This document shows positions 1-64,000 of a stretch of 64,000 bases of DNA, one piece after another. The position numbers and the translations under genes were made by a program. The DNA is from Macrotrachela quadricornifera (lineage: Eukaryota; Rotifera; Eurotatoria; Philodinida; Philodinidae), in the NCBI GenBank assembly GCA_022393335.1, contig JAJEKB010021314.1, positions 1,429,381-1,493,380 on the forward strand, read 5' to 3'. The number at the start of each line of letters is the position of its first letter. Position 1 is the stretch's first letter. The notes under the pieces are model-generated. The model was not told where the DNA came from, did no database searches, and saw nothing but the letters and a program-made list of their open reading frames with translations.

Positions 1-269
1 AAAGAAACATTTTCAAAAGGTTCTTATTAATTTTCTGAAAACATGACTTTTTATGAGAAAATAACAACGAGTACGGAGTATCTCAATATAGTACATTTGT
101 AAGTTTTATTCTATTTTAAACCATAAAGTCTGACATAACTTTTGTTCTGATCAGATTTTTAGAATTTGATTCCAGGGATTTAAAACATAAAAACTACTAG
201 TAGTGAGTGGTGCCCACTAAAGGGATTTTTTGGATATGTGACTCAATTTCAGTATAAAATACGCCCAGA

Positions 270-1976
270 TTAGAAGCCGATTAGTTGATTGTAATTTAGC
301 ACATATAATTCCAAAATTTTCTTGATAGTATAACTTTTCACATTTTTCAAGAAATGAAGCTGCGGTTTCGTGAAACAGTAACAATTCATCATAAGTTTGA
401 GAGCACTGAAGATATGATTCACACGCCTAATAAACCTGGTATAGCGTCTCTTCGAAGTAGGATCCGTAGTATCAAGAATTGTTGCGAAGCGGTGAGGATT
501 AGGAGAGGTGTCTGAAAATGTTTTTTAACCGAGATAGTACAAGGAACGCGTGAGCCATTGAAGCTCGCTAGACTCACGTCAGTCGAATGTGTTCATACCT
601 GTTTTCTTCTCTTCTTGTGCTTCACTTTTCCATTTGTCAACTTTGATTTCGGTCACAACGACAGCAGCACTTGTTTCGTGTTTCTTTTGAGCATCTGAAA
701 AACAGCAAAAATATCTATAGCAGTTTCTCGTCTATCCTATCACCCGAGCTTTGTTGTCTTGCAGGTCTATAATCAGTTTCAAGAAACAAGCGTCGGTTTT
801 TGAGAATACTTGCCAATGATTTCCACCCTCGAGAAAATAGATGTTAAACCAAATTCTGTCAGTTGGATTTTTACATTTGTGAAGTATTCTGAGATTTTGA
901 TTTAATGACCAGAACTTTTCAGAAAAACCTCTCTGTTCGATTTCTTTAGTAAGGAACGTTTGTTTTCCATTTTGAAAAAGGCTTTTCAATTTGTCAGCTG
1001 AAATCAGAAAGAGTATTGCTTATCACTCGCTCTTGCATATATGTGCTAGGAAGAAATGAACTATTAGTTTCCCCCTTTTCAACCACTTTTGAAGCCGTTT
1101 TCTAGTGTTTGGCTAGCTGAGAATTTCAAGTTCCAGGAACAGATACATGATGACGGTGTCTTGTCAACGATATTTGTCTCAAAATCAAACACACTCAATA
1201 TTGTCTATGATTCTCTTACCAATCGATCTTTTGTCCGACGGAGAGATGGGAATCACTGGTTCCAAAAGTGGAGTAGGAGACTCAATCTCTTTGAGTTGAA
1301 TCATGTGAAGATCAGGTGCTGGTTGTAATCAGGCGACAACTTTGAACTGTCGAGCAGGAGGAAGAAGAATTTCTTCCTCGGATTTCAAATACGAATGATG
1401 ACTGATATTTTTACCCGAGTCACAATCGATGGTGAAAATTGTTCTCGCCCCTGTTGTGCCCAAAAATTCTTCATCTTCGTGTACTTCAATGCTTGATATG
1501 CACGATGAGAACCCCCACCAAATGAAAGTTTTTTCTGCTGGGTATTGTTTGCTTAAGTCCATTTTCACTCCTCGATAGACAAAACTACGCGTGGGCGGGA
1601 GTCGAGCAAGAGCAGTAAGAATCAATTTGAGGTAGAGAAACCATGGTTTCAGTTTTTGTCGATCTTCATCACGAAGAGCGGCATTGAGGATGTAATAAAG
1701 ACACTTCGTGTGAGGCTCCCATTCCATCGTGTAGAGCATAATAGATGCTGATTCATCTTGTGACAGACCATCGGCAGGATCTTTGCATCTTTGTTTGGCT
1801 ATATCCACATAATCTTGCACTGAGGGTAAAATGGAAAGAAGTGGCTCGACGGCTTCTTCGAGTGACACCAAAGATTTTTCGTCATAACCTTTAATAGGCA
1901 TCAACATCTTGTGCGTTTCACCAGCTATGTCAGAGACTCGCATATTTTGCGTTATAGCTACGTCACCTGTGGCCAT
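270..1976 (-). pseudogene. NAD:arginine ADP-ribosyltransferase (ART) gene, interrupted
   Basis: Residues 1-215 (1976 down to 1332) form a mono-ADP-ribosyltransferase catalytic domain of the R-S-E class: Arg135 in YRG, Ser157/158 in GFSS, and the bi-glutamate loop EEE at 200-202, the NAD-binding and catalytic positions of arginine-specific ARTs. The frame meets TGA at 1329-1331, yet stays open and ART-like beyond it (PAPDLHMIQL follows at once) up to a good donor (GTAAGAG, exon end 1220, phase 1). A phase-matched exon follows from 997 (acceptor TTTCAG). Two more exon-like pieces, 694-599 and 511-270, have good splice sites and compatible phase and end in TAA at 270-272. Joining exon 997-744 to 694 is out of phase unless an internal donor near 875 is used. 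ARTs of this type are abundant in bdelloids. The TGA and the phase problem suggest a decayed or truncated copy. The ART domain is secure; the 3' exons are tentative. Confidence 0.75.
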
Positions 1977-4900
1977 TAGAACAGTATGATGTCTTAAATC
2001 AATCTTATGGAAACAAATTTCTGAAAAGACATAGAAACAATGATTTTATTGCCATCGACCGAATTTTAGTACTGTCAACCTGCAATGTCTGCAAATTCAG
2101 TCAAAAAAAAGACACACATATTATAATTAGTATACTCTCCTTGGAATTCGTGGTTATGTTTGTTTTAAAGGAATATTCTAAAGAGGACAATTATTCAAAC
2201 AAAACTAGTCAAAATCACCTACGGTTATCATACTCAGAATATTTTGATAAATCCGACGTTATTACACTCACATGACACACGTTTGCAACATAGAACGAAG
2301 CAAGACAAGAAAATGAGTAAAAATAGCGCTCTTACCAAACGAACGTGCCCTTTTTTTAACTGTTTTACGCATCGTTCTGATGAGTCAGTGATGTGACTTG
2401 CCTTACCTACAGCTGGTAACTATTGGTATTAAATATTCGGCTGTAGTGTGTACAACACTCTATCCGTCACACTCCGATGGCTTCTTTTAACGACTGTCTC
2501 AGGAGAAAAAAAAACGTTTTTTTTATTGTTCTCTAGTAAAAACGTTTCATCTATGGATGAAAATAGTCTGATTCATTATATTTTATTTTCTTGAGTAGAT
2601 TTCTTAGAAGTGGTTGATACTTCAAAGCAAGAAGAAGTTATAATGTACATTTCTCGTATACTTGACGTATTGGTGCTAGAAAATGAATCAATTCATTGAA
2701 TGATAATTTGATAAAGAGCTTCTCGTTTGGATTTGAAGAAGAGAAAAATATTTCCAAAATTTAGTAGCAATCATATTTGTGACTGTGATACATAATGATA
2801 ACATTGTTTTTCTAAAAGAGTCGATTATCTCTTCGCATTAACTATAGAATGAAAATCAGTTGTTGGTCTGTTTGTGTTTATCAATAGGAACAAGGCGATG
2901 AAGGACGACGCATATTGTAGTTGGGATTACCTTTATATGTATGGTTGTGTATGTAAAGAAAAGTGGAGATAGAAATTCTATTAGTTCATTTTCTTCACCA
3001 CTGAAGATAGGTGATTGAAAAAATATAACTCTGTTTGAAAATATATACATCTTGAGTTCGCACTTTATTAGGAGTGTCAATTTAAGTCCTCTTTGAATTT
3101 AATTTACGCGTGAATAAAATTATGCGTAAGCTTGACATAAAATAAATTTAGCTTATTTTTCTCCGTATGTAAAAGAAAGAGGCCGTATAAAACTGACAAT
3201 TGATCCGCAATGCAAAAGAAGGGAGATCGTTCGGATGTAAAATCGGCGCCCTCTATCTCGATCCTATAGTACTAACTTTATGCTTCTTTGTGGTATTCGG
3301 CACCATTTTAGATGTTTTTCTTCTATATTTCAATAAACAGATGGTTCTGAGTCATCTTAAATTGCACATCAATTGATAGTCCGTGATCGATTCTAATGGT
3401 GACATGTAATATGTTCATTGGTCAAGACGCTAATGCTTATCGATGCGGCTATATTGATGAAAGGTTTTCAGCGATCATGATTTGATCTTATTCAATGTAA
3501 CAAATGTTTGTCAGTTACAGGAAAACACTGGGATAATCGAAATGAAAAAGTCAGTTGCGATGAGAGAAATTAGAATAAATAATCTCTCGAAATTTTATTG
3601 TGAAAGTAGATGTAGAGATACAGTCGAAACGAGAAGAAAAATAGTAACGAAAGTTTGATTTCGTTTTGTTTCGAAAATCAGAATTACCCATCATCTTCAT
3701 TACTAATTGAGAAAGGTTTCTGAGAGCATGCAGCGAGATTGTGCTTGCCAATGTTCAAAGGATAAGAACCATACAACGGATATCACATGGTTGGAGCAGC
3801 CAACAAAACGGTTTCTAGCACGGTAATTATATCATTAGTCTACTATTCCATCTTTTGTGAGTTGACTGATATGTGCTGATTGAGTTAGAATTTAGATGAT
3901 GCTAGGGAAATTCCTTGCATCTGTGAATCGTATAGTTCACGTGCCTTGTAAAATTTTTTGATTATTTTATCTGCAGATAGAATTGGAAATTTGTTCATAA
4001 TATCGGTGTGACTATGTTTGCTCATTATGATGAGTATTTCTTCAGATTATTATTTTTGAGATATTACATATTACAGAAAAAATATAATTATGATCTCGTA
4101 ATGAGTAATGAAATTACCGTTTTAAAATATTTCTTTTGTTTTTGTAATGATATCATTTTCTCTCCATTCGAAATATTTACAGCTGTTGAAGTATTCGTAG
4201 GTGATTTATAGCGATTGATTATCAAATATACAATGAAAAGATTTTGTTCAAGATGTTATATGGGCAGAGAATTGAAATTGCTTAACTTGAGCATTTACAA
4301 GCTTTACCGCCTATTGCACTTTCGTTATACATCAAAATTGACTAACTTCGGCTGTTGTAAATTGTTGGCGACCATTGAGAACCGGAGTCAACGCAACGTT
4401 TAAATCAAGGCTTTTTATGACTTCAACGAAATGCACAAAGTCCATTACCAAAGTAATTTATTTTCATCTTAAATGCTATTGCAGCACGTCAATCGAACAT
4501 TGTGAATCGTGCTCAATTAATTACTAAACAAAAATCATCTTTTTTCGATAACGCTTCGATAGTCATAGAAAACAAGGCGGTTAGCACCACCATCGGATCA
4601 ATATTTCAAATGCAGTTAGCTATAGTTTTCCATCATCACCTATTATTGAAGTTCAATCATCTCTTCCATCAAAACAATTAGCTTTTCTTGCCAATGGTCC
4701 AAAGTATATACCTACTTGTCAAAATCATTTTTCATACTTATCAATCAAGCCAATTATTCTTACATAGTTGATATCAGGGACCTATATGTAGTAAGTTGAT
4801 ATAGTTATAATTGAAATCCCCGGAACATACCTAGAAACCTTCCGTTGTATGCGTTATCAAAAAAATATTTTGAATATATGCAAAAGACAAAGGCTCACAA

Positions 4901-6828
4901 AGAAATAGAAAGTGTCATTAATCCATGTATGAATCGTTATGATCAAGTCTTAACATTAATTGATTATTTGTTAAGAGATGATTCATGAGGTCATCGAGGA
5001 ATCGAGGCATTCGATAAAAATTTGTTTTTTATTTGATTTGATGTTCTCATTTTACTCAACATCATCTGAAATCTCTAGATCCAAATTTTTAGCGGATTTG
5101 GTTGAGTTGATGAAAGATTAGCTCAGTTTTACTATCGAGCACTTACAAAGCTATTTTGAAACTATGATAAAAAATCCTCAATATAAAGTTGAGTTATTTT
5201 AGCCGATAAAAAATTAACAAAACTTTTAGTGTAATATATTAGAAGATAGACCGTGAAAAGCTGAACAAAATGATGTACTTACATATTACTTTTCAACGGA
5301 CTAAAATCACTTTATTAGTTAAGTACTTGCGACCACTGTTTTTTTTTAAGTAAAGAGTATGTGGAATTCTTTCATTGTCTTAATTACCTTTCAGTCATTT
5401 TATGAGATCCCAGACTGAAATTTACATATATTGTACAACTTTTTCTTTTCTACAAAATGATTCTAAAAAAGTTTCAAAAAAAAACCGTTTACTGGGGGTG
5501 AAAAGGGACTGACAATGTTGATCAATTCTATAGTATTTATAGTGAAAATTTACGATATATTATTTTACATAAAAAAAAATAATAGTTTCAGTAGGCTATT
5601 GACTACAGTGAGTGTTTTGTGTATCGTCGCAAGTTTTTATCAATACATACGCGCTTCATAACGATTGAAATATAGGCATATGTTGTCATGTGTGAAATTA
5701 AATTTTATAGTTTGACCTTGTGCTCGTTTATGATCATGTTTAACAAAGAGTAGTATAAGTTAATAATAGAATTAGAGTTTAAAACAAATGCTTATGAAAT
5801 TAGTACAATAAAACGGTTGAAAGTATGGAATCGTCGATCAATACCACGAATCATGTAATAGTAAGAGATACATAAATATAAATGAAAAACTTCTCAATTA
5901 TATCCTTTTTCTTAAATATACTATCGAAAATGTTAAGGTGTTCTTGAAATTATAATTTCTTTTCTTATTATATGTAGTAATTTTAACAAATGAAAAGAAT
6001 ATTTGTGCTATAATCGTTTTAGACTTACGTTGCACTTGAACTTGAATGTCACGATTTATACATTGCGGGATACATTAATTGATAATAGACTAAAATTCAT
6101 AAAGATAAACAAGAATCTTTCAAACATTTTTTTCCTTAGTGTACATCGGCTTCTTAAAATAATACGTTGTTGTTCATTAATAATTCTTTTTAATCTTCTT
6201 GCTACATCCACATATGGTACTAATGAATTAAAAAGATCGAAAAGATTTATTAACGATCTGCCTTGATTTTCTTTTAAAAAAAATCAAGGTACAAAAAACT
6301 ACCATGAGGATGAAATACTTTTATTTCATGTTAGAACGCCCCCTATGACGCCTTTACCGGCGTTACCATCTTGACCACCTTGATATGTTTCAAAATCATT
6401 AAGAGAAGTCTTGATGAACTCATTTAACACTCTGATTAAATTTTGATCATTGAATACCTTTCTAAAATATCTGGAAAAAAAATTATTTAGATTTCCCATC
6501 ATTAAAATAAGTAGCTACTGGTCAAAATGTACCGTATGGTTTTTCATTGATCTAAAAAACAAAACAGTTTTGCCAATTGAATTTTAATATTAAAACATTT
6601 AACCGTTAAATTTATAAAATAATGTCTTCGATCTAACGCATATATTGCCTTAATATTGATGTTATCTTTTTGATAACTATTTTTCTAAGGATCGAGACGT
6701 ACGTTCATCAAACTGCAACATCTCGTTGTCCTAGAAATTGAACAAGTAAAAAAGAAAAAGACATATATAGAAATCATTACTTCGTCTGGAACATCGTTCA
6801 CAACGAAACCTCCTTTTACAAGGCAGTG
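1977..6828. other. gene-poor AT-rich intergenic DNA
   Basis: No convincing gene is visible. Open frames here are short (at most 87 codons), rich in F/I/N/S and lack splice context or recognisable motifs. The one segment with coding character is the possible retroelement remnant near 4.46-4.77 kb, listed separately. Confidence 0.6.
4460..4771 (+). pseudogene. possible retroelement (reverse transcriptase-type) remnant
   Basis: Codon choice here is less AT-biased than the flanks, and one frame reads LPSKQLAFLANGPKYIPTCQ at about 4661-4720 before a TAG at 4765-4767. A leucine-rich LAFLxxGPKYIPxCQ block resembles a segment I associate with the region upstream of the reverse transcriptase in Penelope-like or related elements. 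The frame is broken upstream and downstream, so any gene is dead. The family assignment comes from memory of a short motif and is weak. An old unrelated gene fragment is equally possible. Confidence 0.25.
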
Positions 6829-6931
6829 CACTGAAAAAAAAGGTTTCGGGATTTAAAACGAATTCGAAACCCTTTTAGAGCCGTCACGAAACCATATTTT
6901 AGTTTCGTGTGACACCTTTTTTTCAGTGTAT
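6829..6931. mobile_element. ~100-bp MITE-like element with terminal inverted repeats
   Basis: The segment begins CACTGAAAAAAAAGGT and ends ACCTTTTTTTCAGTG, which are inverted copies of each other. Inside are two further stem-forming pairs: GGTTTCG with CGAAACC, and GTCACGAAAC with GTTTCGTGTGAC. No coding capacity. The structure fits a non-autonomous DNA transposon. I could not define a clear target-site duplication. Confidence 0.6.
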
Positions 6932-7678
6932 TGAATTGAAACCATCATTGAATCATATTTTTCAGGAAATACATTCTTGTGAAGACTTAACATAGCTCGT
7001 AAAAATTTTTGATCCGACATGGTTGATAATAGATATTTTTCAATTAAAATTTAAATCTTAAAATAAACAAAAAGAGATTTATTTTTGAAAGAATTTGTGG
7101 TAAGCGTGAGCTAAGGTGAGAATATGTGAGCATCGTTAATAAGAACAGCTGGAACAAGTGAACAATATTATTTAGATTCAATATTCATCTCATACCATCT
7201 TCATTTAAATATGTTAATAATAGCTGATCATTTTTATCAAATGATAATAAGATAAGAAGACTAGAAAAAAAAAGCAAAAGGTAAAGTCTTATCTATAGAA
7301 AAATAGATATATTTTAATTTAAATCGAATAAAAATGTAGTGTGCTGAAGTTGCATCACATGCCACCATGTAAATGTGTACCGAATTCACTAACTGATACG
7401 AGAAAGTTGATGTTGTTTGAAGCAACAAAATTCTTTGCAAGACTAACGATTGTATTTGTTAATTACAATTCATCATGATGATAAACTGAATTTTCAGCAA
7501 GTTTATCAGCTAATTGTGCAACTTTTATTTCACTTATTGAATTTTATGTAAAACAAGCAGACATCATCTTATGTTGATCAGGGTTGAGATCATCTTTTCA
7601 AGATAAAACTTCAAGAGAAAAAAAGAGATTTTTAGATAAATTAATTAATCATAATAGTTGAAATTGCTTGTTCAATAT

Positions 7679-7793
7679 TAGTGACGTAAGCAGTAAATTT
7701 TTATAGAGCGGGCAAAAGGGGAAGGGGACAAAACCGTTTACGGAGGGACATTGCATCCCCGTTCCCTTTCCCTCCTCGGTGGTTACGCCACTA
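7679..7793. mobile_element. ~115-bp MITE-like element, GC-richer than surroundings
   Basis: Ends are TAGTGACGTAAGCA on the left and TGGTTACGCCACTA on the right, imperfect inverted repeats (TAGTG[A/G]CGTAA[G/C]CA). Inner arms AGGGGAAGGGGAC and GTTCCCTTTCCCT also pair. It stands out by G/C runs in AT-rich DNA. Likely a non-autonomous DNA transposon; superfamily not determined. Confidence 0.55.
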
Positions 7794-8596
7794 CTAAAAA
7801 AGAACGAAGAATAATATGGTGAACAGTGATTTGCAAATAATTGATTGATTTTGATAATTCAAACTTGTTGAAGGCTTGTTGTACTGTGACCAGGCGTGGT
7901 CGTTGTTTGTGCATAACTTAATCCGATGATGACGTTGCGGAGGTTGGTTTATATGATGTTCTTGAATGTAACACTCCATTCATTCTATTAAAGCAGCGCC
8001 TAAAAGAAGATATTTATACGTTTAGTCATTGAGTCAAAAAGTAATTTACCGTCTTGTGGTTCAATGCTCACCATGGTCGCAAGATCAGACAAATTGATTG
8101 ATTTATGAATGTGACGATGATTCACTAAATTATGATAACCACAGACGCGTATATTTCTGCTAGAAATGGTCCTACCTCCTAGTCATCGTCCAGATCATTG
8201 AGAAAAAGTCGAGTATTTGGTGTTAGTTCCATTCATAGTCAATATATATTGTTGTTGAAGATATTGATATAATTAGTGAGTTAGATGCATATTATATATT
8301 TAAAGAGATTGTGTTCTGTAAATGGGCAAGTTCGTGGACGGATGAATATGTTCAAATAGACAATGAACTTTACATAAATGAAATGGATTAACCATGAATA
8401 ATCGAGACACTCAATGGCATTGGTAATAAGCAAGAAAGAGACGTCGCACAATTCATAATATTCTTGACATATTCGCTATCCTACTCAATTTCAAACGCAC
8501 ATACTCTCTAACTTATCTAATTTCGTTTTTCTCGTTTCTGTTTCATTGTATTCCATTTCGTTCTATTTGTTTTGCTTGTTTACTTTTCCTTTTTTC

Positions 8597-8752
8597 TCTA
8601 CTTAAAGGAAGCTAGATGCCTAGAAATCCTTGATTTTGCATTGAGTTTGACCAGTGGTAACCAGGCACGGGGCATTTGGATCTGGAATCAGTGGATGAAT
8701 GTGTTGTGCCTAAAAGAAGCTAGATAGCTGGAAATCCTTGATTTTGTATAAA
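8597..8752. repeat. two imperfect direct copies of a ~40-bp unit
   Basis: A segment GAAGCTAGATGCCTAGAAAT (from about 8608) recurs as GAAGCTAGATAGCTGGAAAT (from about 8715), both followed by CCTTGATTTTG. The spacing is about 108 bp, suggesting an old tandem duplication or two copies of a dispersed repeat. No coding capacity is visible. Confidence 0.5.
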
Positions 8753-9754
8753 GTTGGGTTAGATATAAATGGAGATAATTGATTGTCCATGTCATTAAAA
8801 TCGCCTGGGCTTGGACGATTAAGCGCGATTTTACAAAATGTTAATGATTGAGCACGGTTTTGATCAAAAATCACGATTAATCGGCGATTTTGTTATATTA
8901 GTACTAAGTTGCGACTAAATCACGGATTTACTGAATTTAATATTTTTTAATTCAGAAAAGAATAAACAGCAATTATAAACGAAGCATTGACGATCCAAAT
9001 CAGTAACTCTGTTGTGTGAAAAATGACTATTCATAAAATAAATTTCTACTATTGATGTGATTACTTTCGTGTCGCTCTCATATTAGAATACATTCATGAA
9101 TATCAGAATAAAACAAGACATATAAGATACATATAGTGCAGCTAGATGCAAATAGGTATTGAGAGTTGAAACATATGCATCAGATTATTGTTAGATTTAA
9201 GTAAACTGATATCAATAAATATGCTAAGATCGAATATAAAGGCTTCTATACATTTAGGTGAAAGGCCCTCAGATAATAGGTACGAGAGATTATAGCAGTA
9301 CCATCGTCTTAGCCATAGGATTCCATTATTTAACGCTATCTCTAATATTTTTCTATTAAAATAGAAAAACAAATGCAAAACGTCTCTATTATTGTTAACA
9401 AAGTAACTGGATATTTTCGCAACTGTATTAAGTTGGCATCGGCATTATGCAAACAAATACTGCTCCTAACAATACAACACTATACTTGCTGTATTTTTGG
9501 ACATTTGTCCTCAGAGTCATAACAATTTTGTTCTCTTTGCACATTATAACTCTACTCATATACCCAAATGAAGCTTACGTGAGTAAGATAAATGTTTATT
9601 GTGCTAATGCTAACTTCATACGAATGTTAAAGCATTAAATCTTTTTTGAAACTTGCAGAAGAACGTGAAACTATTTCTTTTTGAGCAAACACAACATTTT
9701 TAACATTGTTTTTACTTTCCTGCTGACCACACAAGCCGAGGTTAGACACTGTTT

Positions 9755-10270
9755 TATTGAGTTAGATATAGATATAAGCGCTAACTGCTAGTAATAGGTG
9801 GTTTAGTATAGATATAGGAATTGACACTTTATTAGCAATGGCGAGATATAGATATTTGAATTTAAAGCATAGCTAAAATAGGAAAGGCTCCGCTATGAGG
9901 GGTTAAATATAGGTATCAAGTCAGATATAATTGCAAGTGGTAAGATATTATATTAATATAATAGCTTCAATATATAAATAACGGTTCCATTATAGTTTAA
10001 GCATAGGAGTAAGGGGTCAGTAATAGTTATAAAGGGTTGTATATACTTCCGAGGAATATATGTAGAAATAAGGAATTAGATATAAGAAATAAAGAGTTAG
10101 TGATAGGAAGAAGAGGTTAAGGATAGAAATAGACGAGTAGATGTAGGAATAAGGGAATATATATAGGATTAAGGAGTAAGGGATATAAATAAGGGATAAG
10201 GGATAGAATTAAGAGGTTAAAGACAGAAATTAGAGATTAGATATGAAATTAAGGATAGGAATAAGGCACT
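9755..10270. repeat. degenerate short-period tandem repeat (ATAGGAATAAG-like)
   Basis: About 500 bp is built of varied copies of GGTTAGATATAGGAATAAGG-type units (forms include AAGGGATATAAATAAGGGAT and GATATAGATATAGG). One strand is almost all purine plus T. Units drift in length and sequence, so this is an old satellite-like array. It is not the TGTGGG-type telomere repeat known from bdelloids. Confidence 0.65.
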
Positions 10271-11895
10271 TACCGCTTCAAGAAAAATCTCATTTTTGGT
10301 GGGTCATATAAGCTCAGTGTAGGAAGAATAACTTTTGAACGATAAATGATAGAAAGATTAGACTTGCTTAGATTAAAAGAGCAGACATTAGGCTATCGAA
10401 TGATCACCTTGAAGTGAGAACTCATAGGAAAAATATTTTTGTCTGATGACGCACAAAACTTTCAATGACAACTAACACACCTTGATCGAACGTTAACCTA
10501 TTGAATATAGGATTACATTGTACCCCAGAATAGTCTCTTTCTAACGGTAAAAAGATCAGCTCACTAGCTGCAATAGTTCAGGAGATATTCCTCGTAGAGT
10601 TTTATTCATTTAATTTTAGCGTCGACATTAGCTGGGATTATTTAAATAAAACTGTTGCTTGGTACTAACGCATTCTTGTTAAATGAGAAATATAATTGTT
10701 TATTGTGGTCTCCAAGAAGATTTTCAGATTTATCAATTGAGTTCTTTCATCAATAAGATATATTAAAAAAATATTTCGAGAGAAACCCGAGGTAATGTAT
10801 TTTGAGATTTTTTACAAAAGATTCGATAGAAAATTCAAATTTCAATATGGTTTGTGTCAAAAATCTTCCAAGTAAGTTTTCTAACAAATGTGTGATAATG
10901 AACGAAATCGAAATGTTTTTCAACTTAAAATAAAGCTATAAGGAACCTGATAATGGTGATTCGTCCAATAAATTTGAATCACGTCAATCCTTTTATATCT
11001 CAAGTATCTTGAAAATATATTAAATCAAACATCATAAAAAGAGCGTATCAATCATTGTTGGCTCGTAAATATCTTGCCATCATTTTACTTATCTCACCTG
11101 AATAGCACATCAATGCGTATGTCATTTTAATGATATAGTATATATGGAGGCTTGTAGACGAGTAAATCTTTAGTCAATATTATTTTGCTGAATACGTATT
11201 ATAACAGAGTAGGGCAGATATTTTATGTTGTATTCAATGCAAATAGATTGACTAAAAGACAAAGAACAGGCATTTGAGAACAATGATAGTGTAAGTTAGG
11301 CGCATATATATAAAGATTAATTGTATTTTAAGCGAGACACTATCACAATTTCATTGTGATAGTGTATATCTTCATTGCCATAGGTTTGTTTCTGTAAACA
11401 ATCTTGTTTTTAAAGCTTCTATAATAGTAATAAGTGGAATAATGCAAGACGATCAAGAATGATGATATGCATACTTTTCTTAGTTTTTCTTGGTTTATGT
11501 ATCACAATTAATTTCTTTTATCTTTTTTTTGTTATTTACTATTCAACTTCATTGAGAAGAACAAACCGTACTGCATATAGGTCTCCTTTTTTATACAGTT
11601 TGACCGTCCTAGTTCCAATGGAAAAATAAATGCTTCTGAAAGAAAGGATCATTTTTCTTCCATCAAGTGGATATGAAACTCTTCAACAACATTCTTCAGT
11701 ACGGTTCATAGTAAGTGTATCAAAACGAAAGCAATAGAGATGACTACCAACCGACTAAATGTACATAGACACAATAGTACCATTGCTATGAGAATAGGCA
11801 TGTATTTCGTCATGATTTCTTTGATTTTTGTAGTAAGAAGAATATCATAAAGTAGATTAGTTTCATCGTTTATATATATATATATCGAAATATAG
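10271..11895. other. intergenic region upstream of the aminopeptidase gene
   Basis: No gene is seen. It contains a strong short hairpin at 11338-11364 (12-bp perfect arms, 3-nt loop, CACTATCACAAT/ATTGTGATAGTG) and a TA-dinucleotide run just before the aminopeptidase start codon. The start codon is immediately preceded by ATATAG, which could serve as a trans-splice or intron acceptor. Confidence 0.5.
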
Positions 11896-14800
11896 ATGCT
11901 AAATCACCATGTTGACAAATCGAATGAAATACCTACTCAAAAAAGTATGTATTACGTGCCAAAGAAACTATTTTGGCTTGTGGCACTCGTGTTGATTGCT
12001 ATTTTCATTACTCTACTTGTATTGACAATCTATTTTGGTGTTAATCAAAAAAGCCAAAATGATGTCAGTAATGGATTACGTACAACATTAACCAGTACTA
12101 CTCTTCCGACTGAAACAACAACATCGAATACTGTGACAACCACTCTGGCTCCTCTGCGACCCGTTGCACTCATACCTGATAACTTGCAAGAGCAACTCTA
12201 TGAATTGATTATTACGCCCGATCTTACCCATGAAACATTCACAGGTGAAGGAAATTATATATATGATTCTAAGGTGAAAAAGGAGCTTGATATAACAACA
12301 TGGGCGTTGCTGGCCTTTAGACGAGGAGGAACAATTGTCTCTCGTGAGACATTTGTTTTTTTTTTTGAAAGTGAAAGCGCGAGAAATGAAGTTTTTATTA
12401 CCGAAGTACTGAAAACTATGCTTTTACCTTAAAACATCTTCCTCAAAAATTAATTTTGGTCTAGACACATGCAGATGGACTAAAGTTTTCAGCGTATGTT
12501 AGAAGTGATGTAGAGAAACTGCAGTAAAATTTTTAGCCCTATAGTATGACATTTGACAGAGATATGATCTACATAAGAGCCAAAAATAGCCCATTTTTCT
12601 CTGTCCAGGCTCGTTTTATGTATTAAATTATTTTTTGTTTCAAAGAACATTTCAAGATTCCGAATTAAGTCAAAAAAGGGAATGACAAGTTAAATGACTC
12701 AGAAAATTCATGAAAAATGGGTGTTAATTTTCATAAGTAACTGTATGTATAACCAAAACCAAGGTTAATTTTAAAAAAAAAGGACTCTGGTAGGTGCTGC
12801 ATTTTGACGTAGTCTTTCAAACAAAAAAGAATTCAAATATACTGTATGAGTCGGGACAAAGAGAAATGATTTGTGCAATCAAAAGAGCATAAATTGGGAA
12901 AAAATGAACAATATCTTTCGTTTTCTTAAAAATAAGTTAATGAAAATCGTTGAAAATTTTGACCAAAAATGTGGAGTCGAAGGAAAAACAATAGCGTTAC
13001 TGGAAGAGCAGAAGATGGGCTATCTTCCCGAGGGCAGAATGCCTGAATATATCATACATTTTAAAGAAAACCTGTTTCTGGGAAAATCTTCAACTTTTCG
13101 GAAACACATTTGGAAACCACCACCAGTTTACACAAGGGCTTTTGGTCTTCTAAAGCTTTTAAGAAAATACTTTCTTGGTTTTCGAAAATATCAATTTGGA
13201 CATCTTGAAAGTATTTACGAATGCACAAATATTATATTCAAAGTTCTAATTAGTATTCTCGGAAACCAAAAAGGTATCTTAGGAAACTCATATAGCGAAG
13301 AAGATTCGTGTGGTATTCAAGGAGATATCTGAAAATATCTTTTCGATTTTCGAACTTTCTGAATCTCAAAATTGTATAAAAAGAAATCTAAATCGATTTT
13401 TGAATTAGTTTTCATCCTGCGAACCATCCTGGAGTTTTAATGAATCTCAAAATAATTATCACAAAATTTGATGAAAAATTTTCGACATCCAAAAATTTAA
13501 TTCTGTAAAAGCATCAAGCTCAAAATTTTGAAAAATGGATTATAGATTTGAGTTAACTAATCCCACAAGCCTTTGATCAAACTTAGAGTTTTGTGAAATT
13601 AATTTTCAAACTTATTAAAAAGAGTTGCTTTAAGTGCATACTACAGAAAGTGTTTATTAAACATTTCATAGAAAAGGTACTTTTAAGCTGTAATTGTGCA
13701 CTCTCAATAAGGATCAATTTATAAGGAAGTTTCAAATATATATGTTTATATGGCCGGTTTCGAATTCGGAGATGTACAAAAAAGTCAGGGTTCAAAACTA
13801 TGCTTTAGTGACGAAATTAGTTTGGCTCCAAAGTGAAAAATAATATAATATCTGTTTGAATCCTTTTAAGTGTTGTAAAGAGTGCCATTTTTTTAGGGTA
13901 TAGTGAAATTTTTATGACACTGAGAAGTTATCGTCGAGTTTTAGCGTAAAATTTCAGTCAAAAGTCGAGAATTCTACAATTTTAAAAAATGGCACTGTAG
14001 GGAAAATTTAGATCCGATCTACCATCATATGAGATTTCTGAGAGTTAGGCACTTTAAAAAGGAATAACATCTGTTATAGAAAACTCGTAGCAAGCGGATG
14101 CAGAGCATAACTTTCAAAGAGTAATTTTTTGTTAAAAATTTTTGTTGTTTCATTATAAACTCGATTAAAAATGACTCTATTTCAATTTAATGCTTGCTTT
14201 TGAGAACAATTAGAACTATAAAGATTTAAAAATTTGATCGCTTCGTTCTTAGAAATAGAGACAAGAGATAATTTAACGGGCATAGATGATGACCAGAAAT
14301 TTTTCAGTTGAATCTGTAACCTCCACATTTCATGATCCATCTTTCAGCTTACTATCATGTTCTGTCTAACTTTTTGTCAATTTGAAATTTGTTTTAAAAA
14401 TTTTAAGATACTCCATTTCTAATTCGATTCGATAGAAGATCAGATTTATCTTTTAGCTATGATATGACATTTTCTCTTATCTTAGGCGATCTTCTATTCA
14501 CGTTCATCTGTGTCAAGGCCACTGATCAAATGATTCTTCACATGGCAGACTTGCTCATTGAAAATTCCACTATACGCATTGTCAATTCATCCTCCAGCTT
14601 GTTACCTACATTTCTTTCATGGTCCTATGATGATTATAACGAATTTATGATACTCAATTTTTCATCGAGTTTTATACCAGGAACCACTTATACAATTCGT
14701 ATGATCTATGAAAGTGATATTAATCGTAATTTGCATGGCCTCTACATAAGTGATTATGTCGATGTCAATGGGCAAAAAAATACGTTTATGACTTCTCAGA

Positions 14801-17800
14801 TGGAACCTACATACGCTCGAAGTGTTCTTCCATGCTTTGATGAACCTGCTCGCAAGGCCATTTTTAAAATCAGTGTTCTACATGATCCTTCCTATGCGGT
14901 ATGGTCCAACGGAGAAATTGAGCGAATAGAAAGATTTAGCGATGGACGAATACTTTCGCATTTTACACCAACATTAAAAATGTCGACATTTCTACTGGCA
15001 CTCATTATGGCACCAATGTCCGATTTCGCCTGTCGACCAGATCGTCTTATCATATCCAAAAACATCAGATCGAGAGTATGTGGACGTGTTGATATTCTTT
15101 CACTTTTAGCTTATGCCGATGAAGTAGCCTATAAAGCATTAGAATTTTTCAATACATATTTTGATATTGATTATCCATTGCCAAAAATCGAACATTTTGC
15201 TGTTCCAGATTTTCGTGGAGGTGCTATGGAAAATTACGGTAAATACGGTTTTTTTTTAAACGAAACAAAAATCAAATGAAGCCGAATTAATAGTCGAATT
15301 TTGTTTTTCTTCCTAGGATTGTTGATATACACTGAATTAGGCTTGTTTTTCGACGAGAAAACCGTATCAGCTTCAAGAAAACAAGACATCACCATGTTAG
15401 TTTCCCATGAAATATCTCATCAATGGTTTGGCAATTTGGTCTCACCAGCCTCGTGGGGTGAACTGTGAGTCTCATTTATTTTTCGTCGTTTTTCATCTAA
15501 CTCTCTTCCTATAGATGGTTAAAAGAAGGTTTCGCTAATTATATGGAAACATTGGCATCTGACATTATCGAACCGTCATGGAAACTAGAGGAACAATTTA
15601 TTGTCGACAAGATCTTTGACTTTATGGAACCCGATTCGTTGCCAACATCGCGACCAATCAGTATTCAATCAACGAATCCAGCAGATATTTTTCAATTGTT
15701 CGATTTGATCACTTATGATAAAGGAGCAACACTCATTCGCATGATGTCGATGTTTTTGGGCGCTGAAACATTTCAACGTGGTGTTCGAATGTATCTGAAA
15801 GCATTGAGTTTTAGCTCGGCAACGCAACAGGATCTATGGAAATATTTGAGTGAAGCTGCAAATAATACGGTTGACGTAGGGCGAATTATGAATGGGTGGA
15901 TACGACAAGCAGGTTATCCAATTGTTGAAGTCAGTCGGGTTTATAATGCAGCCGAAGCTCGTATGATGATTAGTCAACGACCCTTTAGCCTTTTCTCGAC
16001 GATACCAAAACAGGACGAATGGTGGATTCCATTCAAATATTTAGAGCAAACATCTACAAAGGTAAATGAAGATTGATTGTTGATATAATAGACTAGACGG
16101 AGGAGAATTACTTAGTTCAGTCATAGAAACAAAAGTAACTAGTTGATATTTACAAGTCTTGAGTGATAATGTTGTGATTTTAACTTTCTTTTATTCACAG
16201 CAATTGACTGAAAGTGAACTTGTATGGTTGAATCACACATCAACAACATTGACAATTAACAGCTTAGATTCAGACTGGATCTTGGCCAATCCGAACTATC
16301 TCGGCATCTATCGTACAAAGTATGATCAGCAAAATTTTCGCCTACTTGTGACTCAACTTCAAACAGATCACACGCGCATTCCAACTATTAATCGAGGTGC
16401 TCTGATCGATGATACTTTTGCGCTGTCACGTACAGGTCTCATTAACGCAACTGATGCATACGAATTGATTCGATATTTGAAGAGTGAAACTGAATATGTT
16501 CCATGGATAGCGGCACTTTCAGCGATGAATCAACAAGAAGAATTACTTGGTGATCGTGATATTCTTATTGATATACAACGTTATTTTCTTGAACTTGTTT
16601 TACCAATCTATAATAAAATCGGATGGGACCCAATCGATCAATCAACAGATTGGCTTCGAACACTGTTGCAACCAAATATTGTATCGGCTGCTTGTCACTA
16701 TGGCCATCCAAAATGTATTGAAGAAGCACGCAGTGCCTATCGTCGTTGGAATTTGAATCCAACTCTTAATACAATTCCAGCTAGTCTACGTTCGATTGTC
16801 TATTGTACAGTTGTTTGTGAAGGTTCACGATCAGAATTTAATTTTTTATGGGAGCGTCTTCAGACAGAATCAATTGCCAGTGAAACATTGAATCTACTCG
16901 AAGGTCTTTCTTGCACTGAAGATCCATCATTGATTGTTTGGTTTCTTGATCAACATTTGAAGAATGAATCTGTCATTCGTGAACAAGATTTGCCATGGTC
17001 AATTGAAAATATTGCTCGTTCCCCACGAGCTAATCAAATTGCTTGGAATTGGATTCGTGATCATTGGTCAACACTTTTTGACAAATGGGGAAAATCAGAT
17101 ACCATTTTAGGTGATATCATCGAAGCTGTATCGAGTCGATTTGTTACTATTCGACATCAAGATGAATTCAAAGCATTTGCCGATTCAATTATTGATAAAG
17201 GTAATTGATACATTTTTGTTCTCTCATTCATCTAAACTTATGCTTTACTATATACTCAGGTACTGCGTCTCGTCAATTCCAGCTGTCCATTGACAAAATT
17301 AATGCTGGCTTACAATGGAATACAGCAAATCTCGGTTCAATCATTGCATTTTTTCGTTCAAACAATGCATCATCCATTCCTGGTCATCGTCTACCTTCGG
17401 ATATCGTTCCAATTCATTACGATCTCTATGTCAAACCCTATTTAAATATTACCAATGAAAATCTTCGTTTTTCAATGTTTGATGGACAAGTTCGTATTCA
17501 TTTCAATGTGACTCGTACTACAGATCGCATTGTTCTACACAAACGTTTCATTACCATACGAGAACCTATCGAAATAACTGGCGGTGTGTCTATAATACAA
17601 ACGATATTTAATCAAGATCTGGACTTTTTCACTATTGTACTAGATCGAAACCTTCAAGTAAACGAACAACATACATTAATATTGAATTATGTAGGTGAAC
17701 TAAAAAATGATACGGATGGTTTCTATCTCAGCTCTTATGTGCGATCGTCAGATAAAGTTCGACGATATTTGGTTGCTTCACAAATGGAACCGATCGCAGC

Positions 17801-20800
17801 ACGACGAGCTTTGCCATGTTTTGATGAACCAGCTTTCAAAGCATCCTTCACAATGGTAGTTGAACATGAACAACAATATCGAGCATGGAGTAATATGCCT
17901 ATTTTGAGTAGTACGAATCAATCGAATGGTTGGATACTAACACAATTTCAAAAATCTGTACCAATGAGTTCGTATTTACTGGCGTTAGTCATTGCTGATT
18001 TCGATTGTTTGACACGAAATAACACAGGACGTTTTAGAAATATTACAACAAGTATATGCGCTCAAGCAGAAAAAAAAGATGATTTAAACTATGCACTTGA
18101 AGTAGCAACACAGAATATGCGCGATTTTGAAGAACAATATCAAATAAATTATCCAATATCTAAATGTGATCATATTGCTGTGCCTGATTTTGACGCCGGT
18201 AAGGAACTAAAAAAAATATCTATCATTCATCATTCTATATTATTCAGGTGCTATGGAAAACTTTGGATGTATCATTTATCGAGAAACACGACTTTTTTAT
18301 AACAATCGTACATCATCGTCATCCAATAAACAAAGTGTTGCATTGGTCATTGCTCATGAGGTAAATTTGGAAGACATCCACCATTATGTTCATAATTTTG
18401 TTCTATTTCTTTTTGTTGTTTTTTTAGCTCGCTCATCAATGGTTCGGTAATCTCGTTTCACCAGCTTGGTGGGATGATTTGTGGCTAAATGAAGGTTTTG
18501 CAAAATGGATGGAATTCATTGGTACAAACAAAGTCCATCCAGAATGGGATTTATTTCAACAATTTATTGTTCAACGATGGCTTGCCGTCATGCAAGACGA
18601 TGCTGTATCCTTTTCGCATCCAGTTAACATGAAAATTACACGAAACGACCAAATGACAAGTATTTTCGATGCAATTACCTATTCTAAAGGTTCTTCATTA
18701 CTTCGAATGATGGGTAATTTTATGTCGAACGGCACATTTAATAAAGGTATAACACACTATCTCAACCGTCATTTGTATTCGACTGCAAAACAGACCGATC
18801 TCTGGCGAGCATTGACCGAGCAAATGTCTATTGATAGTAATGAGTTACCAAACAATACAAGTCTTGAAATGATTATGAGTACATGGACAGATCAAATGGG
18901 CTATCCATATGTTCAAATTACACGTGACTATGCTACTGGACGTGTTACAGTAAGTCAACATCAGTTCTTATTCGATTCAGAAGCACAACCACCCAAATCA
19001 CCACACAAATATTTGTGGTATATTCCGCTTAAATTTAAGTCATTATCAACATTATCATCAAGCATTGCATGGGTCAACCGAGAACAGATGAATGTGACAA
19101 CGGGTATAAATGTACAATCGCATGAATGGCTTTTGGCTAATCCAGATTTATTGGGTTTCTTTCGTACAAATTATGATGCACGAAATTGGAAAATGATCAG
19201 TGAACAACTCAAAACAGATCATGAAAAATTTACTATTATCGAACGAGCAGGTCTTGTCGATGATGCATTCAATTTAGCTCGAGCGAGTAAGTACAGAAAT
19301 AAAGCACAACTGAATTGATATAGTTATCATTTGATTTCTTTTTCTCTTGACAGACATCCTAGAAACATCTCTCGTATTCGATCTACTTCATTATGCTCAT
19401 TTAGAACGCGCATACATCGTTTGGGACCGCATTATCACAGGTTTTTTCTATATCGAACAAATGATAGCATCGAAAAGTTCAGATCTCACTCTGTACGAAC
19501 AATTTCAATCGTTTATGATCGATCTCATTCGTCCCATCTATAATCAACTTGGTTGGCAAGAACAATCAGCATTCACTACTGACAAATGGCTCGATGGGTT
19601 ACATCGAGATTTGATTGTATCGACCGCGTGTCGTCACAATTTAGATAACTGTATTCAACTTGCTCAAGTTCTTTTCTATCAATGGTTTAATCAACCGTCG
19701 AATAATTCAATTGAACCCAATCAGCGTCTTGTTGTCTATTGTACGAATGTACGTTTAGGTAGTCAAGCTGAATTTCAATTTCTTCTTCTTCAATATCAAT
19801 TATCGAATGATCCACAAGAAAAAGCACGAATACAATCAGCGTTGGCATGTACGCGTGACACAGAATTGATTCGATATTTGCTTGAAATTCATGGCAATCC
19901 TCAATTGAACATTATTCGGCGGCAAGATGCTCTTTCTGGAATACGAGCAATATGTCGAAATTTCATTGCCGAAACTGAATGTTGGGCATTTGTACGTTCT
20001 CGATGGCAACAATTATTTAAAGAATTTGGTGGATCATTAAGTTTTACTGAGCTTATCAAAGATGTTACAGGACGATTCAATACTAAACAACAATTGGATG
20101 AATTTGAACGATTCTTCGAGCAGACAATAGACAAAGTAAGTTGATAATTAGTTTCATTTTTTTTACATTTAGAAATGACTATTGATTCATATAGAATACT
20201 GCTCAATTTCAAGCGACAATCGAACGTATACGTGCGAATATTCAATGGATTGAAAAGGCAAAGCCCAATTTAGACGAATGGTTTATGAATCGAACTGTTG
20301 CTATTCGTCTGCCATTTGATTGGATTCCATCTGAGTATGAACTTCATTTTGATGTACGTCTTCGTGCAACTTATTTGAATAATGCTGAACCGGACACACG
20401 TTTTACAGGTCATACACGTATACTTGTTCACTGTAATAGATCAACAAATGAATTTCGTATTCATATGAAACAATTGCAAATATCATCTGTGACATTGAAA
20501 CGTCTCAATACATTGAACAATCTTATCATCGATTGGACATGGATATCATCATCTGAAATACTTATTTGCCGATTACGAGAACGATGTATGACTAATGAAA
20601 AATATGTTTTGGAATCAGAATATACAAACGAACTGGACAGAAATATGGGTGGATTCTATTTAAGCCGATACAATGTAAGAAATACAAGTACAGGTAATAT
20701 CACTACGCACAATATTGCAGGTACTCACATGCAGGTAATGAAAAACAGCAAAAACAAATCTTTCTCTAATTCATTATCTCATTTCTTTTAGCCAACATTA

Positions 20801-23389
20801 GCTCGGACAGTATTTCCATGTTTTGATGAACCAGGTTTCAAAGCTAAATTTAATATTTCGATCACACATGATCCTAGTTTTACTGTCGTTCGATCGAATG
20901 GTGCTATGCTCGACGGTGGTCAACCTCTACAACAATCCGATGGTCGTCATTTATCTCGTTTCGAGCAAACCCCTCCAATGTCAACATATCTCGTTGCATT
21001 TGTCTTGACTGATTTTGAATGTGTTTCAAGTGTAACAGCGACAAATATTGCAGTTAATGTCTGTGGAAGACCCGAAGCAATACGTAATAATGATGGCAAT
21101 TTTGCTCTTGAAGTAAGTATGAAAGTAATACCCTACTACGAAGATTCCTACAATATATCATACCCACTGAGCAAATGCGATCATTTCGCTTTACCTGACT
21201 TTCCAATCGGTACGTATTCTCGATTCTGTTATACATCATTTATTGTTTATACCTGCTCTCTTTCTCATAGGTGGTATGGAAAATTGGGGTCTAATTACTT
21301 ATCGTGAGACGGCTCTGCTCTACAACAATGTAACTGGCAATCTAGCTGATAAAAGACGGGTTGGCGAAGTTGTAGCACATGAATTAGCTCATCAATGGTT
21401 CGGTAATATTGTCACTCCACAATGGTGGAATGATCTTTGGTAAATGAAAAACTCATTGAATCAATATGACATTTTTTTTTCTCTGACCATTTTTACGAAG
21501 GTTGAATGAAGGTTTTGCTTCATGGGTCGAAGTACTTGGTCTTAATCATTCAAATCCAGAATTTCATTCTTTCGATCTATTTGTTATTGGTAAGCAATCA
21601 CTTGACAAATCTCTTGTAAAAAGAAAGAAAAAAATATCAATTATTTCTTGTCTTTTATCTTCTAGCCGTTGTACATCGAGCTCTGGTCTTGGATAGTCTA
21701 TACTCAAGCCATCCAATTAGTGTCGACGTTACTCTCACTCATCCAGACGAAATCAACTCCATATTTGATGCTATTTCATGTATATCCCATTCATCAAACT
21801 CTCTATTTTTTTTATCTTAAAAATGTTATCTTCTGTATACTTTAGATGATAAAGGTGCATCGATTCTTCGTATGATCTACACAGTTCTCAATGAATCGAC
21901 TTTCTTTCATGGTATCAGCAACTATTTAAACCATTTTCAATATAGTAATGCTGTGCAAGATCAACTATGGTCTTTCCTAACCGATGTTGCCAGTCCAATC
22001 GTACTCGCTGGTCATACTGTCAAAACTATAATGAATTTCTGGACTCTTCAAGAAGGATATCCGCTACTAACTGTCACTCGTAACATTACTGATAGTTCTA
22101 TTTTATTGTCACAAAAACGATATTCGCTTGATCCATATGCATCAAATCAAACATCAATCTATGTGAATCCATTTATATCTTTTCCATTTCAATGGTACAT
22201 TCCTTTTAATTATATGACTTCGAGAGGCTTATCATCATTCGATTGGCTTGCTCCAAATCAGACCCGCGTTCTCTCCAATATTACACTGGCTACCGACTGG
22301 ATTATTTTCAATGTTGATGAATTTGGATTCTATCGTGTTAATTATGATGAATTCAACTGGCAATTACTTATCAATGCATTGAAAACTGATCATACGCCAT
22401 TCTCAAGTGTTACACGAGCACAACTCATAGATGATGCATTCAATTTAGCCCGATCTAGTGATTTAAACGCTACTATCGCATTACAACTTTCAACCTATCT
22501 GATCAATGAAACTGACTATGTGCCCTATAGTGCGTTTTCAACCAACATTCAATATCCATTGCTAATGTTTAGTCAAAATGAAGGAAGCACTGCATATCAA
22601 AGTATGCAAATATTCATACAAACACTTGAAAAAATCAGATATGATGCATCTGGCTGGTCAATAAATAACGATCCTCAATCAACGGATTATCTTGCACGTC
22701 AACTACGTACTCTTATTATCAGTGATCTCTGTGCCAATGGATACGATAGATGTATCAACGATGCTGTTGCATACTATCGTCAATGGTATGAAAATCAAAA
22801 TCAAAATCCTCATCCAATTTCTCCAGACTCTCGAACTATTGCCTATTGTCATGGAATCAAAAATGGAACAACTAAAGATTATGAAGACATGCGAGAACTC
22901 TATAAACAAACCAACGATCAAGTCGAGAAGAACCGTTTTGGATACGCTCTAACATGCACAAAGAATGTCATTCTTCTCGAACAATTGCTCAATGCTACAT
23001 TGGCCAATGACTATATTCGCCTTCAAGATGCATCGAGATTTATCAACAATATCCGTTTACAACCTGGTGGTCAAAAACTCGTCTGGCGTTTTATTAGTCA
23101 ACAATGGTCACAGCTCGTTGCCAAATTTGGTAGCGTCAGTTTTACTCTATCAAATATTGTCGAAAATGTCCTGGAATATGTGAATACACAAGAAGAATTG
23201 CACACCATTCAACAATTTATGGAAAACACAGCCGATTTGTCTAGTGCCGAGAGAGCTTTTCTTTCATCTATCGAAAAGATTCAAGCAAATATTCGATGGA
23301 TGGATACTATTGGAAAAGACATTGCCCTGTGGCTCGATGAACATGTCGGAACAGATCTAAAAAATTCAAAATCATCGATAAAGATGTAG
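11896..23389 (+). CDS. triple-domain M1 (aminopeptidase N-type) ectopeptidase
   Basis: Fifteen exons join in phase to 8364 nt, 2787 aa: 11896-12244, 14486-15238, 15317-15464, 15515-16061, 16201-17200, 17260-18198, 18248-18360, 18428-19286, 19354-20135, 20195-20734, 20792-21209, 21271-21439, 21501-21589, 21666-21779, 21846-23389. A 24-residue cytoplasmic tail, one membrane helix (about 25-49) and a Ser/Thr-rich stalk are followed by three full M1 domains (about 90-930, 976-1830, 1868-2787). Each has the exopeptidase GxMEN motif (GAMENYG, GAMENFG, GGMENWG), the zinc site HExxH (HEISH at 398, HELAH at 1282 and 2186) with the third ligand in WL(K/N)EGFA, and a catalytic Tyr in Y(D/S)KG. Each ends in an ERAP-like helical domain. 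M1 enzymes remove N-terminal residues from peptides. There is no C-terminal anchor, so this is a type II ectoenzyme. The usual family length is about 950 aa; three intact sites in one chain is unusual. Separate neighbouring genes are unlikely, because no stop or start codon intervenes between domains. Confidence 0.9.
12245..14485 (+). other. 2.2-kb first intron of the aminopeptidase gene, repeat-bearing
   Basis: The donor G|GTGAAG and acceptor CTTATCTTAG bracket 2241 bp, against 49-139 bp for the gene's other introns. The join restores a typical M1 beta-strand start (TFTGDLLF). Around 12526-13040 it carries a dispersed repeat also found in the ferlin gene. A 153-codon frame at 12871-13332 overlaps this repeat and resembles no family I know. 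The rest shows no gene. Confidence 0.75.
12526..13040 (+). repeat. dispersed repeat, copy 1 (aminopeptidase intron)
   Basis: Shared blocks in the same order with 50236-50545: CTATA(G/A)(T/C)ATGA near the left end, TTGACAGAGA, then GTCCAGGCTC, and AGCAGAA followed by CTATCTT about 300-480 bp further on. The copies are diverged and differ in length. This suggests an old interspersed element of unknown class. Confidence 0.5.
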
Positions 23390-23807
23390 TTGTCTTTCAT
23401 TGAATTGTGAAAAAAGTACAGTTCAATCAACTGAATTAAAGAGAAACTTTTACTCTTATCTAAAGATCTCTAGATCATCGCTTATTCTTTCGGATATGAA
23501 AGGTTGAAGATCCTATACTAGAATTACCTCGTCTATCTTGCCATTTTTTTGAGTGTGCACTCTGTGAATAGTATATATTCTTCGATCCAATGCTTGGATC
23601 GAATTTTTGATTCAAAAGAATTTGAATTTTGCTGTTAAAAAAACTGACTTCTCGTTTTCCAATTCAGTTGAGAGAAGTATTCTGAAACAACCAAAAACAG
23701 ATAAACCTAACAATTGTTTATTATCTGAAGTAGAAAACAAGCAACTTGAAAATGGAGCATTTATTCATCATTGAAGGAGAATTCGGAACAATGATTCGAT
23801 TTAACTA
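23390..23807. other. intergenic gap between aminopeptidase and mariner
   Basis: No gene is seen. A perfect hairpin TTCGATCCAA-TGC-TTGGATCGAA lies at 23581-23603, about 190 nt downstream of the aminopeptidase stop codon, and may be a 3' UTR or termination structure. No other feature is recognised. Confidence 0.5.
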
Positions 23808-25049
23808 TTGGGTTGGTAAGAAATTTTTTGCGTCTTTTTCAAAAATTTTATTTTTTTCTTTCTAATACAAGAACACAACTATCAATCATTAATATATGCT
23901 CCATCACTATCTATGACTTGTTGCCATCGCTGTGGTAGAGAAAGAATCCCGTGTTCGTAAAAGTCTTTAGACTTTTGGTTGAAGAAGTTGAGGAGATCCA
24001 TTTTGATATGGCTCTCATCGTTGAATTTTTTCTCTCTTAAATAATCAGAGAGAGAACGGTACAGATGGTAGTCTGTTGGAGCCAAGTCTGAAGAGTAAGG
24101 CGGATGGTGAACAGTGATCCATCCGAGGCTCAATAACTTTTGGCATGTCGACTTTGCTACGTGGGGTCTGGCATTGTCGTGCAAAAAGTAAATACGATCT
24201 TGCTTTCCTTTGAGTTTTGCTGTAACCCGATCCAGTTGTTGACAGTAGAGATCAGCAGTGATGCTACAACCATCAGGAAGAATTTCCCAGTGAATGATTC
24301 CTTTGACGCCCCACCACACGCTCAGCATCACCTTCTTGGGGTGTAGATCAGGTTTAGGCGTTGCTACACCTGTTTGATCAGCGCTGAGTCATTGTCGATG
24401 GTACTCGTAGTTAATATACAACACTCACTTCTCATCACCAGTAATAAGATTGTGAAGCCATTGATAGTTGCGATGAGAAGTTAATAATTCCATACAAGCA
24501 TCAACCCTCTGCTGCAGCTGAAGCGGTGATAATTCATGGGGTATCCAAACTCCATATTTCCAAGTTTTGCCTAATTCATGCAGATGTGTTTCTACTGCAA
24601 TGTGAGAGCATCCAAGTCGCTCTGCTAAATACCTTGTACTCAATCGAGGATCTTGTTCGATAAGCTGCTTTAAAAGATCCATATCCACTTCCAGTGGTCT
24701 TCCAGTATGGGGTAAATCATCGAGTTCGAAGTTGCCATTCTTAAATCGATGAAACCAATGTTGTGCTGTACGGATGGAGAGTACATTCTTGCCCATCGTA
24801 CCACATATGTTGCTTGTTGCTTCCGTTGCTTTGCGACCCAAGCGAAACTCGTGAAGCAAAAGCACTCGAAGCCCTCTACGAGATAACTTCATTTCTGATT
24901 CAAGATCAATTTTCATTTCGATAATTTTACTGCTATTTAAACGGTATTCATACTACCTATATATATTCTTAATAAGGAATATTCTGGAACTTTCTCGGCT
25001 GCTCCAGGAAATTTTCGAAAAAAACGCAAAAAATTTCTTACCAACCCAA
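23808..25049 (-). mobile_element. mariner-type DNA transposon, full length
   Basis: The element is 1242 bp, bounded by near-perfect 33-bp terminal inverted repeats beginning TTGGGTTGGTAAGAAATTTT and flanked by TA at 23806-23807 and 25050-25051, the expected Tc1/mariner target duplication. A single transposase frame lies on the minus strand between the ends. Complete ends and one reading frame indicate a fairly recent insertion, but stops in the transposase make this copy non-autonomous. Confidence 0.93.
23882..24916 (-). pseudogene. mariner transposase with two in-frame TGA stops
   Basis: A 345-codon frame including the stop covers the whole mariner transposase without frameshift. The N-terminal helix-turn-helix DNA-binding half is followed by the catalytic DD34D triad: Asp in TGDEK, Asp in HDNARPH, and Asp in APTDYHLY exactly 34 residues later. 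Two TGA codons (24425-24427 after GDEK, and 24389-24391 after HRQ) stand where the family normally has Trp in GDEKW and nearby. Both are explained by a single TGG-to-TGA change. Other Trp codons in the frame are TGG, so recoding is unlikely. The enzyme cannot be made at full length from this copy. Confidence 0.9.
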
Positions 25050-25279
25050 TATGTAAAGGCTACTGTTTCACAGATGTATTTTCTAAATTAAAGCATGATT
25101 ATATATGATTGGAAAGAGAGACTTGTTGGAAGTCTATCTACCGCTTTATGAATTATGAATAACGTGCACAGCCATAACTCCATATAGTTGATGAACATCA
25201 TTACCAGAAAACATACTATTCTTCTTTGTCGCGCCGTTCACGAAGAATACCAGAAGAAAAAACAACTAGAGAGATTTAA

Positions 25280-25955
25280 ACACAGCTGGTATTGTAACAG
25301 ACGTTTCAGAAATAATGGCTACTCTTGTTTTGTTTTGTGAATATCTCAGCCAACTTTTGCGCTAGTCATTTAATTCCTTTTTTTAAAGAATTGTTTTGGA
25401 ATACTTCAAAAAAATCATGTTCTTCTTTCCGTAGATAACTTCACAATAGCCATTCACAGAGCACGTCCATACAAAGATGGATAGATTAGCAAAAAATAGA
25501 CGTCTTGTGGAGAGACATGGACATATAAATCCGATTTTTATCTAGACATGTTGCAGATGATCCATTTTCTGTTAGATACTCTTTCCCCTACAGTTTCTAT
25601 AATTTTACGTTTTTTTGAATTATGTATTTTGTTCAAATGACGTGTGACCAAATAGGCAAGTTTATAGTAATGCAACTGACTGAATTATTCAAATCATGAA
25701 ATATTTTGGTGTTTGAATCATAAATTTTATGCTTAAAAAGTACAAGCTTTCAAGATCTCTGCTTTTTGTGATCTAAAAAATTATTGTACAGCGATCTACA
25801 AAAGGAGGACATGATTTTTTAGAATATTCTAAAGCAATTCTTTTAAAAAAGGAATTAAATGGTTAGCAAAAAAGCTGACTGAGATATTCGTATAACAAAA
25901 AAATGGCCATTAATTTGAGTACATCTGCTATATGTTCTACTATCCAGCAAAGGGA
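25280..25955. repeat. long foldback (inverted repeat) element
   Basis: The segment at about 25280-25450, including GAATATCTCAGCCAAC and CATTTAATTCCTTTTTT, returns as the reverse complement at about 25785-25955, including GGAATTAAATGG and GCTGACTGAGATATTC. Arms are about 150 bp, imperfect, with a ~340-bp spacer. No coding capacity. It fits a foldback or non-autonomous DNA element. Confidence 0.65.
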
Positions 25956-28900
25956 AGCTAGCAATGATTGACTATTTGTCGAATATTTTTTAATAATCAA
26001 CATACATCAAATAGCGTGAGCAAGCGAATAACAATGAGAAATTCTGCGAAAGAGAAATGTCTTGAGCAAAGAGTAAATCAAGTTGCATTTTACTGGTTTG
26101 AATTTGATTTGATTTGTCTTTTCCTTCTAAAAACCAGTTAGGATTCGCGTCGGTTCTTTTTGAACTTATGTTGGATATATAGTAACATGACGAGAGGGAA
26201 GAAGAAACAACGACAATAAATCAACTACTTAAGAGTGTTATGTTGATGTCAACTAGACGAATGCTCATTTTTTTAATAGCATATAAAAAGGGAGAAATGA
26301 ATTGAAGAATTACGTCATGTACAAGCGTTTGATCATCATGACCATAACACGTGTAATTTTAAAGAAGAGAGAACGTAACGTTATATAGAGATAACATTAA
26401 CTGTGTAAAAATATCCGGTCAAAGATTGTTTGATCATCGTCAACACTATTATATTTTGACAAAATAGATGAAAACTTTATCAATCAGTTTTGTTCTTGTT
26501 TTTTCAAAAATATTTGCTTTTCGAAAATTACTTCGATTTGGTTGGTTTTCACCCTGCAATGGGCACATGCACCAAAATTTTTACAATTTCGAGAAATATG
26601 GTTGGATTAATTCTTGGCTTTCTTTTCATCATGAAAGTGTAAGCGAACATATAAAATATTCGTTCACTATTCTTTTATATATATGATTTTCTTCTTTTCC
26701 TTCATATATGATCATAAAGAATTTTTCCTTTCCTTATGTGAATTCGTTCTTCTTCTGTTCTTTTGATCTATATTGAAATTTGTTATTTCCAAGTGATGGA
26801 CTAAGTGATATCAGTTAGGTAGTTTCCTAGAAAGATCTTGTATTACAAGAGGTGGGAAAGTAATCACTTTCTTATGGTATAAATACTTGCGTTTTCTTTT
26901 GAAATAAACGAACTAGAACTATCACTAAGCTTCCAAATTATCTTTTCCTACGATTCACAAATAAGACTGTGACAGAAAGATCAGATATATTTTTATATGG
27001 TCATATAATAGCATGTTGGATAATGTTCAAATCAATTCATATTTTACTTTTAGCAATAGATTTGGTGAAACGTAAAAACGAATCTTTCCTCTTAGGTACG
27101 CAGAATCCGTTTTAGATTTTATATAGAGGGTTTCGTACTAAACTCTTTTACTAAAAAGAAAATCAAGTTCAGTAGTCAGGATTTTGCATCAAGATTTTTT
27201 TCTAAAACGTAATAAAGTTTTGTGCCCAACCTATATTAATATAATAACTCTTATCAACCTGCTTCTGTATCTGTATTCCTATATCTAAACTGAAATCCTC
27301 ATACAAACACTTAGGCTCTTCTTAGTATGTTTGGGATGAGTGACGTGTATATACGTCATATTTCTGAAACAACTTAAAATTGACTTTTGTGTTTTTCATA
27401 TAATATTTTCCTTGTTTCTTTCGTTCTTCAATGAAAATAGCAGCAGTCGCTAAATACTTGACAGGTATGAAATAAACGAATTTTAAACGTGAATACCTAG
27501 TTTTCCTTTTATATCAAATAGCTACTTACTAGTGCCCTTCCAAAAACCAATCCAAATGCTACCTTTCGATGTCACGTTATTGACTGCCTGAGGTATGTGT
27601 AATATTTCATTCCAAATGTTTGAATCTACCAAAATCATCATTTGAAAAGCTCACTTTATTTAGTGAGCTAGCGCCTTCTTCTGTATCAAATTCTTCGAAC
27701 GACATGTCAACTATTTCGAAACTTCGGCCGCTTTTATACATAAAAGAACAAAGACAAAAACAATGAAGAAAGTACTGGAAATTTCCTTCTCTTATCTTAC
27801 ATATACTATCTATAAGACGTAAAAGCATGCAAAAATAACTTGAGAGATTTTCCGTATGATCGCAAAAAAAATGACTTATTATGTAATGATCTAAAGAAGA
27901 GAACGATGAATAATCAGTAGAAGATAATGAAAAGATCATTAAGTGCATTTATTAGAAGTTAACTCTTGACAGAAATGGAAAAATATCTAGAATTTATTTA
28001 TATTATTAATCTTTGATAAGAATTTAATTTGTAAATTTTGATTTGATTCATTAAATTCTTATAAAAACTTCTCAACTGATACTTTATTTTTAATGATTCT
28101 TTATTAGATAATGATAATGGTATATAAATATTTTGCACTAATTAAATGAATTACTTGAAATTTCTATTTATTCTTTTTTATAAAATGAAGAGTCTTAATA
28201 GAAAAATTAATTGTTTCTCATTTGTATGTGTATCGCTTGAGAGAAAAAGTCAAAATAATAAAAAGAAAAATATAATATATCAGATAATATTGATATTAAT
28301 TATTGTTTGCGTGAACACTACGACAATTCTGAGAGGAATAATGAACAACAGGTTAATGTATTTGTTTTCAGAATAAATAACAAGAGTTATTTAAGCATTT
28401 ACAATGAAATAAGACAGTGTTGTAGTATCAAAAAATGGCTGCATCTTGATTGAGAAAAGAAAATAAAGAGAAAAATTGAAAGTATTGAGCATAATATCTG
28501 TTCTCCTGATATTAATGCAAAAAATAGAATTAGCAGAAGAACCTGTAGAGATAATTTCAATTAAATCGATTAAAATTTAAAACAGTTCATTGAAATATGG
28601 ACAATATAGCAGGGATGTAAATATTATTGATAGCAATAAAAAAATTGTAATTTTTGATTCATATAAGATGGCAATGCGCAAAAAATACATGCAAAGTTAT
28701 TAGTCGTCTAATACATATTATTGAACCTAGTATATTGCATTATTTATAAAATATATGCATATTGTCTCCGGTTAGAATTCAGTACTGATGAACCCATTTA
28801 TATAAACAACAAAAGTATGGCAGATGTGTTCGATGAAAATATGAAAAATAAATACATAGCTGCAGGTGTTTTAGAATAACAAGCTGAAATAATAATAGAA

Positions 28901-29637
28901 AATAATTCAAATTGGTTAATATTTTCTAATCGTTGAGAGTTGACTAAGAGAGTGTTGGTGTTCGTGTTACGTATATATGTGCGTGTGAGTTCGATAACTT
29001 TATTAGAACGAACACAACAGAAAGGAGCAAAAGGAATAAATGAAATAACACTAACAATAGACACACAAAAGAAGGGGAAACAACGTGTATATATATATCC
29101 TAAAATATATATATACGCAATAGTGTTCAGCGTGACTACTATCACGCGCGGACAGAGTGATGTCCAACTAAAGAAGAAAAAGAAGAGAAGAGGAAGTAGA
29201 TCACAGTGACAAATAATATATAGTGAAGTGAAAAGAAACCTATAACACCAATAGAGAGTAAATCACTAATGTTTAATCATGTTGAATCACAATTTTGGAT
29301 TGCTCTCCACGTATCATGATCTAAATCAAAGATGTTCTTGTTTTAATAATAAAAATCATTGAACCAAAACTTTGAAAATATTATTTACAGATGGCCATAA
29401 ATATTTGTTCGATATATCTATCTAAATATTGTGAGATTTTCATATAAGGCGAATTGTTATCTTAATTCTATATAAATAACATAAGCTTTGCATACTAATA
29501 TAGTGAGAACAGTCTTTTTCAATTAATCAAAATCTCAGATAGTTTCATAAAAGGAACTTGATTTATTTTGAGATAGACATTACTTGTTGCTTATTAAATT
29601 AACCAACGTGGGATTTTTGATAGAGATTTTCATCCCT
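25956..29637. other. gene-poor AT-rich intergenic DNA
   Basis: No gene is supported. A 113-codon minus-strand frame at 27607-27948 and an 89-codon plus-strand frame at 28940-29209 lack family resemblance and splice context. TATA-type dinucleotide runs occur near 29087-29116. Confidence 0.5.
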
Positions 29638-29960
29638 AGTCAACTACGAAAAATATAAGTTTTACAAAATTTTTTTGTCTATAAAACTTTATGGAGCTCG
29701 TTTCGCTGATCATTTTAGTAGAATGAATATTCAAATTTGCCCAATAAATAACGAAGTTTGAATCACACTGCTCAAAACTTTCGACTATTCCTGACCACTA
29801 TTGAGTACTTGTTGATATTTTAGGACATTTTGACCCAAGCTCCGTTGTTTATTGAGCTAATTTGAATATTCTTTTTATCAAAATGATCAACGAAACAAGC
29901 CCTTCAAAGTTCTATAAAGGAAAAAAGTTCTGAAAAGCTTGTATTTTCTTATGGTTAACT
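29638..29960. repeat. ~320-bp palindromic element
   Basis: Left-arm text GTTTCGCTGATCATTTT (29699 on) and GAATATTCAAATT returns inverted on the right as AATTTGAATATTC and AAAATGATCAACGAAAC. The outer ends AGTCAACTACGAAAAATA and TATTTTCTTATGGTTAACT also pair imperfectly. Arms are about 125 bp with a ~75-bp spacer. Likely a MITE or foldback insertion. Confidence 0.6.
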
Positions 29961-30455
29961 ATTAATGAAAATGTATGTCAAAAATACGTATTGCATTAAT
30001 TTTGTCCGTGATAGTATTATTGACGTAAATCTAAAAAAAGATCTATTTAATTATAACCATCTACCATATAGTACTGTGATTGAATCATAATAGGAAATAC
30101 TCTATATAACTGTTGTTTTCAGGACGAAAATTACCATCGTTTAATAATATGCAGCCGGTTACGTGCCGTATTGTTTGACCGGGATAGTTAGTCGTTTATT
30201 TCGTCAAAAAAAATGATGACAATTTTCTTCCTTCAAAAATCTGTCGTGCCACTAAAGCATTGTGTTCTTTAGTAATTATTAATTAAACTCACTTTTTCTG
30301 TCATTATTTCCGACGTTAATAGCACGCGCATATGAATACTTCTGAAAATGGAATGAAGAATGATCATTTCCTTACTTCTCTCTTTACATGGTGGTAGTCT
30401 CTACATCAAATAAAATAAAAATTGTGATAAACTAATATACAAGTTCAAAACAAAT

Positions 30456-31496
30456 ATGGCAGCATGGATTATTTCATTTCTAGCCTTCTTATCAAAGCAA
30501 TTGGCTATATATTTGGGAATCGTAATGTTCATCGCCGGTGTACTTGGTGATATTCTGACACTCATTGTTTTTCTTAGTCTGCGCACTTTTCGCGAAAGTT
30601 CATGTGCATTCTATTTGATTATCATGTCAATTTTCAATATTGTAAATTTACTCGTCGGTTTACTTTCTCGAATACTAATTACCGGTTTTGGCATCGATTG
30701 GACAGTGACTTCTCCATTCTATTGTGCATTTAGATGGTATTGTCTTTACTTTGGTGTCATAATCTCGTTTACAATGATCTGTTTGGCAACCATTGATCAA
30801 TATATGGCTACTTGTTCTCGTCCTTGGTGGCAACAATGGAGTAACATCAAACTTGCTCATCGTCTATCCATAGCAATGATCATTCTTTGGATTCTTCTTG
30901 GTATTCCTTATATGTTTTATTTTAATTTAATTGAACAATCAACAACACGTAAAATAATTTGTACAAGTACCAATGCCAATTTTCTCTATTATCATGTTTA
31001 TGTTTATATAATATCTCTTTCCGGTGTTCTACCAGTAGTTATCACTATCTTCTTTGGATATTTGGCATATCGTAATGTCAAACATTTGACTCATCGAACT
31101 TTGCCATTAGTTCGTCGTGAATTAGATAAACAATTGACAACAATGGTTCTTGTTCAAGTTCTTCATAATTTCTTCGCAACGATACCGTATATAATTGTTA
31201 CTGGTATTATTTACAGTACTATTCTTCCTAATGATCCAGTCATTACTGCACAAATTCAATTTGCAAATTTAATAACCATCTATTTATATTATCTAAATTA
31301 TGCGGTGAGTATTATTCATTGTTATGACGATATGAAAAGAATTTTTTTTCTCAAATATTTTTAGAGTCCATTCTATATTTATCTCAGTGTATCCGAACGA
31401 TTTCGCCATCAACTAATTTATGTTCTATTAGATATTCATCTTAAACGATGGCGACGACGAAAAGTTAATGTTGATATAGTGAATCTACAGTGTTGA
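30456..31496 (+). CDS. rhodopsin-like (class A) G protein-coupled receptor
   Basis: Two exons (30456-31304, 31365-31496; 60-bp intron with GTGAGT donor and TTTTTAG acceptor) give 326 aa. Seven hydrophobic helices are visible: TM1 near 15-45, TM3 with the conserved Cys at its start and a DQY motif in place of DRY, a second Cys in extracellular loop 2 (KIICTS), and TM7 reading NYASPFYIYLS across the splice junction, the NPxxY-equivalent region. A basic, 8th-helix-like tail (RFRHQL, KRWRRRK) follows. Without the splice the frame stops in the intron and loses the end of TM7. The ligand is unknown. It resembles the large sets of peptide-receptor-like (FMRFamide-receptor-type) orphan GPCRs of bdelloids. 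It stands alone between long intergenic regions. Confidence 0.85.
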
Positions 31497-34400
31497 TAGA
31501 TATGAATGAATCATTTTTATTTGAAATACAAACATCGTTTGTAGATAGAGGGTATCTTGAATTGAAGATGATTGTATCAACTAAAAACTTTGGTTTATTC
31601 TACTAAGCTGTGTACTAAAAAAAAAATCTTTTGATGGCAATATATCAAGCGTCAAACTGAAGCTTGCATTGTTTTCAAAAAATCTTGGTATCTAAAATAT
31701 CTATGTATGCTTCCTAACATTATTTTAAAATTCATTTGATAGAACTGAAGTGTTCTTTCTGTCAACTAAAGCCAAAACAAAATTGTCTCTATTTTTTCTC
31801 ATTCAGAAAATATTGCTTCATTCCAAAATAATAGTCAAAATATTATTGTTGAGTAGAAACTTTTAAAATTGAGATTTACAATGTTTATCCATATTTATTT
31901 AACGTTTTGAAAAGAACTTAGTCAAAATCTAAGATGTTCCGATATTTAAGAAATCTCAACATTGTGCATTTGATCGAACATTCTCGTATGGATCCTCTGA
32001 CTAATTCTTATCTCACTTTGTTGATCACACTTTATTAACTTTATCGTCCTTACGAAAAAGGGAGCATGTCTAGTATTTCTTATGAGCAAATAAAAGTTTT
32101 GAAAAGTTGTATAAAACTTCAAAGTAAATACTTTCTTGCCGAACGATACCGTACAACATTGAACAGAACAGAAAGAGATTAATTGTATTCAATACTAACT
32201 CTATAAATTTATAATTGATGATTATTCTTTCATGTTATTGGAAGAGTTTTGCATAATGTTAAATATATTTTATTGAGAGATATTATGTGCAACAACTTCT
32301 AAACCTTGTGATGTTTCTTCATTTATCGTTAGTTCTTCTTTTCATACGCATAATCCACTTTTAATATATTTTTTCAAATTAATTTCTGTTAAAAATGATT
32401 AGGATTGAGGTGCATTAGTTGTATCAATAGATAAATTGTTATTTGCTCAATATTATCAAAAATTTGAAGGACTGCAAACATTAATTGAACGTCAATGGTT
32501 TGCATTTGAACATTGCTTCCAATATCAATAAAATCAAACATATATAAATAAAATTGATTTTGCATTTGTTTCTTTATGAATTTCTCAGTCTTATTACATA
32601 AAACCTGCCCAAATTCCTCAATCTTTAGGATATATATATAGTTTATAGTTTGAATATCGAAGTCGTTATTGCTTATAGTAAGTTGTCTGGTGTAGAAATA
32701 AAGACTTCGCATTGCAATATCCTACATGATATTGTAACGTTAAATCAATATCCACAGTCATAGATATCATTTCTTGAAGATGAGGTCACATTAACAAAGA
32801 TGATGAAATATAGATATTGTTAAAGTAAGTAGTGAAGATCATCGATCATTAGATGATGTTAAACATTATTAAATACGTCAATCAAAAAACACATACAAAA
32901 AAAAATAAAAATTTATATTTATATTCTTCATATCTTTCAAGTTCAGAAATATTAGAACTTGAAAATGAATTCAAATTATGGAACTTCACTTTTTCACTAA
33001 ACAGTATTAAATACAACTGAATAATTAGTTACTCATTGCAATATAGCCAAACGAATATCAAGTCATTCATTTTGCAAATATCATAGGTCATATGATTCAA
33101 TATCAAATTTAATATTAATTATATCTACTGTAACTTAGAGACCGATTATCATTTTATCCATATCCCTTAATCATTATATACGCGATAAAATCTCAGCACT
33201 AAAGCAAAAGTTTATTTTTTCATTTGTTCATAGTAAAAACTGTGTGCGTGTGTTGTATTTTTGATAGGAATACAAAATGAAATTGAAAATGTATATAATT
33301 AAAGTATTAGAGTAAGATAATAAAATTCTTCCAGATTGATCTTGAGAATTAATGAAACAAAGGATAGCCATTAATGCTTGCTAAAAAAACAGTTAGAATT
33401 TAATATTATGAAAACGTTAAATAAAATAAATGTGATACAATGATATTGAACAAAATATAGACCGATGAATATTTTACATAAATCAGTAAAGTACACATAA
33501 ATTATGTGACCACTCCTGTAATATTAAGTATTACACGACAAATACTTTAATTATGGTGCTCAGATATTCTGGTTTTAGCACGAGTACTATTAATACATAT
33601 TTACTAGACGAGTGCTTCCATTAAGGATGATTCTAGGAAAAAATAAACTTAAGCATATACATCATTTTTAATAGATAAATTTTTAATAGAATATTTGATT
33701 GTTTTTCCTATTTATTATTCTGAAATTCATTTTCGATTTAACTTAATCCTTTTTGAGAAATATATAAGATACCTTTGTAGATAGCGTCATAGATTCCTCT
33801 TATTTCACGATATTCTTGAAAAAGTTTAAGGTAAGTCGAAAATAAATTTCAGAATAATAATTAAATAAGAAAACCAAGCGGATATTCCATTAAAAATTTA
33901 CTACATAAAACAAATATCGACTTGTGTGATTTCTATCTCAAACATAAATGGCTAACCATTGTTACCTATGTAATTATGATAATTTCAGCATATTAATAGA
34001 TGAACGCGTATGTTTTAAATTTTTTTGAAAGAAAATATTAATTCATCATTAACTGATCATAAATAAATAGTAATTATCTATTTTCATACATATTTTCAGC
34101 ATTCTGATGTATTTCATATACATCGAAATTTATATAAACATATCAATTTCGTTTTATTTTGTTGTTAAGATAATGAAATACTCGAATAATAATGTATTAG
34201 AATATATTCTTAAAATATAAGATAAAGGTCGACTTATTTATATAAACTTAGAGAAAATACCTTTCATCAAAAGAATTAATTACTGCTGTTAACAATCTAA
34301 ATTTGAAAATATTTATTAATTTAATAGTAATAATAAATAAACTATATACTTTTCTTGCTCTTCAAATAATTCTATAAGATCTTGTTCACATAATCATTGC

Positions 34401-35103
34401 TGTGGATATTTTTAAATTGAGTATATTGTTTATCATCAAAAAATATTCATGTAACATTTGATACACCATTATATCTTTTCATTAAATCATTTTTGATATG
34501 TTTTTCATCTACTGTCACGGATATATCATGAACAATGAATGAATATATAATTTTGTCATTCATTATTAAAATATAATATTCTTTTGCTTATCCTAATAAA
34601 AAATCTAATGTGTGTATGCGTATATATATTTAAATAAGATTTTGTAATGAATAAATGATGTAAGAAGGAAGATGACGATATTGATTTTTTCTCTTTTTAC
34701 ATGTGATATTCAAATAAGGTTGATTTATATAAGTCAAAAAAAACATAAATGAGTTTCGAATTTCTAATAAATCTATCAAGATTTAGTTGTATTGAAATAT
34801 GATTTATAACAAATTAAAAAAATGATACAGATAAAATTTATTGATTATTCAGTATAGAACAAAATTAACTATAGGTCTATTGATTGAAAAGTATAAATAA
34901 AAAAAACGATTTTATTACATGATTAATTGTATAAAATATTGAAAAATATTTTATAGATTTGTTATTACGTAGTTTTATTTCTTTCACAAGTTTATCTAAA
35001 AATCGTGTAGAATTCTCTGTTTTTTTTAATTTTTTTTTTATCATTTATTTTTAAATATTAAGATAAAACTTGTGTTGCTAGTTGTTTTATTGTATCCTAT
35101 AAT
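31497..35103. other. very AT-rich intergenic region
   Basis: About 3.6 kb without a recognisable gene. A 107-codon minus-strand frame (32389-32712) has no clear family or splice context. The DNA is dominated by A/T runs. Confidence 0.55.
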
Positions 35104-35654
35104 ATGATAAAGAACATGTTGCTAGTTGTTTTACTATGTCTCATTACATTTGTTCAAACTAAACCAATTATTCAAAATAAAGATTATGAAGTGAAAAAAA
35201 AATAATAAATACTTCGGTAAATAAATTTATTCAATAGAATATTTCTTTTATTTTTTATTAATATTTTTTCTAATAAAAGGATGCTCCAGCACCTGTAGCT
35301 CCATTTAATCAAGCTATTCAAATAAATTATATGTTATATCTTACAGGACAAATTGGTATAGATCCAAAAACTGGTCATATGATATCAGATGATATTCGTG
35401 ATCAAACACATCAAGTCTTAAGAAATTTAGAAGCTGTATTAAATGCTGCTGGATCTTCTGTTGAACAACTAGCTCATTGTCTTATCATGTTACCTGATAT
35501 AGAAGAAAATTATGAAATAGTTAATGAAATTTATTCCCAATGGTTTAAATCCCCCGAATATTATCCTGCACGATCATCAATGGGAGTTAAAAAATTACCA
35601 TTTGATGCTAAAATAGCTATTGAATGTCAAGCCTATACAACTAAAGAAATTTAG
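35104..35654 (+). CDS. RidA/YjgF/UK114-family protein with signal peptide
   Basis: Exons 35104-35190 and 35280-35654 (89-bp intron) join in phase to 153 aa. Residues 1-19 (MIKNMLLVVLLCLITFVQT) are a typical secretion signal. From residue 30 the RidA fold starts (DAPAPVAPFNQAI, then LTGQIGIDP). RidA hydrolyses reactive imines/enamines such as 2-aminoacrylate to keto acids and ammonia. The Arg that binds the substrate carboxylate (PARSS) and the late Glu (IAIEC) are both present, so activity is plausible. Normal RidA proteins are about 130 aa and lie in cytosol or mitochondria, so the signal peptide is unusual. It converges on the YihY/BrkB gene, with 201 bp between stop codons. Confidence 0.85.
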
Positions 35655-35855
35655 TGAATAAAATATTTCAATATATTCTACATATTATTTTCTATAATTA
35701 TTTTTTTTTAAAATCACATATAAACGCGTGAATAAATAACATTTTTTGTACACAATAATAATAACAAAAAACATTCATATTGTAAATTATATTTTTTCTG
35801 TTCAATTGATAAATTTATTTCAGGACTTATTTAATTATAGATTTCTATATGATGA

Positions 35856-36982
35856 TTAACCAATAGTTGTTGTCACTGGTACTTGTTGTTGTACATCAGC
35901 TTCATGTCCATATAAAAATTTATTTGCTTCTCCAACACCATGTTTGTCATGCATATCACTTATATATGTACCCAATCCATCAGATAATGGTTTATAATGT
36001 TCAAAAAAAAATGCATTTATTTGTGCACCTAAAATAAGAATTGTTGCGAAATAAAAAAGAAATAAAAGAAGAATAACAGCAAAACCAATTTGTCCTATTG
36101 AAAAACAAAAAAAAAAAAAGAAGAAACAAATATTTATTTATATTAAATAAATAAAATATAATTAATATACCTGCATAATTTCCCATAAATCGTCTAACAT
36201 ATAATGGAAATAAAATCATAAATATTTCAAGTGTACAAGCAGCTACTAATGCACCACACCATGTTACTTTAAATGACATTTGTTTATTTGGTACAAACCA
36301 ATAAATTGTTTCAAATAAAATAAATGCAACAAGTAATGAAAATATCATTCCAGCAAGAAATGTTCCAAAACGACCACCACCTCCTGGTATAATACTTAAT
36401 AAAGCTGATGGTGCTGAACTAGCTGCAAGCATTAGTGGTATAATTATAATAAATACAAAAAGCATTCCAAAAGCCAATATATTTTGTCGAAGAAATGTAC
36501 GTTCAGGTAAACGATAAATAATAGTCATACATTTATCAATAGCAATAAATAATCTAGATGAACCAAATAATGCAAATACTATACCAATAGCTAAGATTAA
36601 ACCAGCATCTTGTGATAATTTATTAAAAGCAAGATCTACGACCTTTAAAAATTGAAAATTATTATTTATTTGAATTCTTTTTTTTTTTATTAATTATATT
36701 TACTTGTCTTATTCCAGATTGTGTAGTATTATCAAATTTAAATGAATTAATAATTTTATCTTTAACTGTTTGTTGTGTATCAGGATGATTTTTTAAAATT
36801 AAACCTAATATTCCAAATAATGCAACAGCAATTGGAAGAAGTGCAATTAATAAATTATATGCTAACATTGCAGAAAAATCCATTGACCAATCATTAAGAA
36901 ATTTACGAAGAAAATGACGTATTGGTTTTGTTTTACGTTGACCTCCTTGAAATACAGCTGATGATCTTACATCATTTATCAT
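35856..36982 (-). CDS. YihY/BrkB-family integral membrane protein
   Basis: Three exons on the minus strand (36982-36704, 36642-36171, 36094-35856) join in phase to 329 aa. The N-terminal block DWSMDFSAMLAYNLLIALLP is the family's first membrane segment after an amphipathic region. GLILAIGIVFALFGSSRLF and the block with PNKQMSFKVTWCGALVAA match the family's conserved core, and about six membrane helices are visible. YihY/BrkB proteins are mainly bacterial inner-membrane proteins of uncertain role (once mis-called ribonuclease BN), not part of the standard animal gene set. Two introns and animal-type splice sites show it is a resident eukaryotic gene, not contamination. Horizontal origin is inferred. 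The C-terminal tail (about 45 aa) is hydrophilic. Confidence 0.85.
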
Positions 36983-39150
36983 TTTTATTTTTTGTTATAT
37001 AAAAGAATTTATTAGATCTAAAATAAAACAAATAATTATTCTATAATGAAAACAGACATAGAAATTGTTGTAAAGGAAATATGAAAGGGTTGAGAGCTAG
37101 AGTATTGATGTGAGATAGAATGAAGAAAAGAAGAAAAAAAAAGGGAATGTTAATGGCTGCCCGTACCCGCAAATGAATCAACGAGTAAAAGAAGAACAGA
37201 GGAAAGAATAAACATATGCATATTATTAACGATATTGGCTTGGTTATATACAGATGCTATTCTATATATATACAACATTCATTAAATAAGTAATTTTGGA
37301 CGGAGAAAAATAGAAGATATATCTTGTCCTATTTAGAGAAAAGAAAAAAACAAAAAATAAATGGGCTCTTAAACATAACTCGCTTTCATTATATACATTA
37401 GAGAACAATAATATCTCTTTATAGCAATAATTAATTGATGAATAATATACAGAAATTATATATGAATTTTTTATATAAAATTTTCATCTATTTATTGATA
37501 TTGACTAACTTTGTATGAACCTATTTATTCATTCTAAGACATATTTTTATCTATTTTTTCTTTTCAAAAAAAATTAATATATCATACAAATAAGTGTAAA
37601 TCTAAGCATATTTAATATTAAAATCAATTTTATTTTCAAAATTATTTCAATACAGTTCTTTTTTTTAAAATAAAATTTAGCAAAAATTGTAATCAACTTC
37701 TCACTGTTAGGGTCACTGAGTCATTTTTTTTTCATTCTCTTATACTACATGCACTCACTTCAAACGAGAGAAAATGCGTTGTCGCACGTAGGTAAGGGAC
37801 AAACCATAGTAACATCATGGTCAAATAATGACTGCATATTATTTCATTGAGTGTATCTTATTGGATGAAATTATTATTCGATGATTTATTATGAGTTTGA
37901 AAAGATTTGTACAATACAACAATAAAAAATAGTTTCTCAGTAGTTTATCATAGATGAAATTGAAAAACGTCATTACCAATACGAAAAGCTTTTGAATACG
38001 CATGAAATTTATAATATATATATTGGGAAAGCGAAAATTGATCGAACGAAAAATGATAGAACGAAAATTAGCCGCCGATAATTGGTCGCTAAGAAAATTA
38101 ATCGACAAATTTATAAATAAAGAACAAACTGTCTTCATAAAAAATATTGAATGCCACTTTTGAGTACAAAACTAACAATAATTATTTTAACAGACCAACG
38201 TTACACCAAAAGAATTATTGAATAGATACCAGTTGGACAGATACAAAAAAAGCTCGTAAACGCAAGAAAAATAACCAGATGAATATCAAAATTTTATATG
38301 TTTAAAGTTTAGAATGTGTACTACATTATTATCCGATAAATTCATTAAACAAATATAAATGATAGTTTCTGTAGATACATTATAGTTAATAACACGATCC
38401 CGAGTTTTTTCTTTAAATATTCGTATTTCATTTGAAACGGTATTTCCAAGCTAATGATGGTTATTAATTTCATGTAAAATGGTAGTATTAATAGAACATA
38501 AATAGTATAACTAAAACCATTACAAAGTGATAAAGGTTTGTTTCTTTGAGTTTTACTTAATATAAATGTTGATATTTTAGCGAAAAAGAAGGTGATCTGC
38601 TATAATATCTTGATTTATATAAACTACGAACAATCTGCTAATCTAATCATAAAGAAATTAAGCTTATTATAAATGTATTATTAAGAGAATTTATTTTTCT
38701 TTGTAGTAGTTAAAATTCTATATGGATTCATATAGATCAGAGAAAAAGAATTCTAAATTTATGATAATATAGAGAATTTATTTATTATTTTGTCGTCATT
38801 ATTTAGTTCATTCGTCTTAGCTAAGTTTCGTTTTCAAATATTTTTTATTCAGTTACGAATGTGTAGATTATCGTACATAGCGACTAATTTTCGTAAACCC
38901 ATATATATTAAAGGAAAACGTTTTTTACAATATATGATATTTTCTTAAGTTTGATAATTCTATAATAATTACAAAGATAATTTATTTTTAAAAGGAAATG
39001 AAAAAACTTAAAATATTAATACATAAGGAGTAATCAATTGGTTAACTGTTGAATGTATAGTAGCAAAATTCTAGCTAATGGAGAATATACTATTTATATT
39101 TCGATTTTTATTGTTATATTAAATTATTTTTGGAAAAAACGAATAATACA
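36983..39150. other. AT-rich intergenic region
   Basis: No gene is seen. The only structure noted is a small tandem repeat at 38031-38072, listed separately. Confidence 0.5.
38031..38072. repeat. three tandem copies of a ~14-bp unit
   Basis: Units GCGAAAATTGAT, CGAACGAAAAATGAT and AGAACGAAAATTAG follow one another with small differences. Short minisatellite in non-coding DNA. Confidence 0.55.
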
Positions 39151-40096
39151 TTAACGGCCTGATGGTGGTCGTGGTCGTGGTCGTCCATTATTTGATGTTG
39201 ATACCGCTTTTGGATCAACACCAAGTGTAATATCACCTTTGACTGCACCATTAAGACCATTTGTTGTAAGAAATTCAACGGGTATGATTGTTGTTGATCC
39301 TCTTGCTTGATTATAAATTCCGTCTTCATTATTTCGTGTTCGTCGAATATTATGTGATGCATAAGGTGAAAGCTTAGCAACTTGATCAGTAAGAGTATCA
39401 TTGAAGAAAATTTGACCGGTATGTGAAACATGACCACCTTTAGTGTAAATTGCTCCACCAATATTTGTTAAAGTAGCGCCAACATGTACTTTAACATGCA
39501 TATGAGTAGCTCGACCACGATACCAACCTGGATAAATAGTATCAAAAACAGCAACACCTTGGTCGTTAGTAACTTGTTGTCCTAAAAATAAATAGTAGAA
39601 TGAGAAAAAGATATGAGAGAAAAAAATATATACCTCGAAAAAAAGTTGAATCATCCGGTCGTGCATTAAATTGTCCAAGACTAGCACCGATATAATGCGA
39701 ATAAATTCCTTCTGCATCACAGTGCCATAAATCAACAACAGCATTACTCAAAGGTGAACAAGTTGCTGTATCCAAAACAGTAACAGTTAGATGAAATGGA
39801 ATACCATCATTGCCTTCACTAATTTATTAGTCAACAGTGTAAAACAAAAAACAAATAAAATGTATCTAACAGTAACTTACGTAATATCTTTACGAACTGT
39901 TGTATTCCAATAGTAGGGTCCTTCCGTAGATTGCGGAGCAAGAAGACAAGAGCCAGCTGCACGAGCACATCGGTGTACTGTCAAATATGTAAGATTATAG
40001 GATAGTTTTATAGAAAGTTTAGATTTTACTTGATTCATGTTGACAGAAAACTGCCGACACAACGATGAATACAACAAAAACGGTTTTGAATAACAT
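39151..40096 (-). CDS. secreted intradiol ring-cleavage dioxygenase
   Basis: Four minus-strand exons (40096-40030, 39977-39881, 39818-39634, 39581-39151) join to 259 aa. The first exon encodes a clean signal peptide (MLFKTVFVVFIVVSAVFCQ). The mature part has the family landmarks in order: TEGPYYW, DLWHCDAEGIYSHY, TFFRG, and TIYPGWYRGRATHMHVKV. These hold the two Tyr and two His ligands of the non-heme Fe(III). Such enzymes cleave catechols between the hydroxyls to muconates. The closest type is the extracellular fungal/arthropod dioxygenase group rather than cytosolic bacterial catechol dioxygenases. The tail is proline/arginine-rich (RPRPRPPSGR). Animals generally lack the family apart from lineages with transferred copies, so horizontal origin with later intron gain is inferred. 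It likely detoxifies dietary phenolics. Confidence 0.88.
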
Positions 40097-41639
40097 ATCT
40101 ATACAAACAAATATATATTTATCGTAGCGAAGGTTTGAGTATAGATCTTATCTCTAAATTAAAATGTCTAATTATTTGTTTCACTAGATACGAACCCAAC
40201 TTTTATAGCTACTGTATCTACTATATATTGATATGATGCGTTCCTATATCTAATATTGATGAATATATATAAAACTTCTCTACTCACCAATAATTGATTG
40301 AAATTTATCTATTTGTCACTTGTGTTGCTGTCTTATCTATATATACGTACTTGCATACCTACCATCAAAAAAGACTTCTATAACTAAGTACAACGTATAC
40401 ATCCACCCATTTGTTTCATTTTTCGCATTATAAATGTACTTTTATAAATTAAATCTGACTACAGTCTATATTATATTGCATGACCTTTATTAAAAGTAGA
40501 TTCAAGTTTAAAAAAGGACATTAGAAGTAAGTATTATAAATCCAATAGTTCTAAAGTAAATATTTATTATTTATTTCGTCATCATCATCACTATTTGATT
40601 TTATTCTAGAACAAAATGTAAAAATAAAGGATTATTTCACTCTTTCATAATATCAGAAATAATAGGTCTATTATAATAATAAAAAAAGTACTATTGGATT
40701 TAATTTAATTCTATATTCATCATAAAATATTTTCACTGTAGTTTTAATCCTTAAGAAAAAAACATTTTTTGACTGAACTTTATCGAAGGATAATATTTTT
40801 ATTTATTAATCTGATTGTTTTAAGCATCAAACACCCATTGTAAAAAATTTCGAACAGTTCTACAATGAAATATCAAATTGTTCAAGATGACGTAAAAGTC
40901 AGTTTACCGAAAAAAATATAACTTGAATATCTGTATTACAGCTTGAACAAACGAGCTGATACTTTTATCAATAGTAGAGACAAATTCAAACTTTACTTTT
41001 AAAAGGACACGCCTAGAAAGATCGTTTGTTAAGCATACTATTTTTCTCCTATCTGCGAAAAAGTAACATTTTTTTGTTGGAATCAATAGTAATGCTTAAC
41101 AAAAACTCGTCCTAAATATACCTTTACAGATATAAAGCTTAGTATATGCCACTATCACTAATAAAAACATCAGCTGATGTGCTTGAGCCATAAAGAAGAT
41201 AGTCAATTTTTTTTTCGGCAAACTGATTTTTACACCACCTTGTATAATGACATGAAAATGATGTAAAGAATATTTTTCAATCGCTTTTATTTATTCTAAA
41301 TTTTAAAATTGTGCTAGTATAAAATAATCTTAGAATATGATTTAATGGTTCTCATATTAACCTTTTAAGTCCGATAGTAGCAAAAATACGACACATATTT
41401 TATAATTATTTTTCATAGTATAATTTACGAAACTTAGTGCTCTTTTCACTAACGCGATGTTATTCTTTCTTCGCTCAACGTAAGATTATGAGATCACATA
41501 CTAACTTCTTTTGATATGGCCATTCTTCTTCCGGTTAATAAACTTCAACAATGAAAATTTTTATTCACGTATAGCTTACATTGAGTAAAATACAAGGAGT
41601 GAACATCGGAAATTTCGATCATGAAGTTTGATGAAATCC

Positions 41640-41960
41640 CGAATTCTTACGCAATCTTATATAATTTTTAGAAATCTTTTATAATCTTTAAAAGGTTTGC
41701 AATAGTTGTGTTTGAAGTCTTTTGAAACTTTCATACAGTCTTGTAAGGTATTGTTAGGTTTACAGTCTTCTCAAGTCAAAGACATCTAATGAAATGTTTC
41801 GAAGTCTCACGAAATCTAGTCAAATCTTATCAAGTCTTTACAAAAACCTTCAAAGGTCTTTAGAGTCTTGTGGAAATTTGAGTTTCTACACTAGAAGAAT
41901 CATAAAGCCTGCTAAAGTCTTGAAGTCTCCTGTTTCATCTATGTGAATCACATACAAGAA
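41640..41960. repeat. degenerate AAGTCTT/GAAATCTT simple-sequence array
   Basis: Over about 320 bp, forms such as GAAATC, AAATCTTTTATAATCTT, GAAGTCTTTTGAAAC, AAGTCTCACGAAATC and CAAGTCTTTACAAA recur every 10-20 bp. The pattern is an eroded short-period repeat in non-coding DNA. Confidence 0.5.
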
Positions 41961-42405
41961 CATACTAAGTATATATGAAATTTGTTCTTATGCCTAAAAC
42001 AAACTTATTCTAACAGTTTACTTGAAATCAATCCAGCACAAAAACATTTCGGATTCAAAGGGTTAATACATTTTAAACTTATATTTGTGAAAACTCAATA
42101 ACAGAAAAATATTTAGCAACTTTTAAAAATTAGAGATGAGCATAATGATCGAAAGCCATAAAATCACAGCGGTAAAAATGATAGTGATTATTGTACAACG
42201 GAGATAAGATGAGAGAGATAAAATTTTTACCCATACAGACTGATGTACTACATTAGAGATACAAAAAATTGAGATGAATAATATATTTAGTATGTAGAAC
42301 GAAAAATGTTATGGAAATAAGGAGGAAAAAAGGCTCAATGACGTAGTCTTAACATATATTAGAAATAAAGATGCTCAGACATTTAAAAGCTACTAGCATG
42401 AAACT

Positions 42406-42600
42406 TTAAAAAACAATTATTACTCGACTTACCTTTATTTGATTACCTTGAATTAATTGTAAAAATATACTTGATTGCTGAGATATATTAGGAGCGACCG
42501 CCAAAACATCAATCATATAATTAGATATGAAGGCGTGGGAATTTTCCCCTTGTGTATCCATCCACACTTTGCTCTTAATTCTCCACACAGCGGGACACAT
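42406..42600 (-). other. exon-like open reading frame of unknown identity
   Basis: The 64-codon frame begins MCPAVWRIKSKVW, uses less AT-biased codons than its surroundings, and runs into a strong donor (AAG|GTAAGTCG, near 42430) after about 56 codons. I do not recognise the sequence and found no clear partner exon downstream. It could be an orphan exon, a gene remnant or chance. Confidence 0.25.
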
Positions 42601-42985
42601 TTCGAATTAATATATTCAGTATTGAAAGAAAAAAAGTTTAAATCAATGATTTAGTATGGCAACATGTTTTTCAATACTCATATAAGATATGTTTCATAAA
42701 AGATTCTACCATTTTTTTAAGGAATGAACAAATCATGCCTGAAAGCAATTATCTTTAATTTTTCAAAATTCAATGTTCATCATATTACTCTTTTATTTCT
42801 TCCGATAGATGTCACTCAAATATATATTATTTCATCCATATAAAGGTTTACTATTATTCTTCTATTGATCATATATTTCTAGCCTATAATAAACAACTAT
42901 GATTCGGTAGACAACTGATGATAGTTTAATTAATATTAGTATTCATTTTCATTCATATATTTAATAACTATTTTTTGTATTTGAG

Positions 42986-43794
42986 ATGTTGACTCGGACT
43001 ATATTCAATAAAATTTTTCTTTTCAAACCATCACAAATTTCACATTCTGCATTATTTACTCCTTGTTGCTCGATCACTACTGCTGCTCGAGTTAATATTA
43101 TTAAATGTTTTTTTTTTATTCTGAAATAATATTTATATATATATTTTTAATATTTAGTTAAAGAAACAATTGAACATAGCATCTACACCTCGACCACATA
43201 TTGAACGACCAGCTGGTAGTGATGAATTATATAAACGTTTATGTGTTGAAGTACGTGGTCATGATCCAGCTGTATTAGAAAGTTATGAAAAATTTGTTCG
43301 TCTTGTATCAACAGAACTTGATATTAAACTTGTTAATATGTAAATAAATATTTATTTTTATTTAAAAAAAGAAATTATTTTTTTAGTGAAAATCCTCCTT
43401 TTTTTACTGAACGATGGACTTTACTTCGTTCAAAATTTGCTAAAAAAAAATACTGGCGAGAATATGAAATCCGAACATATTATAAAAAATTTCATGTAAA
43501 TATTATTATTTTTTTATATTTTATATATATATATATATACATTTTTAATAGTTTCAACATTTAACTGGTTCAACAGCTGATACATTTCTTGAATATGTTC
43601 AACGAAATTTACCTGAAGGAATTATGATGATTGTAGAACGAGTAGGAATAGAAATGAAAATGATCTAGATTTTTGTTTTCATGCACTTTTTTTTAATGAA
43701 TTAATTATTTTAGGTTCGTTTGGAACCATTTCGTGATAATCTGATACCACCATCAACATCAGACAAGATAACTGATAAACAACGAACTACTTAA
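42986..43794 (+). CDS. MRPS10: mitochondrial small ribosomal subunit protein uS10m
   Basis: Five exons (42986-43090, 43158-43339, 43387-43495, 43552-43641, 43714-43794) join to 188 aa. Exon 1 is a Ser/Thr- and Arg-containing, acid-free leader typical of mitochondrial import. The core has [53 protein letters not shown] and [10 protein letters not shown], which closely parallel animal MRPS10 and place it in the mitoribosome small-subunit head. The gene is intact. Splice sites are consistent and introns are 47-72 bp. The stop codon lies about 400 bp upstream of the ferlin start on the same strand. Confidence 0.92.
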
Positions 43795-44197
43795 ATCATT
43801 AACATATTATTAAAGATTATATTGTTAGTTTAATAAAAATAAAAAAATACATATCTATATATATATATATCTTTCTTGTTTTTCTTTTTCGTGAAGTGAT
43901 TTAAAGATATCATATGACAGATAATACTAATAAATACAGAGAAGAATCATTCGAGCGAAGAATATAAACAAACTTACCTTTTCTCTTTACTATTATTCTT
44001 CGTTTAATGATTGCTCTATAATATACGCATAAATATCCTTCATAATCATACATATTTCGATTTTCTCATTAATCATATTTCTCATCGCATATCAAATACG
44101 ACAATACGGTTTTTTTTCTCTTTACATTCATGTCGATTTATACACAATCCGTATAATCATATATTCAATAGTTTGCCTTGAATATACATAAGATAAA

Positions 44198-47100
44198 ATG
44201 GCGTTAACAATCTTTTTATTTAAAGTTTCCGATCTTGATATTGGAAACACTAAATCTGATATATTAACTACTAAATTAGGACAATCAACACAAAGTCTTA
44301 GTGATGATAATGCATTATTATTATGTGCTAAAATCACATTTCGAGGTAATTTATTAAAATTATTTCTATGATAAATAACAAAAACAAAAACCAATATTAT
44401 TTTTTTCATTAGGCAATAGTCTTTGGTCTAATAATGTTCCAATACAAAATGGAACAGCAAGTTTTCTTGCACATGGACAAAAACCAAAAAAAATTCATTT
44501 TACTTTAGGATCTGTATTAGTACCTGATGATAAAGTACTTATTGAATTTTTTTCAATAACTAGAGATAAAAAACGTAAAAAAGTAGTTGCAGTTTTTCAA
44601 TTAATACTTGAATCATTAATTGATACAAAATATGTTGATTTACCTGCCGAACATTTATCAGATTCAAATAATGTTTTATTAAAATCAACTGTACAGCTTA
44701 AATTATATTATACACCACCAAGTTTTGGTGCAGCAGCAGGTGCATTAGGTTTTGATGATGAATCTGGAGTTATTGATTATGCAAGTAAATTTGATGAAGA
44801 AGATCGACATGGTGGTCATCGACGTCGTCATATTCATTCAAAACATGATAGTGGTTTGTAAGTTTGTTTGTTTGTTTTTTTTTGTTTCTTACATAAAAAA
44901 ACTGAATATTTTATTATTTTAGTAAGAAACTTCGTAGTAAAGTCATGGGTTCTAGAGATGATGCTGATTCAGATTCATATAGTGATTCTGATTTTGATGC
45001 TCAAGAAAAATTAGAACAAAATGAAGCACTAATGACTGAAGAAGAAAAACAAAAAGTTCAATATAGTAATATTGAAATACTTGAAAAAAGGTTTGAAAAG
45101 ATAAAAAAAGAATAAATATAATAATTATTATTATTTATTTTGAAATAATTATAGTTTGGGACGATATGAAGGTGATATGTATCAAAAAAATGAATGGCAA
45201 ATTATGACTCATGTTATACAAGCACGAAATCTTCCTGGGCTTGATATTAATCCATATGTATGCGTTCAAATTGATGATCAAAAACGTTATACAGCAATAA
45301 AAAAAACATCTAATTCACCATTTTATGGAGAAGTAAATTTTATAAAAATGTAAATAAGAAAAATAAAAATCTTTTGTTTCGTTTTTTATTTTAGCTTTTT
45401 ACATTTGATGTTTCAGCACCAGCTTCACAAATGATGGAGAAAGTTCTCTTTTTTAAAGTAAAATTTAAACTTATAATTATATAATAATATTTATTTTGAA
45501 TTGTTTTTTAAAAAAGGTTCATCATGCAGCAAAAATAATTAGTGCATTTACTCATACAAAACCAATTGGTATATTTAAAGTTGATATTTCAACTCTTTAT
45601 AATGAAAAAGAACATGCATTTGAACGTAGATGGGCGAAAGTAAGCGATCCTGATTCTGTTCAATCGGGTAATGGTGAAATACTTCTTTCAATTGCTGTTG
45701 CAGAACGTGGTGCACCATTAAAAGTAAATATTTTTTATATTAAAAAGAAAATTCTTTCCTTTTTTTTTTTTTTTTTAAAGAATATTCTTGGTGAAGTAAT
45801 AGAAGGAGAAGATGATGCTAATTCAGCGTAAATATAAATTAAAAAAAAAATCTTTTTATTTTATTATAATTCATATTTTGTATATAGAAAAGCTTTTATA
45901 CCAGCTGCAATGCCTCGAAATCTTCTTCCTGTTCAATTAAAAATGACATTTTTTGCAGCACAAGAATTACCAGCAATGATGACAGATTTTATGACAAATC
46001 TTTCAAAAAAAGTCTTTCAATCTGATACATGGGAACCAATTGATTCATATGTTCAAATAACATATAATGGAGTACATGGAACAACAGAACCTCGAAATGG
46101 TTCATCACCTGTTTGGGAAGAAGCACTTTATTTAAATGGACAATTTCCTGCACTTATACGTACAATTCGAGTATCACTTAAAGATCATTCAACTCTTCAA
46201 CAAGATCGAATTATTTCAGCATTTTTAATTGATCTTTTTTCAATAAGTGAAGTTAATGTAAGTAATCCTGCAGCAAGTTTTTTACCAACATTTGGTCCAA
46301 CATGGGTATTCTTATATGGTAGTCCAAGAGAATATACTATGAGTACAGATCAAGATGGTCTTGGTGAAGGTTTAGGTGAAGCTGTTTGTTATAAAGGACG
46401 TTTATTTATGGAAATTGACTGTCATCCAATAAGTGGTGAAAATGCATCGAGTACTGATGTGCAAAAACAAGTTGGAGTTTCACTTCCTGAATCTGTAAAT
46501 TTCTCTTTTTATTTTCAAATTTAAAAAAAAAAATATTTTTGATTATTTTTGTTTTTCTTTCTTAGCATATTCTACCAATGAAACGTACATTTACTTTATT
46601 TGGTTGTATTTATGAAGTTGCAATGATTGATAATATGTATAGTAAACAAACAATTTTGTTTGAATTAAGTATTGGTTCAAGTGGATATTCAACTCCTAAT
46701 CAATTATCAAATCCTACAGGTTTAACATCAGTAACAGTACCATATCCAACTGTTTCACTTAAAAATAATAAACGACATTTTCGTTTACCTATTGATTTAC
46801 TTAAACCAATAATGACAACAAAATATACATTTTATGATTATAGTTATCGTATGACAGTATCAAATCGATTAAAACGAGCAGCTGAACATATGGTATTAAT
46901 ATTTGATTATTTTGTTTTAAATTTGAAAATTTTCTTTTTTTGATTTAGTCGAAATTAGTTCGAGATTTTGAATTAGTTATTAGTTCCAAAGCAACAGAAG
47001 ATATTTTACAATTAGAATTTTTTAAAATAGAATCATATATAAGAACATTACCATGTGGTTGTGGAGATAAAAATAGTGTTGAAGAAAGTTTTGGTATGAC

Positions 47101-50100
47101 TGGAACAGTTCATCCAACTTTATCAGAATTATTAAATGTTACACATGCAACTCTTCGACTAAATGCATTAGATGAAAAACGAAGAAAAAAAATTGTACAA
47201 AATTTAGCTTCATTAAAAGGTTGGATTTCAAGAAAAGTGGAACTTGATGAAACAAAATTAACTGAAACAGTTAGAGATTTAAATAAAATAGTTCGAGTAC
47301 TTCGACAATTAGCTTATGATGTAAATATAAATTATTAATTATATTCATAATTTTATTTGACTTTTTTTTTGTTTTTTTCTTTAGGTTCAACCATCATTAC
47401 CTGATATATTTTTATGGATGGTATGTGATTCAAAACGAGTAGCATATGCTCGTATACACCCTGAAGATGTTCTTTTTAGCATATGTGAAGGTGATAAAGG
47501 TTTATATAATGGTCATGTACAAACACTTTTTCTTCGAGTTTGTTATCGATTATTTCCTCTTCGATAGTTTTTAGTTTTATTTATTTAGACACCACAAACA
47601 GCAAATAAAGCAGCAAAATCATCAACAAATGCTAAAGTACAAATATTTCTTTGGCTTGGTACTGAAGAACAAGAACGAGCTATATATAAACAATTACCTC
47701 CTGGATTTGAAATGCCAACATTACCATTAACGGATGATGTTCGTCATATGCGATATAATAGTTAGAAATAAAATCATTATTAAATAAATTAAATATTAAT
47801 TATATATTTTTAGAAAGAACCGTTTATGAATTACGATGTCATTGTTATACAGCAAGATCATTAATTGCTTTAGATGATACAGGTTTATCTGATCCTTATT
47901 TAAGTATTACTGCTGGTAGTTCAACACAAACAACACCAGTAAATTAAATTCGAATTTTTATTGAATAATATTAAAAAAATTATTTTCTTTTATAGATTCT
48001 CATTCAATCATTATGTCCACAATGGAATCTGACATTATGTTTTCCAAATTTAATGCATGTTGGAAATCGAGAAACAGCTGAAGAAATTATTGGAAATGTT
48101 GTTGTTGAATGTTATGATTATGATGAGGATGTAAATATTATTTAGTCTTTTATATTAATCGGTTTACTGTAGCTTTTCTAATAATACGAAAAGGTTCCAT
48201 TACAAAATTAGAAGTTATAAATTCTCAGATACTTATACTATAGTTAGAAAAATTTGTTCTTTATTTCTTTTAAACTTACAGAATGTTTTTTTTTCATATA
48301 ACACAAACGATTGATTGAGGCAAATATTTTTTCTACTTAAGTACAATATCTGTGAAATAGTTCGATCATTATATAATTAATTATAGAAGAAAAAAAAAAT
48401 TATCTTATGTTTGTATTAGTGATTATCGAATATTCTACGATAGTAGAATAAACTTTAAGAATCAGGCTATATTTTGGGCTATGAAAGAAGGATGCTTTTT
48501 GTCCAGTGTTTTATCCAAAAGGATGTCATGCTTTCTCAAGAATCGAGTTCACTCATCTGAGAGTGGCAGTGATTACACTAAGAATCACATGACTTACCCT
48601 CTTGGAAACAAGTTTGACCTTCTCAAAACCGTAAATCATAAAGCAGAATATTTCAAAATTTCAACGGTCAAGGTAAAATTTTATAATTAACTACTTAAAA
48701 AGACCTCATACACAATTTATTGAAAAAAACACTTAATTAAAAAAATTATCTTTAACATTATTTACTTTATTTTTAGTCTAAAAATTCACCAGAATTATTA
48801 GGTCGATTTTCGACAACAGCTAAACTTGATTTATTTAATGAAGATAAAGTATACAAAAAACCGGTATTTCAATGGTATGAATTAAAACTTGGTGAAAAAA
48901 GAGCTGGAGAAATTTTAGCAGCATTTGAATTAATCGAAATTAATCCGGTAAAATATAATAAAAAAAATAATTAAATTTCTTCTTATAAAATATTTTATTT
49001 TTTATCTATATAGGAAAATGTTCAAAAGTCATTACCATGTGAACTTGAAGAAATTCCAGTTACACCACAGAATTTTCCATCAAAACGTTATATAACTAAA
49101 TATATGGAAAATAGAATTTATCATATTCCAGATAAAATTATGCCAGAATTAAAACCTTATGAAATACAAGTAATTTTTGTATAAATATTTTTTTAAATAT
49201 CATAACATAATTAAAATATAAATAGATCATGTTTTGGGGATTACGGGAATGTCGTTCAATTAAAGGTCTACCAATTCAATCAGCTAAAGTATCTATTGAA
49301 TGTGCTAGTGAACGTCTAGAAAATGAAATAAAAGATGTACAAAATTATCCAAATTTTAAACCAAAAGATGGAACATCTGATATATACAAACTTACAGTGG
49401 TACGAAAATAAAATTGAAAAATGATTTCTCATTTTTCTTTATATTTATTTTCTTTTTAGTATTTACCAGAAGATAGTAGTTTTTGGCCACATTTAAGTAT
49501 TTCTTGTGTAGAAATGCGTCTTTTTCGAATATCTGAAGTTGTTGGTAATCTTGTTGTTACTAATTTACAAAGATTTATTGAAAGACCACATGAGCATTTA
49601 AAATCAAAAGACGAATTAGAAGATGAAATGAGTGGAATTTTACACCCAGGTCAATATAATTTTAATCGTGTTCGACGATCAATTACTGATGCTTATGAAG
49701 GTTAAATTTATAATTCATTTTTATTCTTATTAATACTATTATATATCTTAAATCTGTCAAGAAAATTGATAGATAGAATTTATCGAGTAGATCACGAATC
49801 TGAACATTTTCTATTAATCAGAACCATAAATCAATTTGATAAACAGGGGCGGGGGGAGGGTGCTCTACAAATGAGAACCAAGTATAATCAAATTTCTGTA
49901 AGACTGCTTTCAAAATTATCAAAGAAAAGTGTCTCATACCTTCGAATGGATTATAAAAATTTTATTAGAAATATTAAGAATAGAATTCATATCCACATTC
50001 GAAAAAGTTTTATCGATCTAATCAAAATCTGAAAAATATTCAATAAACTATACTAATTATGTAAATTCCTTAGATCTGACGAACTTTACTTTACGGTGTA

Positions 50101-53100
50101 AAGAATTTATGATATTCTTAAAACAATTCTAAAATTTTTAATATGAATAGATGAAGATTTAAGACCTTCCCCTTCATCCTTCAAAAAACTATTTTCAGGT
50201 TAAGTATATTTAAATCGTATGAAGTTTTTGATAAAATTTTCAGCTCTATAACATGATAGTTGACAGAGAGATCAACCAAACAAGGATCAAATACAGCTCA
50301 TTTACTATTCTAAAATTCTCCGTCCAGGCTCATTCAATATAAAAATAAAATTTTATATATTGAATGAGCCTGGAGAGAAAAGTTTGGAAAATGTGATCTA
50401 AAAAATCTAAACTGAGAAAGAACAAAAGACATTTTTCGTTTTTTTTTTAAATAAGCGTATTTTTTACGAAGAAGTTAACGAGAATCATTAGAACTTTTGG
50501 GTAAAAATGAGATGTCAAGGAAAGAAAGAGCAGAAAACGGCCTATCTTTCTATGAATCTATTTCAATTTCAACGATTTTGAGGAACACAGAGGGTGATGA
50601 TGGCTTAAGAAAAAAAAGATCTTATCACAAATATCTTCAATTTTTTTTTATGACATATGATATAATTTTATTTTTTTATAGCTGTGGTGGCTAATAACGA
50701 TGAAGATATTGGAAAGCAAAAATTAGATAAATTCGAACAACAAGCTGGACGAATAGCACTTAATAAATCTGCTTCAATAAATGAAAATGATGTAAGAAAT
50801 TTTCAATATATAATTAAATTAAAATATTATTTAAATTAATCATTTTTTTTAAGGATGAAGCTGCCATATTAGGATCAGTAGGAAAAACGTCAATGGAAGA
50901 ACAACCACTAACTACAGTAACTACTACTCAACAGCAATCATCAGTTGTAGACCCAAGACAGGCAATAGAACGAGCTAAGATGGAAAAAGAAGCTAATTGG
51001 TGGAGTAAATATTATGCATCAAAAGCAAAACTTGTATATTATGTTTTTGAATTTATTTGATAGAAATTTCTTTTCGTTTTTCTTTATAGGTATTAGCTAG
51101 AAAACAACGAAGAGAACAAGAAGAAGAACTTGAATTTAAGAATGAACTACGTGCTGATCTTTTCGAAGAGGATTCTAGTAAATATTCTATATTTGAATTG
51201 TTCTTTTTTATTGTATTATTTTAGGAATCGTTGTTAAATCACGGAAGTCATTTTGGAGTAAAACTAAAAAAGTATGGTTACGTACTGAAAAAGTTCGTAA
51301 AGGATTCAAAACACGTGTTATTAACGAAATTGAAAATCTTGATGATGATGTAAGAGTAAAACAATTATTTTAATTTTCTTTTCATAAAGGTTTTGATTTT
51401 TTAGTATAAAACAAAACTTGATGAACGTTTAGAAAATATTGATCGTGATCATCTTAAAGAATTAACATTATTACAAACATTTGATGTAAGTTTATTCTTT
51501 TATTGTTTGAAAAAAGAAAATTTTAATTAAAATATTTAATATATTGGGTTGATAAGACATTTTTTGCATTTTTAAAGAAAAATTTCTTTTTATTTTTTCA
51601 CTACAAAACTACATTTAAGTTTTAACAATGTATACTCTATTACTATCTATGATTTATCGCCAACGCTCTCGAAGAGAAAGGATTTCTTGTTCATGAAATT
51701 ACTGGGACTTTTGGTTGAACGAGTTGCCCAGGACCATTTACCTATCCTTGTGTGAAGTTCCTTGTTTGACATTGCTATACTGCTTTGTCCAACTCCCCGT
51801 CATTGTCACTTGCACCTCGGATTGATATAAATTACGCACTTTCTATCGTTAGTAAAAAAATTGCGAAGTCACTCATAGTTACGGTGAGAAGTCAGTGGGT
51901 TCATATATGCATCCATCCTATGTTGGAATGGAAGTGATGGCAATTGGTACGGTATGCAAACTCCATATTTCTACATCTTGCCGCACTCACTCAGATGTTA
52001 TAGCGTGTAATTGATCTCGCTTCTTTTGTAATTAGCTGGTTTAATGTATACATGTTCACCTCAAGAACAGATGAATTGTCAAGTTCGAAGTTACTATTTT
52101 TAAATGGATTGACTCAATGTTGTACTGTGAGAATGACGAGTACATTGTTACCTATCATGCTGTATATGTTGTTTGCTACGTTCGTCACTCTATGATCCAA
52201 ACGAAATTCATGAAGTAAAAGTACTCAGAATCTTCTGTGAGAAAGCTTCATTTCTAATCCGAAACCAGTTTCTTTACTAATAGTTTTATCGTTAATTACA
52301 AGATATTTGTACTCCCTTTATATATATCCTAAGCATGAAAACTTGATATTTCACAAATTTTTTAGACAATTTAAAAAAAAAATGAGAAAAATTTCTTACC
52401 AACTCAATAGATAATTTTATAAGAAATCTTTATTATTTTATTTAGGTTTTTGAAAAAGAATTAGAAAATGTTGACTTTTATGAAGGTTTCAATGATGCTC
52501 TTGATACATTTCCTTTGTAAGTTTGATTAAAATTTAAAAAGATATTTTATTTTATTTGTTTAGATATAAAGGAAAAGGCACAAGTCGTTCAGATGAACGA
52601 GGTGATGAAAAACGTGTTTATGCTAAATTTAAAGTCAGTTTATTTTTCAGTTTTTCTTTTTTCTTTATTAAATTTTTTAGGGAAAATTTCGTATTCGTGA
52701 ACTTACAACAGACGATATATTTCACGAAGATGTATCTAAGATTAATAAAGATTCAGATGAACCTCAACAAGGTATTAAAGAAACTAATGCACATGCAATT
52801 ATGCGTCAATTTGATTTAAATGCAAATCCAATTGCATTTAAATGCCGATTATATGTTGTTAAAGCAAATTTATTTCGTTCTTGGGATCGAAGTGGTAAAG
52901 CTGATCCATATATAAAAGTTTTATTAAATGATAATGTCATTGTTGATGATGTTAATTCACACATTAAAAATACATTAGAACCTGTTTTTGGAAAGTAAGT
53001 AATAAATTATTTAAAAACTAATATTCAATCTATCAAATATAAATAATTTTAAAATTGAATAAATTTTTTTCTAAAGTGATATTAAGGTATTGAGAGCAAT

Positions 53101-55750
53101 TCTTTAATAGGGACGAAAAAAGATATTTGTACCAAACACAAGTCTTCATAGATATGTTTGGTAACTTTTCGAACGATTAAATATAATTATAGACGATTAA
53201 AAATTGTTAATTACAATTAAAATATGATGCTCTTCTTACATATATTTTCAAAATTTTCCTCTAACTCGCTGCTAATTAGTTGTAAACAAGCATATAAATC
53301 AATAAAAAAAATTGTCATTTGGCATCATATAAATACATTTTCTTTCTCTCATTCGTAATTTGTGTAAAGGATATTTGACGGTAGTTTTTACTTCCTATTG
53401 TTGTAACGAATTTAATATTCTACAAAATCATAAATTGCAATAAGCTAGAACCCAAAAGAATCAAAAATTAGAAACATTTTACGAAATAGTACTCATTATA
53501 TGAGATGAGATTTTTCAAAGTAATTTCTGGTATTTAAAATGCAATAGATTGTGATCATTTCCATTAATATATTGAAAGCAAAGTAAATTGAACATTTTGT
53601 TGAACAAACTTTCTTCAAATTTCAATGAAAGTAAACCTAAACTACAAACATCATCTTTAGTTTTCATCAAAGATTTGCTCTCAATAATTTAATTTCACAT
53701 TAGAAGAAAATTCTAATTCTACTTGATTAATTCTCATTTTCTCAAGTTACTTCTAAGTGATCGGAAAATGAACAAACATTTACAACAGGGACTATCTAAT
53801 CTCATCATAGTTTTACTTTCATATACAAACGATGAAATTTTTATTATATATAGTTTTGTAAAGTTTTCACAAATTATATCAAAACATCAATAAAAAAAAA
53901 TAGAAATTTCATTCGATTATTGAGTGATTCATATCTTAAAATATATGTAATAGGTGTTATGAATTTCAATGTATAATTCCTCAACAATCATTATTACGTA
54001 TTCAAGTTTGGGATTGGGATTTAGCATCGGTAAATGATAAGATTGCTGAAACATCTATTGATATTGAAAATCGTTGGTTTTCATGCCATAGAGCAACATG
54101 TGGTTTACCAAGACGATATGACAGGTATATTATTAATTGTCTATTGAAAAAAAATTTTTCTTATATAGAAACTATCTGTTATTTTAGTGCTGGTTATAAT
54201 GCTTGGCGTGATACAAAAAAACCATCAACTATTTTAGAACGGCAATGCGTACAATCAGGTTTGAATGTACCACTTTATACGGAAGATAATCATTCGTTAG
54301 CTATTGGTGCCAAATCTTTTATGTGTGATCCTGAATGTATTGAATTTGTCACGAATGGAACCGCAAATACTATGGCATATCGTAAAGTTCATCATGAAAC
54401 AAAAGATGAATATATTAAACAAAATACAGCATTAGCTGCACTTCATTCTTGGGGACGTGAAATTGATCGAGTAAGAAATTTTTTTCTTAATTTTCATTAA
54501 AAATATTCAATTTAAAAAAAATATAGAAAGGTGCTTTGCTAAGTGAACATATTGAGTGTCGATCACTTATTAATCCAGAATATCCTGACATTATACAAGG
54601 CACATTAGAAATGTGGTTAGATTTTTTTCCAATGTCTCGACCACCATCTAGTGCACCAATTGATATAACTCCACCAGAACCAAAGGCATATGAATTACGT
54701 TTAACTGTTTTTAATACAACAGATGTCGAATTAAATGATGAAAATATCTTAACAGGAGAAAGAACATCGGATATTTATGTAAAAGCATGGATTTTAGGAG
54801 AAAATGAAGATGCACAAGAAACAGATGTTCATTATCGGTTAGTTTTTATATGAATAATAAAATAAAATCAAAAAAAGAATTATTTTATTTATTATTCTAA
54901 TAGATCATTAACAGGCGAAGGAAATTTTAATTGGCGATTGATTTATAAGTTTAATTATTTAGACATTGAAAGAAAAATTATTTATGATAAAAAAAGTTCA
55001 GTTTTTCAAATTGGAGCTATAAAAGAAAAAATTCCACCAAGAATTGTTATTCGTGTTTATGATTCGGATCTTATTTCAGCTGATGATTTTCTTGGTGAAT
55101 GTATTCTTAATTTAGCACGATTTCCAATCGGTGCAAAAACATCAAGACGATGTAAAGCTGGTGTACTTAAATCAAGCCATCCACATACTAATTTATTTGA
55201 AAGAAGACGTATTACTGGTAAGATTAACTCTTTTTTTATTATTTTAAATAAGTCTTTGTATTAATTTATTTAGGTTGGTGGCCAATGCTTGCTGCAAGAG
55301 CACCTGGAAGCACTCTTGCTGACGATGCATTGGGAGTATGTTACAATCAATAAATAAACAAAATAATTTTTTTTGTTTAATAGGGTAAACTTGAAGCTGA
55401 ATTTGTTATTCTTCCAGCTGACGAAGCTGAACAAAATCAGGCAGGTAAAGGACGTGAAGCACCACAACCACTTGAACCACCAAAGTTAGTATTATTTGAT
55501 TAGTTGTATTAGAAAAAAAAGTCAAATAAATCTTATTTTTTCTAGTCGTCCAAAGACTTCATTTTTATGGTTTACATCTCCATTAAAAACATGTCAGTAT
55601 GTTATTTGGCGGAATTTTAAAGGACCAATATGTCTTGGTGTAATTTTATTTATTTTTGTCATTTTTCTTTTACTTGCTCTTTGGTCAATTCCTGGAGAAG
55701 TTGTTAAACAAACATCAAATAAAATTTTTCGTAACAATGGAGGTTCTTAA
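44198..55750 (+). CDS. OTOF: otoferlin-like ferlin (multi-C2 membrane protein)
   Basis: I traced 33 exons: 44198-44345, 44413-44857, 44923-45090, 45155-45332, 45395-45457, 45517-45723, 45781-45827, 45888-46494, 46566-46892, 46949-47320, 47385-47537, 47589-47760, 47814-47938, 47996-48130, 48777-48947, 49014-49169, 49226-49399, 49460-49700, 50682-50791, 50854-51033, 51090-51177, 51225-51349, 51405-51485, 52446-52516, 52564-52633, 52681-52994, 53954-54124, 54188-54470, 54527-54837, 54904-55217, 55274-55335, 55384-55484, 55546-55750. They sum to 6375 nt, 2124 aa (otoferlin about 2000). Order: C2A (MALTIFLF), C2B ([15 protein letters not shown]), C2C, FerA/FerB ([16 protein letters not shown]), C2D ([12 protein letters not shown]), the WWSKYYAS linker, C2F ([13 protein letters not shown]), C2G ([13 protein letters not shown]), and a C-terminal membrane helix. 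Ca2+-binding Asp clusters are intact in C2D, C2F and C2G and absent in C2A, as in otoferlin. The role is Ca2+-triggered vesicle fusion. Confidence 0.92.
48131..48776 (+). other. 646-bp ferlin intron containing foreign-looking DNA
   Basis: Neighbouring ferlin introns are 45-65 bp; this one is ten times longer. A 69-codon frame at 48481-48690 has a base composition less AT-rich than its surroundings. I do not recognise it. A transposon remnant is the simplest reading. Confidence 0.4.
49701..50681 (+). repeat. dispersed repeat, copy 2, with hairpin (ferlin intron)
   Basis: This 981-bp intron contains, at about 50236-50545, the blocks shared with the aminopeptidase intron (CTATAACATGA, TTGACAGAGA, GTCCAGGCTC, AGCAGAAAACGGCCTATCTT). 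A perfect 18-bp stem CCAGGCTCATTCAATATA with its complement lies at 50324-50341 and 50356-50373. A G-run (GGGGCGGGGGGAGGG) sits near 49848-49862. Confidence 0.55.
51544..52407 (-). mobile_element. decayed, internally deleted mariner in a ferlin intron
   Basis: The intron 51486-52445 holds an 864-bp element starting TTGGGTTGATAAG and ending CTTACCAACTCAA, inverted-repeat ends that match the full mariner at 23.8-25.05 kb. TA stands on both sides (51542-51543, 52408-52409). Segments near 51640-51720 and 51840-52270 align by eye with both ends of the other copy's transposase, in the same orientation. The middle, including the second catalytic Asp region, is lost or replaced. Intron splice sites remain intact, so the ferlin gene is not broken. 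Confidence 0.85.
52995..53953 (+). other. 959-bp ferlin intron without recognised content
   Basis: It lies between AA|GTAAGT and GTAATAG; joining restores the C2F frame (FGKCYEF). No coding segment or clear repeat was seen. It is one of four ferlin introns over 600 bp. Confidence 0.5.
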
Positions 55751-56081
55751 TAAACAAAACTTTTTAATAAATAAATATAAATTTAATCTTTTTATGTCTT
55801 TTTTTACTATTTAACATTTAATAAAGATTATTTACTTTATTCTTTACTTCGTTTTTTTTTTGTTGAAAACTGTTAGGAAAATTAAAATGTAAAGTTTACA
55901 AATATCTGCTCATATATTCTTCAATACATTTTTTTAGACCATATTTCGTAAGAAACAATCGATGTTACTGTAATTACGCAAGAGAAAAGAAATTTCACTA
56001 TATAAAAAAGAGGTTTAATATAATTCTAAAAAAATAAATTTCTTATTTTTTTTTATAAAGAAAAAAATTATTGTATTTTAG
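55751..56081. other. intergenic gap, ferlin to ataxin-10-like gene
   Basis: 331 bp, AT-rich. It ends TTGTATTTTAG directly before the ataxin-10-like start codon, an acceptor-like sequence compatible with spliced-leader addition. No other feature. Confidence 0.5.
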
Positions 56082-58115
56082 ATGTCATCTTCTGATGAAA
56101 TTCTTTCATATTTAAATGATTTTTCTCATCTTGCAAATTTTCTTAAAGAAAAATCCCACTTAGTATTACCGGATTCAACATTTTATCATATTGCAAAATA
56201 TTTTCTTTCTCAACCAATATCTATTGAAGGACTATCAGTTCAACGAAATTTATATGGAAGATTACGGTCATCATCATTAGATCAATGTGAAATTGATCTA
56301 TTCATATATAATATTAAAGAATGTATTAATATAAATTCTGAACAATTAATTAAAATATTTCTTCAATATTTACATAATATTAATCGATTATTACCAGAGA
56401 ATTTTCATGATATGGCTTATTTATGTACAATAATTGTTTTGCCAAATATTAATAAAAATATTATTGCATGTATTATATGTGCATATTTACAAATGAATAA
56501 ATTTAATAATACAAGATATGATTTAATTATTAATAATTTATATGAAAATGATGATGATAATGAAGAAGATAATTCATGGATTGATCAATTAACTAAAATA
56601 CTTATTGAAAAAGATAATCAATGGTTAAGAAAATATTATTTAGAAAAAACTTATACACAAGAATTATTACATGCTATTGATATACATAATCAAGAAAATA
56701 TTTTTAATATTCAACCATTAAAACAACATTTAGAAGAATTACATTCAGAAATGATTGAAAAAATTGAGTTAGTATTCAAATATATGATTTTGTATTCAGT
56801 AATCTTACAATAGAGGAGCGTGTACTGTTAGCTAAATTGATTAATTCTCTCGATGAGAAACTAACGAATGAAAAATTTAGGTATAAAAATGAATTAAAAA
56901 AAGTTTTCTTCACTATTATATGGATAAAACATAGTATTGTTCCGATCGATTATGAAATTTGTAGGACTTCTCTTTCATATAATCCGAACGACAATGCGTT
57001 TTATCCTTATAATAGTAGAGAGGATATTTTAATGATTGATGAAAAATACCGCTTTTTATGAGTTACAGGAAAAGTTCTTTCTACTATTATAAGAATGCAA
57101 CATAGAGTTATTCAGATCATATAAAAAGAACATCTTTAATAACGCCCGATTGACTCGAATATGGCCAATCGATTTAACTAACAGTACACTCTCGTCCATT
57201 GTTAGTGAATATGATAAATTAGAAACTAAGTTAATATATTCTTCCTTATGACTGTAACCTAAGACGTACAATCAAAATCCGTTTTTGTTTGAAGTAAACT
57301 GTTGTATTAAAAATAGTATTAATGAATACTAGCAGAATAGAAAGGATTAAGTTAATAATTAAAAAAAAGAATAGATTACAATTATCATAGATAGATAATT
57401 TTTGTCTCTATAGAATGTATATAGAGAAAGTGAAAGAAATTCAATAATGAGATATACAATTTCTAATAATTCCTTTCTTTTTAGTTTAACTGGTGTATCA
57501 TCTTTAGAAGATCTTCATGCAATATTATTATCTTATGTAACAAATTATCGTTCTAATGATTCTATACATGAATTATCTCTTATTCATTTATTATCATCAA
57601 CAAATAATTATCCGAATGATCTTCATATATTATTTTCTTGTTCATTGATATCAATTATTAATCCAAATAAACATTCTAAAATAACTCTCAAATTATTTCG
57701 TCATTTAATTATTTTAATAAATAATTATTATATAAATCAACAAGATTTATTAGATGATAATCGTTATCGTTTAATGATTGTTTATCTTATTTCCAAACTT
57801 CTTTGTGAACTTCATAAACGTCGTTCAAATAATGAACATGAATGGTATCGTTTATATATTGATATTCCACAAGAACATCCATTACCAACATTTGATTTAT
57901 TTGCTGATTTACTTTGTTTATTAGCAACATTATGTTATAATCATATTGATTGTCAAAATCAAGTTCGACAAGTATCAGGTACAATTGAATCAATTTTATC
58001 TATGACACAAATTGATTTAAATCAACCAAAATCTCAAGCATGTGTTACTTGGTTAATAAAATGTTTAACTGAATATAATGAAGAGAATAGAAATTATATT
58101 AAACAAATAAAATAA
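56082..58115 (+). CDS. ATXN10: ataxin-10-like protein
   Basis: Exons 56082-56767 and 57485-58115 join to 438 aa (human ataxin-10 is 475). The protein is all-helical and hydrophobic, as expected for armadillo-like repeats. Near its end, FDLFADLLCLLATLCYNH and QNQVRQVSGTIESIL, with an ASN/WLI block after it, parallel the conserved ataxin-10 C-terminal domain (FKxDLIRLIGNLCY, QNQVRELDGIPLIL). The family has roles in neuron survival and cilium/cytokinesis signalling. The donor GA|GTTAGT is moderate, so the exon 1 end may shift slightly. The 717-bp intron carries an inverted-repeat element. The start codon directly follows TATTTTAG. MLH1 begins 37 nt after the stop codon on the same strand. Confidence 0.72.
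56810..57205. mobile_element. ~400-bp inverted-repeat element in ataxin-10-like intron
   Basis: GTGTACTGTTAGCTAAATTGATT near 56819-56841 recurs inverted as AATCGATTTAACTAACAGTACAC near 57167-57189. Inside, a ~25-bp unit (TTCTTCACTATTATATGGATA, about 56908) recurs directly (57082) and inverted (about 57012). The layout indicates a non-autonomous DNA element built of nested repeats. Confidence 0.6.
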
Positions 58116-58152
58116 ACGTTTTTTTTCTTTCTTTCTTTCTTTGTGTTTTTAG
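58116..58152 (+). promoter_or_regulatory. intercistronic region with splice acceptor directly before MLH1 ATG
   Basis: Only 37 nt separate the ataxin-10-like TAA from the MLH1 ATG. They consist of a long pyrimidine tract (TTTTTTTTCTTTCTTTCTTT) and GTGTTTTTAG abutting the ATG. There is no room for a promoter. Bdelloids are known to use spliced-leader trans-splicing, so this is probably a trans-splice acceptor within a polycistronic unit. Confidence 0.65.
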
Positions 58153-60871
58153 ATGAATAAAAAAATTGTTAAACTTGATGAAACAGTTGTTAATCGTATA
58201 GCTGCTGGAGAAATTGTTGTACGACCATGTGCAGCTATAAAAGAACTTGTAGAAAATAGTTTAGATGCTGGTTCACATACAATACAAATTCATGTTAAAC
58301 AAGGTGGTTTAAAATCAATTGAAATTCGAGATGATGGATGTGGAATAAGTAAAGTTGATTTACCACTTGTTTGTGAACGTTTTGCTACATCAAAATTAAA
58401 AAATTTTGATGATTTATATCATTTAAATACATATGGGTTTCGTGGTGAAGCTTTAGCTTCATTAAGTTATGCTGGACATGTTAAAATTATTAGTAAAATA
58501 GCAGAAAGTCCATGTGCATATGTTTGTGAATATGAAGATGGAAAAATTCGACCATCAACATCAATTAAACCTTGTGCAGGTTAGAAAATAACTCATAAAC
58601 AAAAAAAGGAATATTTCATTTATTCTTATTTAAAAATTTATCTCACGTGATCCACGTAAGCAGTAGATCACGTAGGCATGCTAAACAGTTTCTCACAATC
58701 TCTCGAAAAAAACAATAAAAATTCTGAATTTTCAGAATTTTGTCTGCAACATCCTCGAGAACTCATTAGAGATACCGATTTTAATAGGGTTAAATAATGA
58801 AAATAAATCTTTATTATTAAAACTAGGCACAAATGGTACATTAATTATTATTGAAGATTTATTTTATAATAATCCAATACGTTTAAAAATGATGAAATCA
58901 CCTTCTGAAGAATATACACGAATGGTTGATTGTGTAATGAAATTAGCATTACGTAATACTCATGTTTCATTTTCACTTAAACGTGATACACAAATTGAAT
59001 GTGATGTTCATACAAATGGAAAAGAAACAAATATATTACATAATATAAAAATTTTATATGGTGATAATATAATTAAAGATATTTATGAAACAAAAATTGA
59101 TTTAAATGATACACCTTATAAATTTCAATGTAATACATATTTTACTGGAACACAATATTCAGTTAGTTTTATTTATTTTTCAAATAAAAGCTAAAGAATT
59201 TTATTTTTATTTATATTAGTGTTCATCAAAAACTTCATCAAATTCAATGATATTTATTCTTTTTATTAATGGACGTTTAGTTGATTGTCAACCATTAAAA
59301 AAATCTATTCAACAAATGTATTCAGTTTTAATTAATAAACAAACATCACCATTTGTATATCTTGATTTAATAATGGATCCAACAACATTAGATGTTAATA
59401 TACATCCAAGTAAAAATGAAGTTAGATTTTTACATGCTGATCCAATTATTGTTGCAATTGTACAAGCAATTGAACATGTTATTGTTTCAAAATCAGCTAA
59501 ACAAACAACAACAACAACTCAATTAACATTTCATATAGTTAGTTTTTATTATTTATTTATTTTAGAATATTATCAATAGTAATTAAATTTTCTATCTTAT
59601 TTATATGATCGATTAAACCATGAGATCTAATTCATTCAACACTCATGGAAGAGGAGAGGTATACATCCTCACAAAAAATGAAAATTATTCATTGATAGCC
59701 AATAAAATAAATACTAAAGAGTTTTTCATAAGTCTGGTTTTCCTTTGATACAGTCCAATATCAGAATATTGATTATATATAAATAATAATGATTGGTAAC
59801 TTAAGTATAGTTTTATTCATTTTTTAGACTCCAACTTCTATGGCTTTAGTCCCTCCAACTCCTAAAGATTCAGTTGAAACTGATGGTACATCAAAGAAAA
59901 CATCTTCTGATACAATAAATTCAACTGTAAAAAAGGCAAATATTAATTCAAATCCATCTCATACTATTCGTACATCAAGTCGTGATCAAAAACTTGATAA
60001 ACATCGTTATCATAATAATTCAATATCAATTCCAAAAAAATCTACAACAACTTCAACAATAATATCTCCATTAGCATCAATTATATTTCCACGTACAACA
60101 AAATTAACATCAATTGAAAGATTACGGCAATCAATTGATGATGAATGTGATAAAGATTTATTAAATATAATACGAAATTTTGTATATGTTGGAACAATTG
60201 ATGGACAATCATCACTTATTCAACATGATACACAATTATATTTAATACATACAAGACATTTATCACAAGAATTATTTTATCAATTATGTATTTATCATTT
60301 TGGAAATATGGGAACAATTCGACTTGAACCACAACCACCTTCAATTGAAGTCATTTAGAAAATATTTCATTTTTAAATAAAATAAATTGTATTTTTTTTT
60401 CTTTTTTTTTTCTAGGAACTTATTCGTCTTGAAACAGATAATGAAGAAATAATTGAATATGTAATTGATCTTTTAAAAGAACGTCGTGAAATGCTTGAAG
60501 ATTATTTTTCATTTCGTATTTCATCAACAGATCCAATATGTTTAGAAACTCTTCCAATTTTACTTGATACATATGTACCTAATCTTGATTATTTACCACA
60601 ATATATTCTTCGTTTAAGTAAAGAAATTAATTGGACAGATGAATATGAATGTTTTCGTACATTTGCTGATGAAATATCAAAATTTTATTCTTATCGAATG
60701 CATATTTATTCAAAAGAAGATGGTGATACAGAAGAAAAACAATATTGGGCTATTGAACATTTAATTTATCATGCATTTAAAACAATGCTTGTACCATCAA
60801 AACATTTACGACAAGCTTTTATTAAATTAACTGAAGTACAACAATTATATAAAGTATTTGAACGATGTTAA
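58153..60871 (+). CDS. MLH1: DNA mismatch repair protein MLH1
   Basis: Five exons (58153-58579, 58827-59161, 59220-59537, 59828-60349, 60416-60871) join to 685 aa (human 756). The N-terminal GHKL ATPase has all motifs: [10 protein letters not shown] (catalytic Glu and Mg-binding Asn), DDGCGI, FATSKL and [10 protein letters not shown]. The start NRIAAGEIV is near-invariant in MutL homologues. The transducer domain ([23 protein letters not shown]) follows, then a Ser/Thr/Lys-rich linker and the C-terminal PMS2-dimerisation domain ([21 protein letters not shown]). The protein ends KVFERC, the hallmark MLH1 terminus. It acts with a PMS partner in nuclear mismatch repair and meiotic recombination. 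The gene is intact. Confidence 0.96.
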
Positions 60872-61144
60872 TCAAAAACAAAAAATTTCTTTTTTATTAT
60901 AATATTAACAAGAGACTGTTCAAAATTTGTTATTTATTTTTTTATTATTAAAAAAAAATTTTGAATAAATAAAATTTAAAAAAAAAAAAAGATGAAAATA
61001 TTACATAATATCATATTATCGATGTCTTATTACAGTTAAAATATAATGTTGATAACAGAAAATGTACGTAATATTCTTCACACATTCTTTTCTTTTTTTT
61101 TTTTCTTTATCTAAACATAAATTGTTAGAGGTTAGATTAAAATA

Positions 61145-63512
61145 ATGAGTGAAAGAATGACAACGTTAATAGAAGCAAATGATGAAAATGAAGATATCGT
61201 CTTTCCTTTACTTAAAACAACAATACCTATTTACAATGATATTAGTACTTATGAATCTAAACTATTAAATTCAAATAATAATAATCATCAACATGTTCAA
61301 TATGATTTAGAAAAATCAACTAAAATTTTATTAGATAAAAATGAATATAAACCAGTAACAATCTCATTTTATAATATTAATTATATTATTGGTGATAAAA
61401 ATATTAAAACTAAACGATATTTTCCATGTAAAACAGATATAATTCCATTTTGGAAATTAATACCAACTAAACAAATACTTACTGATGTTTCGGGTATTTT
61501 TACTCCTGGAATGAATGCTATTTTAGGTATTATACAAATTTTCATTATTATGATATACATTTAATATAATATATTTGGTTTTTTTCTTAATAGGACCAAC
61601 TGGTTGTGGAAAATCAACTCTACTTGATATTCTTGCAGATCGAAAAGATAAGTATGGCTTATCAGGAAATGTACTTGTATCAGGACAAACTCGTCCTAGT
61701 TACTTTAAATATATAATTGGTTATGTTATTCAAGATGGTAAAAATAATTTATTTAGTAATGTTTTATTTTCTTTCTTTTATTTATATATTATTTTAAGAT
61801 ATAATTAGTGAAACATTAACTGTTCGAGAAAATCTTCAATTTTCAGCTAATGTTCGTTTACCACGTTCAATTAAAATTCATGAACGAATTAATCGTGTTA
61901 ATCAAATTATTCAAGATTTAGATCTTCAATCATGTGCTGATACTCTTATTGGAACGGATTTTGTTCGAGGTGTATCAGGTGGAGAAAAAAAACGAACAAC
62001 TATTGGAATGGAATTAGTACTTTCACCTAATATACTTTTTTTAGATGAACCAACAACTGGTAAAAGAAAATTTTTTTGTTTTTATTTATTTTAAATTTTC
62101 TTTTTCTCAAAATAGGACTTGATGCATCTACAGCACAAAATGTAATGAGTTGTTTATATAAATTATCAAGACAAGGACGTAAATTACTATAAAAATATTT
62201 GTATAAATTATAAAAATTTTTATTTTATTAAAGGAACAATTATATTTTCAATTCATCAACCACGTTATTCAATATTTAAATTATTTGATACAGTTCTTTT
62301 TCTTTCAGCTGGTCATAATATATATTTAGGTCCACCGAATAATGTTTTATCTTATTTTTCTTTACATGGATATAAATATGAAGAACATGATAATCCAGCA
62401 GATTTTATACTTGATATTATTATTGAATCAAATAATTTATCTTCAAATAAACTTCAAACAACTTATCTTAATTCAACAATGTATTTAAATATATCTGAAA
62501 TATTAAAAAATGAATTAATTGAAAATGATAATAAAAATAAAACTAATTCTTTATTAAAATCTGATATATCACCAACATATATAAATGAATTTTATTATGT
62601 TGCACATCGAACATTTTGTAATGTTATAAGAAATCCATCATTAGTTGCATCACAAATTGTTTGTTCAATTATATTTAGTTTATTTACAGGTTTAATATTT
62701 AATAAATTAGAAAAAACAGTTGATCCAGGTGTTTATAATCGTTTTGGAGCAATTTTTTTTATAATATCTTGTCAAACACTTGGTGCAATGAGTGCATTAG
62801 AAACATTAATTAAAGAACGAGCACTTTTTATTCATGTAAATATTTTCTAATAAAATTTATATATATAAGAATTTCATATTATAGGAAAATGTAAGTGGTT
62901 ATTATCGAGTATCAAGTTTTTTTCTTGCTAAATTAATTATTGATCTTCCATTGGTACATATTATTCCATCTATGATTTATTCAATAATAGCATATTTTTT
63001 AACGGGTCTTCGTCGATCATATACTCATTTTTGGATATTTTTTGTAACTAATCTTATATCAAAAATTTTTGGTGCATCAATGTGTTATTTTGTTGCTGCA
63101 AGTACTTCAACATTTGGTAAAATATTTATTGATTTGAAGTTTTATTTTATTTTTTATTTAAGGTGTTGCTCTTGTTGTGGTTATATGTTGTTATGTAACA
63201 ATGATGCTTTTTAGTGGATTTCTTATTGATTTAGAAAGTATTGTTATTTTTCTTCGATGGGTTAAATGGATAAGTGTTTTTCGTTATGCATCAAATATTT
63301 TAGCAATAAATGAATTTAGAAATTTTACTTTATGTTTATCAGCTGATAGTGATGTATGTCCAATGAAAGGTGAAGAAATTTTATCACATCGTCATATATA
63401 TTATAATACAAATTGGGATATATGGAAAAATATCTTAATTTTATTATTAATAACTGTTATATTTTTTATTATGGCTTATATTCAATTATTACGTATTAAA
63501 AAATTTAAATAG
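61145..63512 (+). CDS. ABCG-family (ABCG2-like) half transporter
   Basis: Seven exons (61145-61526, 61594-61737, 61799-62059, 62116-62178, 62234-62835, 62885-63116, 63163-63512) join to 677 aa. The nucleotide-binding domain comes first, the reverse order typical of ABCG: Walker A GPTGCGKST, Q-loop IQDD, signature VSGGEKKR, Walker B ILFLDEPTTGLDAST and switch His in SIHQP. About six membrane helices follow, with the re-entry block SGFLIDLESI and a Cys-containing loop (CLSADSDVC). The N-terminal ~100 residues are hydrophilic and Asn-rich. Half transporters dimerise to export lipids or xenobiotics. The substrate cannot be told. All exons are intact; introns are 50-70 bp. Confidence 0.93.
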
Positions 63513-64000
63513 TAGTTTTGCAAGAAATATTCTTTGTTATATCAAAATTTAGAAATAAAATTTATTAAAAATAATTTTAAGTAAAAAAATTCAATTATAG
63601 AACTATTGTATTAATAAAAATTTTGTTGCTTTTTATGGTCATTCTCATGTTCTTGTTTAAATGAAAGTTCGTGTATGGTTACTCTTTCTACATTTGGAGA
63701 GAAGGCGAATGTGAAAACATACATACCTTCTATCAGCAATAAAAATCATCATATTATCATAGATAATTTAATCTTATCTTAATTACAAATTATTTATTCA
63801 TAATAATTCAAAATTATCAAGTTTGTTTTCTAACTATAATTTCAATTTATTAGATTAATCGAAAAATATTTTGCATGTCTATTAATTATTAACTCTTTCA
63901 GGTCAATAGTACAACCTTTGTACCCTCTGACGTATTGATTTACCTTTGACTGAAAGTCTAGAAGAAACTAACTTCACTTTACTTTTCGTGTTTTTTTTTT
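63513..64000. other. 3' flank of the ABCG gene
   Basis: 488 bp of AT-rich DNA with AATAAA-like signals shortly after the stop codon (near 63554). No gene is seen before the window ends in a T run. Confidence 0.5.

Follow-up and report, generated by a model that had tools for sequence, protein, structure and literature searches.

A single bdelloid rotifer gene predicted to encode a membrane protein with three tandem aminopeptidase N-type units

Three successive M1 aminopeptidase units lie in the window, i.e., the entire stretch of 64,000 nucleotides of Macrotrachela quadricornifera DNA analyzed here, raising the question whether they are made as one chain from one gene or as separate enzymes from neighboring genes. 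M1 aminopeptidases are commonly described as single-unit enzymes. An independent rebuild of the gene model joined 15 exons at 11896-23389 (+ strand) to 8364 nt including the stop codon, bearing out the exon number, the length, and the lack of a stop between domains given in an earlier note on this DNA. The total of 2788 codons reported there is right but includes the stop, leaving a product of 2787 residues with a computed mass of 322 kDa. GT-AG ends were found in all 14 introns. Intron 1 (12245-14485, from the gene model and haplotype comparison) is oddly long with 2241 nt, the remaining 13 measuring 49-139 nt, and approximately 287 bp of it (13372-13658) are present in the window haplotype only, being absent from the other haplotype. 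An AG immediately precedes the first ATG, ATTAAA follows ~45 nt 3' of the stop codon, and a scan of the window with Rfam at gathering thresholds returned zero matches.

According to the gene model, hydropathy, and aligned N-termini, exon 1 (11896-12244) encodes the cytoplasmic tail, a transmembrane segment (residues 25-43), a Thr-rich stalk, and the start of unit 1. This segment is the sole one in the protein by a hydropathy scan (19 residues, threshold 1.9), and in combination with the short cytoplasmic tail it predicts a type II ectoenzyme. The N-terminal part of unit 1 with its SQMEP site and GAMEN (15220-15234) is located on exon 2 (14486-15238), the zinc motif HEISH (15406-15420) on exon 3 (15317-15464), the third zinc ligand Glu and the catalytic Tyr on exon 4 (15515-16061), and the bulk of the ERAP1_C-like part on exon 5 (16201-17200). 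For unit 2, GAMEN and the beginning of HELAH are found on exon 7 (18248-18360), the remainder of the zinc motif, the third Glu, and the catalytic Tyr on exon 8 (18428-19286), and the ERAP1_C-like part on exon 9 (19354-20135). The N-terminal part of unit 3 occupies exon 11 (20792-21209), its THMQ/PTLAR site straddling the exon 10/11 join; GGMEN and HELAH (21378-21392) follow on exon 12 (21271-21439), the third zinc ligand Glu on exon 13 (21501-21589), the portion as far as the catalytic Tyr on exon 14 (21666-21779), and the remainder of the unit, the C-terminus, and the stop on exon 15 (21846-23389). At protein level, GAMEN, GAMEN, and GGMEN are placed at residues 362, 1246, and 2150, HExxHx18E at 398, 1282, and 2186, and FDxI(S/T)Y with the catalytic Tyr at 479, 1363, and 2269. 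The full motif set claimed for each domain (GxMEN, HExxH with the third Glu 18 residues on, catalytic Tyr) was thus recovered in three of three units.

Peptidase_M1 (PF01433) matched units 1, 2, and 3 in the genome search with best-stretch E values of 4.5e-31, 1.7e-44, and 3.3e-24, and each unit covers the full M1 profile built in this analysis. M1_N, Peptidase_M1, and ERAP1_C each matched three stretches of the Rotaria socialis ortholog P0001, the window protein itself being scanned for Peptidase_M1 only; NCBIfam hits on P0001 were solely models of bacterial-type aminopeptidase N and leukotriene-A4 hydrolase. In a comparison with solved structures using unit 1 as sole query, the best match was aminopeptidase N (APN/CD13; 7u0l, E 1.1e-138), extending across nearly the whole ectodomain. 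APN shares HExxHx18E, GxMEN, the catalytic Tyr, the type II anchor, and an ERAP1_C-like C-terminal part with the window protein. However, it carries one catalytic unit on ~960 residues per chain, the usual though not defining M1 trait, in contrast to three units here. APN pairs via its C-terminal part, whereas the corresponding part of the window protein runs directly into the next unit.

Evidence on one versus several genes comes from the two unit borders, whose flanking coordinates (17200/17260 and 20135/20195) were correctly given before. Exon 6 (17260-18198; model, alignment, and structure model of a homologous junction) holds the last helix of unit 1, a hinge, and the N-terminal part of unit 2, and exon 10 (20195-20734; model and alignment) likewise the last helix of unit 2, a hinge, and the start of unit 3. 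Both borders are therefore exon-internal, and the joins are conserved in an alignment of bdelloid relatives. Neither border of the gene contains a stop codon or an extra transmembrane segment, and the border introns, 59 nt each, are devoid of AATAAA and ATTAAA. In four relatives (P0090, P0093, P0098, P0103) border 1 is crossed in a single frame lacking the intron 5 of the window, intron 4 also being missing in the three long enough to include it. Three of these four frames continue past DAG, the position of intron 6 in the window, into intron-like letters as unspliced genomic DNA would read; all four frames appear to be unspliced genomic DNA. For border 2, no intronless example was found among the relatives.

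These observations bear on the alternative raised in the earlier note, namely three tandem genes kept apart at the transcript level by cleavage or trans-splicing. In the version weighed here, cleavage together with spliced-leader trans-splicing would turn a common transcript into three mRNAs, one per enzyme. Spliced-leader trans-splicing does occur in bdelloids, and the AG before the first ATG would fit a leader acceptor, albeit at the extreme 5' end. Shared junction exons, borders without stop, further anchor, or polyadenylation-type hexamers, a border 1 intron absent from four relatives, and a layout kept across bdelloids argue strongly against separate genes or trans-splicing, leaving this scenario unsupported and very improbable. 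An operon resolved by spliced-leader trans-splicing was rejected on the open frame across both borders and the exons shared by neighboring units; a false fusion of adjacent single-unit genes was rejected as the units do not each start with a membrane anchor of their own.

The one-chain reading also has to be weighed against a polyprotein that a protease would cut into three free or complexed enzymes. In a structure model of border 1 of P0090, hinge residues 544-553 have pLDDT values under 50; the model itself is middling (mean pLDDT 72.3, pTM 0.53), and how the units are arranged toward one another cannot be taken from it. A hinge that is short and poorly ordered in this model could be exposed and would suit cleavage. 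As the anchor is confined to unit 1, cleaved units 2 and 3 would, however, be released, and we consider processing of this kind quite unlikely.

Conservation of the three-unit architecture was evident within and beyond the genome. The haplotype copy on contig C4554 matches the window gene in all 15 exon lengths and in its total of 8364 nt, with zero indels and no premature stop. Ka/Ks between the haplotypes is 0.22 overall and 0.19, 0.22, and 0.22 for units 1, 2, and 3, i.e., selection on the three units is about equal; the value of 0.91 at border 1 is based on just four differences. A homolog search revealed three-unit bdelloid proteins in Rotaria, Adineta, and Didymodactylos with 61-81% identity, and all nine near-full-length bdelloid proteins retain three HExxHx18E and three GxMEN motifs. 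Together with the intact haplotype copy, this retention shows that the open frame is not due to chance. Six shorter models (P0010-P0012, P0015-P0017; 1634-1862 aa) have two zinc motifs instead of three, P0010 and P0011 containing the start of unit 3 and P0012, P0015, P0016, and P0017 stopping after unit 2, owing either to loss or to annotation. A search of this genome for the second (b) bdelloid copy, with P0006 as query, hit the window gene, its haplotype partner, and weaker M1 loci; beyond these, nothing was found except a broken remnant on C4074. Among the Peptidase_M1 matches listed (at least 81 in the genome), three successive units occur only on the window contig and C4554. On C420/C421, two M1 stretches are spaced by about 5 kb; the second aligns to homologs from residue 22 onward and is thus probably a separate gene with its own N-terminus.

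The S1/anchor pair is Gln/Glu in units 1 and 2 versus His/Gln in unit 3, the latter being present in all nine tabulated bdelloid proteins having unit 3. A Gln at the anchor site also occurs in rabbit aminopeptidase N. In unit 2, R. socialis copy a has Ala in place of the anchor-site Glu, and P0015 (R. sordida) deviates with TMA at this site and YNSLVY around the Tyr. By analogy to carboxypeptidase D, one of whose three units is inactive, the deviating pair of unit 3 and the Glu losses in unit 2 might indicate a fused enzyme with only some working units, the rest binding substrate or acting as scaffold. We regard this as unlikely in view of the two catalytic motifs kept in every unit of the nine near-full-length proteins, the similar constraint on all units, and the rabbit enzyme with its Gln.

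Comparison with monogonont rotifers points to an origin of the array. Their proteins have two M1 units (Brachionus P0044 and P0047; contig P0221), bdelloids carrying one extra. In P0221 the two-unit frame makes up 98% of the 5856-nt contig, and both units cluster with Brachionus calyciflorus. Like the window protein, the Brachionus proteins have one transmembrane segment and none between units. In the tree, bdelloid units 1 and 2 are joined (98/91), and this pair groups with monogonont unit 1 (99/97). AU tests, on groups picked after viewing a first tree, rejected a bdelloid-only triplication (p 0.008) and a single clade of all four Brachionus units (p 0.006); bdelloid unit 3 kept together with Brachionus unit 2 gave p 0.50, which neither establishes nor rejects this pairing. 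For Seison, the units had very long branches and no placement was obtained. The position of the bdelloid unit 1 and 2 pair beside monogonont unit 1 indicates that the array is older than bdelloids: a two-unit ancestor common to monogononts would have gained its third unit by duplication of the first in the bdelloid line.

Outside rotifers, predicted arrays of two to four units were found in molluscs, Lingula, Hymenoptera, chelicerates, and sea stars, and of five in a thrips, e.g., four in Lingula, oyster, and mussel, two in venerid clams, and three in many Hymenoptera and chelicerates. Hence, the bdelloid architecture is not unique, and the description of M1 enzymes as normally single-domain is overstated. 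As in the window, units are mostly ~860-900 residues apart, motifs are mostly retained, and junctions mostly lack a hydrophobic segment; many hymenopteran arrays end in a hydrophobic C-terminal tail, as a GPI (lipid) anchor would need, whereas the bdelloid form is anchored at the N-terminus. Some array-bearing contigs look like whole mRNAs, and the relatives in rotifers and other animals suggest that aminopeptidases of several units do exist and occur fairly broadly. Within the 72 multi-unit proteins from the homolog search, 17 have a hydrophobic segment at a junction; Physella P0022, Patiria P0053, and Polymixia P0065 have one ahead of later units. Such junctions would fit an artifact in which three adjacent genes were falsely joined, in our rebuilt model and the public annotation alike. 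For the window gene this is barely credible, considering hydrophobic-free junctions in it and the scanned bdelloid orthologs, 59-nt introns leaving promoters no room, and agreement of both haplotypes. Units of other animals cluster largely by lineage, pointing to arrays of separate origin or homogenized ones. None of the listed titles and abstracts on tandem, multi-domain, and rotifer aminopeptidases and on bdelloid trans-splicing dealt with tandem M1 proteins.

Taken together, we favor, with a probability of roughly 0.86, one gene encoding one ~322 kDa type II protein with three tandem aminopeptidase N-type units, derived from a two-unit ancestor by duplication of unit 1 and predicted to be a multi-specific surface peptide trimmer; the single gene and three-site membrane protein proposed earlier are thereby supported. 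The fused frame, intact motifs, conservation, and the affinity of the first two bdelloid units to unit 1 of monogononts can be read from the sequences. The lone N-terminal segment would anchor three M1 units in series, linked by the last helix of the preceding unit and a short hinge. As residues for zinc binding and removal of N-terminal residues appear in all units, the three sites are probably all active, units 1 and 2 presumably favoring other N-terminal residues than unit 3. The protein may reside on the cell surface, plausibly in the gut, trimming peptides as a multi-specific enzyme with a digestive role; nothing in the data speaks for a truly processive action, which the earlier note had considered. 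Sucrase-isomaltase, lactase, somatic ACE, and carboxypeptidase D are mammalian tandem-domain surface enzymes that likewise combine several same-family catalytic units with one membrane anchor, yet they belong to unrelated families, the likeness being a design analogy only.

A broader proposal, to which we give slightly less than even odds, is that tandem M1 ectoaminopeptidases form an overlooked recurrent class built separately in rotifers, molluscs, brachiopods, Hymenoptera, chelicerates, and echinoderms, the bdelloid units with differing pockets acting as a one-anchor multi-specific trimming machine. The series of unit numbers, with three in bdelloids, two in sister rotifers, and look-alikes elsewhere, allows asking why digestive or peptide-trimming enzymes are linked on one anchor, and the pocket residue change between units makes a divided specificity directly testable.

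We rebuilt the gene from the DNA as 15 exons at 11896-23389 of the forward strand, which splice together into 8364 nt, stop codon included, and encode 2787 residues with a computed mass of 322 kDa. This bore out the coordinates and counts of the earlier note, except that the stop had been tallied there as a codon. All 14 introns are GT-AG, 13 of them being 49-139 nt long and intron 1 measuring 2241 nt. At the N-terminus of the protein, a short tail precedes a single transmembrane segment at residues 25-43 (the sole stretch above the threshold, a 19-residue hydropathy of 1.9), after which come a Thr-rich stalk and three M1 units with profile matches at residues 16-967, 967-1863, and 1865-2774. 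The units share about 34% pairwise identity, and GxMEN, HExxHx18E, and the catalytic Tyr are present in each. An AG is found immediately 5' of the start ATG (11894-11898); it may serve as a 5'-end acceptor for a spliced leader or have arisen by chance. At the other end of the gene, an ATTAAA occurs about 45 nt 3' of the stop.

As an alternative to a single gene, the earlier note had considered three genes with cleavage or trans-splicing between them. Exon 6 runs from the final helix of unit 1 across the hinge into the N-terminal portion of unit 2 (border 1), and exon 10 joins units 2 and 3 in the same manner (border 2). Across nine bdelloid proteins, border 1 (residues 926-975) is 46-80% and border 2 (1821-1875) 56-85% identical to the gene under study. 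In four proteins encoded on other public contigs (P0090, P0093, P0098, and P0103), border 1 lies in one frame with the border intron absent; intron 4 is also absent in all three that extend back far enough. In P0093, P0098, and P0103, unrelated letters follow DAG at the place of intron 6, and P0098 has such letters at its start as well, before the place of intron 3, suggesting that these frames were read from unspliced genomic DNA. Border 1 thus seems to lie within a single exon in the four relatives. An intronless border 2 was not found among the relatives, and neither AATAAA nor ATTAAA occurs in the two border introns of the window. The shared border exons, the conserved borders, the intronless border 1, and the lack of poly(A) signals in the border introns make separate mRNAs for the units very unlikely, the first three of these points disfavoring the three-gene alternative.

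For the structure of such a border, we modeled the homologous border 1 of P0090, using 15 proteins aligned with that sequence (mean pLDDT 72.3, pTM 0.53). The model predicts a last helix of 33 residues (510-542), a loop at 544-553 with pLDDT under 50, and, at 559, the opening strand of the following unit. The top PDB match of the model is porcine aminopeptidase N (5lds, E 6.3e-26). The units thus modeled look like beads on a short hinge, their relative placing being left unfixed by the model.

The single reading frame is also preserved in the second haplotype of the 450 Mb assembly, located on contig C4554 and, over the 30 kb compared, collinear with window positions 5899-33337 with some insertions on both sides. 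This copy (C4554:470897-459703) has identical lengths for all 15 exons, no indels in 8364 nt, no premature stops, and all splice sites intact. The haplotypes differ by a Ks of 0.059 and a Ka of 0.013, a ratio of 0.22; Ka/Ks is 0.19, 0.22, and 0.22 for units 1, 2, and 3, and the border segments differ at four and zero positions, too few to be informative alone. Judged from these sequences, the gene is under selection as a single reading frame.

Several further features were recorded in the window. About 287 bp within the long intron 1 (13372-13658) are missing from the other haplotype, as is a mariner-type transposon at 23807-25051, about 0.4 kb 3' of the stop, with matching terminal inverted repeats, a TA target, and a minus-strand transposase frame holding internal stops. 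On the minus strand, an open frame at 1329-2042 matches NAD:arginine ADP-ribosyltransferase (PF01129, E 7.6e-13), and another at 36004-36693 matches the BrkB family (PF03631, E 1.8e-18), a family known mainly from bacteria, and is a possible transferred gene.

A search with the whole protein as query returned 81 proteins at E <= 0.001 out of 2291 candidates. Tandem M1 units, which the earlier note had proposed to seek in other bdelloids, were found there: HExxHx18E and GxMEN each occur three times in all nine bdelloid proteins of nearly full length (P0001-P0009; 2573-2796 aa, some without the N-terminus), which come from Rotaria socialis, two Rotaria sp., Adineta steineri, A. vaga, A. ricciae, and Didymodactylos. 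The Rotaria and Adineta proteins split into groups a and b with both genera in each, and the window gene belongs to group a. The only group b sequence found in its genome is a broken remnant on contig C4074 (about 223688-224369, or about 4688-5369 of its stretch L027), where parts of unit 1 that are distant in intact homologues stand side by side and the six-frame match contains several stops. Six additional bdelloid gene models of 1634-1862 aa carry two zinc motifs; P0010 and P0011 include the start of unit 3, and P0012, P0015, P0016, and P0017 finish with unit 2; either unit loss or truncated models may account for these shorter forms.

A tree built from 40 units (LG+C20, 874 columns; bootstrap/SH-aLRT) pairs bdelloid unit 1 with unit 2 (98/91) and joins this pair to Brachionus unit 1 (99/97). 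All rotifer units including those of Seison form a single group (94/92), within which the tree fixes no position for unit 3, the long-branched Seison units, or Brachionus unit 2. Among groups picked for AU tests after an earlier first tree, all bdelloid units as one clade (p 0.008) and the four Brachionus units as one clade (p 0.006) were rejected; holding bdelloid unit 3 and Brachionus unit 2 together cost 0.35 log units (p 0.50). The simplest reading of these sequences is a tandem array older than the bdelloid/monogonont split, with unit 1 doubled in the bdelloid line. Both units of P0221, a two-unit frame of 1912 aa occupying 98% of its 5856-nt contig, group with B. calyciflorus, and this contig resembles a rotifer mRNA. 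Between units 2 and 3, introns 6 and 11 correspond in place and phase, as expected from tandem duplication; most other introns differ.

The architecture proved less unusual than the earlier note had supposed. At least two near-complete units are present in 72 of the 81 proteins, and at least two units in 83 of 85 additional proteins from a further search (best 120 of 1052 matches); both searches were length-filtered toward multi-unit proteins, the counts not being frequencies, and most multi-unit proteins counted are gene predictions. A hydrophobic segment at a junction was found in 17 of the 72, some of which may be false joins, and none in 55; among the 83 (best 120 of 1052 matches), 78 have none. 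Frames with three units, 2622-2729 aa long, take up 88-97% of six contigs (P0214, P0222, P0237, P0238, P0243, and P0264) and 75% of a seventh (P0280), all seven looking like single mRNAs by this measure. A thrips model (P0026) has five units, and two sea-star models (P0204 and P0208) have three, of which unit 1 is without its N-terminal part. The two-unit M1 frame P0066 (1820 aa, 6261-nt contig) has no hydrophobic segment at its junction; its best match among proteins retrieved to that point was P0114 of the cephalopod Argonauta hians (40%). In FastTree trees, which contain some weak or odd placements (e.g., P0066 unit 1), units cluster by lineage in Lingula, Hymenoptera, Acanthaster, and chelicerates and largely so in molluscs; the arrays either had many separate origins or had their units homogenized. 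Public names of these proteins are Aminopeptidase N, putative aminopeptidase-2, glutamyl aminopeptidase, and uncharacterized. By title or abstract, with subscription journals mostly outside the search, no paper on tandem M1 proteins was found, a silence that is weak evidence of novelty.

With respect to function, we compared the site that corresponds to Gln-Met-Gln in rabbit aminopeptidase N across the three units of nine bdelloid proteins, the window's included. Unit 1 has QME in all nine, unit 2 has QME in eight and QMA in R. socialis a, and unit 3 has HMQ in all nine; the shorter models P0015 and P0016 have QME in unit 1, and P0015 has TMA in unit 2. Following studies of ERAP1, ERAP2, and aminopeptidase A, we take the first residue of this site to shape the S1 pocket and the last to help hold the free N-terminus. 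From these residues, we infer that units 1 and 2 would differ from unit 3 in N-terminal residue preference. The processive action raised as a possibility in the earlier note finds no support in these sequences. By analogy with sucrase-isomaltase, which acts on sugars, the likeliest predicted use of the rotifer protein would be that of a gut ectoenzyme carrying several specificities on one anchor.
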